From: a bacterium
Lineage (GTDB): Bacteria; Myxococcota; UBA727; JAUIJE01
Direction: 5' to 3'
Assembly (NCBI GenBank): GCA_030431455.1
Contig: JAUIJE010000010.1
Location: forward strand, 186,001 to 250,000
Length of the DNA: 64,000 nucleotides
The notes under the pieces were generated by a model that saw only the letters and a program-made list of their open reading frames with translations, was not told where the DNA came from and searched no databases. Below, piece by piece: positions 1 to 64,000 of this stretch. Positions within the stretch are counted from its first letter, which is position 1, and each line of letters opens with the position of its first letter. The position numbers and the translations under genes are program-made.

Positions 1-885
1 CGCGAAGTGCAGGTGGGGGGTCGACGAGTGGCCCGAGCTGCCCACCAGCGCCAACAGTTGCCCGCAGGTCACGTAGTCCCCTTGCTCGACGAGGATGGAC
101 CACTTCTTGAGGTGCAGATAACGCGTGACCTGGCCGTCGGCGTGCAGAATCTCCACCCGGTTGGCCGGGGGAATCTCGGCATAGCCAGGACACTGCACCT
201 CCAGCCCCACCGCCCGGCATCGGTCGTACTCGCCGTCGTGTACGAGGGTGACCACGCCGTCGGCGGCGGCGTAGACCTCCGCGCTGCCGTTGTCCATGGT
301 CTCAAAACCCCCTTCGAGCAGGAAGTCCGACCCTTTGTGCCCGTCGTAGCAGTAAGGCACATTGCGGTCCTCGTAGTCGGCGCACAGCCCGAACACACTC
401 TCCGCCGGGTCATGGTCGAACCCGACCACAATGGGCCGGATGTACTCGTTGTTGTCGTTCTGCATCGGCAGGCGAAAGCGCGTCACCGCCGAGGCACACC
501 CCCCGCCGTCGCACCCCGGCGTGGACGCATCCGGCACCGAAGCGTCCGGCACCGCCGCGTCCGGCCACGAAGCATCCGGCACCGCCGCGTCCGGCACCGC
601 CGCGTCCGGCACCGCCGCGTCCGGCACCGCCGCGTCCGGCACCGAAGCATCCGGCACCGCCGCGTCGGCCCCCAACACCGCCCCCGCGTCGGGGCGCGCC
701 TCGGGCGCAGGCTCTCCGCTGTCGAACGGCCCCGCCCCATCCCAGACCTCGACGTCGGTCTGGGCATCCCGGGCAAGCGACCCGGGCCGCCCCGCGTCGT
801 CTCCCGGGGCCAGGCTTCCCCCGGTCCCGCATCCGCTGAGGGCGACCAGCGCCCCCAGGATCCACAATGACATTGTCGTTCGCAT
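1..885 (-). CDS. M23 family metallopeptidase lipoprotein (3' end outside window)
   Basis: Exported lipoprotein with a C-terminal M23 (LytM/lysostaphin type) domain, expected to cut or help cut peptidoglycan cross-bridges outside the inner membrane. The ATG at 885 opens a signal peptide ending in a lipobox (VALSGC, Cys19). A low-complexity stalk of about nine Pro-Asp-Ala-Ala-Val units follows, then the enzyme domain. Zinc ligands are visible in YDGHKGSDF (H-x3-D) and in TPHLHF (H-x-H), so the site looks intact. The reading frame runs off the left edge just after HLHF, so the C-terminus is not seen. The family call follows from the two metal motifs; substrate and any regulatory role are inferred. 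Confidence 0.85.
   Translation of the reverse strand, partial: MRTTMSLWILGALVALSGCGTGGSLAPGDDAGRPGSLARDAQTDVEVWDGAGPFDSGEPAPEARPDAGAVLGADAAVPDASVPDAAVPDAAVPDAAVPDAAVPDASWPDAAVPDASVPDASTPGCDGGGCASAVTRFRLPMQNDNNEYIRPIVVGFDHDPAESVFGLCADYEDRNVPYCYDGHKGSDFLLEGGFETMDNGSAEVYAAADGVVTLVHDGEYDRCRAVGLEVQCPGYAEIPPANRVEILHADGQVTRYLHLKKWSILVEQGDYVTCGQLLALVGSSGHSSTPHLHFA
527..661. repeat. 15-bp tandem repeat array inside the M23 gene
   Basis: Nine head-to-tail 15-nt units of the type GCGTCCGGCACCGCC, with A/G and GAA/GCC variants, encode the Pro-Asp-Ala-Ala/Ser-Val stalk on the minus strand. The unit length is a multiple of three, so changes in copy number would lengthen or shorten the stalk without breaking the frame. 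Confidence 0.9.
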
Positions 886-979
886 GGCTCGCCCGTGTGC
901 GGTTGGCTGTCCACAATAGCGCGCCCGGCGCGAACGCCTCGCGTCCCGCCCTGACAGTTGGCCCCACCGGCGCGGATGG

Positions 980-1150
980 TCAGTCCGCCTCCCCCCAGCG
1001 GCGCAGGGCCATGTCGCAGGCCTCGTCCAGGCTCGCGCCCCGGGGCAGGCAAATCGCTTCCCCGGTGCGCACGTTTTTGATCACCACCCAGCGTTCGTCG
1101 CGGTGGACGTGCAGGTCGGGTTCGGCGGGTGTCTCGCGGCTGATGCTCAT
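980..1150 (-). CDS. small hypothetical protein, 56 aa
   Basis: A 56-residue cytoplasmic-looking protein with no family I recognise. The ATG at 1150 is preceded by a strong Shine-Dalgarno sequence (GGGAGGA, 4 nt spacing), the main reason to accept such a short gene. The sequence is compact and charged, with a central strand-like stretch (RWVVIKNVRTGEAICL) and a C-terminal helix ending ALRRWGEAD. It stands alone between the SGNH gene and the M23 gene on the same strand. The 218 bases upstream (1151-1368) contain no other gene and would have to hold its promoter. No function is proposed. Confidence 0.55.
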   Translation of the reverse strand: MSISRETPAEPDLHVHRDERWVVIKNVRTGEAICLPRGASLDEACDMALRRWGEAD

Positions 1151-1368
1151 GGGGTCCTCCCTTGCGCCGGCACGTCGCAACCGACGTGCCACGTCGGGTT
1201 GCGCCGGTCACAGTCGCCCGCGCGGGCCGTGAGCGCCCCGGGCGAACCAAGCGAAGACCGCGCCGGCGCAGCTCCTCAAATGTTTGGGAATCGCCCAGAC
1301 ACATTTGTCGTGCGCGCCCTCTCATGTGGTCGCTGCGCACAGTTTGATCCGAGGGGTTTTGATCGCGC

Positions 1369-2406
1369 TCAGCGCGCGGCCAAAAAGCCCATCGCCACCA
1401 ACCGGTCCAAGAGCGCGGCGGTGAACCGCGGCGCGTCCTCGGCGTCGAGGTGCGACGTGTCCGGGCACACAAACGGCGGACCACCCAGGTCCTGGTGGTG
1501 CACGGTGAGCACCCCGGTCGCCCCGGTGAGCGTGTCCCAGAACGCCGCCCGCGGGTAGAACGCCTCCGAGAACGCCGCCGAGGCCCCGCTCACCGGGGGC
1601 GCGACGAACACCACATCGCCCCCCCGGGCCCGCAGCTGCGCGACGTGGGGGCGGACCTGGGCCACGTCGGCGCGCCACCGCGCGGGGTCCACGCTGCGCC
1701 CGGCCATGCGCGCGCGCATCTCCGCGTGCACCGCCGCGATCTGGCCGCGCAGGAGCTCGACGTCGACCCGGTCAAAATCGGCGGCGGCAAATCGGTCCGG
1801 CCCCATGACCACAAAGTGCGGCGGCACCGCCCGGCCGCGGGCCAGATTCTCCAGCACCCGGCGGGGCCGCAGATCAGCGTGTCGGAATGTCACTGCACTG
1901 GCGACCTGGGCCCGCAACCAGGCGTTGGTCCGCCCGTCGGGCCCGAGGTGGTGGACCCGGTCCACCGCCGGCCGTTGCTCCCGGTGGGCCTGGGGGGTCA
2001 AATCGGGCTCGGTCAAAAACCACAACACCCGCCCCGCGAACGCCTCGTCCGCCGTGAGGTCGACAAACGCCGCCCACGCGCCCCGGCCCCGCAGCGCGAG
2101 CTGCACCACGGTGGACTGTGGATAGCGGCGCCGCAAGGTGGGCCCGTGCACGTCGAGCTGGGCCCGGGACTTGCCGATGATCACGATGGTGTTCACGTCG
2201 TGGTTGCTGGCCCGGGCCCGGGCGATGGCCCACAGGTCCAGGTCCTCCGCGTCCGCGCTGGGCCGGTGCCCGGCCGCCCGCCACCCGCCCTCTGCCGCCC
2301 CCGCGAGGGCGCCGCAAACAAGCACCGCCGCGAGCACGGGCCGCGCCCACGGCCCCTCCGGCACCGCCCGGTGCAGGGCCTCAGAACTGGAAGTAGATGA
2401 ACGCAC
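1369..2406 (-). CDS. SGNH/AlgJ-like hydrolase or acetyltransferase partner of MBOAT
   Basis: 345-residue protein with an N-terminal membrane anchor or signal segment (~23-40) and an SGNH-hydrolase-like domain. The nucleophile block is IIGKSR (Ser80), and the C-terminal catalytic pair is PDTSHLD (Asp316, His319). In alginate-type acetylation systems an MBOAT protein passes acetyl groups across the membrane to a periplasmic SGNH enzyme, which esterifies the polymer. This gene directly follows the MBOAT gene and its GTG start at 2406 lies 26 bp inside it, supporting that pairing. There is no ATG near the N-terminus, so the GTG is chosen by position. The polymer substrate is unknown. Confidence 0.7.
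   Translation of the reverse strand: MRSSTSSSEALHRAVPEGPWARPVLAAVLVCGALAGAAEGGWRAAGHRPSADAEDLDLWAIARARASNHDVNTIVIIGKSRAQLDVHGPTLRRRYPQSTVVQLALRGRGAWAAFVDLTADEAFAGRVLWFLTEPDLTPQAHREQRPAVDRVHHLGPDGRTNAWLRAQVASAVTFRHADLRPRRVLENLARGRAVPPHFVVMGPDRFAAADFDRVDVELLRGQIAAVHAEMRARMAGRSVDPARWRADVAQVRPHVAQLRARGGDVVFVAPPVSGASAAFSEAFYPRAAFWDTLTGATGVLTVHHQDLGGPPFVCPDTSHLDAEDAPRFTAALLDRLVAMGFLAAR
1886..1897 (+). repeat. dispersed AATGYCAC-type oligonucleotide
   Basis: AATGTCACTGCA inside the SGNH gene. Read on the coding strand it is GCA GTG ACA TTC, using GCA and ACA where neighbouring codons favour GCC/GCG and ACC. Confidence 0.4.
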
Positions 2407-3802
2407 GTTCTTGTCCCGGGCTGACCAGCACCAAAAAATAGAGCAGAGCGACCATGACCGTGCGCGCCGCCGGCGGGACCTTGGCCGCCCACGCCTCGAG
2501 GGGCACATCCCGCAACAGGCGGTGGGCGGCGAGCAAGCCGAGGAGGACCGCGCCCACCAGCGACACCTCCCAGCCGGCCAGACGGTCGGGCCCCGCGTGC
2601 AGGCCCAGCAGCGCCTGCGCCACCGCCTTCGCCCGGGCCACGTCCGGGGCCACAAAGGGCACCCAGGCCAGCGTGACCAACAACCACGTCACCCCCGTGA
2701 GCGCGGCGCGCGCGGGCTTGGTGGCAAAAACCGGCCGGGCCCCGAACGCCTTTTTGAGCCCGTGCTCGACGACGAGGAACACCCCGTGCAGCAACCCCCA
2801 GATCACGAACGTCCAGGACGCGCCGTGCCAGAGCCCGCCGAGGAACATGGTCGCGACCAGCGCGGCCGCGGTGCGCCACGCGCCGTGCCGGCTGCCCCCG
2901 AGGGGGATGTAGAGATAGTCGCGCAGCCACGTCGACAGCGAGATGTGCCAACGCCGCCAAAAGTCGGAAAAACCGAGGGCGGCGTAGGGGGCACGGAAGT
3001 TGTCCGGGAGATGAAAGCCGAGGCACAACGCCACCCCGATGGCGCACGTCGAGTACCCGGAGAAATCAAAAAAGATCTGCCCGGCGAACGCCAGGGTGCC
3101 GGCCCAGGCGTCGGTGGTGCCCGGGAGCGCGGTCCCCGCGTAGACCACATCGACCACGGGTCCGAGCAGGGCGTCGGCGAGCACGACCTTCTGGAACAAG
3201 CCGAGGCCCAACAGGGCAAAGCCCCAGCCGATCTGATCGCGGGACGCGGAGCGGGGCTTTTCGGCCTGGGGCAGAAAATGGCCGGCCCGCACGATGGGCC
3301 CGGCCACGAGCTGGGGAAAGAATGTCACATACAACGCGTAGTCGAGCAGCGACCGCCCGGGGGTGAGGCGACCCCGGTACACGTCCAGGGTGTAGCTCAA
3401 CGTCTGGAAGGTATAAAAGGAGATGCCCACCGGGAGCACGATGTCGGGCACGCTCCAGTGACGTTGGCCCCCGGACCAGGCGCCGTCCAACCAGGCGAGG
3501 TTCTCGACGACAAAGCCCCCGTACTTGAAGTACGCGAGCAAGCCCAGGTTGATGGCCAGGCTGAGCGCCACGTAGGCCTTTTTGGTCGCCGCGCGGTCGC
3601 TGCGGTGCACCCGGTGCGCGATCCACCAATCCGCGCCGGTGGAAAGCCACAACAGGGCCACGAACGGGGGGTTCCAGGCCGCGTAGAAGACGTAGCTGGC
3701 CACCAGGAGCACGGTCTTCTTCGCCGGCCAGGACAGCCGGCTGCGGCACAGGCCGAGCACCACCACGAAGAACAGGGCAAAGGTGAGTGACGGGAACGTC
3801 AC
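2381..3802 (-). CDS. MBOAT family O-acyltransferase (AlgI-like)
   Basis: Multi-pass inner-membrane protein of 473 residues in the membrane-bound O-acyltransferase family, expected to move an acetyl or acyl group from a cytoplasmic donor to an exported acceptor. The hallmark is the conserved histidine in GGLWHGASWTF (His326), preceded by the family stretch FWRRWHISLSTWLRDYLYIP from about residue 281. The length is normal for the AlgI/DltB-like group. It starts with GTG at 3802, 10 bp after the methyltransferase stop, and its end overlaps the SGNH gene, so it sits inside an operon. DltB-type function is less likely because no dltA/C/D neighbours are present. Substrate unassigned. Confidence 0.88.
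   Translation of the reverse strand: MTFPSLTFALFFVVVLGLCRSRLSWPAKKTVLLVASYVFYAAWNPPFVALLWLSTGADWWIAHRVHRSDRAATKKAYVALSLAINLGLLAYFKYGGFVVENLAWLDGAWSGGQRHWSVPDIVLPVGISFYTFQTLSYTLDVYRGRLTPGRSLLDYALYVTFFPQLVAGPIVRAGHFLPQAEKPRSASRDQIGWGFALLGLGLFQKVVLADALLGPVVDVVYAGTALPGTTDAWAGTLAFAGQIFFDFSGYSTCAIGVALCLGFHLPDNFRAPYAALGFSDFWRRWHISLSTWLRDYLYIPLGGSRHGAWRTAAALVATMFLGGLWHGASWTFVIWGLLHGVFLVVEHGLKKAFGARPVFATKPARAALTGVTWLLVTLAWVPFVAPDVARAKAVAQALLGLHAGPDRLAGWEVSLVGAVLLGLLAAHRLLRDVPLEAWAAKVPPAARTVMVALLYFLVLVSPGQERAFIYFQF
3321..3332 (+). repeat. dispersed 12-mer AATGTCACATAC, copy 1
   Basis: AATGTCACATAC within the MBOAT gene; the coding strand reads TAT GTG ACA TTC. The same 12-mer occurs inverted at 9451 and 28939. 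Confidence 0.45.
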
Positions 3803-3812
3803 CGCGCGGCCC

Positions 3813-4331
3813 TCACCCGGCCTCGGCCCGGACGCGGGTGGTGTACACGTCGCCGCGCTCCCCCTCGTCGGAGAGGGTCACGGTCAGGCCCGCGGCCTGG
3901 CACAGAGCCCGCCCCTCGCCCGCGGCGAGCGCAAAGTGGGCGCGGCGGGGCCGGTCCCGCTTGGCCCGGTTTTGTTCGTGAAAGGTCTCGCACAGCAACA
4001 CGCCGCCCGGGGCGAGCACCCGCGCGACGTCGACGAACAAGGGCCGGTGCAAAAAGTACGTGACCACCACGAGGTCGTACGCGGCGGTGTCGTCGGGCAA
4101 GAGACCGTGCGCCTCGACGTCCCGCTCGATCAGCCGCGCGCCCGGCGCGCGTTGGGCCGCCACCGCCAGCGCGGCGGGGTCCGCGTCGAGACCGGTGACG
4201 GCCCAGCCGCGGTCGGCCAGCCACGCCAGGTGTCTGCCTTGGCCGCAGGCCACGTCCAGGGCGCGACCGGGCGCGAGCGCCCCCGCCTGCTCGACGACGA
4301 ACGGGAGGGGGCGGCCCACGGGGTGGTTCAT
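3813..4331 (-). CDS. class I SAM-dependent methyltransferase
   Basis: A 172-residue Rossmann-fold methyltransferase. Motif I is ALDVACGQGRHLAWLA near residue 27, the acidic loop is GLDADPAAL, and the post-II motif region holds YDLVVVTYFLHRPLF. The remainder (LAPGGVLLCETF) matches the TehB/UbiE-like small methyltransferases. The ATG at 4331 is preferred; a GTG at 4364 would add 11 residues and overlap the upstream protease gene. It lies between the second M16 protease (13 bp upstream) and MBOAT (10 bp downstream), so it is co-transcribed with both. The acceptor cannot be read from the sequence; a small molecule or envelope precursor is as likely as a protein. Confidence 0.8.
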   Translation of the reverse strand: MNHPVGRPLPFVVEQAGALAPGRALDVACGQGRHLAWLADRGWAVTGLDADPAALAVAAQRAPGARLIERDVEAHGLLPDDTAAYDLVVVTYFLHRPLFVDVARVLAPGGVLLCETFHEQNRAKRDRPRRAHFALAAGEGRALCQAAGLTVTLSDEGERGDVYTTRVRAEAG

Positions 4332-4344
4332 CCGGGGGGCCCGG

Positions 4345-5835
4345 TCACCGGGCGATGTCGTCACCGGGCGCGCTCACCACGACCTCGAAGAGGCCGAGCT
4401 TGTCCACCGCGTCCTTGTGCGCAGCCGCGTCCCCGACGAGCACCACCGTGAGCCCCTCGGTGGCCAAGGCGCGCTCGGCCGCGGCCTTGACGTCCTCTTT
4501 GGTCACCGCCTTGACCCCCTCGAGCAGCTTTTCGAAATGGTCCAGCGGCCGGCTGTACACAAACAGCTCGGTGGCGGCCTGGCCCATGGCCGAGATGGTC
4601 TCGAACTTGCCGGGCAGCGACTTGATGATGTTGTCCTTGGCCAGGGCCAGCTCTTGGTCGCTCACCTCGGTGGTGCGCATCTTGTCAAACTCCGCGAAGA
4701 ACTCCTTGACCGCGTCCGCGGTGTGGGGTGCAACCACATTGGCCCCGGCGATGAACGGTCCCGGACCATTGCGCGCGTCCACGAACGAGAACGCCCCGTA
4801 ACTCCAGGCCTTGTCTTCGCGCAGGTTCATGTTGAGGCGCGAGCTGAACATGCCGCCCAGCACTTGGTTCATCACGTCGAGCTTGATCTCGTCCGGGTCC
4901 CCGGCCGCGATCAGCGAGCGCCCGAGCCAGATCACGGTCTGGGGCGAACCCGGCGCGACCTGCACAAAATGGATCTTGGTCGTGGGCGGCTTGGGCGCGG
5001 CGGGGGCTTTGGGCCGCTTGGCCTTGCCCCGCCACTTGCCGAGCACCTTGTCCGCCAATGCCTGTGCATCTTCCAGGGTCACGTCCCCGGCGAACACCAG
5101 CGACGCGGCCTTGGGCCCGAAGTTCGACTTGAAGAACTTCTTCACGTCGTTGACGCTGATTTTGCCCACCGACGCCTCGGTGCCCGATCCCGGCTGGCCA
5201 TAGGGGTGGTCCTTGCCGTAGGCGACCTCCACCGCGGTCTCGGCCACCACCGCCCGGGGGTTGCCTTTTTGGGCCACCAGCCCGGCCAGCACCTGGCTCT
5301 TTTGCCGTTCAAACGCGTCCTTGGGGAAGCTCGGCTTCTGCACCACCGTCGACAAGAGCTCGAGACCGGCCTCGAGGTTGCGGCGCAACAGGCGCACCGA
5401 CACCACCCCGGCCTCGCGGTCGTTGCCCACCTGCAGGGTGGTGCCCAGCGCAGAGAACGCTTCGGCCAGCTCCACCGCGCTCATGTCCCCCGCGCCCTCG
5501 TCGAGCATCGCGTAGGTCATGTTCGCCAGGCCGGGCTTTTTGCCGTCGAGGGCCGAGCCCGAGGTGAGCACCACCCGCACATCGACGATGGGCAGGCTGT
5601 GCTCCTCGACCACCATCAGGGTGAGCCCGTTTTTGAGCTCGGCCTTTTGGAAGCCCGGCAATGTCACTTGACCAGGTTCGCCGGCCTGCGGCCGCTCCTT
5701 GCGGAACGGCTCGTCGGGGCCCTTGCGCAGCTTGACCTCGGGCTCGGTGGGCTTGGGCTCGGGGTCGCCCCCGCACGCGGTCAACGACAGCCCCAGGGCG
5801 ATCACGGCCCGCCACAGCAATTTGCGCGCGTTCAT
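4345..5835 (-). CDS. M16 family peptidase-like lipoprotein, non-catalytic subunit
   Basis: 496-residue lipoprotein (lipobox SLTACG, Cys21) with the two-lobe M16 fold. The N-terminal lobe is recognisable from LKNGLTLMVVEEHSLPIVDV, but the zinc site HxxEH is absent: the matching position reads MTYAMLDEG. M16 pairs commonly consist of one chain with the zinc site and one substrate-binding chain without it, and the gene immediately upstream encodes the HLFEH chain. Their 4-bp overlap (ATGA, 5832-5835) fits equal production of two subunits. The Tyr/Arg-rich half expected in the partner is present in the C-terminal lobe (SRPLDHFEKLLEG region). Probable periplasmic or outer-membrane-attached peptide-degrading complex. 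Confidence 0.85.
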   Translation of the reverse strand: MNARKLLWRAVIALGLSLTACGGDPEPKPTEPEVKLRKGPDEPFRKERPQAGEPGQVTLPGFQKAELKNGLTLMVVEEHSLPIVDVRVVLTSGSALDGKKPGLANMTYAMLDEGAGDMSAVELAEAFSALGTTLQVGNDREAGVVSVRLLRRNLEAGLELLSTVVQKPSFPKDAFERQKSQVLAGLVAQKGNPRAVVAETAVEVAYGKDHPYGQPGSGTEASVGKISVNDVKKFFKSNFGPKAASLVFAGDVTLEDAQALADKVLGKWRGKAKRPKAPAAPKPPTTKIHFVQVAPGSPQTVIWLGRSLIAAGDPDEIKLDVMNQVLGGMFSSRLNMNLREDKAWSYGAFSFVDARNGPGPFIAGANVVAPHTADAVKEFFAEFDKMRTTEVSDQELALAKDNIIKSLPGKFETISAMGQAATELFVYSRPLDHFEKLLEGVKAVTKEDVKAAAERALATEGLTVVLVGDAAAHKDAVDKLGLFEVVVSAPGDDIAR

Positions 5836-7451
5836 GAGGCACCCCCTTCCTCGGCTTTGCCCTCGGTGGGCGCGGCCTTGTCCTCGGCTCCATCCTTCTT
5901 GTCGTCGGCGGGCGCGGCCTCGGCTTTCTCCGCGGCGGCCTTTTCCGCGGCGGCTTTTTCCGCCGCCGCCTTCTCCGCGGCCGCGGCTTGTTCGGCCGCG
6001 AGCTCCTCGGGGGTCAGGGGCTGCACGATCATGATCGCGGCCTTGTCTCGGGCCAAAAAGCCCTTCACCGCTTCGCTGACTTTCTCCGGGGTCACCGCCC
6101 GGTAGCGCTCAAGGTCCTTCTGTAGGTAGTCGGGCTCGCCGAGGTAGTGGTTGTAGAGCTGGAGCTGCTCGGCCTTGCCCGAGAAGCCCCCGATTTTTTG
6201 CAGGCCGAACAAGCGCTCGGTCTCGAGGGCGTTGAGCGCGTTGGTGACCTTTTTCTGCTCAGGCGGAAGGTCGGACAGCTCCGCGAGGTAGGCGAACACC
6301 AGCTCCACTGTCTCGGTGGCGTCGACGTCCGGCTTCAGGGTGATGTCGATCTGGAACGTGGAGACGTTTTGGTTGGACGACTGGTAGGCGGACACCGATT
6401 GGGCCACCTGCTCCCCCTCGACCAACGCTTGGTACAGCGTCGAGGCTTTGCCCCGGGCCAAGATCTGCGCCACCACGTCGAGGGCCGCGTCACCCTCGGC
6501 GAAGAACGCGGGGGTCAGCCACATGATTTCGATTTTGGGCAGCTTGCCCACCCGCTCTTTGAACGTGAACGTGAAGCCCTTGTCCACCGTCGGGGGCGCG
6601 ACCTCCTTTTTGGCCGGCTTGTCCCAGGGGGGCAGGGTCCCGAAGTACTTCTCGATCGCCACCCGGGCGACCTTGGGGTCGAAGTCGCCGGCGAGGGTCA
6701 AGGTGGCGTTCGACGGGGCATAGTACGTATCGTAGAAGCCGCGCACGTCGTCGAGGGTGGCGGCGTCGAGGTCGGCCAGGCTCCCGATCACCATGCCATA
6801 GTAGGGGTGGGTCTTGGGGAACACCTTTTGCCACAGGGCCTCTTCGGCCATGCCGTAAGGCGCGTTCTCGATGCCCTGGAGGCGCTCGTTTTTGACCACC
6901 CCGCGCTGCTCGTCGAGCTTGGCCTGGGTCATGCCGTCCATCAGGTAGCCCATCCGGTCGGCTTCGAGCCACAACGCCAGCTCGAGCTCGTGGCTGGGCA
7001 CGACCTCGAAGTAGTTGGTGCGGTCCTCGTTGGTGGTGCCGTTGACCATGCCATTGCGCACCGAAGACCCGGCCTCCTCGAGGTACGCGATGTGTTTGTC
7101 CTCGCCGACGTTGGGCGTGCCCTGGAACATCAGGTGCTCGAAGAGGTGGGCAAACCCGGTCTTGCCCGCGGCCTCGTGAAAAGCGCCCACGTGGTACCAC
7201 ACGCTCACCGCCACGAACGGGGTGCGGTGGTCCTCGTGCAGGATGACCTCCAGGCCGTTTTTCAACGTGAAGCGTTCGTAGGGGATCGACAGCCCATCGT
7301 CCCCGCCGTCGGCGGCGGGCGCGTCGGCCGCCGGTGTGCCCTCGGCGGCGGGGGCCTCGGCGGCCTCGTCTTGGGCGAAGGCCAACCCCGGGGCCATCAA
7401 TGCGCACAGAATGGGCATGAGGCGGGGGGAGGAAGAGTTCGGCAGGGTCAT
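5832..7451 (-). CDS. M16 family zinc metallopeptidase, catalytic subunit
   Basis: 539-residue exported protease. An N-terminal signal peptide ends near LAFAQ (~27) and is followed by an Ala/Glu-rich linker. The catalytic inverzincin motif is HLFEH (His102, Glu105, His106) in GFAHLFEHLMFQGT, with the distal Glu expected in the NERLQG region. The last ~60 residues are a Lys/Ala/Glu tail with repeated EKAAAEKAAA units, which probably forms a charged helix. It is the first gene of a run with the non-catalytic M16 chain, methyltransferase, MBOAT and SGNH genes. Likely role: degradation of peptides or lipoprotein fragments in the envelope together with the partner chain. The Lys/Ala tail is unusual for the family. 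Confidence 0.9.
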   Translation of the reverse strand: MTLPNSSSPRLMPILCALMAPGLAFAQDEAAEAPAAEGTPAADAPAADGGDDGLSIPYERFTLKNGLEVILHEDHRTPFVAVSVWYHVGAFHEAAGKTGFAHLFEHLMFQGTPNVGEDKHIAYLEEAGSSVRNGMVNGTTNEDRTNYFEVVPSHELELALWLEADRMGYLMDGMTQAKLDEQRGVVKNERLQGIENAPYGMAEEALWQKVFPKTHPYYGMVIGSLADLDAATLDDVRGFYDTYYAPSNATLTLAGDFDPKVARVAIEKYFGTLPPWDKPAKKEVAPPTVDKGFTFTFKERVGKLPKIEIMWLTPAFFAEGDAALDVVAQILARGKASTLYQALVEGEQVAQSVSAYQSSNQNVSTFQIDITLKPDVDATETVELVFAYLAELSDLPPEQKKVTNALNALETERLFGLQKIGGFSGKAEQLQLYNHYLGEPDYLQKDLERYRAVTPEKVSEAVKGFLARDKAAIMIVQPLTPEELAAEQAAAAEKAAAEKAAAEKAAAEKAEAAPADDKKDGAEDKAAPTEGKAEEGGAS

Positions 7452-7568
7452 CCGCGTTCCTTTCCGACGCCGTGCTGGCGACCGCGCCGGTATAACGCGT
7501 CAGCGCAAAATTGAAATGAAGCGCGGACGCCCCCCTGGGCGGGTCATGACCCACCCGGCGCGCGCATA

Positions 7569-7579
7569 TGCCACTGCAT
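7569..7579 (+). repeat. dispersed TGCCACTGCAT, intergenic copy
   Basis: TGCCACTGCAT in the spacer between the M16 operon and the 62-aa gene. It is the one clear copy of this motif outside a gene, so codon choice cannot explain it. Confidence 0.4.
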
Positions 7580-7602
7580 TTCCCCGGCGTGGCCGGCGCA
7601 CG

Positions 7603-7791
7603 CTACTCGTCGCGCCCGAGCCGGAGGTCCCAGAGCGAAGCGCCCGGCGCCGCGGGGGCGGCGGGACGCGTCGACACCGGGTCCTGCCCCAACCGGGCAC
7701 GGTGGGCCGCGCCCGGTTCGCGTCGACGACGAAGCCGCTCCCGGAGCTCAGCCACGGACGGAATTTGTGCGAACGGCTCGTCGTGGCTCAC
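7603..7791 (-). CDS. small basic protein, 62 aa, coupled to the amber-interrupted gene
   Basis: A 62-residue protein, strongly basic in the middle (ELRERLRRRREPG) with a Pro/Ala linker and the C-terminus SLWDLRLGRDE. I do not recognise a family. Its GTG start (7791) overlaps the stop of the upstream gene by 4 bp (GTGA), the usual sign of translational coupling in this window. That overlap, and the absence of another sensible gene in this stretch, are the evidence for it. If the upstream gene really terminates at its internal TAG, translation of this gene would probably fall as well. Function unknown. Confidence 0.45.
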   Translation of the reverse strand: MSHDEPFAQIPSVAELRERLRRRREPGAAHRARLGQDPVSTRPAAPAAPGASLWDLRLGRDE

Positions 7792-8171
7792 AAGGTGAAG
7801 CCCACGTTCAGCGCGGGCTCGAAGTCGGAGCCGTGCGGGGGCACCTGGACGGTGACGTCGTACCCTTTTCCCCGCAGGGCGACCGCGCTCGCCTCCAGCG
7901 CGTCGACGAGCTGGTCGTGGGTCGGCGCCGGCCCCTCGCCCTCCCCGTTCCGGAGCTGGGAACGAATCTGCATCGCGGCAATGCTGAACTGCACCGGCTC
8001 GGTGGTGTCGATGCCGCGCGCGTGGGCGATGGCCTCGAACTACCGGATGGTGTCGGCCAGGATCTGTTCGACCGCGCCCATGATCTGCTTTTTCACCGCC
8101 GGGTCCGATGTCGGCGCAGCGGTTCGCGCCACGGACCCAGCGGCGGATGAGGTCAGTTTTTGAATCGGCAT
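7788..8171 (-). pseudogene. 127-codon gene with an in-frame amber codon at codon 44
   Basis: From the ATG at 8171, which follows an excellent Shine-Dalgarno sequence (GGGAGGGA), the frame runs to a TGA at 7788 and is broken only by one TAG at 8040-8042. Both sides read like one soluble protein: the first half ends VEQILADTIR, the second begins FEAIAHARGIDTTEP and continues through QLVDALEASAVALRGKGYDVTV. TAG differs by one base from TAC or TAT, so a Tyr at this place would be natural. Explanations are a nonsense mutation, a sequencing error, or read-through. A downstream restart at the GTG at 7994 is possible but has no visible ribosome site. Family not recognised. Confidence 0.6.
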
Positions 8172-8407
8172 CGGTCCCTCCCGGGGTGGATGAAATTGCC
8201 CGTCAGGGGCGTCTAGCCGCGGGGGGCGCCCGGTTGGCCTGAAAGGCCTCTGAAACGGCCTCCCGGGCCGCCCGATCGGCGGGAATCAAGCGGTCCCGGG
8301 CTGGGTTTTGTAGGTTGTTCGTCGTGTCGATGCGCGCGACCGCCTTGTCCCCGCGTCGCTCACGGTTATGGGTGGAAGGTGTGTTCCGCTCGCTCTGGAG
8401 ACCGACC

Positions 8408-9817
8408 ATGCGCCTGATTGTTTTGTCTTTGACCGCCGCGCTGCTCTCGATTCCTGCCGCCGCCGGACCGGTGTGGCACGAAAACGCCAAGACCGACGCC
8501 CCGGTGGTGCAGCTGCCGTCCTTGTCCCCCCTCGTCGACAAGGTCGGCCCCGCGGTGCTCACCATCCACGTCGCGGGCACCGCCAACGCCAAGAGCCAGG
8601 AGCCGCTGTTCCGCGGGTTCGGGCTGGAGTTCGACACCCCGCCAATGCCCTTGGAAGGTCAGGGCAGCGGGTTCATCATCCACGAGGACGGCTATGCCCT
8701 GACCAACTTCCACGTGATCGAAAACGCGGAGACGATCAAGGTCATCGCCGGCTCCGGCCGCGAAGAGTTTGACGCCGAGGTGGTGGGCGCGGACAAAAAG
8801 ACCGACGTGGCCCTGATTCACATCAAGGCGGATCGCCGCTGGCCGTTCATCCCGCTGGGCGACTCTGACGCGCTCTCGGTGGGGGACTTCGTCGTCGCCA
8901 TCGGCAACCCGTTTGGTCTGTCGCAGACGGTCTCCACCGGCATCATCTCGGCCGAACACCGCCGCAACATCATGCCCTCGGGGCGCCAAGGCCTCTACGA
9001 CTTCCTGCAGACCGATGCCTCGATCAACCCCGGCAACTCCGGCGGCCCCCTCATCAATCTCAAAGGCGAAGCCATCGGCATCAACGCCGCGGTCAACCGC
9101 GCGGGCCAGGGCCTCGGCTTCGCCATCCCCATCAACCTCGTGAAGTCCCTGTTGCCCCAGCTCAAAGAGACCGGGCAGGTGTCGCGCAGCTGGATCGGCA
9201 TCAGCATCCAAGAGGTCACCGCCGAGCTCGCCCAGGGCTTCGGCCTCGACAAGCCCACCGGCGCCCTGGTCTCCGAGGTCATCCCCGGCTCCCCCGCGCA
9301 GGCCGGCGGCCTTCTGCCCGGCGACATTGTGACCCGGTTCGACGGGAAAAAAGTCGAGCAGTCCAGCGACCTGCCCCTGCTCGCGGCCCACGCCGGGGTG
9401 GGCAAGAAGGTCCCCCTCGACATTCGACGCGACGGGCGCGACATCCGCCTGTATGTGACATTGGGTGCGCTGCCCGAGGACGGCCGGATCGCGTCGGGCC
9501 CCGGGCCGGGCCAAGGCCGGATGCTCGACAGCGGCAAGCTCGGGGTGCGGGTGCGCACCCTCGACGACAACACCCGCCGCTCGCTGGGGCTGACCAACGG
9601 CGCGCCGGGGGCGTACGTGGCCGAGGTCGCGCCCGGCTCGGTGGCGCACAAGGCGGGCCTGCGCCAAGGTGACGTCATCATCGAGGTCAACAAACGCCCG
9701 GTGCGCAGCGCCCGGCAGTTCGTGCAGCAGGTGGAGCGGGTCCGCTCGGGCCGGTTGGTGCGCGTCCTGCTGTTGCGCGGCACCGCCACGGTGTTCATCC
9801 CCCTGGTCAAGCCCTGA
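8408..9817 (+). CDS. HtrA/DegP family S1C serine protease with two PDZ domains
   Basis: 469-residue periplasmic protease/chaperone. A signal peptide covers about residues 1-20. The trypsin-like catalytic triad is His102 (NFHVIE), Asp133 (KKTDVAL) and Ser211 (INPGNSGGP). Two PDZ domains follow, with carboxylate-binding and core blocks near SPAQAGGLLPGDIV and VAHKAGLRQGDVI. The family usually degrades misfolded envelope proteins. The ATG at 8408 is chosen because it begins the signal peptide and is preceded by GGAG; longer forms lack a signal peptide. It lies 65 bp upstream of the cyclic-nucleotide kinase gene on the same strand, so the two may share a transcript. The 236 bases before it (8172-8407) hold no convincing gene. 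Confidence 0.95.
   Translation: MRLIVLSLTAALLSIPAAAGPVWHENAKTDAPVVQLPSLSPLVDKVGPAVLTIHVAGTANAKSQEPLFRGFGLEFDTPPMPLEGQGSGFIIHEDGYALTNFHVIENAETIKVIAGSGREEFDAEVVGADKKTDVALIHIKADRRWPFIPLGDSDALSVGDFVVAIGNPFGLSQTVSTGIISAEHRRNIMPSGRQGLYDFLQTDASINPGNSGGPLINLKGEAIGINAAVNRAGQGLGFAIPINLVKSLLPQLKETGQVSRSWIGISIQEVTAELAQGFGLDKPTGALVSEVIPGSPAQAGGLLPGDIVTRFDGKKVEQSSDLPLLAAHAGVGKKVPLDIRRDGRDIRLYVTLGALPEDGRIASGPGPGQGRMLDSGKLGVRVRTLDDNTRRSLGLTNGAPGAYVAEVAPGSVAHKAGLRQGDVIIEVNKRPVRSARQFVQQVERVRSGRLVRVLLLRGTATVFIPLVKP
9451..9462 (+). repeat. dispersed 12-mer GTATGTGACATT, copy 2 (inverted)
   Basis: Inverted copy of AATGTCACATAC in htrA, read as TAT GTG ACA TTG. Four codons in a row here are ones the gene otherwise rarely uses. 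Confidence 0.45.
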
Positions 9818-9882
9818 GCCGGAGCCGGGGGGCGTGACCGGGGGCGCGGGCGGGCCGCCGAGGGGCCGGGTATAGTCGTGCT

Positions 9883-11280
9883 GTGAACGACCTCGAGTTC
9901 CTGCGCAGTCGAGAAATCTTTCGTGGGCTCTCGACCGATGAGCTGAAGAACCTGCTCTCGGTGATCGAAGAGGAGCGCTTCGCGCCCGGCGACACCATCG
10001 TGAAGCGGGGCGAGCCCGGCACCGCGATGTACCTGATCAAGCAGGGCTCGGCCGAGGTCGCGCTGCCCGCGGGCGATGACCGGCCGCGGTTTGTGGCCTT
10101 GCTCGGCCCGGGCGACATCTTCGGGGAGACCGCCCTGCTCACCGGTGAGCCCCGGGGGGGCGATGTCATCGCCACCGGCGACGTCGAGGTGGTGTGCAAG
10201 GTGTTCGACAAGGCCGTGGTCGACACCGTGATCAAAAACGCCCCCGCGGTGGCCCGGTTCCTCACCGAGGTGGTGGGCAAGCGGCTGCGCGAGTCCGGGT
10301 CCCTCGACCACGTGGGCAAGTACCGCATCCTCGGCGAGCTCGGGCGCGGGGGGGCGGCCATCGTGTTCGACGGGTTCCACCCCGGGCTCAACCGGCCGGT
10401 GGCGATCAAGATGCTCAACCACGCCCTGGTCCGGGAGGGCGACTTCCTCGAGCGCATCCAACGCGAAGCCCAGCTCATCGCCGACCTCGCCCACGAGAAC
10501 ATCGTGCAGGTGTTCGACACCGAGTCCGCCTACGCGACGTTCTTCATCGTGATGGAACGGCTCTGTGGCACCGAGCTGTCCACGCTGATCAAGCAGGGGC
10601 CGAGCGACGTCGACGAGGTTGTCCACGTCGTGCGCCAGACCGCCCGCGCTCTGCACTATGCCCACCAGCGCGGCGTCGTGCACAACGATGTCAAACCTTC
10701 GAACATCTTCATCGACGACACCGGCCGGGCCAAGCTCATGGACTTTGGCATCGCCGCCCCTCCCCAGAACACCGCGGGGGAGCCGCCCAAGGGCATCATG
10801 GGCACCCCCGGCTATCTCGCCCCCGAGCTGATGCTCGGCGGGGTCATCGACGGCCGGGCCGACCTCTACGGGCTCGGGGTGGTGGCCTACGAAATGTTAC
10901 TGGGAAAGTCCGCGTTCCCCACCGCCAACAAGGTCGAGGTCCTGCGGCGACAGCTGGTGCTCGACGGGCTCACCCTCCCCGAGCCCCTCCGATCTGCCCA
11001 CCCCGCCCTCACCGCGCTCATCCACCGCGCCACCCGGCAACGGCCCGAGGACCGCTTCGCCCACTGTGAAGAGCTGCTCGAGGCCCTCGACGAGCGAGGC
11101 GGCCCCTCCGCCCCCCTCGCCCCGGGCCGGCCGCCGGCCCCGGGGGGCCGGGCCTCGGCCACCCTCACGGTGTCTTTCGATCCCGCCCACCGCAACACCG
11201 TGAAAGCGCTGCTCGACGAGGCGGCGCGAAAGTTCGCCCATCTCGACGACGCGGACGCCACCGTGGCCGACGACGCCTGA
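9883..11280 (+). CDS. cyclic nucleotide-binding domain fused to Ser/Thr protein kinase
   Basis: 465-residue cytoplasmic kinase. Residues ~10-130 form a Crp-type cyclic-nucleotide-binding barrel, with the phosphate-binding cassette region at GDIFGETALLTGEPRGG. From residue 147 a Hanks-type kinase begins: glycine loop GELGRGGAAIVFDG, Lys in VAIKML, catalytic loop VVHNDVKPSN (Asp269), DFG in LMDFGIA and APE motif. The catalytic loop is HND rather than HRD, so this is a non-RD kinase and may not need activation-loop phosphorylation. The GTG at 9883 is the first possible start after an in-frame stop. The layout suggests direct control of a kinase by cAMP or cGMP, similar in principle to protein kinase G. 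Confidence 0.9.
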   Translation: MNDLEFLRSREIFRGLSTDELKNLLSVIEEERFAPGDTIVKRGEPGTAMYLIKQGSAEVALPAGDDRPRFVALLGPGDIFGETALLTGEPRGGDVIATGDVEVVCKVFDKAVVDTVIKNAPAVARFLTEVVGKRLRESGSLDHVGKYRILGELGRGGAAIVFDGFHPGLNRPVAIKMLNHALVREGDFLERIQREAQLIADLAHENIVQVFDTESAYATFFIVMERLCGTELSTLIKQGPSDVDEVVHVVRQTARALHYAHQRGVVHNDVKPSNIFIDDTGRAKLMDFGIAAPPQNTAGEPPKGIMGTPGYLAPELMLGGVIDGRADLYGLGVVAYEMLLGKSAFPTANKVEVLRRQLVLDGLTLPEPLRSAHPALTALIHRATRQRPEDRFAHCEELLEALDERGGPSAPLAPGRPPAPGGRASATLTVSFDPAHRNTVKALLDEAARKFAHLDDADATVADDA

Positions 11281-11292
11281 GCCGCGGTCCCT

Positions 11293-11706
11293 TCAGCCCA
11301 ACCGGCGGGGCACCCGGTCCGCGCCGATGCGCTCGATTTGACGCCGGGCCTCGGTGGCCGGGGCCATGAACATGCGATGGGCGGCCACCATCACCATGAA
11401 CGCCAACAGTGCCACTGCACCGCCCAGGCGGCCGGGCCGCACCCCCGCTTGGGTACAGACGTAAAACACCCCCACCGCCAGCGCCGGCCCCCCCACCACG
11501 CCCCCCCATCCCAGCACCTGGTTCAGGCCGCGCACCTTGGGGTCGAACACCTCGGGGAACATCCGGCGCATCTCGCCCGCACAATAGACGCGGCCGTTGT
11601 AGCGATAGTGCACCTCGCCGGCGCGGATGGGCACGTCGCTGGCCGCGCACCGGGCGATCTCGAGCATGTGGCCGGGGGACGACGAGGTGGCGGGAGGCCG
11701 GGGCAT
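11293..11706 (-). CDS. hypothetical membrane protein, 137 aa
   Basis: 137 residues with a soluble N-terminal part and two predicted membrane helices (about 63-85 and 92-112). The soluble part has Cys residues in IARCAASDVPIRAGEVHYRYNG and RVYCAGEM; the CAAS...YCAGEM spacing resembles a small metal-binding cytoplasmic tag in front of two helices. It is convergent with the kinase gene (12 bp apart) and alone on its strand. The ATG at 11706 is the longest start; an internal ATG at 11667 would still keep the Cys motif. No known family is recognised. Confidence 0.6.
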   Translation of the reverse strand: MPRPPATSSSPGHMLEIARCAASDVPIRAGEVHYRYNGRVYCAGEMRRMFPEVFDPKVRGLNQVLGWGGVVGGPALAVGVFYVCTQAGVRPGRLGGAVALLAFMVMVAAHRMFMAPATEARRQIERIGADRVPRRLG

Positions 11707-11802
11707 GAGGTCACGATACCAACCGCGGCGGCACGAGGTTCGTCACCCCGCGGCCGGACGGGCCGGTTGCGCCGGACGCGCGGGTAAGCGACAAGCGGCC
11801 AC

Positions 11803-13662
11803 ATGACCCAGCGGACGTGGAACATCCTCGGCGCAGCTGTCGCCCTCCTCTTCATCGGCTTCATCGGCCTCAAGAACGGTTGCACCCGCAACACCAGCGG
11901 ACTGGCCGCCGACGTCGACGCCGAGACCCTCCTGCGCCAAGCCGGGTCCCCGCTTGGCAGCGCCAAACGCCGCGGGCTGAGCCCGGAAGAAGCGCAAGCG
12001 TTTGGGGTGTATTTCCTCGAGGTGGCCCAGGGCCGGCCCGCCACCCCCCCGGGGCGTTTGGTGGACAGCCCCGGGCTGCTCTACGTCGCCGCCCGGGACC
12101 ACGGCCGGCTCCTGGGCGAGACCTGGGCCACCGGCCGGACCCTCGACGACGGCGCGCAGAATGCGGTGAAGACCCTCCGGCAACGGCTCGGCGCCCGCTT
12201 CGCGGAGGTCAACGAATGGGAGGTGGACCTGCCCTACCGGTTCCGGGACTACGATCCCCAACGCCACCGGGGCCGCATCAACAACCGGCGCAAGGGCCTG
12301 GTCGGCATCGAGATGCTCTCGAGCGAACGCACCGCGCGGTTCGCCCCCACCTGGGCGGTGGCCCACAACGTCCACTTCCAACAGACCCTCGAGCAGTTCG
12401 CGGCGGTGCATTCCGTGGACGTGGATGCGCTGGGCGAGGCCCCTTACGTGGTGCGGACCTTCGACGCCGACCAGATCTTCATCGAGGCCGAGGGTCCGCG
12501 CGTCCACCTCATGTTCCGCGGCAATACCATTGTGCGCGACGAGGACATCACCCAGGCCAGCGTCACCGCCCTCGCCGACGCGATGGGGGGCTGGATGTTC
12601 AACAACCTCACCGACCAGGGCCGGCTCACCTATCTCTACGAGCCCAAAGACGAGACCGAGCCCGACCCCGTCCGCAAAAACAACATGATCCGGCAATGGA
12701 TGGGCACCGTGTGTCTGGTCCGCTGGGCTCTGCACAAAAAGGACCCCGCGCTGCTCGCCCGGGCCAAACAGAACATCGACTACAACCTCGCCCAGTTCTA
12801 CCGGGAGGACGGGGCCTACGGTTACATCGTGTTCAATGACATTTCGAAGCTCGGGGCCATCGCCCTGAGCGCGATCTCCTTGCTCGAGCACCCCGACGCC
12901 GGCGAACACAAGGCGAAGTTCGACGCGCTCGTGCGCAGCACCGACAAGTTGCTCAACCAGGAGACCGGCCGCTTCCAGACCTACTTCCGCCCCGACCGGG
13001 ACGGCACGTCCAACCTGCACAACTTCTACCCCGGCGAGACCCACCTGCTCTGGGCCCTGATGCTGCAACGCCAGCCCGACGCGGCCCGGCAAGCGCAGTT
13101 CCGCAAATCGTTCGAACACTACCGGCAATGGCATTTGGAACACCGGCGCCCCGCCTTCGTGCCTTGGCACGCCCAGGCCGATTATTTGATGTGGGAGCTG
13201 ACGAAGGACGACGCCTACAAAGACTTTGTGTTCCGGACCAACGACTGGCTCATCGACCAGATGCAGGACCCGGAATACAACCGCGCGCGGGGGGATGGGT
13301 TGTTCGACCACCTCGGCCGGTTCTACTCCGCGCGCAAGTCGGATTTTGGGCCCCCCCACAGCGCGTCCACCGGCGTGTACCTCGAGGGGCTCATCGATGC
13401 CTGGCGCTTGGCCAAAGCGGTGGGCGATGCCGACCACCAGGAGAAGTACCGGCGCGCCATCGTGCGGGGCCTGCGCAGCACGATGCAGCTCGCCTTCCTC
13501 GACAACGTGGACATGTACTACGTGACGGATCGGGACCGGCTGCGCGGCGGGGTCCGGGCCCGGGTCGACCGCAACCAGGTGCGGGTGGACAACGTGCAAC
13601 ACAACCTGATGGGCATCATCAAGATTCTGACTTACTTCGGACCGGAAGATTATCGTCCCTGA
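11803..13662 (+). CDS. predicted extracytoplasmic (alpha/alpha) barrel protein, 619 aa
   Basis: 619-residue protein with one N-terminal membrane segment (about 7-25, ending near LKNGC), so it is probably tethered outside the inner membrane. The second half is helical and rich in aromatic and His/Asp pairs at regular spacing (NFYPGETHLLWAL, PWHAQADYLMWEL, VYLEGLIDAWRLA, NVDMYYVTDRDRLRGG). This is the look of six-hairpin (alpha/alpha)6 glycosidases, lyases and epimerases. I cannot assign a specific family or substrate. It stands at the edge of the HTTM/membrane locus, and its last 44 bp overlap the end of the HTTM gene on the other strand. A role on a carbohydrate or lipid-linked sugar made by that locus is a guess. 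Confidence 0.6.
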   Translation: MTQRTWNILGAAVALLFIGFIGLKNGCTRNTSGLAADVDAETLLRQAGSPLGSAKRRGLSPEEAQAFGVYFLEVAQGRPATPPGRLVDSPGLLYVAARDHGRLLGETWATGRTLDDGAQNAVKTLRQRLGARFAEVNEWEVDLPYRFRDYDPQRHRGRINNRRKGLVGIEMLSSERTARFAPTWAVAHNVHFQQTLEQFAAVHSVDVDALGEAPYVVRTFDADQIFIEAEGPRVHLMFRGNTIVRDEDITQASVTALADAMGGWMFNNLTDQGRLTYLYEPKDETEPDPVRKNNMIRQWMGTVCLVRWALHKKDPALLARAKQNIDYNLAQFYREDGAYGYIVFNDISKLGAIALSAISLLEHPDAGEHKAKFDALVRSTDKLLNQETGRFQTYFRPDRDGTSNLHNFYPGETHLLWALMLQRQPDAARQAQFRKSFEHYRQWHLEHRRPAFVPWHAQADYLMWELTKDDAYKDFVFRTNDWLIDQMQDPEYNRARGDGLFDHLGRFYSARKSDFGPPHSASTGVYLEGLIDAWRLAKAVGDADHQEKYRRAIVRGLRSTMQLAFLDNVDMYYVTDRDRLRGGVRARVDRNQVRVDNVQHNLMGIIKILTYFGPEDYRP

Positions 13663-14503
13663 CCGCCCCCCCGGGCCACAGCCAGCGCAGGTCCTGCTCG
13701 TCGAGAAAACACAGGTACAGCACGCAGATGGTGGCCGAGAACGTCCCCACCGGCAGCGTCAGGTACAGGCCGAGGTGAAACAGCACGCCGAGGGGAATCA
13801 GCACCGGGCGGAGCCGGCGGTGCCACAGGCCGATGGCGAGGGAGAACTCCAGGGCCACAATGCCACTGCCCAGGAGCGCGAACACGATGCGCCACCCCCA
13901 GGCCTGGTCGAGAGGCCACCCCCCGCCCAGGGTGGTGGACATCAGGTGGTGGGCCACCCGGTCCCCGCGCAAGAATGTCCACTGCAGCTTGTCCCAGGCC
14001 CCGAACAGGTAACAAGAGGTCGCGATCAGGGCCAACATCCGCAGGCCCCAGTACGGCACCTCGACCCGGGGCGAACGCCCCCGCCGGGCCGCCCACCACG
14101 CGTCGACGCTCAGGGCATAGCCGCTGGCGGTGAGGGGCAAAAGCAGGCCGATGTAGAACAGCAACCAGGTGTGGTGGTGCCGCCAGTCATAGAACCCGAC
14201 GAGGACCCCCATGCCGAAGCCCATGGCCGCCACCGTGAGCGCGAGCAGCACCGTGCTCCAGCGGGTCAAGATGCCGAGGCCGACCAAAATGGTGGATAGC
14301 CAAAAAGCGAGACTGATCGCCAACCACCACGGATCGTCCCGCAACCGGTAGGGGCGCAATTCGCGCCCAAAGCGTGACCACAAAAGCGCCACGTAGAGCA
14401 CCCGAAACAGCGCCGGCAACCACGCCGGCCCCGTGCCGTACAGATGCCCGGTCACAAAGCGCCGCACCTTGGCCATCGCCCACCACAGGCGCGTGCCGAT
14501 CAC
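13619..14503 (-). CDS. HTTM domain (vitamin K carboxylase-like) membrane protein
   Basis: 294-residue multi-pass protein matching the HTTM region shared with vitamin K-dependent gamma-carboxylase. Recognisable blocks are the first helix pair (PAWLPALFRVLYVALLW), GVLVGFYDWRHHHTWLLFY, and SCYLFGAWDKL with following amphipathic helices. The GTG at 14503 overlaps the stop of the upstream 155-aa gene by 4 bp (GTGA); the ATG at 14476 is a shorter alternative. HTTM proteins are often encoded beside a small one-helix partner, as here. Biochemical function in bacteria is not established. It lacks the lumenal carboxylase domain of the animal enzyme, so carboxylation should not be assumed. Confidence 0.75.
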   Translation of the reverse strand: MIGTRLWWAMAKVRRFVTGHLYGTGPAWLPALFRVLYVALLWSRFGRELRPYRLRDDPWWLAISLAFWLSTILVGLGILTRWSTVLLALTVAAMGFGMGVLVGFYDWRHHHTWLLFYIGLLLPLTASGYALSVDAWWAARRGRSPRVEVPYWGLRMLALIATSCYLFGAWDKLQWTFLRGDRVAHHLMSTTLGGGWPLDQAWGWRIVFALLGSGIVALEFSLAIGLWHRRLRPVLIPLGVLFHLGLYLTLPVGTFSATICVLYLCFLDEQDLRWLWPGGAVRDDNLPVRSKSES

Positions 14504-14967
14504 CGAACGCTCCGCCGTGGCCCGCCCCGGCCCCCCTCGGGGGAGAGCGCCGCGCAGGCCTCGTCGCTGTGCACGACGTCGCGAAAACCGAGACGCAGGT
14601 CGGCGCAACGCAAGTGCACCGCGAGCCCGGCGGGGTGGGCCGCGCACAACCGGCGCAACAGGCGCTGGCCGTCGCGCCCCCGGCGCACCGCGGGGGTGAG
14701 GGGGAACAGCCGCGTTTGCGGGGGCATCTCGGCTTGCCAGTCGACCGCCGCCCCGGTGCGCGGGTCGTGCACGTCGAGCAGACAGACGTCGAGGCTCTTG
14801 CCGTCGTACATGCGCCATTCGAGCGCGGGCAAGCGGGAGATGTGCAGCACCTGCCGGCCGAAGGGGATCGCGAAGAACACCACCAGCATCCCGATGACCA
14901 GCCCCACCCGCCCCGGGCCCCCGATGAGGTCGGCCCAGGTCCACGTGGAGGGGGTAGGGCGCGGCAT
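14500..14967 (-). CDS. small membrane-anchored partner of the HTTM protein, 155 aa
   Basis: 155 residues: a short N-terminal cytoplasmic part, one membrane helix (about 20-40, GLVIGMLVVFFAIPFG) and a soluble domain with several Cys (DVCLLDV, RRLCAAH, HLRCADLRLG, HSDEAC). It begins 1 bp after the stop of the upstream multi-pass protein (TGACATG) and its own stop overlaps the start of the HTTM gene, so the three are certainly co-translated. Position and topology fit an extracytoplasmic domain working with HTTM. No independent family is recognised. Confidence 0.7.
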   Translation of the reverse strand: MPRPTPSTWTWADLIGGPGRVGLVIGMLVVFFAIPFGRQVLHISRLPALEWRMYDGKSLDVCLLDVHDPRTGAAVDWQAEMPPQTRLFPLTPAVRRGRDGQRLLRRLCAAHPAGLAVHLRCADLRLGFRDVVHSDEACAALSPEGGRGGPRRSVR

Positions 14968-14968
14968 G

Positions 14969-16663
14969 TCAGTCCCCGTCCGCGGGCGTGGTCTTGCGCG
15001 GCCACACCTCGGCCACCAACCACACCAGCATGAGCAGGAGGTACAGACACAAGCCCAGCGACGTGGTGGTGGTGACCACGTACCGCGAGGCGCGACCGAC
15101 CATGACCCCTTGGGTGACGACCTCGATCAAGAACAGCAACGCCAACATGCCCGCGTGCAGGCCCCGGCGCGGGCCGCGATCGCCGACGTGGAGCAGGATG
15201 AGGAGCAGGCGCAGGTTGTAGTAGTTGATTTGCGGCGTGGTCATCACAAACAGTGGATAGATGCCGAGCCAAATCAACGACCACACCTCGCGCCGGGTGC
15301 GCCACACGTACAGCGCAATGAGCAGAATCGAGATCACGCCGAGCACGCGCAGGGCGGTGTGCATCGACCACAACATCTCGATCTTGGTGTTGATGCCGCC
15401 CTCGGGCCCGCCGGTTTCGCCCCGGTACACCAGCGCGTCGCCGAGCCCCACGCGGTGCGAGCTGTAGCTGTCCGGGCCACCGTGCATCGAGAGGTTCTCC
15501 GCCGACTGCACGAACGCCTCGGGACCGACCGTCACCAACGCCCCGCCGCCAAACAGGGCCAAGCTGATGCCCACCCCGACGAGAAACCGTTTGTGTTCGA
15601 GGGTGAGCCACGGCTCGCCCCGCCCCCGCCGGCGCCACGCGTCGCGCACCATCCACACCACATAGGGAAAACCAAACACCGCGGGAAACACCCGGTTGAG
15701 CGCGGAATACGTGAGCAGCGCGCCGGCCCACCCGTGGCGGCCCTTTTTGAGCATGCACACCGCCACCACCAGCGCGCTCACCCAGTCAAACCGCAGCAAG
15801 CTCTGGCCCAGCACCGGCCACCGCCCGCTGAACGTGACCAAGAACCACAACAGCGAGAACAACAGCGCCTCGAAGCCAAACGCCCAGCCGATGCACAGCA
15901 TCGCGATCACCACCAGACCGAAGTCGATCATCGTGATCCACTTGACGTGCTCCACCGGACAGAGCCGCGCGAACGTCCCGCCCACCAGGGTCCACGACGG
16001 GGGCGGGTTGTACCCGTGGTCGTGAAAGAAGTAGTCCCACTTCGCCCGGCGGTTCTGGCTCGTCAGCCAGGTCACGTCGTGCACGAACCCGGCCCACCGC
16101 TCGTCGGTGAAGCGGCGCTTGACCTCGTCGGCCCGGGCCAAGGCATCGCGGCGGGGGAAGAACTTTTCGTAGCCCACCAGGTCGCGGTACTGGCGCACCC
16201 GCCTAAACCGGCCGGCGCCCTCGTCGTCGGCGATGAGCATCGCCTCGTACAGGCGGTAGTAGCCGAGCTCCTCGAAGTATTTGCTGTTCAGGTAGTAGTA
16301 GGTGACGTCGTTGTAGTCGCCGGCGGTCGAGATCACGCGCTTGTCGAACCAGAAGTAGTTGAACGCCCCGTATACACACGACGCCACCAACACCGCGTGC
16401 AGCCAGCGGCGCGCCGACGGCCACGCCGACTTTTCGCGGGGCGTCGACGGTCGCCGCCGCAAAAACCACCACACCCCCACCCACAACACGGCCACGCCCG
16501 CCAACCACATCCGGCCCTCGTGGCTGTCGCGCACCCCGATGCGGTCCTCGGTCAGGCACCACCCCAGCGTCGCCGCCGGCGGCACCGCCAAGGCCAGCCA
16601 CGCGGTCCACGATCGGGGAACATCATCACGGGGCGTGTCGGCGGGCTGCTCGTCAGTGGTCAT
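14969..16663 (-). CDS. multi-pass membrane protein, GT-C glycosyltransferase-like (paralog A)
   Basis: 564-residue protein with about ten membrane helices. A large loop after the second or third helix carries SKYFEELGY, and a second loop carries RFTDERWAGFVHD. Asp/Glu residues just after the second helix (NDVTYYYLN) and the overall layout resemble GT-C polyprenyl-phosphate sugar transferases, but no family signature is complete. It is homologous to the divergently transcribed gene starting at 16781: blocks match as SKYFEELGY/AKYFDELGY, ERWAGFVHD/ERWRAFEHD and LLRFDWVSALVVAVCMLKKG/FLRYDWVSCLLIAMALLKKG. Heads the operon with the 155-aa and HTTM genes. Confidence 0.65.
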   Translation of the reverse strand: MTTDEQPADTPRDDVPRSWTAWLALAVPPAATLGWCLTEDRIGVRDSHEGRMWLAGVAVLWVGVWWFLRRRPSTPREKSAWPSARRWLHAVLVASCVYGAFNYFWFDKRVISTAGDYNDVTYYYLNSKYFEELGYYRLYEAMLIADDEGAGRFRRVRQYRDLVGYEKFFPRRDALARADEVKRRFTDERWAGFVHDVTWLTSQNRRAKWDYFFHDHGYNPPPSWTLVGGTFARLCPVEHVKWITMIDFGLVVIAMLCIGWAFGFEALLFSLLWFLVTFSGRWPVLGQSLLRFDWVSALVVAVCMLKKGRHGWAGALLTYSALNRVFPAVFGFPYVVWMVRDAWRRRGRGEPWLTLEHKRFLVGVGISLALFGGGALVTVGPEAFVQSAENLSMHGGPDSYSSHRVGLGDALVYRGETGGPEGGINTKIEMLWSMHTALRVLGVISILLIALYVWRTRREVWSLIWLGIYPLFVMTTPQINYYNLRLLLILLHVGDRGPRRGLHAGMLALLFLIEVVTQGVMVGRASRYVVTTTTSLGLCLYLLLMLVWLVAEVWPRKTTPADGD

Positions 16664-16780
16664 GCCATGTCCATTCGCATCTCGAACGCCGCGCCGCGGC
16701 GTCGTCGCCGGCTACCAAGGGCCCGCGCCGATGAAAACGGGGCCATTTGCGTCCCCCCCGCGCCCGTCTATACCGAGGAC

Positions 16781-18331
16781 ATGGACTTTCTGGACTTCGA
16801 ACAGACCCGCGCGACGAGCGAAGCCATCAAAGTGGTCCTCGTGGCCGGGGCCATCGGGTTGGTGTGGGCGTGGCGACGCCTGTCGCCCACGCTCGCGACC
16901 CGGCTCCTCGTGGTGTTGGTGCTCGCCTCCGGCATCAACTACATGCGCTACAGCCCCAACGTGTTCCTCAAGCAGCTCGATGCCTACGACCTGGTGCACT
17001 ACTACCTGGGGGCCAAATATTTCGACGAGCTCGGCTACTTCGATCTCTACCCGGCGATGCTGCTCGTCGACGTCGAACATGGGCCCTACAACCGCAAGTC
17101 CCGCTTCTACCGCGCCCAAGACAAAGAACACGGCTACCGAGAGCGCACCCCCCTGTCCCACGCCCACCAACGCGGACGGGAGGTGCGCGACAAGCACTTC
17201 ACCCCGGAGCGGTGGCGCGCGTTCGAGCATGACTTCCTCGTCATCCAGCGCAACCACGGCCTCGGCGCGGGCCTCTGGAACACCCTGATCAACGACCGGG
17301 GCTTCAACGGCACGCCGGTGTGGCTGATGTTCGCGCGGCCCATCGCCAATGCCTTTCCCGTCGAGTGGATCAAAGCCCTGTGTTGGCTCGACGTCGCCCT
17401 CCTCACCCTCGCCTTGCTCGCGCTGGCCTGGGCCTACGGTCGCAACACCGCGCTGTTCGCGTTGCTGTTCTTGTTCCTCACCTATTCGTTGCGCTGGCCC
17501 TACGTGACCTGGGCGTTCTTACGCTACGACTGGGTGTCATGCCTGCTGATTGCCATGGCATTGCTCAAGAAGGGCAAGTTCCCCTTCGCGGGGGTGCTCA
17601 CCGGCTATGCCGCATTGGTGCGCCTGTTCCCCGCGGCGTGGATGTTCGGCCCGTTTATGCAGGGGGTGTTCGGTCTGTTTGACGGCAAAAAACCGTTCAA
17701 GGAGCGCATCAACAAAAAGCTGGTGCTGTTCGCGACCGGCTTTGTCCTCTGCGTGGGCCTGCTCGAGGGCGCGGCGATCGGGATCTTTGGCATGGACGCG
17801 GTCCGGACCCACGCCCACAACATCACCGAGCACATCAAGCCCGAGGAGCTGTCGTCGAGACGCGTCGGGTTCGCCCTCGCCTACTCCTATCATGGCAAGC
17901 AGACCCCGAAGAACCTCGCCCCCGAGCGCAAAATCCAGATCAAGCACGAGAGCGGGAGCCGCACGTTCTTGGCCGCGCTCCTCTTGATCGCCCTCGGCTA
18001 CGCGGCCCGCAAAAAGCGCCCCGACGAGAGCTTCGCCCTGGGCGCGATCCCGTTCTTCATGTTGTCGACGGCCAGCTACTACTACTACGTCTGCCGCATC
18101 ACCCTCATCGCGTGGCACGCCAGCGACCTCGACAAACACCGCAACCGGGTGGGGCTGACCATCTTGCTCGGCATCGAGCTGTTCACCAATTTGGTGCAGT
18201 CATCGATGCCGGGCTACCGGGTGTTCCTCATCGGCTACATGTCGTGGGCGCTGCTCGGGTATTGCATCTGGCTGACCTTCGCGCTCCTGGGCGAGTCCCG
18301 GGGCGCCCCCGACGACGACGAGACCAACTGA
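16781..18331 (+). CDS. multi-pass membrane protein, GT-C glycosyltransferase-like (paralog B)
   Basis: 516-residue multi-pass protein, paralog of the gene ending at 14969. Shared features are an early helix, a loop with DLVHYYLGAKYFDELGY, the HFTPERWRAFEHD loop, a pore-like middle (RWPYVTWAFLRYDWVS) and a late YYYYVCRITLIAWHASD helix. The ATG at 16781 is preceded by GAGG. The frame is open far upstream, but those codons lie inside the opposite-strand paralog and read as non-protein, so they are excluded. The two paralogs are transcribed away from each other from a 117-bp spacer (16664-16780), which should hold both promoters. Likely a transferase using a lipid-linked donor; substrate unknown. 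Confidence 0.65.
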   Translation: MDFLDFEQTRATSEAIKVVLVAGAIGLVWAWRRLSPTLATRLLVVLVLASGINYMRYSPNVFLKQLDAYDLVHYYLGAKYFDELGYFDLYPAMLLVDVEHGPYNRKSRFYRAQDKEHGYRERTPLSHAHQRGREVRDKHFTPERWRAFEHDFLVIQRNHGLGAGLWNTLINDRGFNGTPVWLMFARPIANAFPVEWIKALCWLDVALLTLALLALAWAYGRNTALFALLFLFLTYSLRWPYVTWAFLRYDWVSCLLIAMALLKKGKFPFAGVLTGYAALVRLFPAAWMFGPFMQGVFGLFDGKKPFKERINKKLVLFATGFVLCVGLLEGAAIGIFGMDAVRTHAHNITEHIKPEELSSRRVGFALAYSYHGKQTPKNLAPERKIQIKHESGSRTFLAALLLIALGYAARKKRPDESFALGAIPFFMLSTASYYYYVCRITLIAWHASDLDKHRNRVGLTILLGIELFTNLVQSSMPGYRVFLIGYMSWALLGYCIWLTFALLGESRGAPDDDETN

Positions 18332-18389
18332 TCGACACGGCCACAGCCGCCCCGACCCCCTTCGCACCGAGGGCCGGGGCGGGTGTGCC

Positions 18390-19385
<996 letters not shown>

Positions 19386-19395
19386 GTCGTTCTCC

Positions 19396-21597
19396 TCAGT
19401 TCTCGAGCAGCCACGCGCGGGCCGCCTCGATCACAGTGTCGACGCCGGCGATGGCGTCCGATTGTTTCTGCAGGGTCTCCACCTCCGGGGTCAGGCCGAT
19501 GGAGGTGTTGAAGTCCAGATTGGTGTCGCCGCTGCTGGCGAGGAAAATCGAATCGTGGACTTGGAATGACCCGCCGATCAGCTCTCCATAGTAGGTGGGC
19601 AGATTCCAGATCACCCCGAACGCGCCGTGGGTGGACCCGGCGCCGAAAATGCGGGTGGGGCCGGAGCGGAAGCTCAACGCCTTGGTGGTGTAGTCGTTGC
19701 CGGACACGTCCATGGCGTTGAGAATCGCCAGCTTCGTCGACGACGATTGTCCGAAGCCGGTGCCGGTCAACCCCAGCGGCCACCGGGTCCCGCCCCCGCA
19801 CGGCGAAAAGAACCCGCTCTGGGCCACGCAGTCCATGGTGTCTTCCTTCTTTTGGTAGGTGACGGCCTCGTCTTCCCACCAGGTCAACATGTCGGCGGAG
19901 TAGTAGTCGTTGGGATTGATGAGGTAGCTCACCAACGCGTCCACCCCCTCGATGGTGCCCCCGCGGCCGGTGCGCTGGTCGAGCATCATCAGGGGCGCCT
20001 GACTGCCCGCCGCGGACATGACCTGACTGTGCCAAGCCTGGCCCTCGGGGCTCTGGCTGCCGGGCACGCCGTTGATCAGCAGGGTGGTGATGCCATCACC
20101 GTCGACGATGCTGCCCGCGAAGTTGTAGTCGGTGACCTGGGCGCTGTTGACCCGGCGCCGGAAACGTTGGTCACAAGGGGGCGCGTCGTAGAGCCAGTTG
20201 GGCACCCCGGGGCCAAAGATCGGGTCTCCGAGGAGGGCGGCCAAGTCCAGGTCGATGACCTCGACGTCCTGGGCCGCGCAGGGGGTGACCCCGTCGGTCG
20301 GCGTGCACCGCTCAAAGGTGAGGGTGGCCCCGGTGCGCAACGCAGCGTTCATCAAGGAGGGCGTGATCACCACCTGAGCGGCGCGCGGGTCGCCGCCGTG
20401 CCCGACATACCGGGGGGCGAGCGCGGCCCAGTCAAATGGTGCCAAGCCGTCGATCGCCACCAGCACGTCACCGTCTTGCAGCGCCGACGAGAGCGGCCCG
20501 TTGCCCCCGGCCGCGAACACCAGCGGGAAGGTGCCCCCCGCGGGCAACAGGTCGGCGTCGCCGAGCCCGAGGCACACGCCCCCCATCAGTTGGGTGGGGT
20601 AGCTCATGTACGGCGCCGAGGCGTGGCCGTCTTGCAGGCCGTCGACCGCGGCTTTGAACGTGGGCCAGAACGCGGCGTCCGCGGGGTTGTCGATCAGCCC
20701 CTGCATCGCGGTGTCGAAGGGCCCCATCAGCGTCTGGGGGATGCGTCCGCCTTCGTAGCTCATGTACTCGAAGCGGCGGCGGGTGACGTAGTCGGCGCGG
20801 GCGGCGTCGTCGAGGGGCGCGGGGCCATCGACGATGGCGGTGTCCGCGCAGCGCCCGTGCAGACATGTGCCTTGGGCCCCGCACACGTCGTACTCGTCCA
20901 CCAGCGTACAGCTCGCGTTGGGCACCAGGGCCGGGCCGACGTCGACGATCTCGAGCGCGTCGAGGCGGGTGGCGGCGTTGTAGTTGTAGCCCACCGCGTA
21001 GCTCTGCTGGAGAATCGCCACCTGTTGGTCGCTGAGTAACAGGTAGGCGGGCTCGACTTCGCCGCCCACCGCGTAGTCGAACGGACCGGTGGAGTATTCG
21101 CGCCACCCGTCGGAGGTCACCCGGCCGGTGGGGCGGAAGGGGACGCTGCCAAAGCTGAGACCGCCGTTGAAGGCCGCGCCGTCGGCGTAAAAGGCCAGCG
21201 AGAGGTCCCACAATGTTCCTTCAGGCTTCTGCCAGATGCGCATCTCCACCCGGCGGCCGATGAAGGTGTCGGGCAAACCGCCGAGCTGGATGTTGCCGAA
21301 GTACGCGTCCTCGCTGCGCAGGCGCAGGGCGCCCTCGCCCTCGAGGCCCTCGGGGTCGGGGGCGAACAGCGCCGAGACCTCGATTTGGTTGAGCGGGCTT
21401 TGCTGCAGGTCGTAGAGCGTCAGCGGCAGCTCGGGGGGGAACGTCGAATAGCTGTCCAGGGCGATGGCGTAGTCCGCGTCGTCGAGCGACAGGCGGCCGG
21501 TGGCGGCATCGAACGTGGAAGCGGCGGCGCGGCCCGCCATCATCCCGGCGCACGCGCACAGGGTCAGGCCGCAGAACATGAGCAGTGGTCGATTCAT
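19396..21597 (-). CDS. exported S41-like peptidase with PDZ and EGF-like segments
   Basis: 733-residue secreted protein. A signal peptide spans about 1-25, followed by a ~190-residue beta-rich domain, a Cys-rich EGF-like hinge ([18 protein letters not shown]), a PDZ-like domain ([15 protein letters not shown]) and an S41 catalytic part. The latter has the [11 protein letters not shown] strand that corresponds to LDLRGNGGG, and a probable nucleophile Ser in [11 protein letters not shown]. The ATG at 21597 is preferred because it opens the signal peptide and has GAGGAGA upstream; longer forms do not. The downstream gene is the Gly-Asp lipoprotein. The family call is moderate because the S41 signature is divergent. 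Confidence 0.65.
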
Positions 21598-21634
21598 CAA
21601 CGTCTCCTCGCCTCGGGCGTCGAGAGCGTTTGAG

Positions 21635-21660
21635 CACACACCGTGCCACGGTGTGGGTGC
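21635..21660. promoter_or_regulatory. inverted repeat in the leader of the S41-like gene
   Basis: Arms CACACCGT (21637-21644) and ACGGTGTG (21648-21655) around a GCC loop, extended outward by GCAC/GTGC with one mismatch. It lies about 40 bases before the S41-like start. It could be an operator or an RNA hairpin; there is no T-tract, so a terminator is unlikely. Confidence 0.4.
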
Positions 21661-21793
21661 TTCCCAACCGGCTGATTTCGCGGAGGTTTTGTCGCGATCG
21701 GCCGGCGATCGGGCGCCGGGTGTGCGCGGGGGCGACGCCACTTTTTTGAGGTGCGTGCATTCCTTGCCGGCGCAGGAGCGCCAGGGCGCGCCC

Positions 21794-22498
21794 TCAGTGG
21801 CGCAAATCGACCAAGGGCAGCGCCGCGCGGGGCGCGCAGACCATGTCACTGTCTGACATGGCATGTGCACGAGCGAGCAACGACACCAGCACCTGGGTCG
21901 CCTCCTCGAGCGTCCGGCCAAACGACACAATACCGTCCCGGTGCGCCGTCATCGCAAACACCTGGCGTTGGTCCGCCCCCGCGCGAAAAAGCCGCGACAC
22001 CTCGCCCGCCATCGCGGGGGTGCCGTAGTCGACGTCCGCCTGGGTACAGGGCAACCGCAGCGCCTGGCGGGCCTCGAACACCAGAGGACAATGAATATGC
22101 ACAACCGCGCGGATCGCGGGGCTCAGGTCATAGACCGCGCCGTGGGTCATGGACTCCGACGAGGGGGCGGCCGGCCCCACGCTGTCCACCGCGTTGTCTT
22201 TGATGCGGTACCGCTCGACCACGCAGAGGTCGTCGCGGGACAGGCAGCGCGCGCCCCCGGTCTGGGTCCCGGTGATCACGAACCGGCGCGCCCCCCGGGG
22301 GGCGCCGTGCGGCGGGATGCGTACACTCACATTGCCAAAGCCCGCGCCGTCGTAACGGGCGGGGTCTTGGCCGATGCCCCCCAGGGCCGCGACCACCGCC
22401 CGCCACGCGAGCAGCTCGGCCGCGCACTCCTGGGCAAAGGGGACAAGCGGTCCCGGGCGGTGGGCGGCGGCGAACTTGGTGACCCCTTCGGTGGGCAT
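21794..22498 (-). CDS. class II aldolase/adducin family protein
   Basis: 234-residue cytoplasmic enzyme of the class II aldolase/adducin fold, a group that includes fuculose- and ribulose-phosphate aldolases and methylthioribulose-1-phosphate dehydratase (MtnB). Typical blocks are GAGFGNVSVRIP near the N-terminus, a SRDDLCVV segment, and the zinc-binding His pair in AVVHIHCPL. A third His is expected near MTAHRDGIVSFG, which is present. Length is normal for the family. It is a single gene, with 196 bp to the S41-like gene and a divergent lipoprotein gene upstream, so context does not tell the substrate. Confidence 0.8.
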   Translation of the reverse strand: MPTEGVTKFAAAHRPGPLVPFAQECAAELLAWRAVVAALGGIGQDPARYDGAGFGNVSVRIPPHGAPRGARRFVITGTQTGGARCLSRDDLCVVERYRIKDNAVDSVGPAAPSSESMTHGAVYDLSPAIRAVVHIHCPLVFEARQALRLPCTQADVDYGTPAMAGEVSRLFRAGADQRQVFAMTAHRDGIVSFGRTLEEATQVLVSLLARAHAMSDSDMVCAPRAALPLVDLRH

Positions 22499-22654
22499 GC
22501 TTGTGCCTAAGGCGTGGCCGGGCCGGGCGCAACCACATCGACGACGGGTCCGCCCGGGTTGCGTCGATCTGCCGGACCCGCGGGTGATGCCGGTCATGAC
22601 GGGCCCCCCGGTCCAGATCCAATCCCAGACACACTCAACGCCTGGGAGGCAAAC

Positions 22655-23410
22655 ATGTGGCGAATGGTTTTGGTGGTGTCGTTGGCGATGTCGAGCGCGG
22701 TGGCCTGTGACGGCGGATTTGCGATGGGGGAGCCCGAGCTGCCCGCGCTGTCGGTGTTCAAGATCCTCAAGCCCCACGAGATGAAGGCGCAGGCCGCGCA
22801 GAATGCTTCTGCAGTGTGCGCCACCGGGGATGAGAACTACACCACCCTGAGCGCGATCATCGACGAGGAGAACGCCGCCCACGCGGAGGATCTCGCCCTC
22901 ATCGAGGCCGCCCTGCAGAGCAACCCGGTGGTCGACCAGGGCATCGTCGAGTACGAGGCCGAGATCGAAGGGCGCACCCTGGTCATCGCGGTGGTGAGCG
23001 ACGCCAGCGAAGGGCACGTGTTCACCGGCACCCTGGTCGACGAAAATGGGGAAGAGCAGGAGGTCCTCGACGGGGTGAAGGTCGCCGACCGCGAGTCGGG
23101 CACGCTCAACCTCCACCTCCCGGACAGCGAAGCGCTGCAGGTGGTGTTCGACGAGGACGAGGACGGCGACCAACGCATCGTGCGCACCGCGGGCAGCCAC
23201 GAAGCCGTCCTGGAGATCACCGGCAGCGATGTGCGGTTGGTGGTCGACGATGTCATCGCCTGGTGGAACGTCGACGACGACGCGGGGGTGGTGCTCAGCG
23301 GCGATGCCGCCACCGGCATCGGTTGCTTCGAGGGCGGCGCGGACGAGACCGAGTATTGCGACCTCGCGTGCACCCCTGACCTCATCGCCAAAGTGACAGG
23401 AGGCTTCTGA
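22655..23410 (+). CDS. acidic exported protein, probable lipoprotein, 251 aa
   Basis: 251 residues beginning with a signal peptide that ends SSAVACDGG; the Cys at 18 sits in a loose lipobox, so lipidation is likely but not certain. The mature part is very acidic (runs such as DEDEDGDQ) and beta-rich, with four Cys near the C-terminus (GIGCFEGGADETEYC, DLACTPD) that could form two disulfides. The ATG at 22655 has a strong GGGAGG site. It is monocistronic: 156 bp of spacer separates it from the divergent aldolase gene and a good terminator follows. No family recognised. Confidence 0.75.
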   Translation: MWRMVLVVSLAMSSAVACDGGFAMGEPELPALSVFKILKPHEMKAQAAQNASAVCATGDENYTTLSAIIDEENAAHAEDLALIEAALQSNPVVDQGIVEYEAEIEGRTLVIAVVSDASEGHVFTGTLVDENGEEQEVLDGVKVADRESGTLNLHLPDSEALQVVFDEDEDGDQRIVRTAGSHEAVLEITGSDVRLVVDDVIAWWNVDDDAGVVLSGDAATGIGCFEGGADETEYCDLACTPDLIAKVTGGF

Positions 23411-23435
23411 CGGACAGACGACCCGCTTGATGTGC

Positions 23436-23465
23436 AAAACCCCGCCGTCCCGGCGGGGTTTTTTT
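23436..23465 (+). terminator. Rho-independent terminator
   Basis: Perfect 10-bp stem AACCCCGCCG/CGGCGGGGTT with a TCC loop followed by seven T, 25 bases after the stop of the acidic exported protein gene. The A-run before the stem would allow weaker use from the other strand, where the barrel gene ends at 23485. Confidence 0.93.
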
Positions 23466-23484
23466 CTGGGTCCGCGGGCGGGCG

Positions 23485-24540
23485 CTACAGGTCGTAGCGG
23501 ATGCCCACCGCCGAGGTGATGCGGGAGAAGCTGAGCCGGCCCCGGGCGAGCTCGTTGCCGTACCAGGCGAAGCGCGCCTCGGTGGAGAAGCCATAGGCCC
23601 AGTAGCGGCTGATCGCGGCTTGTACGCTGTTCTGGCTCTCGTCGTCGTCAGCCAAGAACAGCCGCTGCCCGATGGAGAGCCCGTCGTCGTACTGGGTGAT
23701 CTGCAGCGCGGCCTGCCCGGTGACGGTGATGGCCAACGGCAACACCGTGCCCGCGAGGGCGTACAGCCGGTGCCGGGTGTAGGAATCGCCGCGGGAGTTG
23801 GACGCGTTGCGCAACAGGGTATAGCCGGTGTTCACGAACAGGCGCCGGCTCGACGAGAACGAGATCGTGGCCGCCAAGGGCCAGTCCGCGCGAATGCGGC
23901 TGTCGGCCGCGGCCTGGGGGGGCGTGGCCCGCAGCAAAGAGAAAAAGCCCCGGGTGGCCGCGGTGCCGGACAGCTCAAAGAACTCTTTGCGGGTGAGAAA
24001 AAAGCGCACCGCGAGCAGGCCCCCCCCGCTCAGGCTGGAAAACTCCGGGGTCCAGAACGAGTAAAAGGCATTGGCGGTGACCCCACCCCGGACGGCAAAA
24101 CCCCAGCCGAGGTTGCGCCCCACGGTGAGGCGCGCCTGTTCGAGAAAGTAGGCCCGGGTGTTGGTGTTCTGGGCGCGGATCTTGGCGATGGACAGCGCCC
24201 GGGCCCAAAAGCCGAAGGGCAGCCCGACGAGCAGGTCGGTGGTGTTCTGCCCGACGACCATGCGCTCGGTGCGCTGGTTGATGAACAGCTTGAGCCCCAC
24301 CGCGGCGTCGTTGAGCAGGGTGAAGCCGGGGCGGGACAAAGCCACGCTGCCGTCGAGCTGCAACCGGGCCAAGCCGTCCCCGGGCGCGAACCCGTCGGGC
24401 TGGTCTTTGTCCACCGCCACCCGGCGCGCGTTGGTGTCGTACTCGCCGAACGCCGAGACCCGGCCCCGCACCAACGCGTCGGCCTGCGCGGAGGACGCGC
24501 CGAAGCCCATGAGCATCAACGCGACGAGGACTTGCTTCAA
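23485..24540 (-). CDS. outer-membrane beta-barrel-like protein
   Basis: 351-residue protein with a signal peptide (cleavage near AQADA, ~21). The rest alternates polar and aromatic/hydrophobic residues as in transmembrane beta strands and ends in RITSAVGIRYDL, a C-terminal strand as used for barrel insertion. No porin signature is obvious. It starts with TTG at 24540, overlapping the stop of the J-like gene by 4 bp (TTGA), so its translation depends on that gene. Could be a porin, adhesin or assembly factor; the sequence does not decide. Confidence 0.65.
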   Translation of the reverse strand: MKQVLVALMLMGFGASSAQADALVRGRVSAFGEYDTNARRVAVDKDQPDGFAPGDGLARLQLDGSVALSRPGFTLLNDAAVGLKLFINQRTERMVVGQNTTDLLVGLPFGFWARALSIAKIRAQNTNTRAYFLEQARLTVGRNLGWGFAVRGGVTANAFYSFWTPEFSSLSGGGLLAVRFFLTRKEFFELSGTAATRGFFSLLRATPPQAAADSRIRADWPLAATISFSSSRRLFVNTGYTLLRNASNSRGDSYTRHRLYALAGTVLPLAITVTGQAALQITQYDDGLSIGQRLFLADDDESQNSVQAAISRYWAYGFSTEARFAWYGNELARGRLSFSRITSAVGIRYDL

Positions 24541-24926
24541 CGGGACCGGGGCGTTTCGGGGGTGGGCAGCAGGTGGGTCTCGAGCACTTCCAACGCCTGG
24601 GTGAGGCCGTCGAGAACCGATTGGGCGGTGACGCGCTGCTCGTCGCTGCCGTCCACGCTCTTGGGGTGGTAGCGGCGCACCATCACGCGGTACTGGGCCC
24701 GCACCTCGTCGAGCAGGGCCCCGTCTGGCAGCTCGAGCATCTTGTACGCGGCGGCGGCGTCCACGCGCCGGGAGAAGCCAGACGCGCCCGCTCGCGCGGT
24801 CACCCGCACCTTGTCCGCCGGCTCGTCCCCCCCCGCTTCGTCGAGGTCGACCTCGTCGTCGTCCGCGCCCAAGGCGCTGATCTCAGACCGCAAGAGGTTG
24901 CCCAGTCGACCGAGCAGGTTGTTCAC
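24537..24926 (-). CDS. J-domain-like protein with HPK in place of HPD
   Basis: 129-residue cytoplasmic protein. Residues ~60-115 match a J domain: helix I AAAYKMLELPDGA, helix II LLDEVRAQYRVMVRRYHPK, and a helix III segment ending in LEVLETHL. The invariant HPD tripeptide that activates Hsp70 reads His87-Pro-Lys89. Such degenerate J-like proteins usually do not stimulate DnaK and can serve as scaffolds. The N-terminal 50 residues are acidic. The GTG at 24926 has GGGAGGCG upstream. Its coupling to an outer-membrane barrel gene is unusual. Confidence 0.65.
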   Translation of the reverse strand: MNNLLGRLGNLLRSEISALGADDDEVDLDEAGGDEPADKVRVTARAGASGFSRRVDAAAAYKMLELPDGALLDEVRAQYRVMVRRYHPKSVDGSDEQRVTAQSVLDGLTQALEVLETHLLPTPETPRSR

Positions 24927-25065
24927 GACGCCTCCCTCATCCGCGACCTCCCGCGCGCAAAATGGCCCGGGAGGCTGATCTGCGCGTGGTCAAAAACTTT
25001 CAACCCCGCAGAACCTCGGACATCATCGCACATGGTGCCACGGCTGGCACCACCGAGAAACCAAG

Positions 25066-25608
25066 ATGCCCTCTCCCCGACGTTCCACCCCACCTCGCTC
25101 CACCCGGCGCAACAAGAAGCGCCGCCGGTCGAACCAAAAGAGCCGCATCCCCACCCTCACCACCGGCTCCCACCCCCGCCCGCGCAAAAAGAAGCGCGGC
25201 CGCGGCGCCACCAAGTCGCACACCCGCAAACGCACCCGGCGGGGCCTGCCGTTTTGGGCGTGGATGCTGTTCATGGCCGGCCTCGGGTTCGTCGTCGTGT
25301 CCGGGGCCGACGCCCTGTCCCGCATCGACCTCGGCCCGGTGAGCGAGATCGCGGAGAAGCTTCTCGACCGGTTCCTCGACCGCGACCTCCCCACCCTCCG
25401 CGAACGCGAGGCACAAAAGAAGGCCGCGGCCGAACCCCCCGCCCCCGCCCCCGCGCCGCCCCCCGCCGAGGCCCGCGCCGACGAGCCCGCCCCGCCCCCC
25501 GACGAGTACGTGCGGGAGAGCCAAGCCGCGCCCCAAGCCGAGACCCGCGCGGACCAAGAGCGGCAAAAACTCAACGACCTCATCGATCGCGTGACCTCGC
25601 AATTGTAA
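25066..25608 (+). CDS. hypothetical single-pass membrane protein with basic N-terminus
   Basis: 180 residues. The first ~65 are extremely basic (RRNKKRRRSNQKSR and similar), then a membrane helix (about 66-84, WAWMLFMAGLGFVVVSG) and a Pro/Ala/Glu-rich outer part (about 115-165) ending in a short helix. The basic part would face the cytoplasm and could touch nucleic acid or lipid head groups. It starts at the ATG at 25066 and ends 8 bp before the GST-like gene. No family recognised; low complexity makes homology hard to judge by eye. Confidence 0.55.
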   Translation: MPSPRRSTPPRSTRRNKKRRRSNQKSRIPTLTTGSHPRPRKKKRGRGATKSHTRKRTRRGLPFWAWMLFMAGLGFVVVSGADALSRIDLGPVSEIAEKLLDRFLDRDLPTLREREAQKKAAAEPPAPAPAPPPAEARADEPAPPPDEYVRESQAAPQAETRADQERQKLNDLIDRVTSQL

Positions 25609-25616
25609 ATCGCAGC

Positions 25617-26198
25617 ATGCAGCTGCTGTTCACCCCGCGTTCGCACTTCGCCCGCAAAGTCCGCATCCTCGCCGCCGCCCTCGACCTCCCGGTCGAGCTG
25701 GTCAACGTCGAGCGCGTCGAGCAACGGGACACCCAGGTGTTCGCCGGCAACCCGCTCATGAAGGTGCCCGCCCTCGTCGACGGCGACGCCTGCATCATCG
25801 ACTCCGACCACATCGCAAGCTACCTCGTGCGCGCCCACGATCCCGCCGACCGCTTCGACGTGCTCACCACCGACCCCGACCAGCTCAACCTCCGGGCCGT
25901 GCTCAATGGCGCGATGGTGTCCGAGGTCGAGCTCCTCCTCGCCCGCCGCGCGGGCATGAACATCCGCCAGGGTGACCGCTTCGCCAAACACTTCGATGTG
26001 CTCGACCAAAGCCTGGCCTGGCTCGAGGACCGCGCCGCCCTGGTGCCGGAGGCGCCGTCGTACACCGGCTTTCACCTCGTGAGCCTGATCGAACACCTGG
26101 CGCTCTTCGACCTCGTCGACCTCGGCCGCGAAAAGCTGCAGGCCCACGTCGCCCGCCTCGGGGCCCTGCCCTACGTCGCCCCCTCACGCCCCGTCTGA
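25617..26198 (+). CDS. glutathione S-transferase-like protein
   Basis: 193 residues with a thioredoxin-like N-terminal domain (MQLLFTPRSHFARKVRI; the Ser/Arg at 9-10 occupies the GSH-contact turn) followed by the NPLMKVPALVDGD strand-turn-strand with the conserved cis-Pro and the DSDHIASYL segment. A helical C-terminal domain follows. This is the layout of cytosolic GSTs. The ATG at 25617 begins exactly at the first strand. It probably follows the membrane protein gene on one transcript (8 bp gap). Substrate or reaction cannot be told; some family members are structural or stress proteins. Confidence 0.8.
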   Translation: MQLLFTPRSHFARKVRILAAALDLPVELVNVERVEQRDTQVFAGNPLMKVPALVDGDACIIDSDHIASYLVRAHDPADRFDVLTTDPDQLNLRAVLNGAMVSEVELLLARRAGMNIRQGDRFAKHFDVLDQSLAWLEDRAALVPEAPSYTGFHLVSLIEHLALFDLVDLGREKLQAHVARLGALPYVAPSRPV

Positions 26199-26304
26199 CG
26201 AGAAATTCACCAAACAAAACAGTGAGTTAGCGCCGCACCTGAGCGCCCCTTGCCGCCAGCCGGTGCGGCGGTACACGGGACGTGCCTCGTGACCGGGACC
26301 CGCC

Positions 26305-27966
26305 ATGACCCTCCGCCTCGAAAAAGACAACGCCCCCCTCGCCCACGGTCCGCTGGTGTTCATCGTGCTCGATGGGGTGGGCCTCGGCCGCGGCGACGCC
26401 TACGACGCCTGGGCCCAAGCCGAGACCCCGGTGCTCGATCGCCTGCTCAAAGATGCCAAGCGGTCCCGCAGCCTGTTCGCCCACGGCACCCACGTGGGGT
26501 TGCCCACCGACGACGACATGGGCAACAGCGAGGTGGGCCACAACGCCATAGGCGCGGGACGGGTGGTCAAGCAAGGGGCGAGCCTGGTGGACGATGCGCT
26601 GGCCGACGGCAGCCTGTTCGAGAGCCCCGGCTATGCACAAATTCGCGCGGCCTACGAGCGGCCGGGCGCGGCTTTGCACTTCATCGGCCTGCTCTCGGAC
26701 GGCGGGGTGCACAGCCGCTTCGACCAGCTGGAAAAACTCCTGCGGGGGGCCGCGGCCCGGGGGGCGAACAAGCTCCGCGTGCACGTGCTCACCGACGGGC
26801 GGGACGTGCCCGACAAGAGCGCGCACATCTACGTGCAACAGCTCGAGGACGTGCTCGCGTCGTTGCGGGCCAGCTCCGTGGACGCGGCGATCGCGTCGGG
26901 GGGCGGGCGCATGCACGTGACCATGGACCGCTACGAGAGCGATTGGTCCATCGTCGAGCGCGGGTGGAAAGCCCACGTGCTCGGCGAGGCGCAGGCGTTC
27001 CCGAGCGCGGGCGCGGCCATCGAACAACTGCGCCAAGCCAACCCCGACGTGAGCGATCAATACCTGCCCCCCTTCGTGGTCGTCGATGACGCGGGCGCGC
27101 CGGTGGGGCCCATCGTCGACGGGGACGCGGTGGTGATGTTCAACTTCCGCGGCGACCGGATGATCGAAATCTGCCGCGCGTTCGAAGACGAGGACCTCGC
27201 GGCCTTCGACCGCCAGCGCGTGCCCGACGTGACCTTCGCGGGCATGATGGAGTACGACGGGGACTTGCACATCCCCTCGCGGCACTTGGTGGCCCCCCCG
27301 GTCATCAACCGCACCATGGGCGAATACCTCGCGGCGGAAAAGAAGCTGACCCTCGCCCTGTCCGAGACCCACAAGTACGGCCACGTGACCTACTTCTGGA
27401 ACGGCAACCGCTCCGGCGCCTTCGACCCCACCCTCGAGACCTACGAGGAGATCCCCTCGGACCCCACCGCGTTCGAGGCCGCCCCCGAGATGCGCGCCGC
27501 CCCCATCGCCGACCGCACCATCGCCGCGCTCGCGTCCAAGGAGTTCGACCTCATCCGCATCAACATTGCCAACGGGGACATGGTCGGGCACACCGGCGAC
27601 CTCGCCGCCACCATCCGCGCCTGCGCGTTCGTCGACGCCCAGCTCGGCCGCATCCTCGACGCGGTCGAACAGGCGGGGGGCATCTTCATTGTCACCGCCG
27701 ACCACGGCAACTGCGACGACATGGCCCTGCGCAACAAGGACGGCTCCCCCCTGCGCGGGCCCGACGGCGAGGTCCTGCCCCGCACCTCCCACACCCTCGC
27801 CAAGGTGCCGCTCTGCATCGGCGGACCCGGCCTGTCCGACGACGCGGCATTGGACACCGACCGCGAAGACGCCGGCCTGAAGAACCTCGCCGCCACCACC
27901 CTCGCCTTGATGGGCTTTGTCCCCCCCGCCGACTACGAACCGAGCCTGGTGGTGCACAAATCGTGA
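26305..27966 (+). CDS. gpmI: 2,3-bisphosphoglycerate-independent phosphoglycerate mutase
   Basis: 553-residue cytosolic enzyme converting 3- to 2-phosphoglycerate in glycolysis and gluconeogenesis, using two Mn ions and a phosphoserine intermediate. The alkaline-phosphatase-like metal strand is FIVLDGVGLG, the catalytic serine is Ser75 in MGNSEVGHNAIGAG, and further metal ligands occur in NIANGDMVGHTG and TADHGNCDDM. Residues 95-300 form the phosphotransferase insertion typical of GpmI. Length is normal. Its stop overlaps the start of the SMUG1 gene by 4 bp (GTGA). The 106 bases upstream are comparatively AT-rich (around 26199-26225) and probably hold its promoter. Confidence 0.97.
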   Translation: MTLRLEKDNAPLAHGPLVFIVLDGVGLGRGDAYDAWAQAETPVLDRLLKDAKRSRSLFAHGTHVGLPTDDDMGNSEVGHNAIGAGRVVKQGASLVDDALADGSLFESPGYAQIRAAYERPGAALHFIGLLSDGGVHSRFDQLEKLLRGAAARGANKLRVHVLTDGRDVPDKSAHIYVQQLEDVLASLRASSVDAAIASGGGRMHVTMDRYESDWSIVERGWKAHVLGEAQAFPSAGAAIEQLRQANPDVSDQYLPPFVVVDDAGAPVGPIVDGDAVVMFNFRGDRMIEICRAFEDEDLAAFDRQRVPDVTFAGMMEYDGDLHIPSRHLVAPPVINRTMGEYLAAEKKLTLALSETHKYGHVTYFWNGNRSGAFDPTLETYEEIPSDPTAFEAAPEMRAAPIADRTIAALASKEFDLIRINIANGDMVGHTGDLAATIRACAFVDAQLGRILDAVEQAGGIFIVTADHGNCDDMALRNKDGSPLRGPDGEVLPRTSHTLAKVPLCIGGPGLSDDAALDTDREDAGLKNLAATTLALMGFVPPADYEPSLVVHKS

Positions 27967-28685
27967 AGCCGACCAAGACCGCCCAGCTTGTGCTCGACGC
28001 CACCGAGGCCTTGCGCCAAGGATGCAACCGCCTGCGCTTCGACGTGCCCTATGTCTACAACCCCCTCGACTACGCCAAGGCCCCGCACGATCTCTACGTG
28101 ACCAAATACGCGCGAAGCAAAAAGCGCGTGATGTTCCTGGGCATGAACCCCGGGCCCTTCGGCATGGCCCAGACCGGCGTGCCCTTCGGCGAGGTCAGCA
28201 TCGCCAAGGACTGGCTGAAGGTCGAAGCCCCGGTGGGCCGGGCGACACACGAACACAAAAAACGCCCCATCCAAGGCTTCGCCTGCCCGCGCAGTGAGGT
28301 GTCGGGCTCGCGCCTGTGGGGCCTGTTCCAAGAGAAGTTCGGCACCGCCAAGGCCTTCTTCCAGTCTCATTACGTGGCCAACTACTGCCCGCTGGTGTTC
28401 CTCGAGGAGACCGGCCGCAACAAGACCCCGGACAAACTCGCCAAGGCCGAGCGCGACGCGCTGGAGAAGGTGTGCGACGCGCACCTCGCGGCCCTGGTGC
28501 ACGCGCTGAAGCCGGACTTTGTCGTCGGGGTGGGCAAGTTCGCCGAGGCCCGGGCCCACAAGGCGCTTCCCAATTTCGCCGGCACCATCGCCACGGTGTT
28601 GCACCCGTCGCCCGCGAGCCCCCTCGCCAACCGGGGCTGGGCCCCGCAGGCCGAGCGACAACTGCGCGACATCGGGATTTGGTAG
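27963..28685 (+). CDS. SMUG1-type single-strand-selective uracil-DNA glycosylase
   Basis: 240-residue base-excision repair enzyme that removes uracil (and oxidised 5-substituted uracils) from DNA. Motif A is FLGMNPGPFGMAQTGVPFGE, diagnostic for the SMUG1 branch of the UDG superfamily, and motif B is LHPSPASPLANRGW with its catalytic His. Length is close to other SMUG1 proteins, a family found in animals and a minority of bacteria. The GTG at 27963 overlaps gpmI by 4 bp, so its dosage is tied to a glycolytic enzyme. Stops 4 bp before the convergent BNR lipoprotein gene ends. Confidence 0.9.
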   Translation: MKPTKTAQLVLDATEALRQGCNRLRFDVPYVYNPLDYAKAPHDLYVTKYARSKKRVMFLGMNPGPFGMAQTGVPFGEVSIAKDWLKVEAPVGRATHEHKKRPIQGFACPRSEVSGSRLWGLFQEKFGTAKAFFQSHYVANYCPLVFLEETGRNKTPDKLAKAERDALEKVCDAHLAALVHALKPDFVVGVGKFAEARAHKALPNFAGTIATVLHPSPASPLANRGWAPQAERQLRDIGIW

Positions 28686-28689
28686 AGCC

Positions 28690-29937
28690 CTACTCGGCCT
28701 CGAAGCGCAGCTCGGCGAGGTAGATGTCGGTGCCCCAGATGCTGCCCTGGGCTTGGTTCCAGCTCATGTCCTCGGCCTCGAGGGGCGAGGTGTAGTTGGC
28801 GATCAAAAAGGTGTGCGCGCCGGTGCGCCGGATCGAGGGGAACGCGGTGTCGCCCCACCCCGGCAGGTCTTGGATGTGCTCGACCATGCGCGCGTCGCGG
28901 TCGATGCGGTAGAGCGCGGTGCGCTTGGTGCTGTTCCAGTATGTGACATTGTACATCACCCGCCGCTCGCTGATCGGCAGGTCATCGCGCCCGAGGTCAA
29001 ACGCGCCGTCCACGTTGCGCCGTGCCACCAGGTAGAGCTCGTCGCCGTGGCGCAGCATGCGCGGGGAATCGTACTTGTGCGGATGGCTCTGCGCGGGGCA
29101 GTCCCAGTTCCACAGGTCGTCCTTGTCCGCGTGACACACCAACGAGCCGAACCCTGACTCGTCTCCACTTTCATTGCGCATCACCGCCCACAAATCACCG
29201 TCCGCGTCGAACTCGAAGGAGCTTTCGCTCGCCCCCCCGGTGTAGACGGTGGCCGCGGCGCCTTCGGGGCTGAAGGTCACCCCGTCGTCGGAGGTGCGCA
29301 GCCGCACTTGGTGCCCGGCGGGCCCGTCGCCCTCCTCGATCTGGAACAAATAGCTGGTGAGGTAGAGCTTGCCGTCGCGCACCCGCGCGTCCCAGGGCAC
29401 CTCGTGCTCCTCGAGCACCTCTTCGGGTTCGGTGTATTCGCCGAACGCGGTGCGCTCCACCCGCCACACCTTTTTGGGGCTGAAGCCGACCTTCAACGCG
29501 CCGCCCTGGAACCACAAGAAGAACAGCCGATCGTTCATCACGTAGAAGATGGGTTCGCGCACGTCCGAGCCCATGTCGATGGTGTACTCGTGCTCCCAGG
29601 TCGCGCCCCCGTCGGGGCTGGACACGATGTACATCAGGGTGTCGTCGCTGGGCCAATGGTCCGAGTCGGTGCGCCACCCCATGAACAGCCGGTCTTGGTG
29701 GAAGGTGATGCCCACATTGTTATTGGAGGCCCCGGTGGGGGTGCTGTCCGGCAGCCCCGACGAGGGGATGACAAACGAGGGCGCGCCCAGCACCGGGCGA
29801 TAGGACCGGCTGGCGTCCACGTCCCAGTCTGCGGGATCGTCGCTGGGGGGCGTCATGGGCGCGGGCCCGGTGGGCCCGGGACCGCAAGCGGACAAGACAA
29901 ACAGGGCACAACCGGCGAACAGGCGTTGATGGGTCAT
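28690..29937 (-). CDS. lipoprotein with BNR/sialidase-like beta-propeller
   Basis: 415-residue exported lipoprotein (lipobox VLSACG, Cys19) with a Pro-rich linker and a beta-propeller-like domain. An Asp-box is visible in SSPDGGATWE, and a second, degenerate one in RTSDDGVTFSPEG. Such Asp-box propellers occur in sialidases and other glycan-binding proteins. No sialidase catalytic Arg triad is clear, so binding is as likely as hydrolysis. The ATG at 29937 opens the signal peptide. It is monocistronic, with the STAS-like gene 85 bp upstream on the same strand. Confidence 0.7.
   Translation of the reverse strand: MTHQRLFAGCALFVLSACGPGPTGPAPMTPPSDDPADWDVDASRSYRPVLGAPSFVIPSSGLPDSTPTGASNNNVGITFHQDRLFMGWRTDSDHWPSDDTLMYIVSSPDGGATWEHEYTIDMGSDVREPIFYVMNDRLFFLWFQGGALKVGFSPKKVWRVERTAFGEYTEPEEVLEEHEVPWDARVRDGKLYLTSYLFQIEEGDGPAGHQVRLRTSDDGVTFSPEGAAATVYTGGASESSFEFDADGDLWAVMRNESGDESGFGSLVCHADKDDLWNWDCPAQSHPHKYDSPRMLRHGDELYLVARRNVDGAFDLGRDDLPISERRVMYNVTYWNSTKRTALYRIDRDARMVEHIQDLPGWGDTAFPSIRRTGAHTFLIANYTSPLEAEDMSWNQAQGSIWGTDIYLAELRFEAE
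28939..28950 (+). repeat. dispersed 12-mer GTATGTGACATT, copy 3 (inverted)
   Basis: Same 12-mer as at 9451. On the coding strand of the BNR lipoprotein it reads AAT GTC ACA TAC, so the gene uses it in the opposite sense from the MBOAT and htrA copies. Confidence 0.45.
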
Positions 29938-30022
29938 GCGTCGATGGTACGCAGCCGGCTGGTCGTCGAAAGGCGTCGCCCTTGGCAGTTCGCGCCGGTG
30001 GCGCCGGTTGCCGGGCCGCGCG

Positions 30023-30442
30023 TCAGCCGCGCCTGCGGCGCTCGGCCCAGACCGATTCAATCCAGCGCCACGCGTCGTCTTCGGCGGTGAACGCCTTGGT
30101 GGGGTAGGCCGCGCCAGCGTTGAACCAGAAGTACGCGGACAACAGCGCACGCTGCAGCGCGCTGTTGAGCACCACCGCTTCGCCCAGGTACACCCCTTTG
30201 CCCGGCCCGTTGTCGAAGGTGTCGCTGGCGGTGAAGAACGCGTTGCGGATGTCGGCCTTGGCGGTCTTGACGTTGACCGGCCGGATGTCGACCACTTGCA
30301 CGAAGGGCCCGCGGGCGGCCAGGGTGGTGAGCTGGCCAAAGTACGACTCGATGAAGGCGGTGGTCGCCTCCACCGGAAACACGGTGTGCACAAACGGGAA
30401 CCGCGTGTCGCTGAGGACAAACGCGGTGCGATCGTCGCTCAC
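30023..30442 (-). CDS. STAS/SpoIIAA-like protein, 139 aa (copy 1)
   Basis: 139 residues predicted as an alternating alpha/beta fold. A hydrophobic strand FVQVVDIRPVN is followed by a long helix, a second strand (KGVYLGEAVVLNS) and a C-terminal DDAWRWIESVW helix. This order matches the STAS/SpoIIAA-like proteins, and a second protein of the same design lies at 49974-50390. The GTG at 30442 overlaps the plsC stop by 4 bp (GTGA), so it is coupled to phospholipid synthesis. The role is likely regulatory or structural; there is no anti-sigma factor or transporter nearby. Confidence 0.55.
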   Translation of the reverse strand: MSDDRTAFVLSDTRFPFVHTVFPVEATTAFIESYFGQLTTLAARGPFVQVVDIRPVNVKTAKADIRNAFFTASDTFDNGPGKGVYLGEAVVLNSALQRALLSAYFWFNAGAAYPTKAFTAEDDAWRWIESVWAERRRRG

Positions 30443-31269
30443 CGTTGGCCGGGGGCCTTGACCACTTGGTGTCGGTCGCCGCCTTTGCCCCCCGCGGCGA
30501 GATGGAGATCGATGATGCGGTTGCGCACCGCGCGCATCAGCTCTTCTTTGGTCTCGTAGGTGTAGGCCGCGGCGTCGATGGGTTCGCCCGCGTGCACCTC
30601 GATGGTGGTGGGCCGGATCTTCGCCGACCCCGCGGGCAACATGTCCGCCGCCCCCACGATCGCCACCGGCACGACCTTGGCCTGGGCGTCGATGGCGATG
30701 ACGAAAGGCCCCTTCTTGAACGCCTGGATGTGCCCGTCTTTCGACCGGGTGCCCTCGGGGAACACGATGAGGTTCTCTCCCGATGCCACTGCATCGCGCG
30801 CCGCCTCCAAGGTCTTCACCGCCCGGTCGTGGTTGCTGCGATCGACCATCACGAAGTTCATCATCCAGCAGTAGAAGCCAATGAAGGGGATGGCGGAGAC
30901 TTCTTTTTTGGCCACGAACCGCACGTTGTCGGGCACCGCGTAAAACGCCAGCGGGGTATCCACCAATGACTCGTGCGAAAACGCGAACACGTACCCTTCT
31001 TTGTCGTAATCCAACGCGTCAAAGCCGCGGGTCAGCACCCGCACCCCGGCGGCGGCGAAGATGCCCGGCGCCCACACCTTGCGGGCGAGCCACAACGCGT
31101 GGTCACGGTTGAAGGTCAACATCGTGGTGATGGTGGCCGACACCACCACCGCCACCGAGAGCAGCGCCAGGTACACCCACTGGAGCAGGTTGATGCCCGC
31201 CCACAACGCGGAGAACGCGGGGGTGTCGTCGCGAAGGTCGGTCAGAATCTGCAACTGTCGGTTCGACAC
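30439..31269 (-). CDS. plsC: 1-acyl-sn-glycerol-3-phosphate acyltransferase (PlsC-like)
   Basis: 276-residue membrane-associated enzyme that acylates lysophosphatidic acid to phosphatidic acid. A membrane helix spans about 30-55. Motif I (H-x4-D) is SHESLVDTP and motif III (EGTR) is FPEGTRSKDG, with the motif IV Pro in VVPVAIVGA. The start is GTG at 31269 with the ribosome site GGGAGGGGCT. The 178-bp region upstream (31270-31447) is unusually AT-rich and should contain its promoter and that of the divergent membrane protein gene. Confidence 0.9.
   Translation of the reverse strand: MSNRQLQILTDLRDDTPAFSALWAGINLLQWVYLALLSVAVVVSATITTMLTFNRDHALWLARKVWAPGIFAAAGVRVLTRGFDALDYDKEGYVFAFSHESLVDTPLAFYAVPDNVRFVAKKEVSAIPFIGFYCWMMNFVMVDRSNHDRAVKTLEAARDAVASGENLIVFPEGTRSKDGHIQAFKKGPFVIAIDAQAKVVPVAIVGAADMLPAGSAKIRPTTIEVHAGEPIDAAAYTYETKEELMRAVRNRIIDLHLAAGGKGGDRHQVVKAPGQR
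30784..30794 (+). repeat. dispersed TGCCACTGCAT
   Basis: TGCCACTGCAT inside plsC, coding strand GAT GCA GTG GCA TCG (Asp-Ala-Val-Ala-Ser). Confidence 0.4.
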
Positions 31270-31447
31270 AGCCCCTCCCGGAAAGTCATTTCGTAGACGA
31301 CGAAGGTCGATTCTACAATCCGGGAACCGTGGCCCAAAAGCCCCCTCAACGGTCCGAAATTCCTCTGAATTCCACAGCCTTGACGACGGTCAGGGCGCGA
31401 AAACTTTTTCGCACCGTCCGGCCGCGGTGCCCAGGCTACGATCAACT

Positions 31448-31861
31448 ATGCCTAGGTCAAACGATGCAGACCCGGCCGTCCCGGCCTTGCTGGTGGTGGC
31501 GCTTGTGACCTTCGGCCTGGCCATCGCCGCCACCGGCATCGACCACAGCGAAAGGCTTCGGGACCTGGCGCTGACCACGGTCGTCGATTCGAAATACCGC
31601 GCCAAGGGGCCGGCGCTGCCGATCATCGAAGTCGACGGGAAGCGCGTCGTCTGCTCCGACACGCACCATTTTCAGGTCGGCGACCCGGTGCGCTACGACC
31701 CCGAGGCCCCCGCGCACTGTCGCCTGGAAGCACACTTGGGCGAAGCCACGCAGTTCCAATGGGTTCGGCGGGGGTTGGGACTCGCCCTCGCGGTAGGGGG
31801 GCCGACCTGGGTCGTGATGGGACACCTCAAGCGCAAGAAGCGGCGTACCCGTCGACCTTAG
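31448..31861 (+). CDS. two-helix membrane protein, DUF3592-like
   Basis: 137 residues: helix one (about 12-30), a small extracytoplasmic beta domain (YRAKGPALPIIEVDG, then CSDTHHFQVGDPVRYDPE), helix two (about 108-128), and a basic C-terminal tail (HLKRKKRRTRRP). The GDxVxVxYDPExP pattern and the two flanking helices match the DUF3592 type of small membrane proteins. Function unknown in that family. The ATG at 31448 follows the AT-rich divergent spacer. It is convergent with the AI-2E transporter gene (5 bp apart). Confidence 0.6.
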   Translation: MPRSNDADPAVPALLVVALVTFGLAIAATGIDHSERLRDLALTTVVDSKYRAKGPALPIIEVDGKRVVCSDTHHFQVGDPVRYDPEAPAHCRLEAHLGEATQFQWVRRGLGLALAVGGPTWVVMGHLKRKKRRTRRP

Positions 31862-31866
31862 TGGCG

Positions 31867-32952
31867 CTATGCCCCTTTGGTGAGCACGTCGCGGTAGTCC
31901 TCGCGGTAGATGTCCGCCAGGGTCAAGAACATCGCGATGATCAACGGCCCGTAGAACAACCCCAACATGCCGAACATCCGCAGCCCGGCCACGATGCCGA
32001 GGAAGATGAGGATGGAGTTGACGCCCCCCGAGCTCATCTTGGTCTTGAGCCAATACTCGAGGATGAGGATGTACAGGAGGTTGTAGAGGGCAAACCCAAA
32101 TGCCACTGCATAGTGCCCCCGCAACACCAGGATCACCAGCGCGGGGATCACCACCACGCTCGCCCCCACCACGGGCAAGAACGCGAAGAACGCGATCGCG
32201 GTGCCCCACACCGCGCCGCCCCCGAGACCAAACAGGGAAAAGCCGATGCCCCCAAAGAAGCCCTGGGCGATGCTGGCCACCCCGTTGCCCACGAACACCG
32301 CCTTGGCCATCTCTGCGAACCGCTCCACCAACCGCTGCTCTTGTTCCTGCGGGAGCGGCGAGAGATCGAACAAGTACTCTTTAAGCCGCGGCCCATCCAC
32401 GAACAGCGCCGCGAGCACGGTGATGATCAGCCCCACCCCCACCAAGAGTCCAATCACATTGCCGGCGGCCCCGCTCACCAAGGTCGAGGTAAAGCCGGCC
32501 AGCCGGTTGGCGGCCTGGGTCGCGATCTCCACGAACCGCTCCGGGGTCAGCTGCACCCCAAACCGCGCCCCGAACTCCTGCAGGCGCGCGGCCAGGCCTC
32601 CCTCGCCCGCGGCCAAACCTTTGATTTCATTAAAGAATTCTGTGTTCTGGGTCTCGAGATAGAGGGCCGCGGCCTGCTGGCTCAACAGCGACACAAACAG
32701 CCCAATCGGCACCGCCACCACCACCACCACCACCGCGGTGGTGATGCCCGACGCCACCGTGGCCCGGCCCCGGACCAGGGGCAGGATTCGGTCGTACACC
32801 GGCTTGAACAACGCGTAGAGCACCGAGGCGAGCACGATGGGGGTGAAGAGGTCGAACAGCAACACCGCGCACAACACCGTGGCCGCCGCGAACACCACCA
32901 AGAACAGCCGGGTGATGTACTTGGATGTGCGGGCGTCCTCGCGGGTGGTCAT
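31867..32952 (-). CDS. AI-2E family transporter (TqsA/YdiK-like)
   Basis: 361-residue inner-membrane protein of the AI-2E transporter (PerM/TqsA) family. Early helix pairs are followed by a soluble loop (about 118-150), then a second helical block containing the family signature GGAVWGTAIAFFAFLPVVGA and the late GLFYGPLIIAM helix. The family exports or facilitates movement of small molecules or ions; autoinducer-2 export is established only for some members, so no substrate is claimed. Single gene between the DUF3592-like gene (convergent) and the PIN-PhoH gene (58 bp upstream, same strand). Confidence 0.88.
   Translation of the reverse strand: MTTREDARTSKYITRLFLVVFAAATVLCAVLLFDLFTPIVLASVLYALFKPVYDRILPLVRGRATVASGITTAVVVVVVAVPIGLFVSLLSQQAAALYLETQNTEFFNEIKGLAAGEGGLAARLQEFGARFGVQLTPERFVEIATQAANRLAGFTSTLVSGAAGNVIGLLVGVGLIITVLAALFVDGPRLKEYLFDLSPLPQEQEQRLVERFAEMAKAVFVGNGVASIAQGFFGGIGFSLFGLGGGAVWGTAIAFFAFLPVVGASVVVIPALVILVLRGHYAVAFGFALYNLLYILILEYWLKTKMSSGGVNSILIFLGIVAGLRMFGMLGLFYGPLIIAMFLTLADIYREDYRDVLTKGA
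32099..32111 (+). repeat. dispersed AATGCCACTGCAT
   Basis: AATGCCACTGCAT in the AI-2E gene, coding strand TAT GCA GTG GCA TTT. The same 13-mer is found at 53108. Confidence 0.45.
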
Positions 32953-33010
32953 GGCGGCCTTTGCGTCAGCTCTTCACAGTTTGGGGCCGCGTCCGGCGGC
33001 GACCCATCGG

Positions 33011-34330
33011 TCACAGTTGGTTGGCGGCGATCTCCGCGAGCTCGGAGCGCTCGCCCTTGGTCAACGTCACGTGGGCGGCGATGGGCTCGGCCCGCAGCCG
33101 GTTGACGACGTGGACGAGGCCGTTGTTGGTCTGGTCCACGTAGGGGTTGTCGATCTGGTAGGGGTCACCGGTGAGCACAATCTTGGTGCCCTCCCCCGCG
33201 CGGCTGATGATGGTCTTGGCCTCGTGGGGGGTGAGGTTCTGGGCCTCGTCGACGATCATGTATTGGTTGGGGATGGAGCGACCGCGGATGTAGGTCAGCG
33301 GTTCGATCTGCATGATGCCCATGTCGGTGAGCTCTTTGTACGACCGGCCGTGTTTTTTGTCCCGGGTGGTCAGGCCCATGAGCAGCTCGACGTTGTCGAA
33401 GATGGGCTGCATCCAAGGGTTGAGCTTCTCCTCGACGTCGCCGGGGAGGTAACCGAGGTCGCGCCCGAGGGGGAACACCGGGCGGGACACGAGGAGCTTT
33501 TGGTAGGTCTGCTCCTCGGTGGTCTTGTGCAGACCCGCGGCGATGGCGAGCAAGGTCTTGCCGGTGCCGGCTTTGCCCACCAACGTGACCAGCTTGATGC
33601 TGTCGTCGAGGAGCACGTCGAGGGCGAACTGCTGTTCACGGTTGCGGGGCCGCACCCCCCACACCGCCTGCTTGAAGCTCGGCAGCGGGACCACCCGGGG
33701 CTCGTCGGACAGCTTCACCCGACCCAGGGCGCTGTGGCTGGCCTTGAGCTTGTCCTTGAGAATCACGAACTGGTTGGGGGCGTAGTACGGGTCGGGGAGG
33801 TCGATGCCCCCGTCGGCGTAGAACCGGTCCACCACCTCGGGGTCGACCTCCAGCTCGTCCCACCCGGTGTAGAGCTCGCTGACCTCGATGTGCTCGGGTT
33901 CGAAGTCTTCGGCTTTGATGCCGATGGCGTCGGCCCGGATCCGGAGGTTGGTGTCCTTGGTGATGAAGGTGACCCGGTCGGGGTCGTCTTTGTGGCGCTC
34001 GTTGAGGTCCACCGCCACCGCGAGGATTTTGCTGTCTTGCCCGCGGTCGGTGGTGATCTCTTCCGGGAGTTTTTTGCTCGTGGTCGCGATGCGCAACACC
34101 CCGCCCCGGTCGAGCTTGACCCCCTCGGCGAGCGAGCCTTCCTCCCGGAGGTTGTCGAGGTAGCGGCTCACCTGACGGGCGTTGCGACCGAGTTCGGACA
34201 GGTCCTTTTTGAACGAGTCGATCTCTTCCACGACGTAAATCGGGACCACCACCTCGTTGTCTTCAAATGAAAACAGCGCGCGCGGATCGTGCAACAGAAC
34301 GTTGGTGTCGAGGACGAATGTCTTTTCCAT
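33011..34330 (-). CDS. PIN-PhoH family RNA helicase/ribonuclease
   Basis: 439-residue cytoplasmic protein. Residues ~4-130 are a PIN nuclease domain (FVLDTNVLLHDP, with the acidic metal ligands starting at Asp8), and residues ~235-430 are a PhoH ATPase with Walker A VGKAGTGKT (Lys258) and Walker B MIVDEAQNL. PIN-PhoH (PhoH2) proteins couple ATP-driven RNA unwinding to cleavage. The ATG at 34330 has GCAGGAG upstream and shares one base with the crotonase stop (TGATG). Hence the order is DUF6918-like, crotonase, then PhoH2 on one transcript. Confidence 0.92.
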   Translation of the reverse strand: MEKTFVLDTNVLLHDPRALFSFEDNEVVVPIYVVEEIDSFKKDLSELGRNARQVSRYLDNLREEGSLAEGVKLDRGGVLRIATTSKKLPEEITTDRGQDSKILAVAVDLNERHKDDPDRVTFITKDTNLRIRADAIGIKAEDFEPEHIEVSELYTGWDELEVDPEVVDRFYADGGIDLPDPYYAPNQFVILKDKLKASHSALGRVKLSDEPRVVPLPSFKQAVWGVRPRNREQQFALDVLLDDSIKLVTLVGKAGTGKTLLAIAAGLHKTTEEQTYQKLLVSRPVFPLGRDLGYLPGDVEEKLNPWMQPIFDNVELLMGLTTRDKKHGRSYKELTDMGIMQIEPLTYIRGRSIPNQYMIVDEAQNLTPHEAKTIISRAGEGTKIVLTGDPYQIDNPYVDQTNNGLVHVVNRLRAEPIAAHVTLTKGERSELAEIAANQL

Positions 34331-35112
34331 CAAAACTCCTGCCCTGAGGTGCTGCTCCCATGGCGCCCCACCCCCCGGGCAAACGCGGCGGCTCCGCGCC
34401 GCGCCTCGTCGAGGACACCGCGTCCCCGTCGGAACTCTTCTCGCAAGGCTTCGTCGAGGGGCACGTCCAGCGCCCCCCGCGCGCTCTGCAAATCCGCCTG
34501 CAGGCAAGCGAAGGGCAGGCGGCTAAGCTCATCCGCCCACCCCAATGCCACTGCTTTGGCTTTCCCCTTGGGGGCCACCCGGTGGACGAACCCCGCCTGG
34601 TGCGCCTCCGCCGCGGGCACCGCCCGCCCGGTCAAGATCCAGTCCAGGGCCCGGGACTCGCCGATGAGGCGCGGCAACCGGGCGGTGCCCCCGTCGATGA
34701 GGGGCACGCCGAAGCGTCGGCAAAACACCCCGAACACCGCGTCCTCCGCGGCCACCCGGAGGTCAGCCCAGGCCGCGAGCTCAAGCCCGCCGGCCACCGC
34801 GTGGCCCTCCACCGCCGCGATCACCGGCTTGTGCAGTGACATGCGACTGGGTCCCATCGGCCCCGGCCCTTCGTCGGCAATGCGATTGCCGTCGCCCTCG
34901 GCGAACGCGATGAGATCGGCCCCCGCGCAGAAGGTCTCGCCCGCGCCGGTGAGCACGGCCACCTTTTGGCCCTCGTCCTCGTCAAACGCGGCGAACGCCG
35001 CGTGCAACCCCGCGGCGGTCTCGCGGTCCACCGCGTTTTTGCGCGCGGGGCGGTCGATGACCACGCAGGTCACCGCGCCATGTCGTTCGATGAGGACGGA
35101 AGAACTGCTCAC
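34330..35112 (-). CDS. crotonase/enoyl-CoA hydratase-like protein
   Basis: 260-residue crotonase-fold protein. The CoA-binding and oxyanion-hole segments are GETFCAGADL and HAVAGGLELA. The first general base/acid Glu (as in GGLELAAW) is present. The place of the second Glu of classical hydratases holds VFCRRFGVPLIDGGT, a form typical of a crotonase subfamily that need not hydrate enoyl-CoA. Therefore isomerase, hydrolase or another acyl-CoA chemistry is possible. It starts with GTG at 35112, overlapping the upstream gene stop by 4 bp. Confidence 0.82.
   Translation of the reverse strand: MSSSSVLIERHGAVTCVVIDRPARKNAVDRETAAGLHAAFAAFDEDEGQKVAVLTGAGETFCAGADLIAFAEGDGNRIADEGPGPMGPSRMSLHKPVIAAVEGHAVAGGLELAAWADLRVAAEDAVFGVFCRRFGVPLIDGGTARLPRLIGESRALDWILTGRAVPAAEAHQAGFVHRVAPKGKAKAVALGWADELSRLPFACLQADLQSARGALDVPLDEALREEFRRGRGVLDEARRGAAAFARGVGRHGSSTSGQEF
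34544..34554 (+). repeat. dispersed AATGCCACTGC
   Basis: AATGCCACTGC in the crotonase gene, coding strand AAA GCA GTG GCA TTG. The related reverse-orientation form GCAGTGACAT lies in the same gene at 34833. Confidence 0.4.
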
Positions 35113-35561
35113 AGGTGTTTGACGAACATCCGCCCCGCGCCGGGGATGGCTTCCACCACGTGCTTTTTGGCCTGCCCACGCAGCTTTTGGTACGCGCTCT
35201 TGAGGGTCTTGTTCTTGGCCCGGGCCGCGCGCTCATCGGTGACCCCGAGCAGCAGGTCGGCGGCCTCGTCGGCGTGGCGGTCGAGAAAGGTCGCGAACGC
35301 GGCCGGCTCCCCGCCCCCCTCGACGTGGCGGGTGAACAAAGGCTCCAGCCGCCCCACGAACTCGTCGAGCAGGCTGTCCATCGCCTCCCGGATGATGCCC
35401 GGCTTGACCTTGCACACCACTTTGTAGCCGCCTTTGAGCGCCACCCCGGTGAGTCCTTTTTTGCGGTTGACCTCGTCGTCGATGAAGCGCTCGCAGTCGC
35501 GAAGAATGGCAGGTCGTTTGCTGCGGTCCTGCAGCAGAAGCTCGGCGAGGGTCTGGCTCAC
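35109..35561 (-). CDS. DUF6918-like small protein, 150 aa
   Basis: 150-residue mostly helical cytoplasmic protein. The opening SQTLAELLLQDRSKRPA, the GLTGVALKGGYKVVCKVKPG segment and the closing KLRGQAKKHVVEAIPGAG recall an uncharacterised family also seen in actinobacteria (I believe DUF6918; this is from memory). The GTG at 35561 has AGGAAAGGACC upstream. It is the first gene of the crotonase and PIN-PhoH operon. No biochemical role is known to me. Confidence 0.6.
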   Translation of the reverse strand: MSQTLAELLLQDRSKRPAILRDCERFIDDEVNRKKGLTGVALKGGYKVVCKVKPGIIREAMDSLLDEFVGRLEPLFTRHVEGGGEPAAFATFLDRHADEAADLLLGVTDERAARAKNKTLKSAYQKLRGQAKKHVVEAIPGAGRMFVKHL

Positions 35562-35787
35562 GGTGGTCCTTTCCTGGCGGGCGCGCAGGTTTTTCGCGCG
35601 CCGTGGGTTTAGTACCTCCCGGCCCGGACGGAAAGGTGTGTTCAGGTGTAGGCAAGGGATTGTTTTCACTCGTGAATTGGCCCCCCGAGCCAAGGCGCGA
35701 CAACCGCTGCGCGCCCTTTTCAGACGGCGCGCCGTGTCCTACATGAAGAGGCCAAGGCAGGGTGTTTTTTTGGGTCAGACCAACGAC

Positions 35788-36864
35788 ATGAACGACGGCG
35801 GGGCGGACAAGCCGCGCGGTCCTGTGGTGCGGAAAAAGCAGAGCCCGCGCCGGCTCAAGCCCGGCGTGCTCAAGTGCACCGAGTGCAAAAAGCTGCTCGC
35901 GCCCGAGACCACGGCGTGTCCGCACCACCCCGAGGCGAAGTTGGTGTTCGCCGACCCGCTCATCGGCAAAGTCATTTTCCAGACCTACCGCCTCGACAAA
36001 CAAATCGGGCGCGGGGGCATGGCCGACGTGTACGAGTCGGTGCACATCACCCTGCCCGGCACCTACGCGGTCAAGGTGCTGCACGAAGAAAAGCGCAGCG
36101 ACGACAAGCAGACCAAACGTTTCTTGCGCGAAGCGGAAATGCAAAGCCAGCTCAAGCACGACAACTGCGCCCGCGTCATCGAGTACGGCACGTGCGAACG
36201 CACCGGCGCGGTGTTTGTGGCCATGGAGCACATCAAGGGCCACACCCTCAAAGACGAGCTCAAAGAGGTGGGCGCGTTCGACCCCGAGCGTGCCCTCTAC
36301 ATCACCTGCCAGATCCTCGACGCCCTCACCGCCGCCCATGACCTGCACGTCCTCCACCGCGACCTCAAACCACAGAACGTGATGATCGCCCAGGTCGGCG
36401 GGCTCAAAGACCGCGTGCGGGTGCTCGACTTTGGGGGCAAGCGCATCGAGGGACACGAGGACGCCCCCACCCAGACCCCGCTGACCATGCCCGGCACGCT
36501 GTTCGGCACCCCCGCGTACATGTCCCCGGAGCAAGCCCGGGGCGAGACCCTCGACGAGCGCAGCGACGTGTACGCCGCCGCGGTGGTGTTGCTGCACTTG
36601 TTGCTCGGCCGCTCCCCGTTTCGGGGCAAAGACATTGGCGAGACCCTGGGCAACGTGCTGCACATGGAGCCGCCGCGCCCGAGCCTGCTCACCCAAGACC
36701 TCGACCTCGATCCCAAGCTCGAGCTGGTGATGCTCAAGGCCCTCAACAAAGATCCCGAGAAGCGCTTCACCAGCGCCGAAGAGTTCAAGCAGTCGCTGCT
36801 CGCCTGCCGCAGCAAAGGCAAGACCGGCAAGCTCTACCGCGACGCGCTGAAGCAACGCTCATGA
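35788..36864 (+). CDS. Ser/Thr protein kinase with N-terminal zinc-ribbon-like segment
   Basis: 358-residue Hanks-type kinase. An N-terminal CTECKKLL...CPHH pattern (about residues 30-50) could bind zinc. The kinase domain follows: glycine loop IGRGGMADVYESV, Lys96 (YAVKVL), catalytic loop VLHRDLKPQN (Asp192), DFG motif LDFGGK (Asp214) and GTPAYMSPEQ. All catalytic residues are intact. It has no membrane helix or sensor tail. The ATG at 35788 is preferred, with one at 35743 as an alternative. Its stop overlaps the carboxylesterase start by 4 bp (ATGA). The 226 bases upstream contain no other gene. Confidence 0.9.
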   Translation: MNDGGADKPRGPVVRKKQSPRRLKPGVLKCTECKKLLAPETTACPHHPEAKLVFADPLIGKVIFQTYRLDKQIGRGGMADVYESVHITLPGTYAVKVLHEEKRSDDKQTKRFLREAEMQSQLKHDNCARVIEYGTCERTGAVFVAMEHIKGHTLKDELKEVGAFDPERALYITCQILDALTAAHDLHVLHRDLKPQNVMIAQVGGLKDRVRVLDFGGKRIEGHEDAPTQTPLTMPGTLFGTPAYMSPEQARGETLDERSDVYAAAVVLLHLLLGRSPFRGKDIGETLGNVLHMEPPRPSLLTQDLDLDPKLELVMLKALNKDPEKRFTSAEEFKQSLLACRSKGKTGKLYRDALKQRS

Positions 36865-38597
36865 CCCGCGTCGCCCACGCCGCGCCTTGGGCGCTCATCG
36901 CCTGCCTGGGCCCCGCCTGCCCCGGCACCACCATCCTCGTTGACGGGGGCGATGCGCGGCCCGACGGCGGGCCGGCCCTCCAAGATGGCGGCACCGGGTC
37001 CGACGCCGGCGCGGGGCGCGACGCCGGGGGCCTCGACGACGGGGGCGCGCGGCCCGACGCCGGCCCCCCGGGGACCGACGGGGGCCCCGGCGCCGATGCA
37101 GGCCCATTGTGTCCGGCCACCGTCACCGATCCCAGCCTCCAAGTCGCCCTCGACATCGGCGTGGTCGAGGGCACCCCCGACGACGACCGGGTGCGGTTTT
37201 TGGGCATTCCTTACGCGGCCCCGCCCACCGGCGCGCGGCGCCTGCGCCCCCCCGCGCCCCCCGCTTGTCTCGACGACGTGCTCGTGGCCGACGACTTCGG
37301 TCCCCGCTGCCCCCAGCCCGGCGCGCTCGGGTTCGAGGACGAAGACTGCCTGTACCTCAACGTGTGGACGCCCGCGCTCGACGACGCCGCGCGCCCGGTG
37401 CTGTTCTTTGTTCACGGCGGGGCCAACGTGGCCGGGGCGGCCAACGACCAGGCCACCCTGGGCGTGGACCTCTACGACGGGTCCGCCCTCGCCGCCGAAC
37501 AGGACGTGGTGGTGGTGACCATCAACTACCGGCTCGGGCCGCTCGGCTTTTTCCGGCACCCCGACACCGACGGCACCTGGGGCAGCAACTACGCGTTGCT
37601 CGACCAAATCCAAGCCCTGCGGTGGGTGCAAAAACACATCGAAGCGTTCGGGGGGGACAAGGACCGGGTGATGCTGTTCGGCGAGAGCGCCGGGGGCGAA
37701 AACACCTGCGCCCTGCTCGCGGCCCCCGGCGCGGCCGGGCTGTTCTCCCGCGCCATCGTGCAGAGCGGGACCTGCTATGCACACCCCGCCGACGACGGAA
37801 CGCAAAGCTCGGCCGCGGTCGTCGAGGCGCTCGGCTGCGACCAAGCCCCCGACGTGCTCGCCTGTCTCCAGGACGCGGACGTGGTCGACTTTGTCATCAA
37901 CGCCCAGTTCAGCGAGGACGTGAGCGTGGGTTGGACCGCGTCCTACGGCCCCATCGTCGACGGGCTGAGCCTGCCCCTGCCCCCGCTCGAACAGATCGCG
38001 TCCGGGGCCCACAACCAAGTGCCCACCATCGTGGGCACCAACGCCCACGAGACCGAGCTGTTCACCCCCGCGGTGATCAACACCTGCTTCGACTACGCGT
38101 TTCAGCTCGGGCTGTCCTACGGCGAAGACGCCGACCTCGTGCTCGCCGAGTACCCCTGCCTGGACTACCTGTTCGCCCGGTGGGCCTTCGTCGACGCCAC
38201 CACCGATCAGGTCTTCACCTGTCCGGCCCGCCGCGCGCTGCAGGCCCTGTCCACGGGACAAGCCGCGCCGGTGTACCGCTACTACTACGACTACACCCGC
38301 CAAGACCCCAATGTGACGTTGTTGCGCGCGTTCCACGCCGGGGAGCTCGCGATCCTGTTCGATACCTACGGCCGCCTTGGCTACTTTCCCCCCAGCGCAG
38401 AAGACGAGCTCTCGGATCGCATGGGCGCGCTGTGGGCCTCGTTCGCGGCCGACGGCGTGCCCGACGCCGACGGCCTCCCCGCCTGGCCGCCCTACGATGT
38501 GTCCGCCCACGACGCCTACGTCCTCGACACCACCATCGCCCACCAAGACGACGTCGCCGACGGCCACTGCGTCTTCTGGGACGGCCTCGGCCTTTAG
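36861..38597 (+). CDS. type B carboxylesterase/lipase, secreted
   Basis: 578-residue exported alpha/beta-hydrolase. A signal peptide with a Cys near its end (LIACLGPACPG) precedes a Gly/Asp-rich linker (DGGxxPDAG repeats), a common surface-lipoprotein stalk. The carboxylesterase core has the oxyanion hole VLFFVHGGAN, nucleophile Ser276 in LFGESAGGEN, the acid in TNAHETELF and the His in RAFHAGELA. Length agrees with the type B family. It overlaps the kinase gene by 4 bp. It likely cleaves ester bonds outside the cell; the specific ester is unknown. Confidence 0.88.
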   Translation: MTRVAHAAPWALIACLGPACPGTTILVDGGDARPDGGPALQDGGTGSDAGAGRDAGGLDDGGARPDAGPPGTDGGPGADAGPLCPATVTDPSLQVALDIGVVEGTPDDDRVRFLGIPYAAPPTGARRLRPPAPPACLDDVLVADDFGPRCPQPGALGFEDEDCLYLNVWTPALDDAARPVLFFVHGGANVAGAANDQATLGVDLYDGSALAAEQDVVVVTINYRLGPLGFFRHPDTDGTWGSNYALLDQIQALRWVQKHIEAFGGDKDRVMLFGESAGGENTCALLAAPGAAGLFSRAIVQSGTCYAHPADDGTQSSAAVVEALGCDQAPDVLACLQDADVVDFVINAQFSEDVSVGWTASYGPIVDGLSLPLPPLEQIASGAHNQVPTIVGTNAHETELFTPAVINTCFDYAFQLGLSYGEDADLVLAEYPCLDYLFARWAFVDATTDQVFTCPARRALQALSTGQAAPVYRYYYDYTRQDPNVTLLRAFHAGELAILFDTYGRLGYFPPSAEDELSDRMGALWASFAADGVPDADGLPAWPPYDVSAHDAYVLDTTIAHQDDVADGHCVFWDGLGL

Positions 38598-38634
38598 GGG
38601 TTTTGGCCCCCGACGAACCCGGCCACAAAACGAA

Positions 38635-38668
38635 CACGGCGACGAAACCGGAGGGTCTCGTCGCCGTG
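38635..38668. terminator. hairpin between convergent genes, possible bidirectional terminator
   Basis: Arms CACGGCGACGA and TCGTCGCCGTG are perfectly complementary over 11 bp around a 12-nt loop, placed between the ends of the carboxylesterase (38597) and LysM-GH19 (38691) genes. Neither side has a long T-run, so termination may be imperfect or Rho-assisted. Confidence 0.6.
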
Positions 38669-38690
38669 ACATCCTTGCGGACGGGCCGAA

Positions 38691-40655
38691 TCAGCGGTCG
38701 ATGACGGTGTAGCTCACCGACGAGTCGTTGCCGAGCGCGGCCCAGAAGTCGTTGAACACGTCGGGGGGCATGGTCTGGCAACCCGCGGATCCAGTGTCAT
38801 TGTAGCCGCCGCGATGGAACAGGATCGAGGTCCCCGCCCCGGTGCGGTCGAGGGTGTCGCCCCGGCCATCGCCGTCGGTGTCGCGCATCACCGCGGTGGT
38901 GTTGGCCGGCCGCAGGATGTTGCCGTAGCGCGACGACGACGACTTGTTGAAGGTGTAGGTGCCTTCGGCCAAGGTCGCGAGGTCACGGCGGCCGTCGCCG
39001 TTGACGTCGTTGCCGTAGCGGCCTTGGTAACGCGAGATGGACTCCATGTTCGCGGGGAACTCGCGCACGTGGGGGTTGCCCGCCTCGTCGCGCCAAATCA
39101 CCGCCATGGTGTCGTCGTAGCTGTTGTTGTTGTGGTCCTCGTTGCGGATGCCGACGAGCGAACGCTGCCCGGGACCGTCGTTGACCGTGCCCCCGCGCGA
39201 CTCGATGAGCTGGCGGTAGTGGTTGTATTTTTCCTCGGTGGACATGTTGACCGTGTCCTGCGGGGCCGCAGCCCGGCCCGCGGGCGCGGGGTCTTCGAGT
39301 TGGCCCGTCGACGGCGCGCCGTGGCTGTCGCGCAGCACGTCGGAGGCGGCGGCGAAGATGCGATCGCGGTCCGCTTTGCCGTTGTACCCGCCGTTGATGC
39401 GCCGGGTGATGCCGTCGAAGTTGCCTTGGTCGGCCAGGCTGTTGAGGCCGCGGCTGTTCCAGTACCAGGCCGCGACGCGGGAGGCGTTCTCGGGACGGGC
39501 GGCGAGCTCGGGGTTGTTGACCAAGTCGAGGCCGAGGGCGCGCCCTGCAGCTTCATAGTTGGCGCGCCCGGTGAGCTGAATGTAGCCGCGACCCTTGAAG
39601 CGGCGGCCGTCGCCCGGCTGGGTGTTGCCGAGGTCGCGGCGCCCCTCGTAGGCGGCCCCCGAGGCGATTTCCTCGTTGTACCGGAAGCCGCCCGACTCGT
39701 GCATCATCTGCGCGATGAACGCGGACTTGCGCTGCGGGGTGTTGATGTTGGCCTCGGCCATGGCCACGTTGAGGTGCGGGGCGACCTCGCGGGCTTTTTC
39801 GGCCGAGATGTTGTGGCCCGAGCGCCGGCCGATCTCTTGGATCTGGTCGGGGGTGACGTCGCCGGTGCCCGGGGTCCAGTTGGTGGTGTCCACCGGGGCG
39901 GCGCGGCGCAGGCCCACCGGCGAGCGGTTGGGCATCGACGACGGGGCGGTGCCCGGCTCGGGGATGGTGACGTTGTCCCCGGGGTAGATGAGGTCGGGGT
40001 TTTTGATTTGGGGGTTGGCGGCGATGAGGTCGCTCAGGGGCACGCCGCTGCGGGCGGCGATGGCGCTGAGGGTGTCGCCGCGCTTGACGGTGTAGTTCTG
40101 CGGGCCGGGGGCGCGGTTGTCGACGTTGCCCGGGGGCGCGGACATCGCTTGGCCCATCTGTTTGAGCTCGTTGAGCAGCTCGCCGCCCCCTTGGCGGTCC
40201 ATGGCCACGAGCAGGTCGGACAGCGCGTTGAGCGAGTCCTTGTCGAGGTGCTGCTCGGGCGAGAAGCCGAGCGCGCCGCGAATCGCGGCCAGCGCCTTGT
40301 CGCGCTCGCCGGGGGTGGCCGCGGCCTCGCCCCCGAGCCCCAGCGAACCGAGCGCGGCCCGGAGGTTGGCTTCGGGGGTCTCACCGCCAAACCCGGAGAG
40401 CAGGCTCGAGCCGGTCACGCCGTCGCCCAGGCCTTCGATGTGATTGCGCATCAGCATCTCTTGGGTCTGGGTCCGGCCCCGGCCCGCCTCGGACGAGACC
40501 CGGCGGCCTGCTTCCTGGGTCGAGGTGAGCCCGGGGTTGCCGGTGTCGACCACCGCCGGGTTCACCTGCTGCAGATCTTGGGTCTGTTGCGTGTCCTGGA
40601 TCTGGGTGGTGCGGGTGGGGGTGATCGTCGGCGTGGTGCGATTGTTGACGGTCAT
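38691..40655 (-). CDS. LysM domain plus GH19 chitinase/endolysin-like protein
   Basis: 654 residues, no signal peptide. A disordered Thr/Gln-rich start is followed by a helical region, a LysM domain at ~185-230 (NYTVKRGDTLSAIAARSGV), and a GH19-type glycosidase at ~310-440 with catalytic Glu in MMHESGGF and the FKGRGYIQLTGR strand. Two EF-hand-like Asp loops (DVNGDGRRDL, DTDGDGRGD) and a C-terminal block with FHRGGYNDTGSAGCQT follow; the latter recalls the His...Cys site of L,D-transpeptidase-like folds. The ATG at 40655 has AAGGA upstream. Phage-like lysin modules suggest a cell-wall-targeting effector or lytic enzyme, perhaps secreted without a Sec signal. Confidence 0.75.
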   Translation of the reverse strand: MTVNNRTTPTITPTRTTQIQDTQQTQDLQQVNPAVVDTGNPGLTSTQEAGRRVSSEAGRGRTQTQEMLMRNHIEGLGDGVTGSSLLSGFGGETPEANLRAALGSLGLGGEAAATPGERDKALAAIRGALGFSPEQHLDKDSLNALSDLLVAMDRQGGGELLNELKQMGQAMSAPPGNVDNRAPGPQNYTVKRGDTLSAIAARSGVPLSDLIAANPQIKNPDLIYPGDNVTIPEPGTAPSSMPNRSPVGLRRAAPVDTTNWTPGTGDVTPDQIQEIGRRSGHNISAEKAREVAPHLNVAMAEANINTPQRKSAFIAQMMHESGGFRYNEEIASGAAYEGRRDLGNTQPGDGRRFKGRGYIQLTGRANYEAAGRALGLDLVNNPELAARPENASRVAAWYWNSRGLNSLADQGNFDGITRRINGGYNGKADRDRIFAAASDVLRDSHGAPSTGQLEDPAPAGRAAAPQDTVNMSTEEKYNHYRQLIESRGGTVNDGPGQRSLVGIRNEDHNNNSYDDTMAVIWRDEAGNPHVREFPANMESISRYQGRYGNDVNGDGRRDLATLAEGTYTFNKSSSSRYGNILRPANTTAVMRDTDGDGRGDTLDRTGAGTSILFHRGGYNDTGSAGCQTMPPDVFNDFWAALGNDSSVSYTVIDR

Positions 40656-40808
40656 GGTGTCCTTCAAGCGGTTCTCGGGGCGTACTCAGGCATTATCGGG
40701 GAAACGGTCACACCGTGCGCTGTGACGGAGGTCGGATTGGATCACATCGGTCATCCGACCTGTGTGGCCAGGTAGGCGATGGCGCACCCTGTAGTGAAAA
40801 GACCTACA

Positions 40809-42386
40809 TCAACCGATGAGTTCGTCGTCGTCGTCGGTCGCGTCCGCGTCCAGCACCGTGGCCACCTTGGCCAGCAGGCCCGAGGGGGTGAACGGCTTTT
40901 GGATGAACCCGGCCAAGCCCCGGCCGGCCAAACGCGAGGTCGACTCGTCTTCGGAAAAGCCGGAGGTGAGCACGACCTTGAGGTCGGGCCGGATCTGCCG
41001 CAGCTGCTGGAAGGTCTCCGCCCCCGACAGCCCGGGCATCGACAGGTCGAGCAACACAATGTCGATGTCGGCCGCGTGCTCGCGCGCGATCTCGACCGCG
41101 CGCAGACCATCCTCGGCCACCGCGACCTGGTACCCGGCCCGGGACAGCACCCGCTCGGCCAAGCGGCGCACCATGTCCACGTCGTCGACCACCAAAACCC
41201 GACCTTTGGCCTTGTCCACCGCGGCGTCGGGCTCGGTCCACTCCGCGCCCTCGATCGCGGGCAGCAGCACCTTGAACACCGTGCCGCGCCCCAGCTCGCT
41301 GTACACCCGGACGCCGCCCCCGTGCGCCCGCACAATGCCCATGGTCGAGGCCAGGCCCAGACCGTGGCCGGTCTCCTTGGTGGTGAAAAACGGGTCAAAG
41401 ATGTGCTGCAGCGTCTCCTTGGCCATGCCGCTGCCGGTGTCCGCGACCTCGATGTACACGTACGTGCCCGGGGCGAGCCCGGCGGGCTGCACCGACGACA
41501 GGTCCTCGGAGTGGGTGGTGGCCAGGCCGGTGGTCACCGTGACCGAGCCCGGCCGCTCCTCGGCGATGGCCTCGGCCGCGTTGCTCACCAAGTTCAAGAT
41601 GATCTGCCGCAGCTGGGCCGCGTCGGCCTCGACCGGGGGCAGCTCGGGGGCGCTGTCCACGCGCAGGTTGACGTGGCGGGGCACCATCGAGCGCAGCAAC
41701 ATGGCCAGCTCTTGCACCACCGACGACAAGTCGATCGACCCGATCTCGAACCGCCCCCGCCCGGAGTAGGCGAGCATCTGCCGGGCGAGGTCGCTGGCCT
41801 GCTCGGCCGCGAGCACCACGTCCTCGAGACATTCGTGCACCGGCCCCGCCGCGGTCACCTGCGACATCGCGAGGTGGGCGTTGCCGAGAATGGCCACCAG
41901 GAGGTTGTTGAAGTCGTGGGCCACGCCCCCGGCGAGCAAGCCGAGGCTCTCCAGTCGTTGGCTCTCGAGCATGCGCGCCTGGGCCGCGCGCTCTTCGCGC
42001 TCGCGGTCTTTGCGGGCGGAGATGTCGACGATGGACCCCAGCACCCACATCTTGTCTTGGTCGCGAAAGGGGTTGAGCCCGACCTCGACGGGGAACAACG
42101 TGCCGTCCGCGCGCCGGGCCATCAGGTCACGGCCGGTGCCCATCGCGCGCCGGGTGGGGTCTTGGAGAAAGTTCGCCCGGTGGGCGGCGTGGCCCCCCTG
42201 GAGCTCGTCGGGCAACAGCCGGTCCACCGGGGTGCCGGCCAGGCCCGCGGGGGGCGCGCCGAACATCTCGGTGGCTTGGCGATTGGCGAACGCGATCTCG
42301 CCTTTCTCGTCGACGAGAATCATGCCCGACGGGCTGGCCTCCAAAATGATGCGGGTGCTCTCGTCGACAACTGGCGGGTTGCTCAC
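40809..42386 (-). CDS. hybrid sensor histidine kinase with PAS and receiver domains
   Basis: 525-residue cytoplasmic two-component protein: PAS domain ~10-125 (GMILVDEKGEIAFANRQ), HisKA with phospho-His157 in GGVAHDFNNLL, ATPase with the N-box NLVSNAAEAI and GHGLGLAS, and a C-terminal receiver domain with Asp447 in IVLLDLSMPG. There is no membrane helix, so the PAS domain senses something intracellular. Phosphotransfer can go from His157 to Asp447 within one chain. The GTG at 42386 follows AAAGGGACC. It is downstream of the SctO/SctN genes (149 bp gap) and could be on that transcript. Confidence 0.92.
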   Translation of the reverse strand: MSNPPVVDESTRIILEASPSGMILVDEKGEIAFANRQATEMFGAPPAGLAGTPVDRLLPDELQGGHAAHRANFLQDPTRRAMGTGRDLMARRADGTLFPVEVGLNPFRDQDKMWVLGSIVDISARKDREREERAAQARMLESQRLESLGLLAGGVAHDFNNLLVAILGNAHLAMSQVTAAGPVHECLEDVVLAAEQASDLARQMLAYSGRGRFEIGSIDLSSVVQELAMLLRSMVPRHVNLRVDSAPELPPVEADAAQLRQIILNLVSNAAEAIAEERPGSVTVTTGLATTHSEDLSSVQPAGLAPGTYVYIEVADTGSGMAKETLQHIFDPFFTTKETGHGLGLASTMGIVRAHGGGVRVYSELGRGTVFKVLLPAIEGAEWTEPDAAVDKAKGRVLVVDDVDMVRRLAERVLSRAGYQVAVAEDGLRAVEIAREHAADIDIVLLDLSMPGLSGAETFQQLRQIRPDLKVVLTSGFSEDESTSRLAGRGLAGFIQKPFTPSGLLAKVATVLDADATDDDDELIG

Positions 42387-42535
42387 TGCGGTGGTCCCTT
42401 TCCCCCGCGTCCAGCCTCCCACTTTTTTCCAGGATTGAAAAGCTGGGACCACGGGCGGGGCCGCGGCCCGCGGTAGTCCCGGAAACCGGAGTTGAGCGCC
42501 CACCCAATGTCAATGAATAGAGCAGCCGGGGGGCG

Positions 42536-43048
42536 CTACCCTTCGCCCCGCTCTTCTTTCATGCGCTTGAAGTACTGGGCCTGCGAGATGTCCTCGACCG
42601 CCTCTTCTTCCTTGATCATCAGCTCGCGCTTGACCTCTTGCTGCCACTTTTCTTTGTGCTTCTCGAGGGCCTTGAACTCTTGGGTGGCCTTGAGCATCGC
42701 CTGCTTGGCCTCCTCGACGTACTCCTCGTGCTCCTGCACCACCTCGGCTTGCCGCTGAATCTCCACCATGTACGCCTGCTCTTCGTGCTTCATGCGCTCG
42801 ATGTGCCGGTCGTTGGCGGTGACCTCGTTGATCTTGAGCTCCCCGCTGCGGAGCTTCTCGGCGTACTCGGCTTTGCGATCCTTGCGGGCCTGCTCCATGT
42901 CCCGCAAATGCTGCTTCATCTCCTCGAGCTTCTTTTGCTCGATGGCGAGGTCGCGCTGCTTTTCGGCGTAAAAGTCTTCCGCCGCCTTCTTCTCTTTTTC
43001 CCGGATGTTGAAAAGCACCTGCAGCCGGTAGTTGGGCTTTTTGGCCAC
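42536..43048 (-). CDS. sctO: FliJ/SctO-like export stalk protein
   Basis: 170-residue protein that is almost entirely a long antiparallel coiled coil (Lys/Glu heptads such as KKLEEMKQHLRDMEQARKD), the known form of FliJ, YscO and SctO. These proteins sit in the centre of the hexameric export ATPase and couple ATP hydrolysis to type III export. It lies 44 bp downstream of a FliI/SctN-type ATPase gene on the same strand, the standard order. The GTG at 43048 has GGGAAGGACC upstream. Identity rests on shape, length and position, since coiled coils carry little family-specific sequence. Confidence 0.8.
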   Translation of the reverse strand: MAKKPNYRLQVLFNIREKEKKAAEDFYAEKQRDLAIEQKKLEEMKQHLRDMEQARKDRKAEYAEKLRSGELKINEVTANDRHIERMKHEEQAYMVEIQRQAEVVQEHEEYVEEAKQAMLKATQEFKALEKHKEKWQQEVKRELMIKEEEAVEDISQAQYFKRMKEERGEG

Positions 43049-43092
43049 GACGGTCCTTCCCCGGAGCGGTCACCGCCCCATCATCCTTCACA

Positions 43093-44484
43093 TCATTCAG
43101 CGTCGGCGAACATCTCGACCATGGCTTGCACGGTCTCCTCCATCGACGACTCCTCTTCGAGACCTTGCTTGAGGAAGTTCTCGATCTCCTCGATCTTGTC
43201 GATGGCGTAATCGACCTCGGGATCGGTCCCGTACTGGTAGGCCCCGAGCAAGATGAGGTCGCGGTTCTTTTCGTAGGCGGCGAGAGTCCGCCGAAGCTGG
43301 GCCGCGGCTTTTTTGTGCTCGGCGCTGGCCACGCCGTTCATGACCCGGGACAGGCTCGGGAGCACGTCGATGGCGGGCCAATGGTTGCGCGCGCCGAGGG
43401 CACGGTTGAGGATCACGTGCCCGTCGAGAATACCGCGCACCTCGTCGGCGATGGGCTCTTCCATGTCCCCGCCCTGCACCAGAATCGTGTACAGCGCGGT
43501 GATCGATCCCTTGTCATTGTTGCCGGTGCGCTCCATCAGCCGTGGAATCTGCGCGAACACGCTCGGCGGATACCCTTGCCGCGCCGGCGGCTCCCCGAGC
43601 GCGAGCCCGATTTCACGCTGGGCGCGGGCAAAACGCGTCGAGCTGTCCATCATGAACAACACGTCCTTGCCCTCGTCGCGAAACCACTCCGCCACCGCGG
43701 TGGCGACAAAGCAGCACTTGAGGCGCACCAAGCTCGGGGTGTTGGACGTGGCGCACACCACCACGCTGCGGCGAAGGCCCTCTTCCCCGAGGGACTCGTG
43801 AATGAACTCGAGGACCTCGCGACCACGCTCGCCCACCAGACAGACGACCACGACCTCGGCCGAACACTGGCGCGCGATCTGTCCCATCAGGGTCGACTTG
43901 CCGACCCCGGAGCCGGCGAACAGACCCACGCGCTGTCCGCGCCCGACGGTGAGCAGCCCGTCCCAGGCGCGGATGCCGAACGAGATCGTGCGGTCCACCG
44001 GCTGGCGGGTGTAGGGATCGGGACACTCCCGCTCGACGTCCCAGGGCTGCAAGCCTTCGATCTCCTCGAGGGGGGTGAGCCCGTCGATGGGGTCGCCGGT
44101 GCCGTTGAGGGTCCGGCCCAAAAGCCCGTACCCGCACTGGATCTGGAAGGGCTTGCCGGTGGGGATGACCTCGCTGTCGGGCCCGATGCCGCGCGCTTCG
44201 CCCAGCGGCATCAAGAACACCGCCCCGTCCTTGAACCCCACGACCTCGGTGCGCAGGGGGGGCTCGTCGTTCTTGGCGTCGGTGACCCAGCACATCTCGC
44301 CCACCCGCACCCCGGGCACCGCGGCCTTGATGATCAGCCCGGTCACCTCGGTGACGCGGCCCCGCACCCGAAAGGGGACCGCCTCGCGGACCTCGCGCAC
44401 CGCGCTCTCCAGGTCGATGACCGACCCTTTCGGCAATGCTCCTGGATGGACCAACAGGTTGTCTTCGAGGGCAGAACTGACCAT
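43093..44484 (-). CDS. sctN: type III export ATPase, FliI/SctN type
   Basis: 463-residue F1-like ATPase of the flagellar/type III secretion class. Walker A is AGSGVGKST (Lys196), preceded by GQRVGLFAGSG; Walker B region is DVLFMMDSSTRFARAQREIG. The RPVDRTIS-like block TRQPVDRTISFGIRAWDG and the GYPPSVFAQIPRLMERTG region are typical of FliI/YscN proteins and not of F-ATPase beta or Rho. The N-terminal ~100 residues carry the family-specific hexamer-forming domain. The ATG at 44484 follows GAGGAAG, 11 bp after the FHA gene. Flagellar and injectisome paralogs cannot be separated by eye. Confidence 0.92.
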   Translation of the reverse strand: MVSSALEDNLLVHPGALPKGSVIDLESAVREVREAVPFRVRGRVTEVTGLIIKAAVPGVRVGEMCWVTDAKNDEPPLRTEVVGFKDGAVFLMPLGEARGIGPDSEVIPTGKPFQIQCGYGLLGRTLNGTGDPIDGLTPLEEIEGLQPWDVERECPDPYTRQPVDRTISFGIRAWDGLLTVGRGQRVGLFAGSGVGKSTLMGQIARQCSAEVVVVCLVGERGREVLEFIHESLGEEGLRRSVVVCATSNTPSLVRLKCCFVATAVAEWFRDEGKDVLFMMDSSTRFARAQREIGLALGEPPARQGYPPSVFAQIPRLMERTGNNDKGSITALYTILVQGGDMEEPIADEVRGILDGHVILNRALGARNHWPAIDVLPSLSRVMNGVASAEHKKAAAQLRRTLAAYEKNRDLILLGAYQYGTDPEVDYAIDKIEEIENFLKQGLEEESSMEETVQAMVEMFADAE

Positions 44485-44495
44485 GACTTCCTCGC

Positions 44496-46778
44496 TCAAC
44501 CCCCGAGTTTGCGCAGCTCCTGGTTGGCGTCCGCCTTCTTCGCCGGCACCGTGCCAAAGCTGCGGTATTTCCGGAACGCGGCCTTGGCGTCCTCGGGCTT
44601 TCCGTCGTTGAGCGCACACTTGCCCCGGAACCAATAGACCTCGTACTTGAGCGCGGGGTCGGCCTTGCCCGCCTGGCGCGCGAGGCTCTCCGCCTTTTTG
44701 CACTTGCCCCCAATGAAACTGCGCGTGGCTTCGAACAGCAGCTCTTTGCCCTTGGCCGGGTCGGGCTTGTCGGGCACCGGCGCGGGCAGGCGCTCACCGG
44801 GACGGTCGGGGGGCGGGGTCTTCTTGGTCTTCGACGTGGTCTTGGTGTTGCGTTGGCTCTTCTGGCGCTTGGCCCGCACCGCCTTTTGGCGGTTGCGCCG
44901 GTTGGTCTCCGCCCGCACCGGGTCCGGGTCGGGCTCGGTCACCGCCTCGGGCTCGGGGGGGGCTTCGGGTTCGGCCGGGGGGTCGTCCACCGCCACCGGG
45001 TCGGTGTCCTCGGGGGTCTGCTGGGCTTTCTCCAGCTCGTCGATGCGCTGGGCGATGTCCGCCCCCTCGTTGGAGCGGAACGCGCGCATGTCCCCGAGGG
45101 CCTGCCGGGCGGCGTCGACGTCTTTGTCGTCGAGGGCTTGGTGGGCCCGCTTTTTGGCCGCCTCAAACCCCGCGGTCTCAGCCTCGAGGATGAGCGCGGG
45201 CATCGCCACCCCGTAGTCGGGGTCGTCCTTCGATGCATTGGCTTTGTTGATCGCGTCGGTGAACTTCCCTTGCCCGATGAGCTGTTTGACCTCTTCCACG
45301 ACGTTGCGCGGCGCCTCCGGCGGGGGATCGGTCGCGACCGGGTCATCCGCCGCCACCGGGGTCTCGTCGCCTTCGCCCTCGGGCCCGGACATCAGCAACA
45401 CCACGATGACCCCGACGAGCAGGAGGATGATCAACCCCGCGCCCATCAACAGGACGCTGTTCTTGCTGTCGCCGGCGGGGGCGAAGGAGCCGCCCCGCGA
45501 CACCGTGCCCACGTCGTCGTTGAAGTCGCCGGCCAGGTCCGCCTTGCGCGCGCGCTCGACCTCCGCGGGAGAGAGGGTGAAGCTCTCGCCCGCGGGCACA
45601 AAACGCAGCTGCACCCGGCCGAGCTCGACGATGTCGCCGGACTGCAGCACCGCCTCGTTGACCTCGACGCCGTTGAGCAAGATGCCGTTGGCGCTCTGCA
45701 GATCGACGATGCGGCACATGTCCCCGTCGCGGAACACCTTGGCGTGCGACCTCGACACCGAGCGGTGCTCGATGACCATCTCGTTGTCTTCGACGCGGCC
45801 GATGACCATCTCGGGCCGGCTGATCGGGAACACCGACCCGGCGAACACCGTGGTCAGGGCCACAAACCGTGGGCCGGTCTCGGGCTTGGTCGTGGCCGCG
45901 GGCGAGGGCGGCATCGCCTCGGTCTCGTCGTCGTCGTCGGAGCCCTTGGCGGGGATGCCCGCGGACGTGGTGGGGCCGGACTGGCCGGCTTGGTTGTTGG
46001 CCCCGGGCACCCGCATGGGCTGGGTCTGCGCCGCCCCGGTGAACGCGCCGCCCACTTCGATCGCCGGCCGCACCGCGGCCGCGGCGTCGGGACGCGCCAT
46101 CGCCGCGCGCACCCCGTCGCTGTCGGGGTTTTCGGCGGTGGCCGCCTCGGCGGCCAACGGCGGCGGGGCGGGGTCTTGGGAGGGAACCGGGGCGCGCTCG
46201 GTCTCCTCGCCCGCGGGGTCGGGGATGGGGTCGCCGAGGGCGGTGATCGGGGCCGGCGCGCCTTTGGGGGCGGAGGTGTTCTTGCCGGTCTTCTCCTCGG
46301 TGAACGCGGGGGGCGGGGCCTGGGCGGTGAACGACAGCGGCGCCTGGTCTTGCACCGTGGCCCCGTCGTCGAGCGCCACCGGGGACTCCCAGCGTTGGGT
46401 ATCGCCCGCGAACTCGTCGTAGTCGTCGCCGGCGGGCTCCCCGCCGAGCTGGGTGGTGTCTTGCGGCACCTCGAACCCGGCGTGCTGGCCGTCGGCTTGG
46501 AGGGCGAGGTGGTAGTCACCGATTTCGATGAGGTCGCCTTCTTTGACCTCGACCCGGCCTTTGATCTTGTCGCCGTTGAGCTTGATGCCGTTGTAGCTCT
46601 CGAGGTCTTCGATCAGCACAGTGCCATTGTTGCGCAGCAGCTTGGCGTGATGCCGCGACACGTTCCGCTCGGTGAGCCGGATGGTGTTGCCCTCTTTGCG
46701 ACCGATGGTGATCTCATCGCGGGTCATGGGCACGACAATGGTCTTGCCGGCATCGTCTTCGATCAGGAGCTTCCACAT
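44496..46778 (-). CDS. double-FHA membrane protein with TPR-like tail, SctD-like
   Basis: 760-residue protein. FHA domain 1 is at ~15-95 (TIGRKEGNTIRLTERNVSRHH); a long Pro/Ala/Asp-rich linker covers ~100-295; FHA domain 2 is at ~300-395 (VIGRVEDNEMVIEHRSVSRSH). One membrane helix lies at ~440-463 (LMGAGLIILLLVGVIVVLL), and a 300-residue extracytoplasmic part follows with a TPR-like end. Both FHA domains keep the phosphothreonine-binding GR...S..H residues. A cytoplasmic FHA domain, one helix and a periplasmic region is also the plan of SctD inner-ring proteins, and the next genes are sctN and sctO. The ATG at 46778 is preferred over a TTG at 46784. Confidence 0.8.
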   Translation of the reverse strand: MWKLLIEDDAGKTIVVPMTRDEITIGRKEGNTIRLTERNVSRHHAKLLRNNGTVLIEDLESYNGIKLNGDKIKGRVEVKEGDLIEIGDYHLALQADGQHAGFEVPQDTTQLGGEPAGDDYDEFAGDTQRWESPVALDDGATVQDQAPLSFTAQAPPPAFTEEKTGKNTSAPKGAPAPITALGDPIPDPAGEETERAPVPSQDPAPPPLAAEAATAENPDSDGVRAAMARPDAAAAVRPAIEVGGAFTGAAQTQPMRVPGANNQAGQSGPTTSAGIPAKGSDDDDETEAMPPSPAATTKPETGPRFVALTTVFAGSVFPISRPEMVIGRVEDNEMVIEHRSVSRSHAKVFRDGDMCRIVDLQSANGILLNGVEVNEAVLQSGDIVELGRVQLRFVPAGESFTLSPAEVERARKADLAGDFNDDVGTVSRGGSFAPAGDSKNSVLLMGAGLIILLLVGVIVVLLMSGPEGEGDETPVAADDPVATDPPPEAPRNVVEEVKQLIGQGKFTDAINKANASKDDPDYGVAMPALILEAETAGFEAAKKRAHQALDDKDVDAARQALGDMRAFRSNEGADIAQRIDELEKAQQTPEDTDPVAVDDPPAEPEAPPEPEAVTEPDPDPVRAETNRRNRQKAVRAKRQKSQRNTKTTSKTKKTPPPDRPGERLPAPVPDKPDPAKGKELLFEATRSFIGGKCKKAESLARQAGKADPALKYEVYWFRGKCALNDGKPEDAKAAFRKYRSFGTVPAKKADANQELRKLGG

Positions 46779-46898
46779 CGACAACGTTCGACTCTCCGCC
46801 TGGGGCCCCGCCCCTAATTCGCCATCATAGGCGCAAACGACCGGCCGGCGCCAACTGTGGGACGGCCGAGATCGTTGCCTCTGCGATCGGGCAACTGC

Positions 46899-48110
46899 TT
46901 AGAATTTATCCGGATTTTGCACAACCTGAAGCGCCCGGATCACCTGCACGTCGGTGCGCAGAATGTCAGGGCCGGGCTCGAGGGCGGGACCGGCGCGCAC
47001 GAGCACGTCGGGATCGATCCCGGTGTCGTTGATGCTGCGACCGCTGGGGGTGAAATACCGGGCCACGGTGAGCTTCAGACCCGAGCCGTCGTCGAGCCCG
47101 AACAAGGTCTGCACCGAACCTTTGCCGTAGGTCTTGGTGCCCACAAGCTTGGCCCGCTTCTGGTCCTGCAGCGCCCCGGCCACGATCTCGCTCGCCGACG
47201 CGGTCCCCTCGTTGACCAACACCGCGATGGGGTAGTCGCCCTCGGTGCCGCGGGGGTGGGCTCTGTCGACCTCGTTGTTGTCGGGGTTGCGGCCCTTGGT
47301 GGTGACGATGACGCCCTCCTTGAGGAACCGGTCCGCGACCTTGATGCCCTCGTCGAACAAGCCGCCGGGGTTGTCGCGCAGGTCGAGAATGAGCCCTTTG
47401 AGTTTGCGGTGGGGGGTCTGTTTGCCCGCGCGGCGAAGGTCGCGCAGCGCCTCGCCGAGCTCATGATCGGTGCGCTCTTGAAACGCGCGGATGTGCACGT
47501 AGCCCACGCCCTCTTTGTCCAACAACCGGTGGGCCACGCTGCCCACCCGCACGTGTCGTCGGATCAAGGGGATGTCGCGGGCGCGTTTCCAACCCGGGCG
47601 GCGGATGCCGAGCACGACCTTGGTCCCGGGCACGCCCCGCATGCGCTTGACCACCTCCTGCAGGTGAAAGCCGGTGGTGTCCTCCCCGTCGACGGACACG
47701 ATGCGATCCCCGGCCTTGATGCCCGCGCGATCGGCGGGACCGTCGGGGGTGGCGTTGTCGATGCGGATGCCGACCTGATCGTCCTCGGTGACCTCGATGC
47801 CGAGCCCCCCGAACTCGCCCGCGGTGTCCTCTTTGAGCTTCTGGTACTGCTCGGGCCGCATAAATGTGGTGTGCGGGTCGAGGTCGCTGAGCATGCCGCT
47901 GATCGCGTCGTACACCAGCTCGTCCTCTTGGATGCCGTCGACGTAGTTCGACTGGACGTAGGCGAGCACCTGGCCGAACACCCGGAGCTTTTTGTAGGTC
48001 GCGTCGACCATGCCCGCCCGCGCCTCGGACAACCCCGCGCCACACAACACCCCGGTGACGAACACCGTCACCAACACCGTGCCCCGCGGCACCCTCGTCC
48101 ATCGCCTCAT
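46899..48110 (-). CDS. S41 carboxy-terminal processing protease (CtpA-like)
   Basis: 403-residue periplasmic protease. A signal peptide spans about 1-32, followed by the tail-interacting N-terminal region, a PDZ domain (GGLGIEVTEDDQVGIRI... AGIKAGDRIVSVDGED) and the S41 domain with ILDLRDNPGGL, nucleophile Ser in NEGTASASE and the general-base Lys in GTKTYGKGS. Length and order match CtpA/Prc-type enzymes, which trim C-termini of envelope proteins. The ATG at 48110 has AGGAGGTC directly upstream, among the best sites in the window. It precedes the FHA/sctN/sctO genes by 120 bp on the same strand. Confidence 0.93.
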   Translation of the reverse strand: MRRWTRVPRGTVLVTVFVTGVLCGAGLSEARAGMVDATYKKLRVFGQVLAYVQSNYVDGIQEDELVYDAISGMLSDLDPHTTFMRPEQYQKLKEDTAGEFGGLGIEVTEDDQVGIRIDNATPDGPADRAGIKAGDRIVSVDGEDTTGFHLQEVVKRMRGVPGTKVVLGIRRPGWKRARDIPLIRRHVRVGSVAHRLLDKEGVGYVHIRAFQERTDHELGEALRDLRRAGKQTPHRKLKGLILDLRDNPGGLFDEGIKVADRFLKEGVIVTTKGRNPDNNEVDRAHPRGTEGDYPIAVLVNEGTASASEIVAGALQDQKRAKLVGTKTYGKGSVQTLFGLDDGSGLKLTVARYFTPSGRSINDTGIDPDVLVRAGPALEPGPDILRTDVQVIRALQVVQNPDKF

Positions 48111-48216
48111 GCGACCTCCTGGCCCGACCATACTGCGCCTTCGGCGCCGGGGGCGCGCCGCCGAGACACGTGCCGCTTTGTGCGGACGCGGCCTCCCCCG
48201 CGCGGTAAAAACCCGC

Positions 48217-49977
48217 ATGACCGATGTACGTGACCTCGTCAAAACCGCCCGCGCGTTCGCCGCCGAAGACCCCGACCCCGAGATGCGCGCGGCCCTCGGC
48301 GCCCTCGTGGACAAGGTCGAGGCCGGCGACGACGACGCCGCGGGCGCGTTGCGCGAACGGTTCTCGGGCCCGCTCGCCTTCGGCACCGCCGGGTTGCGCG
48401 GCGAGGTCGGACCGGGCGAATCCCGCATGAACCGCGTGACCGTCGCGCGCGCCTGCCACGGTCTCGGCCTCGCGCTGCTCGAGACCTTCGGCGACACCGC
48501 CCGCGAACAAGGCGTGGCCGTCGGGTTTGACGCGCGGAGGATGAGCCGGCGGTTCGCCGAGGACACGGCGGAGATTTTGTGCGGCCTCGGCATCCGGGTG
48601 CACATCTTCGACGGCATCGTGCCCACCCCGCACCTCGCCTACACCGTGGGCCACCTCGGGTGCGTGGCCGGGGTGATGGTCACCGCCAGCCACAACCCCC
48701 CGCGCGACAATGGGTACAAGGTGTACTGGCAAAACGGCGCGCAGATCGTGCCCCCCGTCGACGGGCTCATCGCCGGCCACATCGCGCAGGCCCCGCCGGT
48801 GCCGGACATGCCCCGCGCCCTGCGCGCCGACGCCGAGCGCGCGGGCCTGCTCTGTCCCGTCGCCCCCGCGGTGATCGACACCTATTTCGCCGCCGTGCGC
48901 GCGGCCTCCACGTCGACGACCGCGGACCGGACCGCGCTGCGCATCGTCACCACCCCGATGCACGGGACCGGGCACTTGCCGGTGTTCCGCGCGCTGCGGG
49001 CCCAAGGCTTCGTCGGCATCACCGCGGTGCCGAGCCAGGCCGAACCCGACGGCGCGTTCCCCACGGTGGCCTTCCCCAACCCCGAAGAGCCCGGGGCGAT
49101 GGACCGCGCGTTCGCCCTCGCCGAGGAGGTGGGGGCGCACTGCGTGCTCGCCAACGACCCCGACACCGACCGGTTGGCGGTGGGGGTCAAAGACCGCGCG
49201 GGACAACGCTGGGTGCGGCTCACCGGCAACCAGGTCGGGGTCTTGCTCGGGGCCCACCTGCTGGCGCACTTCTCGGGGGACAAGCCGCTCTTGTGCACCA
49301 CCTTGGTGAGTTCGAGCATGTTGGGGCGCATCGCGAAGAGCCAGGGCGCGCTCTTTGCAGAGACATTGACAGGGTTCAAGTGGATCGCGAACACCGCGAT
49401 GGACATGGAGGAGCGCGAAGGGGCTTCGTTCGTGTTTGGCTATGAAGAGGCATTGGGGTACGCCTGCGGCCCGCTGGTGCGGGACAAGGACGGGGTGTCG
49501 GCCACGGTGCGCATGGCCGAGCTGCTCGCGGACCTCTTGGCCCAAGGGGTCACGGTATGGGACCGGCTCGACGAGCTCGCCCTCGCCCACGGCCTGAGCG
49601 AAGACGCGTCGTGGTCGGTGAAGCGACCCGGGGCGTCGGGCCAAGCCGAGCTGCAAGCGCTGATGGCGCGTTTTCGGCAGACGCCCCCGTCGAGCATCGC
49701 GGGGGAAAAAGTGGTCCGGACCCGCGACCTCTTGGCCGGCACCGACACCGCGGGGGCGGGGGGCCAGAGCGCGATGAGCGGTGCCGACGTGCTCACGTTC
49801 TGGACCGACCGCGACTTGCGGCTCACGGTGCGACCGAGCGGGACCGAACCCAAGGTGAAGTTTTACCTCGACGCGGCCACCACCGTGGACCGCGCGGAGG
49901 CCCTCGACGAGGCGCGGGCGGGCCTGCTCGCCCGCATCGAAAAGGCCCGCGCCGAGCTCAACGCGCTGGTGGGCTAA
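48217..49977 (+). CDS. phosphohexomutase (phosphomannomutase/phosphoglucomutase family)
   Basis: 586-residue cytosolic enzyme of the alpha-D-phosphohexomutase superfamily, moving phosphate between C1 and C6 of hexoses. The phosphoserine is Ser158 in MVTASHNPPRDNGYKVYW, the metal loop is LANDPDTDRLAVG, the sugar loop is FGYEEALGY, and the C-terminal phosphate-binding loop is RPSGTEPKVKFYL. The FGTAGLRG block near residue 67 and length of ~580 place it closer to the bacterial PgcA/PGM2-like group than to ManB/GlmM. It supplies hexose-1-phosphates for glycan or glycogen synthesis. Its stop overlaps that of the opposite-strand STAS-like gene by 4 bp. Confidence 0.93.
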   Translation: MTDVRDLVKTARAFAAEDPDPEMRAALGALVDKVEAGDDDAAGALRERFSGPLAFGTAGLRGEVGPGESRMNRVTVARACHGLGLALLETFGDTAREQGVAVGFDARRMSRRFAEDTAEILCGLGIRVHIFDGIVPTPHLAYTVGHLGCVAGVMVTASHNPPRDNGYKVYWQNGAQIVPPVDGLIAGHIAQAPPVPDMPRALRADAERAGLLCPVAPAVIDTYFAAVRAASTSTTADRTALRIVTTPMHGTGHLPVFRALRAQGFVGITAVPSQAEPDGAFPTVAFPNPEEPGAMDRAFALAEEVGAHCVLANDPDTDRLAVGVKDRAGQRWVRLTGNQVGVLLGAHLLAHFSGDKPLLCTTLVSSSMLGRIAKSQGALFAETLTGFKWIANTAMDMEEREGASFVFGYEEALGYACGPLVRDKDGVSATVRMAELLADLLAQGVTVWDRLDELALAHGLSEDASWSVKRPGASGQAELQALMARFRQTPPSSIAGEKVVRTRDLLAGTDTAGAGGQSAMSGADVLTFWTDRDLRLTVRPSGTEPKVKFYLDAATTVDRAEALDEARAGLLARIEKARAELNALVG

Positions 49978-50390
49978 GGGGTCCGCCCCCCCGGGGCGCC
50001 CCCGGCTTGTTCCGCCCGCTGGAGCGCGGCGGCGATGGCCTCGTCGACGGTGGCGAACACCTGCCGGTCATGGGCGGTCAGCCAACTGATCGCGGTGAGC
50101 GCCAACCGCACCGGCCGCGAGCGCACCGCGATGAACTCGCCCACCGTGCCGTCCCGGGCGGAGAAGTGCGCGGCCAGCGCTTGCTGGTGTTCGGCCGCGA
50201 GGCGGCGCATCACCGCGTCGGGGCGCTCGTCGAGGGCGGTGGCGTCCATGACCACAAACAGCGCGTCGAGGTCGTGGACCCCCTGCTCCATCTCGTCGAA
50301 GAACGCGCGCAGGCCGGGCTCGTCGAGCCGCGCCGGCAGGCGCACCACCACCACCGGGGCCCGGGACCAGTCGATGTCAAACCGGTTCAT
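49974..50390 (-). CDS. STAS/SpoIIAA-like protein, 138 aa (copy 2)
   Basis: 138-residue alpha/beta protein of the same plan as the one at 30023-30442: strand VVVVRLPARLD, helix, strand LDALFVVMDATALDERP, long helix, strand GEFIAVRSRPVRLAL, and C-terminal helix TVDEAIAAAL. Sequence identity between the two is low, but length, strand order and the VVD/VMD strand end coincide. The ATG at 50390 is chosen. It is 32 bp upstream of nothing on its strand except the end of the HTH_42 gene (50422), whose transcription it may share. Function unknown. Confidence 0.55.
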   Translation of the reverse strand: MNRFDIDWSRAPVVVVRLPARLDEPGLRAFFDEMEQGVHDLDALFVVMDATALDERPDAVMRRLAAEHQQALAAHFSARDGTVGEFIAVRSRPVRLALTAISWLTAHDRQVFATVDEAIAAALQRAEQAGGAPGGRTP

Positions 50391-50421
50391 GGGCCGGAGC
50401 CTACCGCGAACGCGGCGGGCG

Positions 50422-51996
50422 CTACCTGACCTTCTTTTTGGTCTTCTTTTTGGCGGCCTTCTTGGTCGCCTTCTTCTTGGTGGCGGGCTTTTTCTTGGTC
50501 GTGGCCTTCGCCTTCTTTTTGGTCGTCTTGGCCTTGGACGCCGCCTTCTTCTTCGCGGTCTTTTTCTTCGGCGCGGGCTCCTCCGCGACGTCGTCCTGCT
50601 CGTCGGAGATCGCTTCGCCCTCGTCGGTGTCGATGATCGGCGCGCGCTTCACGATGCGCCCCTGGGGGGACACTTCGCTGGGCCGAATCAAGCGCTCGTC
50701 GTCGAGAAACTTGCTGCGCAACACGTTGGTGGCCTGGCGCCGGTCCATGGGGTTTTGTTGGCTCATGTGGTCAGGGACCCGGAACACCGGCTCTTTGCCC
50801 AGCGGCCACAAGAACGACGCGGCCGGACGCTCGGACAGCGGCGGGGGGAGCGCGCGCTCGATGACGCGCACGTCGCGGGCCCCGGCCACTTGCGCGAGCT
50901 GGGCGGCGTGGTCCTCGGCGGCGAGGCGCAGGGAGTTGAGCCGGTTGGCGTAGGGCTCGAGCACGTGGAACTCGAGGGTGATGGTCTGGCCGTCGCGGAA
51001 CTGCCAGAGCCCGATGACGCGGCCGTCCTCGACGATGACCGACGCGGAGTTGCCCGCGGGATCGTAAATCCACGGCGCAAACTGCGGCTCGACCACCCGG
51101 GTGCGGTCCCGCCACCCGAGGGGGAACGCGTCCCACAAGGGCAAGAACAAGATGCGGCCCGGCTCGGGGTGGGTCTTGCGCATCAGGTCCACGGTCTCGC
51201 GCAAGGCGATGAGCCCCTCGCCGAGTCCGTCGACGGGGAAGGCCACGACCTCGCGCCCGAGCTGTTCGATCAGGCGGCGCACTTCGGACGCGGCGAACCC
51301 CGTCCACCACGCGATGTCCTCGAGCCGACCGGGCCCATAGGTGCGGAGGTAGCGGCGCACCACCTCGAGGCGGGCGGGCCCGGGGTTTTCGGTGGTGAGC
51401 TGCACGCCCTCGAGCCACTTGTCGACGAGCGCGAAGTTGTACTGGTTGCCCTTCCAGCCTTTGGACGTGGTGCGCACGAGCACGCCCAGGTCGCAGAGCT
51501 TGCGGAAGATCACCCGCACCACGTCGGGGGACGGGCGCTTTTCGCGGGCGGGCAAGATGATGTCGAGCAGCTCGGCCGGGCTTTGGGCCATGTCGAACTG
51601 GGACTCTTTCAAGCGTCGTGCATACACATTGAGGGTGTTCTCGTCGATGCCCGCGGAGCGCAGCTTGGAAAAGCCCGACGAGCTCAGCATCTCGGCGAAG
51701 GCGCGGAAGAACAGCGCGAAGTCCTCGGTGGCGACCAGGAACATCGAGGAGCGGAACATGCCCGCGCGCACCAAGGACCGATCGTTGATCAACGCCTCTT
51801 CGAGGTCGCCGAGGGCCACCGAGGTGCGGCGCGCCATCAGCGACAGGTAGGCGATGGGGTTGGGCCCGTAGAAGCCGGGCCGCCGCCCGATCGCGTCCAC
51901 CAGGGTCTCGCCATCGCTGAAGGTGTTGATGGTGGCGTGGTGGAACCGCTGGAGGGTTCTGAGCGGGGTCGCTTCCGGGGTAGATTTGCTCGCCAT
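50422..51996 (-). CDS. AlkZ-like winged-helix protein with histone H1-like Lys-rich tail
   Basis: 524-residue DNA-interacting protein. Residues ~15-400 match the HTH_42 family of AlkZ/YcaQ glycosylases that unhook DNA crosslinks: AEDFALFFRAFAEML, the winged-helix block WWTGFAASEVRRLIEQLG and the domain with FLPLWDAFPLGWRDRTRVV. The place of the AlkZ catalytic Gln pair (GLQAQ in relatives) reads GFYGP, so glycosylase activity is doubtful. The final ~60 residues are Lys/Ala/Thr repeats (KKKTAKKKAASKAKTTKKK), like histone H1 tails. The ATG at 51996 has GGAGC upstream. Probably binds DNA strongly; catalytic role is uncertain. Confidence 0.75.
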   Translation of the reverse strand: MASKSTPEATPLRTLQRFHHATINTFSDGETLVDAIGRRPGFYGPNPIAYLSLMARRTSVALGDLEEALINDRSLVRAGMFRSSMFLVATEDFALFFRAFAEMLSSSGFSKLRSAGIDENTLNVYARRLKESQFDMAQSPAELLDIILPAREKRPSPDVVRVIFRKLCDLGVLVRTTSKGWKGNQYNFALVDKWLEGVQLTTENPGPARLEVVRRYLRTYGPGRLEDIAWWTGFAASEVRRLIEQLGREVVAFPVDGLGEGLIALRETVDLMRKTHPEPGRILFLPLWDAFPLGWRDRTRVVEPQFAPWIYDPAGNSASVIVEDGRVIGLWQFRDGQTITLEFHVLEPYANRLNSLRLAAEDHAAQLAQVAGARDVRVIERALPPPLSERPAASFLWPLGKEPVFRVPDHMSQQNPMDRRQATNVLRSKFLDDERLIRPSEVSPQGRIVKRAPIIDTDEGEAISDEQDDVAEEPAPKKKTAKKKAASKAKTTKKKAKATTKKKPATKKKATKKAAKKKTKKKVR

Positions 51997-52356
51997 GTCA
52001 CTTTGCTCCGGACCTGAGGCGGCCGGGATACCCACAATTGGCCGGTGGCGAAAGCCATATCCGCAGAAACACAGGAAAAATGGCCGCAGAGGGCGGTCGG
52101 GCGCGGTTCGGGCGGATCCGATTAAGTACCTGAAAAAGTTCGGGAAATCAGCGTTCTTGGGGACGGTGCGGCAAGCGCGGCCCAGCGCACGAATACCCGC
52201 CGAGACGCCTCCGGCGCGCAGCGCGTGTCTTGGCGGTTTGCTTGGCAAACGCGCATCGGATCTCCTGAACGCGCGCCGCGGGGTGGCCGGGCGGGAGCAA
52301 GCGCCGTCGGGCGATCGGCCCGCCGACGACCGGGCTGGGCGGTGTAGGATGCGCCC
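51997..52356. other. 360-bp intergenic region
   Basis: No convincing gene. It separates the divergent AlkZ-like gene and the small membrane protein gene, so it must hold both promoters. Positions 52120-52160 are clearly more AT-rich (ATTAAGTACC, AAAAAGTTCGGGAAATC). A short inverted repeat GTTTGC-TTG-GCAAAC lies at 52236-52250. A minus-strand open frame across 52122-52448 reads as non-protein and is not accepted. Confidence 0.5.
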
Positions 52357-52560
52357 ATGTCCAAGCCCCCTTCAGACCCCGAGGCGTTGTCGGACCGGAT
52401 GGTGACCCCCGAGCGGTCGGTGTTCGGCACCCGGGCGCCGCGGCCCACCGGCGTGGGCCGTCACCTCATCGTGGTGATCGTGCTCAGCGTCATCGCCATC
52501 GGGGTGGCGGTGGTGGTGGCGGAGCGGGACGCGTCCTCGGCACCAGAAAACAGTGAATAG
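52357..52560 (+). CDS. small single-pass membrane protein, 67 aa
   Basis: 67 residues: a polar N-terminal half (PERSVFGTRAPRPTGVG) and one membrane helix (about 36-55, HLIVVIVLSVIAIGVAVVVA), with a short acidic tail. The ATG at 52357 and stop at 52560 are clear, and the stop is 3 bp from the convergent GNAT stop. Single-helix proteins of this size often regulate larger membrane complexes. No family recognised and no operon partner present. Confidence 0.6.
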   Translation: MSKPPSDPEALSDRMVTPERSVFGTRAPRPTGVGRHLIVVIVLSVIAIGVAVVVAERDASSAPENSE

Positions 52561-52563
52561 CCG

Positions 52564-53466
52564 CTAGGCGTCGTCTTTGCGCATCAGGTGTACGTCTTCG
52601 TCGACGATGGCGAAGCCCTCGCGCTCATACAGCTCCACCGCGGCTTGGCGGCGGCGGTCGGCGGTGACCTCGAAATAGGCGAAGCCGGCCTCGCGCAACG
52701 CGTCGAGGCCCGCGCGCACCAACGGGCGGGACAGGCCCTTCTTCTGCACCGACTTGGACAGGCCGACCTCCTCGAGCAGACCGACCTTGGAGCGCCCGCT
52801 CGGCTCCCGCATCGACGCCTCGACCTGGGGCGCGCCGGTCACGATGCACAACCCGTGATCGCCGTCGGGGGTCTTGAGGTACAGAAGCCGCGTGCCCGGT
52901 CGCGCGATGCGCGCCTGGAGGGTGGGGATGTCGCGCTCGGCGTCGTCGCCGTGGATGCGCACCAGGGCCGCGGCGAGGCGGTCCGCGTCGAGGGTCCCGT
53001 CCACCTCAAAGCTCGCCCACGCGGGGAAGTCGAGGAGCTCGACGTCGTGGGCCTCGCGCCGGAGCCGAACGTCGCGGTACCGCTCCACAAACCCCGCGGC
53101 CTGAAAAAATGCCACTGCATCGGTGTCGCTGGCCCGGCAGGTGGTGAGCAGCCGCTTGTCCCGGGGGGCGGCGTCGAGGAGCGCCCCCGCCACCGCGGGG
53201 TGGTCCGCGTCGGCGGCCACCGCGAGCAGAAGGGAGGTGCGCTTGGTGCCCACGAACGACACCAGCATCGCGCCGTCGACGCCCGCGGGGCCGGTGTGCA
53301 CGCGCCAAGCGTGGCCCTTCTCGGCGTCGGGGTGCTGGAACCGGGCCTCGAGCTCGAGCTCGGTCAACGCGGGCACGGCGGCGTCGTGGTCCGCGCGATC
53401 TCGCAGCAAGGCCAGCACCGCGGCCCGGTGGTGCTCGTGTTGGTAGGTCGCGACCCCCGTCCCCAT
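52564..53466 (-). CDS. GNAT family N-acetyltransferase, probably two tandem GNAT folds
   Basis: 300-residue cytoplasmic protein. The C-terminal half is a clear GNAT domain: SKVGLLEEVGLSKSVQKKGL (acetyl-CoA pyrophosphate-binding turn of the Q-x-x-G type), ALREAGFAYFEVTA and LYEREGFAIVDE. The N-terminal half looks like a second, degenerate copy ending AFFQAAGFVERYRDV. Tandem GNAT proteins often acetylate small molecules or antibiotics. The ATG at 53466 is the natural start. It is 59 bp downstream of the pseudokinase gene and may be in its operon. Substrate unknown. Confidence 0.8.
   Translation of the reverse strand: MGTGVATYQHEHHRAAVLALLRDRADHDAAVPALTELELEARFQHPDAEKGHAWRVHTGPAGVDGAMLVSFVGTKRTSLLLAVAADADHPAVAGALLDAAPRDKRLLTTCRASDTDAVAFFQAAGFVERYRDVRLRREAHDVELLDFPAWASFEVDGTLDADRLAAALVRIHGDDAERDIPTLQARIARPGTRLLYLKTPDGDHGLCIVTGAPQVEASMREPSGRSKVGLLEEVGLSKSVQKKGLSRPLVRAGLDALREAGFAYFEVTADRRRQAAVELYEREGFAIVDEDVHLMRKDDA
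53108..53120 (+). repeat. dispersed AATGCCACTGCAT, second exact 13-mer
   Basis: AATGCCACTGCAT in the GNAT gene, coding strand GAT GCA GTG GCA TTT. Identical to the copy at 32099 in an unrelated gene. Confidence 0.45.
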
Positions 53467-53525
53467 GGCCCGGGTCTATCACGTTCGTGATGCGGGCTTC
53501 ATCGCTGTCGCCAAATCTTCGCCCC

Positions 53526-56279
53526 TCAACGCAAGGCTTGGTCCGGCGGGCCGATGAGATCGATCAGGTCTTGCCGCGCGCGGTCCTCGTACGGCGAGGA
53601 CAACCCCTTGACCAACAGGCCGTGCGCGTAGTCGAGCAGACGCCCGTCCTCCAGCGCGTGCTCGATGTCCGCGGGGGTCCCCCGCCCGGCCTTGAGGTCG
53701 GGTTTGAGAAAGCGGAACCCGCAGCCGGACTTGAGCTCGTCGTACACCTGGGCGACCTCGGTGTTGGTGCGGTCCAGGGCCCGTACGCGGCGGAGCACGA
53801 GGGCGGCGCGCCGGTATCCCGCCGGCGACCCGTGGGCGAGCTTGAGCCCGAGGGCGGCCAGGGTCTCGGCCTCGTCGCGGTCGAGCTGGGCCTTGATCGC
53901 GCGGGGCGCGGCGAAGAACCGGGGCAGAAGGTCGGGGTATTTGGCCTGCACCGCGTTGGTCAGCGGGGCGAGCAACATGCGCGCGGCGTGCGCGGACTCG
54001 GGGCGCATGCCCACCTCGCGCATGTGCAGGTGGCGCACAAAACACGACAACCACAGCGGCGCGCGCGCGGACAGCGAGGGGGCGAAGGGGGCGGGGTTGC
54101 CGGAGACCGCGAGCACGGCGTCGCCGAAGGTCTTCTTGTCGAAGGGGTTCTCGCCGATGAGAAGCTCCATCGCGACGGTGGCGAGCGAGAACAGGTCGGT
54201 CTTGGGGCCGATCTTCTCGCCCATCGCTTGCTCCGGGCTGAAGTACTCGGCCGCGCCGAGGCGCGCGCCGTGCACGCTCTCGTAGGGGTCGATGGTGCTC
54301 TTGGCCACCGAGAAGTCCCCGAGTTTGACCTCGCCCTGATGCGTGACCATCAGGTTGGAGGGCTTGAGCGCGCGGTGAAACACCCCGCGGCGGTGGGCCA
54401 CGTCGAGGGCGGCGAGGATGCGGTCGAGCACCAGACACACGATGGGCGAGGGCACGGGGCCGAGGTCGGCGAGCACGTCGGCGAGGTTGCCTTTGACCAG
54501 CTCGAACGCGACGTAATACGAGCCCCGTCGACGACCAAAGCGCCGGACCCGCACGATGTTGGGGTGGTTGAGCACCGCCTGGGCGCGGATTTCGCGGCGG
54601 AAGCGCAGCTTGAACTTCTCCTGCGCGGCCAACGCGGGGTCGAGGACCTTGAGCGCGACGTAGTCGACCTCCCCCGGCCAGCGCGCGAGGTACACCGAGG
54701 CGTTCTTGCCTTTGCCGATGAGGCGCTCGATTTCGTACTCGTTCTTTTCGACCACCGTGGGAATGGCATTGCGTGGCTCTTGGGTGTTCCACACCACCTG
54801 GGTGAGCTCGCGGTTAAAAATGCCCGTGACTTCGGTCCGCTCTTCCCAATTGCGGGTGCCGCGTTCGATGGTGAGCGCGGCGGGGTCGGGGGGGCGGTCG
54901 GCGGGGTCGAGGCGCGACGGCGCGGGGGGCATGCGCTCGGTGTCGGAGGGGCCGGCCCGACCGGGGGCGGGGAGCGCGCCGCGGTCTTCGTGGGCGGGCG
55001 CGGTGCGGGCGGTGTCGCTCGTCGTCGAGACGGACACCGCGGGCATGATGTCGATGTGCAGGTCCGGATCCGGCAGCGGGACGGGGCCGTCGGTGTCGGT
55101 GGGGGGGCCGTCGTCGTCGTCGTCCACCTCATCGAACACGAAGCTGTCGGAATCGAGCAGCTCATAGTCCTCGGTGGGCGGGGGGTCGTCCGCGGCTTTG
55201 GCCGGCAGCGGCACCGGGCCGTCGGCCACGCTCTTGGACGGGAGCGCCACCTTCTCGTCGGGGGGCAACGCGGCCGGGCCGGGGTCGTTTTTGGGGGGCA
55301 GCGGCACCGGGCCGTCGGCCACGCTCTTGGACGGGAGCGCCACCTTCTCGTCGGGGGGCAACGCGGCCGGGGACGGCGGCGCGGGGGGACTGGGCAACGG
55401 CACCGCGTGGTCGGCGGTGGGCGCGGCCTGCTCCGACGCCGGCGCGGCCGACGCGGGGGGGGCCGACGAGGGCGCGGCGGGCGGGGACGGCAACGGCACC
55501 GGACGGTCGGCCACGCTCTTGGCGGGCAACGGCACCGGCGGCTGCGCGCGCCCCACCGGGCCCGATTGCTCGAGGGAGACAAGCGGCGAGCGCGACGTCG
55601 GCGCCACCGGGGCGCGAACCTCGCTTTCGCTCACCGAGCCGGTCGACGACGGGGGCGCGCCCTCGGCGGTGAGGCTGGATGGGTCCAGGTACGCGACCTC
55701 GCGCGTGGCCGGGGCCTCCTCCATGAAGTCTTCGGCATCCTCCTCGTCGGGGGCGGGGGGACCTTCGAACACCTCTCCGTCCTCGACCTTGTGCATGATC
55801 TCGTCGAAATCGGGGACCGACGCGAACACCGGGCGCGCGGAGACCGAGGTCTGTTCGTCGTCGGGGGTGCGCAGGTCTTCGCCGAACAGCTCCCGCAACT
55901 TCAGGGGCAACAGCCCCACCACCTCGGTGCGGGGCATGGTCAGGACCGACCGTTCGGTGACCCCGGGGGGCAACCGCAACAAGGCCTGGGCGGTGGGGTA
56001 GACCACCACCAACGACGAGCCCGCGGCCGCGTCGAGAAACCCTGCGGTCTCCTTCGGCGTGGCCGCGTGGAATGTGGCTGCATCCGCCACCACCACCGCC
56101 GCCGCCGCGCGTTCGAGCGCGTCGATCGCGGCCCGGATGGTGGGCACGGGCACCAGCGGGACCCCGCGGTCACGACACGCCGGGCGCGCGCTCTCGATGG
56201 TGACGAAGCTGTCCGAGACCACGACCACCCCGCCGGTCACGGACCCTTCGCTGCTGTTGGAAAAAGTGGGGGCGGCCAC
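53526..56279 (-). CDS. large kinase-fold protein lacking the catalytic Asp (probable pseudokinase)
   Basis: 917 residues. The N-terminal ~130 resemble a receiver-like alpha/beta domain, followed by ~350 residues of Pro/Ala/Asp-rich linker, then a kinase fold at ~515-800: glycine loop LIGKGKNASVYLA, Lys in VALKVLDP, and YFSPEQA. The catalytic loop is VFHRALKPSN: the essential Asp of HRD is Ala637. The metal Asp is kept but DFG reads DFS. A further ~110 helical residues follow. Loss of the HRD Asp predicts little phosphotransfer, so a scaffold or ATP-sensing role is more likely. It begins with GTG at 56279, 3 bp after the metalloprotease stop. Confidence 0.85.
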   Translation of the reverse strand: MAAPTFSNSSEGSVTGGVVVVSDSFVTIESARPACRDRGVPLVPVPTIRAAIDALERAAAAVVVADAATFHAATPKETAGFLDAAAGSSLVVVYPTAQALLRLPPGVTERSVLTMPRTEVVGLLPLKLRELFGEDLRTPDDEQTSVSARPVFASVPDFDEIMHKVEDGEVFEGPPAPDEEDAEDFMEEAPATREVAYLDPSSLTAEGAPPSSTGSVSESEVRAPVAPTSRSPLVSLEQSGPVGRAQPPVPLPAKSVADRPVPLPSPPAAPSSAPPASAAPASEQAAPTADHAVPLPSPPAPPSPAALPPDEKVALPSKSVADGPVPLPPKNDPGPAALPPDEKVALPSKSVADGPVPLPAKAADDPPPTEDYELLDSDSFVFDEVDDDDDGPPTDTDGPVPLPDPDLHIDIMPAVSVSTTSDTARTAPAHEDRGALPAPGRAGPSDTERMPPAPSRLDPADRPPDPAALTIERGTRNWEERTEVTGIFNRELTQVVWNTQEPRNAIPTVVEKNEYEIERLIGKGKNASVYLARWPGEVDYVALKVLDPALAAQEKFKLRFRREIRAQAVLNHPNIVRVRRFGRRRGSYYVAFELVKGNLADVLADLGPVPSPIVCLVLDRILAALDVAHRRGVFHRALKPSNLMVTHQGEVKLGDFSVAKSTIDPYESVHGARLGAAEYFSPEQAMGEKIGPKTDLFSLATVAMELLIGENPFDKKTFGDAVLAVSGNPAPFAPSLSARAPLWLSCFVRHLHMREVGMRPESAHAARMLLAPLTNAVQAKYPDLLPRFFAAPRAIKAQLDRDEAETLAALGLKLAHGSPAGYRRAALVLRRVRALDRTNTEVAQVYDELKSGCGFRFLKPDLKAGRGTPADIEHALEDGRLLDYAHGLLVKGLSSPYEDRARQDLIDLIGPPDQALR
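55204..55371. repeat. 75-bp direct repeat in the linker of the pseudokinase gene
   Basis: Positions 55204-55278 and 55297-55371 are near-identical 75-bp units, encoding twice a PPDEKVALPSKSVADGPVPL segment. A third shorter relative (LPAKSVADRPVPLP) lies upstream. The pattern is a recent tandem duplication of part of the linker. Confidence 0.85.
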
Positions 56280-56282
56280 GGC

Positions 56283-58520
56283 CTAAAAATACAATAGAAG
56301 GCCCAGCGCGTGCCGCTGTCCCAGAAAACGACGCGCCACCGGGTCGAAGAAAAACTGCGATGTCTCGTACAGATGCAACCCGTCGATCAGGGTGACCTCG
56401 AAGGTCGGCTGCGGGCTCCGTCCCCGCTCGGAGGCGGCCCCGATGATGAACAGCCGCCGGTCGGGCACGTGGGCCCCGCGCCCGTCGAGCGGACCGAGCT
56501 TGGTGTCGAATTCAAAGCCACCGCGCAGGCCGAGCCCCCCCGAGACCATCAAGAACGGAAAGGGCTGCGCGAGGAGCGCGACCGCGCCGCGCAGCTCGAG
56601 GTCGGTGCGCAGGGCGGTGTCGGTCGACCAGAAACCTTCCGCCCCCCCCTGCCCGAGCACCGCGAGCTGGTCGGTGACGTGGAAGGCTTGGGTCAGGCTC
56701 ATCAGCGGGGTGCCGGTGAGCGACCACGCGCTGTCGTCGAGGGTGCGGGCAAAGTACAGGTCTTCGAACCCGAAGGTGAGGACCGTCTGCGCCCGGTCGA
56801 GCCCGGGGACGTCGACCGAGAACAGGTAGGGCGGCGTCCATGACAGATGCTGCCGAAATCCCCAGGTGAACTCGCGGTCGAGCTGCGGGCTGAACCGCAG
56901 GGCCGGGTCGACGAACACCGTGGCCCCGAGGCGCAGGGCCACGAGGTGATGCGGGACCATGATGCGTTTTTCGAGTGGGGGGGGCTCGGCGCGGACAAAG
57001 TCGATGCCCCCGGCCACGACCTCGGTCGCCCGCGGGGGGAGCGCGGGCCGGGCGGCCTCGTCGTCGACGGTCTGGGCCATGAGCGCGTCGATCATCGCGG
57101 CCGCGTCCGCCGGGTCCGCCCCCTCGACGACCAGGACCCGGTCGCCCGCGGCCACGATCGCCACCACCTCGGGCAACTCGGTGCGGACCCCTTGGCCGTC
57201 GGCGGCCCCCTTGGGGCTCACCGCGTAGGTCTCGGCCCCGGCGGGACCGGACGTGGGGGAGAGCCGGCCGGGGTACTTGTGCTGCAACACCGCGCGGTAG
57301 GCCGCCACGAACTCTTGGGCGTCGGCCTCGCTGTCCCACACCGTGCGCCAGATGAGGACGTGCCGGTCCTGCTTTTCGATCACGTCGTAGCGGTCACCGC
57401 CCCAGCCTTCGGCCACGTCCCCCGCCGCCACCCCGGGGGCCTTTTCCTCGAGGAAGATGCGCCACAAGAGCGCTCCAAAGACATTGCCATCGAGCCGCTC
57501 GTACCCCTGCAGGGCGGGGACCTCGACGTCGAGCCGGGGCACAAACCGCGGGGGATCGCGCTCGTCCTCGTCGAAGAACTTCTCTGGCCACATCAACTGT
57601 TCGGTGCTGTCGGGCAAGGCGTTGGCGTAGGCCCCATTGACCGCCTTCCAGCCCCCCCGGTTGATGGTGTGCTGCAAGAACGCCATGCCTTGCGAGTACT
57701 GCTCCACCAAGACCTTCACGTAAAAGGGCGGGATCTCGGGGTTCATGTATTCGGTGAGCCACACGTCGAGGACCCGCCCCAACGAGAGGTACTCGATGAG
57801 GAGGTTGCGCTGCACAATGCTGTTGAGATCGACGCCGAGCAGATAGGCCTGGGCCACGAGGTTGGCCTCGCTCTCCACGATTGACTTGCGGGCGATGGCC
57901 ATGTCCTCGTTCTGGCCGTAGAGCTTTCCTGGCACCACCGCGTCGAGGTCGTAGTGCTGGTCTTGGATCGCGTGGGTGAGCTCGTGGGACAAGAACAGGG
58001 CGTTGCCCCAGTCGGTGCCGGTCAAGTACCCAAAGCCGTCCATCATCGCCCGGGCCGGCTGGGGCAAGGTGTCGGTGACGATGAACAACCGGCCGGGCTG
58101 CTTTTTCGCGGCCCCGGGGGCCCCGTCGGGGGGTGCGTCCGCCCCCTCCTCCTCGTCGTCGGCGGGCACGTAGACCCCGGCCGCGTTCTGGGTGAGGGCG
58201 CGCTGGAACACGTCGCGCAGGCTGATGCCGTCGGGGAGCACCCCGAGCCGGTGGGCGACCAGGTCCGAGCGCCGGGCCCGCTCCTCATCGCTCTTGTTGA
58301 GTTCGGCTTTGAAATACTCGCCGGACTTTTTCTTGGTGTAGACCTCGGCCTCGACGTCCTCGCGGAAGGGCAGCCCCCGGGTGTTGGCGGTCCGCTCTTG
58401 CACGTCGCGGAAGGCCTTCTCGTTCAGCTCGCCCCCGCGGACCACCCGGTAGCTGGTGCACGAGAGCAGACCGCCGGTGGCCACGGCCAGAATCGAGAGG
58501 GAGAGGGCAGCGCGGATCAA
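56283..58520 (-). CDS. HELTH zinc metalloprotease-like lipoprotein
   Basis: 745-residue envelope lipoprotein (lipobox GLLSCT, Cys21). The zinc motif is SHELTHAIQDQHYD with His179, Glu180 and His183; the third ligand is a Glu in SIVESEANLV (216 or 218). The remainder (~240-745) contains two or three beta-rich modules and no further recognisable domain. HExxH plus ESEA about 33 residues later is the gluzincin arrangement. The start is TTG at 58520, chosen because it opens the signal peptide; no ATG is available. Stop is 3 bp before the pseudokinase start, so the two are made together. Confidence 0.75.
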   Translation of the reverse strand: MIRAALSLSILAVATGGLLSCTSYRVVRGGELNEKAFRDVQERTANTRGLPFREDVEAEVYTKKKSGEYFKAELNKSDEERARRSDLVAHRLGVLPDGISLRDVFQRALTQNAAGVYVPADDEEEGADAPPDGAPGAAKKQPGRLFIVTDTLPQPARAMMDGFGYLTGTDWGNALFLSHELTHAIQDQHYDLDAVVPGKLYGQNEDMAIARKSIVESEANLVAQAYLLGVDLNSIVQRNLLIEYLSLGRVLDVWLTEYMNPEIPPFYVKVLVEQYSQGMAFLQHTINRGGWKAVNGAYANALPDSTEQLMWPEKFFDEDERDPPRFVPRLDVEVPALQGYERLDGNVFGALLWRIFLEEKAPGVAAGDVAEGWGGDRYDVIEKQDRHVLIWRTVWDSEADAQEFVAAYRAVLQHKYPGRLSPTSGPAGAETYAVSPKGAADGQGVRTELPEVVAIVAAGDRVLVVEGADPADAAAMIDALMAQTVDDEAARPALPPRATEVVAGGIDFVRAEPPPLEKRIMVPHHLVALRLGATVFVDPALRFSPQLDREFTWGFRQHLSWTPPYLFSVDVPGLDRAQTVLTFGFEDLYFARTLDDSAWSLTGTPLMSLTQAFHVTDQLAVLGQGGAEGFWSTDTALRTDLELRGAVALLAQPFPFLMVSGGLGLRGGFEFDTKLGPLDGRGAHVPDRRLFIIGAASERGRSPQPTFEVTLIDGLHLYETSQFFFDPVARRFLGQRHALGLLLYF

Positions 58521-58540
58521 CCGGGGAATCTTGGCATGTG

Positions 58541-59068
58541 ATGTCGGCGCTGGCGACTTTGCCTCGTCTCCGGCTAGGCTTCGCCGTGGCCAAGAGCACC
58601 GGACACAGCTGCCTGGGATGCCTCGGCGCCGCGACCGCGGCCGCTTGCTTGCCGTTTGTGATCATGGCCATCGGCGACGTGGTCGGCGACGGCAACCCCA
58701 CGGTGGCGCTGGCCATGGGCGCGATGTTCCTCGTCGGGCTGGTCGCGTCCTCGTGGTTTTCGCTCAAGATGTTTCGCAGCCAGCCCGACGGCGCGCCGCG
58801 GCTCAACGAAGCCCAGTTGCTCCGCCTCGCCGCGGCCCACGGCGCCCGCCTCACCGTGTCTCAGGTGGTGGTCTCCACCGGGGTCGAGGTCGAGGTCGCC
58901 CAGGACCTGCTCGAGGACATGACCAAAAAGCGCCTCGCCGAGGTCATGGTCGACGACAACGGGGCCGAGGTCTTTCACTTCGTGGAGTTGATGTCCGCGG
59001 TGGGCAAGCCGGCCCTGACCGGGGCTACCGACGCCCGTGCCCTCCCCGCCCCCGACGGGGACGATTGA
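58541..59068 (+). CDS. membrane protein with C-terminal winged-helix-like domain
   Basis: 175 residues with two membrane helices (about 28-50 and 58-75) and a cytoplasmic C-terminal domain of ~90 residues that reads as a winged helix: LLRLAAAHGARLTVSQVVVS, VEVAQDLLEDMTKKRL, VDDNGAEVFHFVEL. This is the layout of small membrane-tethered sensors that bind DNA or protein. A GTG at 58586 would shorten the N-terminus and leave more room for a promoter beside the divergent metalloprotease gene, whose start lies only ~20 bp away. Its last 44 bp overlap the end of the Cys-repeat gene on the other strand. Confidence 0.6.
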   Translation: MSALATLPRLRLGFAVAKSTGHSCLGCLGAATAAACLPFVIMAIGDVVGDGNPTVALAMGAMFLVGLVASSWFSLKMFRSQPDGAPRLNEAQLLRLAAAHGARLTVSQVVVSTGVEVEVAQDLLEDMTKKRLAEVMVDDNGAEVFHFVELMSAVGKPALTGATDARALPAPDGDD

Positions 59069-59771
59069 CGTCGCGGTAGCGCTCCAGGCACAACAGCTCG
59101 TTGGCCTGCCCGAGCTCCTGTTCACAATGTGTCAGGACGCCCCAGACATCACCCCGCAACTGGGACGCGGTCTCGAGGCAGGCCAGCTCGGCGGCATCGC
59201 CGGTCATCATCGATTCGCACCGGTCGATGAGCTTCACTGGGTCCACCGCCGCGCGCGTCGCCGCCCGCACACAGCCGAGCTCGTGCGACGGCCCGAAGTG
59301 CCAGTCGCAACGTTTGATCGCGGGGGCCGGGTCCCGCCGCGCCTGCGCCGCGGCCTGTACACAGGCCAACTCATCGGCGTTGTTGTGGAACGTCCAATCG
59401 CAGGCCTTGACCACCGACCACGGGTCGTGGCCGCTTTGCACCAACGACGCCACGCAGGCCTGCCGGTGCTGGCGCGGCAACAGCGAGTCGCAGGCCCGCT
59501 CGGTCTGTTGCCATCTCGCCGGCCCCGGCCCCGCGGGGCCCGCCCCCGGGTGCAGGCGATGTTGCTGCAGGATGGCGAGGGCCTGGGCGAGCGCCCGGTG
59601 GGCGTCCTGCTGGGCCCGGCGGTCGTGCTGGTGGTGGTCGAGTTCGGCTTGCAGTGCCGCGAGCTGCGCGGACACGCCGTCGTCGTGGCGGTGGGCGGCG
59701 TGGGCGGGCCCGGCCAAGCCGAGCAGCAGCAGCGACACCCCAGCGGCGGGCAACGTGAGTTTGATCCCCAT
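59025..59771 (-). CDS. secreted protein with Cys-containing ~31-residue repeats
   Basis: 248-residue exported protein (signal peptide to about AHAAH, ~26). A His/Gln-rich coiled-coil-like region (AELDHHQHDRRAQQDAHRAL) is followed by four and a half repeats of ~31 residues with the pattern [AR]C[DE]-x7-ELAC-x3-A-x5-DP-x3-I. Each unit has two Cys spaced ~12 apart, which could form one disulfide per repeat. I know no family of this exact type; alpha-helical Sel1/TPR-like stacking is a possible fold. The ATG at 59771 follows AAGGAGA. It overlaps convergently with the membrane sensor gene by 44 bp. Confidence 0.7.
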   Translation of the reverse strand: MGIKLTLPAAGVSLLLLGLAGPAHAAHRHDDGVSAQLAALQAELDHHQHDRRAQQDAHRALAQALAILQQHRLHPGAGPAGPGPARWQQTERACDSLLPRQHRQACVASLVQSGHDPWSVVKACDWTFHNNADELACVQAAAQARRDPAPAIKRCDWHFGPSHELGCVRAATRAAVDPVKLIDRCESMMTGDAAELACLETASQLRGDVWGVLTHCEQELGQANELLCLERYRDVNRPRRGRGGHGRR

Positions 59772-59863
59772 GGTTTTGTTCTCCTTGGTTGCTGAGGAGA
59801 ACGACGACGGGTCAGGCGTGGCTATTCACGGTTGAGACCGGCTGAAATCCGCCAGCGACGGTC

Positions 59864-61252
59864 TCACCCCGACATCTTGGGGTGCGCACGCTTGGTGGCG
59901 TCCAGCCCCCCAGGCACAAAGTCTGTGCCCTTGCGGATGCGGTCGTTCCACGTCTCCGGGTCCGGTCCGCGCCGCTTCTCGACCATCGAGATGCAGTCGG
60001 GGACGGGACAGACCAAGGAGCAGAGGTTGCAGCCGACGCACTCGGCCTCGTGCACAAACGGGATGCGGGCGCCCGGGGTGCCGCCCTTGGCGGTCACGGG
60101 GCGGTCGGGCACGTGGTCGGGCATGTACTCGTGGCCGGCCTTGAACGACTCTTCTTTGCTGCGCCCCGGAATGTGAATGCATTGATGGGCGCCATCCATA
60201 CACGCCACGTAGCAGAGCTGGCAGCCGATGCATTTGTCTTCGTCGATCTCGGCCACGGTGTGGTGGTTGAGGTCGAGGTCGCCCCAGTCTTTGTATTGGG
60301 GGACCGCTTTTCCCACCAACTCCATCACCGAGCTCATGCCTTGGCTGTCGAGGTAGTCGGACAACCCCTCGATCATGTCCTCGACGATGCGGTATCCGTG
60401 GTGCATCACCGCGGTGCAGACCTGCACGCTGGTCGAGCCCAACGCGATGAACTCCGCCGCGTCCCGCCAGTTGGAGATTCCGCCGATGCCGCTGATGGGC
60501 ACATTGATGTGGGTGTGCCGCGCGATCTGCCCCAAAAAGTGCAAAGCGATGGGCTTGACCGCGGGGCCGCAGTAGCCCCCGTTGGAGGACGCGTTGCCCA
60601 CGTTGGGATAGGGCACGAAGTTGTCGAGGTCGACGCCGATGATGGACTTGATGGTGTTGATCAACGACAACGAATCGGCCCCGCCGTACACCCCGGCCAG
60701 CGCCGGCTCGACGATGTCCCCGACGTTGGGGGTGAGCTTCACGATCACCGGGATGCTGGCGAAGTCCTTCACCCAGCCGGTGATCTCCTTGAGCACCTTG
60801 GGCTCTTGACCCACCGCCGACCCCATGCCGCGCTCGCACATGCCGTGCGGGCACCCGAAGTTGAGCTCGATGGCGTCAGACCCGACGTCCTCCACCTTCT
60901 TGATGATCTCTTTCCACTCTTCTTTGGTCTCGACCATCAGGGACGCGACCAAGGTGTGCTTGGGGTACAGCTTCTTGGTCTCGGCCATCTCCTTGAGGTT
61001 GACCTCGAGGGGGCGGTCGGTGATGAGCTCAATGTTATTGAACCCCATCACCCGGGTGCTGCCATAGTCCAAGGCACCAAACCGCGACGACACGTTGACG
61101 ATGGGGTTGCCCAACGTCTTCCACACCGCCCCGCCCCACCCCGCTTCGAACGCGCGCTGCACTTGCTTGCCCGAGTTCGCCGGGGGGGCCGACGCCAGCC
61201 AGAAGGGGTTGGGGCTCTTGATGCCGCAAAAGTCGATGGTCAAATCAGCCAT
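59864..61252 (-). CDS. preA: NAD-dependent dihydropyrimidine dehydrogenase, subunit PreA
   Basis: 462-residue iron-sulfur flavoenzyme subunit that reduces uracil and thymine, the first step of reductive pyrimidine breakdown, with PreT. Residues ~1-310 are an FMN-binding dihydroorotate-dehydrogenase-like barrel with the active-site Cys in NFGCPHGMCERGMG. The C-terminal part carries two 4Fe-4S ferredoxin motifs, CIGCQLCYVAC and CVGCNLCSLVCPVPDC. Length and order match E. coli PreA. It is the last gene of the preT-lipoprotein-preA unit. Confidence 0.95.
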   Translation of the reverse strand: MADLTIDFCGIKSPNPFWLASAPPANSGKQVQRAFEAGWGGAVWKTLGNPIVNVSSRFGALDYGSTRVMGFNNIELITDRPLEVNLKEMAETKKLYPKHTLVASLMVETKEEWKEIIKKVEDVGSDAIELNFGCPHGMCERGMGSAVGQEPKVLKEITGWVKDFASIPVIVKLTPNVGDIVEPALAGVYGGADSLSLINTIKSIIGVDLDNFVPYPNVGNASSNGGYCGPAVKPIALHFLGQIARHTHINVPISGIGGISNWRDAAEFIALGSTSVQVCTAVMHHGYRIVEDMIEGLSDYLDSQGMSSVMELVGKAVPQYKDWGDLDLNHHTVAEIDEDKCIGCQLCYVACMDGAHQCIHIPGRSKEESFKAGHEYMPDHVPDRPVTAKGGTPGARIPFVHEAECVGCNLCSLVCPVPDCISMVEKRRGPDPETWNDRIRKGTDFVPGGLDATKRAHPKMSG

Positions 61253-61300
61253 GGTGGAACCCTCTATGTGTCGTGCGCGTCCTGCCGTCGCCGGCCGCGC

Positions 61301-61609
61301 TCAGCCCTCGGCTTGGGGGTAACAGGACAAGACCCCGTCCCGGTCACAGCACGCGCCGGTGAAGGTCGCGTCCTCGCCCTCGCCCTCGGTGGCGAGGGTG
61401 CACGACCCGGAATCACAAATCTCGGCCACATCCCACAGGGTGCTGCCGTTGCAGGACAGCACCGTGGTGTCGTCGAACGAACACGTGTACGGCTGCAGCG
61501 CCCCGTCACAGCTGTCGCCGGTCTCGGCCCGGTCGGGCACCGCGGTGGACCCACAGCCCACCAGCGCCAAGGCCGCCAACACCAGACCACTCACAATCAC
61601 ATTGCGCAT
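61301..61609 (-). CDS. small Cys-rich lipoprotein between preT and preA
   Basis: 102-residue lipoprotein (lipobox ALVGCG, Cys19). The mature part has eight further Cys in a regular pattern (DSCDGALQPYTCSF, LSCNGSTLWDVAEICDSGSC, ACCDRDGVLSC), which suggests a compact disulfide-bonded knot outside the cytoplasm. The ATG at 61609 has AAGGA upstream and starts 19 bp after preT; preA starts 48 bp after its stop, so it is co-transcribed with both. PreT and PreA work as a cytoplasmic complex and normally have adjacent genes, so an exported protein here is unexpected. Confidence 0.75.
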   Translation of the reverse strand: MRNVIVSGLVLAALALVGCGSTAVPDRAETGDSCDGALQPYTCSFDDTTVLSCNGSTLWDVAEICDSGSCTLATEGEGEDATFTGACCDRDGVLSCYPQAEG

Positions 61610-61628
61610 ATCGTATCCTTGAACAGGT

Positions 61629-62978
61629 CTATTTCGAGAACATCGCATCCATGGCCCGGGCCGCACGCTTGCCGTGCTCCACCGCGTTGACCACTTCCTT
61701 GCCACCATTGACACAGTCGCCCCCGGCGAACACCTGGGCATGGCCGGTGCGACAGGTCGCGTCGTCGACCACGATGCGGCCCTTGGCGTCGAGCTCGACC
61801 CCGGCGAACACCTTGGCCAGGCCGGTGAGCCGGGCTTGGCCGATGGCCACCGCCACCAGCTGACACTCCATGAGCTTGTCGGTGCCGGCCTTGGCCTTGC
61901 CGTCCTCGGCGTCGGCCAGCACAATGCCTTTGAGTGAGCCGTCGGGGTTGCGCTGGTAACCGGTGGGCACGGCGTTGACCCGAACCCGGACCCCGTCGGT
62001 GCGGCCCCATTCGATTTCGTGGTCGTACGCGGACAGCCGCTCGAACCCGCGGCGGTAGGCCATGTACACCTCAGGGACCCCGAGGATGGCGAGCTCGTGG
62101 GCGATGTCGATGGCGGTGTTGCCCCCGCCGACCACCACCGCGCGGGTCACGCCTTGGAGCGATGCCTGGGGGTCGAGCTTGAGCTGCTCGATGAGCTCCA
62201 CCGCGCCGTACACCCCCGCGCCCGCTTCGTCGGGCAGCTCGAGGGCGCTGTCCGCGCCGAGCCCGATGCCGACGAACACCGCGTCGAAATCTTGGAGCAG
62301 GGTGGCCGCGGACACCTGGCCGTCGCCGTCATCGGACGCGGTGATTTCGACCCCGGTGCGCACCTCGATGTCGCCGAGCTCGAGGATCCAGTTGAGCTCG
62401 TCCACCGAGCCCTGCGCGTCCATCTTGTAGGGGGCGATGCCGGTGGTGTTGAGGCCGCCCGGCACCGCGCGCTTTTCGAACACCACCGCCTCGTGCCCCA
62501 TCAGCGACAGGTACCCGGCCGCGGCCAGCGATGCGGGGCCCGACCCGATGCAGGCGACCTTCTTGCCGGACTTGGTCGCGCGTTTGTTCTTTTTGATGAG
62601 GTCGCGGTCCAGCTCCAGGGCGCGCTCGGTGGCGTAGCGCTGCAGCCGCCCGATTTGGATCGGCTCGCGGCCCCAGTGGTTGTAGACGCAATCGCCCACG
62701 CACAGGACCTCGACCGGGCAGACCCGGGCGCAGCTTTGCCCGAGCAGGTTGGCGTCGAAGATGGTGCGCGCCGCGCCCTTGACGTTGCCGGTGGCGATCT
62801 TGTGAATGAACGTGGGGATGTCGATCGAGGTCGGGCACGCGTTGATGCAGGGCGCGTCCACGCAATAGATGCAGCGATTGGCTTCGGTGACCGCTTCGCC
62901 ATCCGAGTAGCGGGGTCGTTTGTCCTCAAAGCCTTCTTCCAACCGGCCCTTGGGCAACGAAAACGGCGCGTGTCCCAT
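61629..62978 (-). CDS. preT: NAD-dependent dihydropyrimidine dehydrogenase, subunit PreT
   Basis: 449-residue electron-input subunit that takes electrons from NADH and passes them to PreA. N-terminal cysteine clusters (RCIYCVDAPCINACPT and SCARVCPVEVLCVGDC) hold iron-sulfur centres; two Rossmann motifs for FAD (VACIGSGPASLAAAGYL) and NAD (AVVVGGGNTAIDIA) follow, as in the glutamate-synthase small-subunit family. Length agrees with PreT. The ATG at 62978 follows GGAGGA. It is the first gene of the unit, with a 504-bp leader and promoter region up to the divergent TetR gene. Confidence 0.95.
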   Translation of the reverse strand: MGHAPFSLPKGRLEEGFEDKRPRYSDGEAVTEANRCIYCVDAPCINACPTSIDIPTFIHKIATGNVKGAARTIFDANLLGQSCARVCPVEVLCVGDCVYNHWGREPIQIGRLQRYATERALELDRDLIKKNKRATKSGKKVACIGSGPASLAAAGYLSLMGHEAVVFEKRAVPGGLNTTGIAPYKMDAQGSVDELNWILELGDIEVRTGVEITASDDGDGQVSAATLLQDFDAVFVGIGLGADSALELPDEAGAGVYGAVELIEQLKLDPQASLQGVTRAVVVGGGNTAIDIAHELAILGVPEVYMAYRRGFERLSAYDHEIEWGRTDGVRVRVNAVPTGYQRNPDGSLKGIVLADAEDGKAKAGTDKLMECQLVAVAIGQARLTGLAKVFAGVELDAKGRIVVDDATCRTGHAQVFAGGDCVNGGKEVVNAVEHGKRAARAMDAMFSK

Positions 62979-63029
62979 GCATTTCCTCCGCGAGCGGGCG
63001 GTTCTAACGCAGCTTCAGCAAAGAAGAAA

Positions 63030-63051
63030 CCCAAGCCCCACGGGGCTTGGG
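63030..63051 (-). promoter_or_regulatory. hairpin in the preT leader, attenuator-like
   Basis: Arms CCCAAGCCCC and GGGGCTTGGG are perfectly complementary over 10 bp with a 2-nt loop. Read in the preT direction the stem is followed by TTTCTTCTTT, as in a Rho-independent terminator, about 50 bases before the preT start. No gene precedes it on that strand, so it could act as a leader attenuator rather than an ordinary terminator. Confidence 0.55.
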
Positions 63052-63348
63052 TGGGGCCCGTCCCGCCCGCCGCACCGCGTGGGAGGGGGCCTGGGTGAGA
63101 TCGCCCAGCCCCGAGCGATCCGCGCGGGCGGCCGGTGGCGTGTGGGGGGACCCCAAAAGAGAGACATTGTCCCGGACCGACGGCGAGCCCAGCGGGCCGT
63201 CTCGGCCGAAGAACAATTCTCCCGACGTCTGGCCCCGGTGCATGTTGATTTGCTTTGAGCGCATCAAGGCTTAGCGGCTGAGAACCGGCGAAGGATTTCC
63301 AGGGGATTCCGGGAATTCCCAAGACAGAGTTTGGAAAACCGACACTTC

Positions 63349-63365
63349 CGCTGAATGGTTCAGCG
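63349..63365. promoter_or_regulatory. candidate TetR-family operator
   Basis: CGCTGAATGGTTCAGCG: two perfect 7-bp arms around a 3-bp centre, in the AT-rich spacer between a TetR gene and the genes it faces. Size and symmetry fit a TetR-dimer site. An overlapping quasi-palindrome (63358-63372) may extend it. Confidence 0.5.
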
Positions 63366-63482
63366 CTGGAACGTCGTCGAGAATCCAGGAATCCAATGTA
63401 GCTGCGTTTTTGAAAAAACAATGTGTTTTCATCGACGCAAAACCAATTGCATGTGTTATTGGCCGTCATCGGGAGGAAAGTC

Positions 63483-64000
63483 ATTTCCACGCGAGATAAG
63501 CTATTGCGCGTCGCTGAGCGGCTGTTTGCGGAGCGGGGTGTCGACTCTGTGACACTCCTCGAAATCGCTCAAGCCGCCGAGCAACGCAACCGGGCAGCGG
63601 TGCAGTATCATTTCAAGGACCGTCGCGGGCTCGTCGAGGCCTGCCTCAACCGCCATTCCAAGGTGGTCCAAGAAAGCTGGATCGAGCCCCTGGCCATGCT
63701 CCGCCGGGAGAACATGCTCACCGTCGAACGTTGCGTGGGTTTGATGGTCTCGTCGGTGGTGCGCCGGGCCCACCACGAGGACGGGGGCGCGGCCTACATC
63801 TCGATGTGCCGCCAGCTCCTCGTCCACCCCACCATCCGGCTGATGGACACCGACCAGGTCAAAGCCGAGGGGGCCCGGGCCATGGGCCAAGCCATCGCCG
63901 AGTCGGTGGCCGTGCCCAAGGGGTTCACCCGGCTGTACACCCTGCGGTTGGCCCACCTGCTGTTTCACTCCGTGGGGGACTACCTCGAGTTCGGCCGGAG
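63483..64000 (+). CDS. TetR family transcriptional regulator (3' end outside window)
   Basis: N-terminal helix-turn-helix of the TetR type: STRDKLLRVAERLFAERG, TLLEIAQAAEQRN and VQYHFKDRRGLVEACL, followed by a helical ligand domain cut by the window edge. The frame opens after a TGA, with possible starts GTG 63423, GTG 63453 and TTG 63459, none with a ribosome site. A strong site (GGGAGGA, 63471-63477) lies 5 nt before an ATT at 63483, giving the N-terminus usual for the family; that start is used here but is non-standard. It faces preT and probably controls it; RutR, a TetR protein, does this for pyrimidine genes in E. coli. Confidence 0.8.
   Translation, partial: MSTRDKLLRVAERLFAERGVDSVTLLEIAQAAEQRNRAAVQYHFKDRRGLVEACLNRHSKVVQESWIEPLAMLRRENMLTVERCVGLMVSSVVRRAHHEDGGAAYISMCRQLLVHPTIRLMDTDQVKAEGARAMGQAIAESVAVPKGFTRLYTLRLAHLLFHSVGDYLEFGR

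Follow-up and report, generated by a model that had tools for sequence, protein, structure and literature searches.

The five neighbouring genes at positions 11803-18331 of the 64,000-nucleotide stretch of bacterial DNA analysed here (the window) are best explained, with a probability of about one half, as an envelope-glycan modification locus, in which a pair of GT-C glycosyltransferases would draw on a pentofuranose donor, an exported barrel protein would act on the glycan, and a small Cys protein and an HTTM protein would form a separate pair. The features of the locus are as follows.

11803-13662, plus strand: barrel protein P0001, 619 aa; exported and N-terminally anchored, with a predicted AMMECR1-like N-terminal domain and (alpha/alpha)6 barrel.
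13619-14503, minus strand: HTTM protein, 294 aa, GTG start; PF05090 match of 2.6e-10; K172 and H111 align with K218 and H160 of GGCX.
14500-14967, minus strand: small Cys protein P0003, 155 aa; one hydrophobic helix, conserved C62, C108, C121 and C138; partner of the HTTM protein.
14969-16663, minus strand: P0004, predicted type A GT-C glycosyltransferase, 564 aa; D119-x3-Y123, R324 and H394.
16664-16780: divergent spacer of 117 bp between both GT-C genes.
16781-18331, plus strand: P0005, predicted type B GT-C glycosyltransferase, 516 aa; 32% identical to P0004, with relatives at 42-55%.

Re-reading of the sequence placed all five genes where the original prediction had located them and in the same layout. 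The P0004, P0003 and HTTM genes are tightly joined on the minus strand, with a gap of 1 bp between the P0004 gene and the P0003 gene downstream of it, whose end shares 4 bp with the HTTM gene at its GTG start. The barrel gene is convergent with the HTTM gene and has 44 bp in common with it, a detail absent from the earlier account. A sigma-70 promoter scan of the 117-bp spacer found no sigma-70-like site. When the five genes were scanned against Pfam, the HTTM protein alone was recognised, above the curated cut-off of PF05090 and as had been predicted for this gene, and the NCBIfam scan of the same genes gave zero matches above cut-off. The D/G-repeat lipoprotein encoded at 18390-19385 was considered as a sixth member and rejected, as its non-repeat part matched itself alone and the earlier matches were derived from the repeats.

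The homology claimed for the two proteins encoded on either side of the spacer was borne out by BLASTP (32% identity over 467 columns, E 6e-51), and P0004 and P0005 are, to judge by sequence, members of a large and widespread family that carries no Pfam or NCBIfam name. The host genome (7.7 Mb) encodes three members, namely P0004, P0005 and a divergent third on contig C18. With a five-sequence profile, 33 of the 195 phylum genomes searched were found to encode the family, and the scan of a genome-contig collection yielded 409 relatives; the loci of the best 80 of these were read and belong mostly to Myxococcota and other 'deltaproteobacterial' MAGs, with some from Hydrogenedentota and Acidobacteriota. 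Scanning the same collection with P0005 alone as query gave no matches. PDB sequence matches of P0004 (a chitin-binding protein and others) were at chance level and were discarded, and neither paralog had a sequence match to transporter families, a well-known one being the alternative identity that the original prediction had named. A FastTree phylogeny (midpoint rooted) assigned P0004 to the type A clade, which is well supported, and P0005 to the type B clade; by our reading of this tree, type B is also carried by 7 of the 10 other type A genomes, and it is frequently found alone. Since most of these type A genomes also carry type B, the duplication is old and both copies tend to persist, and types A and B are two ancient types.

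The fold of P0004 was predicted by AlphaFold2 from 55 sequences (pLDDT 92.3, pTM 0.92) and compared with the PDB using Foldseek. The first nine places were occupied by chains of PimE, ALG9, PIG-U, ArnT and ALG6, all GT-C enzymes or, for PIG-U, a protein of GT-C fold, and unrelated proteins came afterwards. PimE was the best match (E 2.4e-3, probability 1.0, target-normalised TM 0.56), and AftA matched much more weakly (E 1.7). Because the Foldseek E-values are modest, the conservation of the D-x3-Y, His and Arg residues matters: in the 55 family sequences, Y123 and H394 are kept in all and R324 in 54, and the residue at D119 is Asp in 50 sequences, Glu in 4 and Asn in 1. In the model, helix 75-103 is followed by a short helix (117-128), which contains D119. 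PimE requires D58, at the tip of its first juxtamembrane helix, and Y62, and holds the carrier phosphate by K195 and H322 (PMC12041525). The spacing of D58 and Y62 is that of D119 and Y123 in P0004, and R324 and H394 may, going by chain order alone, be the counterparts of K195 and H322. The Pfam GT87 model (PF09594) gave weak matches in 6 of the 55 relatives (best 1.6e-5) and zero match to P0004 or P0005, so GT87 membership was rejected for both. The original description of the paralogs as GT-C-like thus agrees with the P0004 fold, the catalytic residues and the weak GT87 matches of relatives, and P0004 and P0005 are almost certainly GT-C enzymes that transfer a sugar from a lipid carrier to a target lying outside the cell membrane.

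PimE (GT87, polyprenyl-phosphomannose-dependent; PMC12041525) resembles the window proteins as their best solved fold, in the D-x3-Y pair at a juxtamembrane helix and in a conserved His together with a basic residue, as possible contacts for holding the phosphate; the window proteins differ in showing 12% identity in the structural alignment, in having extra N-terminal helices, in not matching the GT87 model, and in that their donor sugar is one we infer. In the proposed mechanism, the type A and type B enzymes would work at the outer surface of the inner membrane, transferring the sugar from a polyprenyl-monophosphate carrier to an exported acceptor, with D119 serving as the base, Y123 orienting D119, and R324 and H394 holding the carrier phosphate.

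P0001, which had been described as an exported six-hairpin-like protein, indeed has an N-terminal hydrophobic anchor and a predicted (alpha/alpha)6 barrel; its model was built from nine sequences and is of moderate confidence (pLDDT 77). The nearest fold is a GH76 mannanase (Foldseek 1.0e-5). The N-terminal part matched 1zq7, which we take to be an AMMECR1-family structure, at Foldseek probability 1.0 and TM 0.54, and it gave a profile match on 1wsc at E 2.8 and no Pfam match. Most homologs start, by sequence, with a lipoprotein-type signal. The single acids E412, D502, E528 and D596 are invariant among the nine barrel sequences and are candidate catalytic acids. No GH76-like adjacent acidic pair is conserved among these nine, and the Pfam GH76 match was 0.11 in one member; the GH127 model (PF07944) matched 3 of the 9 weakly (best 6e-4), and no conserved Cys column of the GH127 type was found in the barrel. 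GH127 enzymes have a conserved Cys/Zn active site. P0001 therefore shares the (alpha/alpha)6 barrel with GH76 alpha-1,6-mannanases and GH127 beta-L-arabinofuranosidases but was assigned to neither family, as it is without the adjacent catalytic Asp pair of the former and, despite the weak PF07944 matches, without the conserved barrel Cys of the latter, and it has a predicted AMMECR1-like domain in addition.

Of the best 80 loci, 8 (L057, L082, L089, L090, L093, L096, L109 and L129) encode a homolog of the barrel protein beside a gene of the GT-C family. In L082 and L090 the GT-C stop shares 4 bp with the barrel start, in L089, L093 and L096 the two genes are divergent, and in L057 three genes stand between them. 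Generic kinases and shadow frames set aside, the barrel cluster is the commonest neighbour family of these 80 loci that also occurs in the window. The barrel protein is a rarity, encoded in 17 of the 195 phylum genomes, so such adjacency is far above chance, and a genetic link between barrel and GT-C genes is supported. The anchored, exported AMMECR1-barrel protein would then act on the same glycan by trimming, transfer or epimerisation.

For the donor sugar, one locus is instructive. On a contig of a MAG labelled Omnitrophica (L057), genes for a barrel protein, a UbiA protein, an FAD oxidase, an SDR and a type A GT-C lie in this order on one strand; the UbiA protein matches a solved decaprenyl-phosphate phosphoribosyltransferase (8e-35), the oxidase matches solved DprE1 (9e-75), and the SDR was assigned as DprE2 from where it lies and the family it belongs to. 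The genome that harbours the window encodes a HAD-UbiA fusion (L010:1903-3363; PF12710 1.2e-9, PF01040 2.2e-21) and a DprE2-like SDR (48% to the L057 SDR) on contig C18, at a distance of about 4 kb from the third paralog, and a DprE1 on contig C16 (1e-95 to 4aut). These donor genes lie outside the window, so that a polyprenyl-phosphate ribose synthase and DprE1/DprE2 are found at the level of the host genome alone, and the third paralog near them has lost the D-x3-Y pair. Donor genes stand beside the GT-C family in just one other locus, L057, and none were seen beside it in 39 neighbourhoods across the phylum. DprE1 is missing from 6 of 21 GT-C genomes and present in 119 of 195 phylum genomes regardless. 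A DprE1 subclass with 38-43% identity to the L057 protein occurs in 22 of 33 GT-C genomes vs 3 of 162 others; this co-occurrence was given little weight as evidence, the class boundary having been drawn post hoc and one bacterial family dominating.

A proven plan of this kind exists in Citrobacter youngae O1/O2, where a HAD-UbiA fusion feeds a GT-C enzyme for ribofuranose addition, and DprE1/E2 homologs mark the arabinofuranose versions of this three-component addition (GT136; Kelly et al. 2024, PMC11127046). Its components, HAD-UbiA, optional DprE1/E2 and a GT-C acting outside the membrane, are all present in the host genome, and most of them are clustered in L057; the window, by comparison, lacks linked donor genes and has an exported AMMECR1-barrel protein as an additional partner, and its GT-C proteins would belong to a different, unannotated family. 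The mycobacterial arabinan pathway (Rv3806c, DprE1/DprE2, AftA/AftB; PMC12041299) is likewise similar in its GT-C final step and in the UbiA/Rv3806c and DprE1 homologs of L057 and the host, and differs in the cell envelope and in having a separate phosphatase where the host has a HAD fusion. Because of the L057 cassette and the donor genes elsewhere in the host genome, a polyprenyl-phosphate-pentofuranose is the leading, though unproven, candidate for the donor, the sugar being perhaps arabinose. The donor would most likely be encoded elsewhere in the host genome, with the HAD-UbiA fusion making the ribofuranose form and DprE1/DprE2 epimerising it to arabinofuranose. The lipid-linked sugar of the original prediction thus gains a footing in the cassette and the host donor genes, while the identity of the sugar stays at the level of inference.

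The same GT-C mechanism might instead use polyprenyl phosphate that carries a hexose, namely mannose, glucose or galactose, in the manner of PimE or the Gtr systems, with the arabinose genes of the host serving another polymer. This reading draws on the mannosyltransferase PimE as best fold match, on the weak family matches being to GT87, on the proximity of the barrel to GH76 alpha-mannanases and on the GT-C genomes without DprE1. GT-C folds are common to hexose and pentose enzymes, so the fold cannot decide between the two; the L057 cassette, which holds all donor genes between barrel and GT-C, and the closeness of donor genes to the third host paralog argue against a hexose, which we consider rather unlikely. 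PIG-U binds a lipid-linked substrate as a subunit without catalytic activity, and its place among the top folds, together with weak matches of two relatives to the Pfam PIG-U model (0.0078), would fit paralogs that have the GT-C fold and are not enzymes. With D-x3-Y, His and Arg kept across 55 diverse members, such a non-enzymatic role appears highly improbable.

The remaining two genes form a unit of their own. P0003 has, as predicted, a single hydrophobic helix (residues 23-41) and four Cys, all of which are kept in two homologs (L076 and L022). Its third-position GC is about 0.9-1.0 across almost the whole gene, which argues that P0003 is coding despite an Arg-rich C-terminus. The homologs lie directly upstream of an HTTM gene in both L076 and L022, with a 4-bp overlap in L022, and P0003 and the HTTM protein are thus a separate conserved pair present in the window, L076 and L022. 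A four-sequence HTTM profile matched GGCX structures at E 3.3e-7, with the HTTM part alone covered. By numbering derived from the printed alignment, HTTM K172 aligns with K218 of GGCX, the active base, and H111 with H160, whose mutation in H160A compromises carboxylation (PMC12589487); a remote HTTM member in L209 is without the His. Compared with this vitamin K-dependent carboxylase, the window HTTM protein shares the domain and both residue equivalents, but at 294 vs 758 aa it is without the propeptide-binding and luminal parts, and no Gla substrate gene was recognised. For the suggested quinone-dependent modification, the one gain is that the HTTM protein retains equivalents of K218 and H160. 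The sdpABC and yitPOM operons provide a precedent for a small protein with SdpB (PMC6818787), and the gene pair of a small one-helix protein and an HTTM protein resembles SdpA/SdpB; the window HTTM protein, however, scored 14.7 bits against the SdpB model TIGR04033 (cut-off 178.4), so SdpB membership was rejected, and no toxin gene was recognised. The Cys protein and the HTTM protein would form a separate membrane enzyme pair, probably quinol-using and sometimes serving the same substrate as the GT-C enzymes.

Whether the five genes act jointly, as the original prediction had proposed, was examined by co-occurrence across the phylum. Searches of 58 to 195 phylum genomes, which came from other families than the host's, found no other locus with the five genes together, and the GT-C, barrel and HTTM genes mostly occur in different genomes, so a conserved five-gene system was rejected. 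What recurs are pairs, barrel with GT-C, P0003 with HTTM and occasionally HTTM with GT-C, and the locus brings two of these recurring units together locally. An HTTM gene adjoins a GT-C gene in 3 of 54 GT-C genomes, those of the window, G169 (L209, a tandem of small protein, HTTM and GT-C) and G196 (L076). These are three independent arrangements, vs about 0.1 expected by chance by our estimate, and an HTTM-GT-C link is therefore likely but occasional.

The two units may nevertheless be unrelated and have become neighbours by chance, one being a GT-C/barrel glycosylation unit and the other an SdpA/SdpB-like P0003/HTTM pair that serves peptide maturation or another quinol-driven reaction unconnected to the glycan. 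This alternative concerns the HTTM pair and is compatible with either donor reading. The L022 pair (G039) without any GT-C, the rarity of HTTM beside GT-C and the sdpABC/yitPOM precedent speak for it, while the three independent arrangements and the tight joining of the three minus-strand genes speak against it; we regard it as a real possibility, somewhat short of an even chance. At the other extreme, the GT-C pair, the AMMECR1-barrel and the Cys-protein/HTTM pair could work together as a single machine in the membrane. Its HTTM protein, carboxylase-like and driven by quinol, would chemically alter what the GT-C enzymes transfer, either the sugar or its lipid-linked form. If true, a glycan would be oxidised or carboxylated in a quinol-dependent reaction that is, to our knowledge, unlike any known for HTTM proteins, and we hold this single-machine reading to be very unlikely.

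Collectively, these results support a new GT-C family of several hundred members, nameless in Pfam and NCBIfam, which has now become testable through its catalytic pair, a likely donor class and an exported partner, itself conserved, with a possible role in processing the GT-C product. The HTTM pair with intact carboxylase residues offers a small, genetically defined case for the function of bacterial HTTM proteins. Arabinofuranose-type envelope glycans are known chiefly from mycobacteria and from a small number of O antigens, and, if the pentofuranose reading is true, they would extend to many Myxococcota.

The two window members of the unannotated, glycosyltransferase-like GT-C membrane family, are P0004 (type A) and P0005 (type B), and P0005 can be read upstream of its gene for ~2.3 kb without a stop, antisense to P0004. 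This upstream extension is a high-GC shadow frame and not a gene. It is listed here with the genes that flank the five-gene locus.

5832-7451 (-), M16 peptidase, ahead of the locus
8315-9817 (+), trypsin-like protease with PDZ domains, HtrA-like, ahead of the locus
9883-11280 (+), cNMP-binding and Ser/Thr protein kinase domains in one fused protein, directly upstream of the barrel gene P0001
14444-18331 (+), open frame extending P0005, antisense to P0004
18390-19385 (-), Gly-Asp repeat protein, secreted, adjoining P0005

The Gly-Asp repeat spans ~70 residues and resembles repeats in other host-genome proteins (loci L010 and L138), and no homolog of the part outside it was found among the loci compared.

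Relatives of the locus genes are also encoded elsewhere in the host genome, G000.

G000:C2:317754-319349 (L021:8752-10671), second barrel-protein copy
G000:C18 (L010:1903-4329 and 8246-10063), HAD-UbiA fusion with DprE2-like SDR, and third GT-C paralog

The second barrel copy is 46% identical to P0001, and its neighbours include no GT-C or HTTM gene.

In other genomes, two GT-C family genes form a tandem pair with a 4-bp overlap (L069:1622-4902), and a conserved gene of ~500 aa, whose product looks PlsB-like by eye, lies downstream of the type A gene in L058, L059, L062, and L063. A DprE1-like gene lies ~3 kb from an HTTM gene at G200:C3:36368-40725. The third host GT-C paralog is divergent and has lost the D-x3-Y motif, and ~4 kb separate it from the HAD-UbiA fusion and DprE2-like SDR genes.
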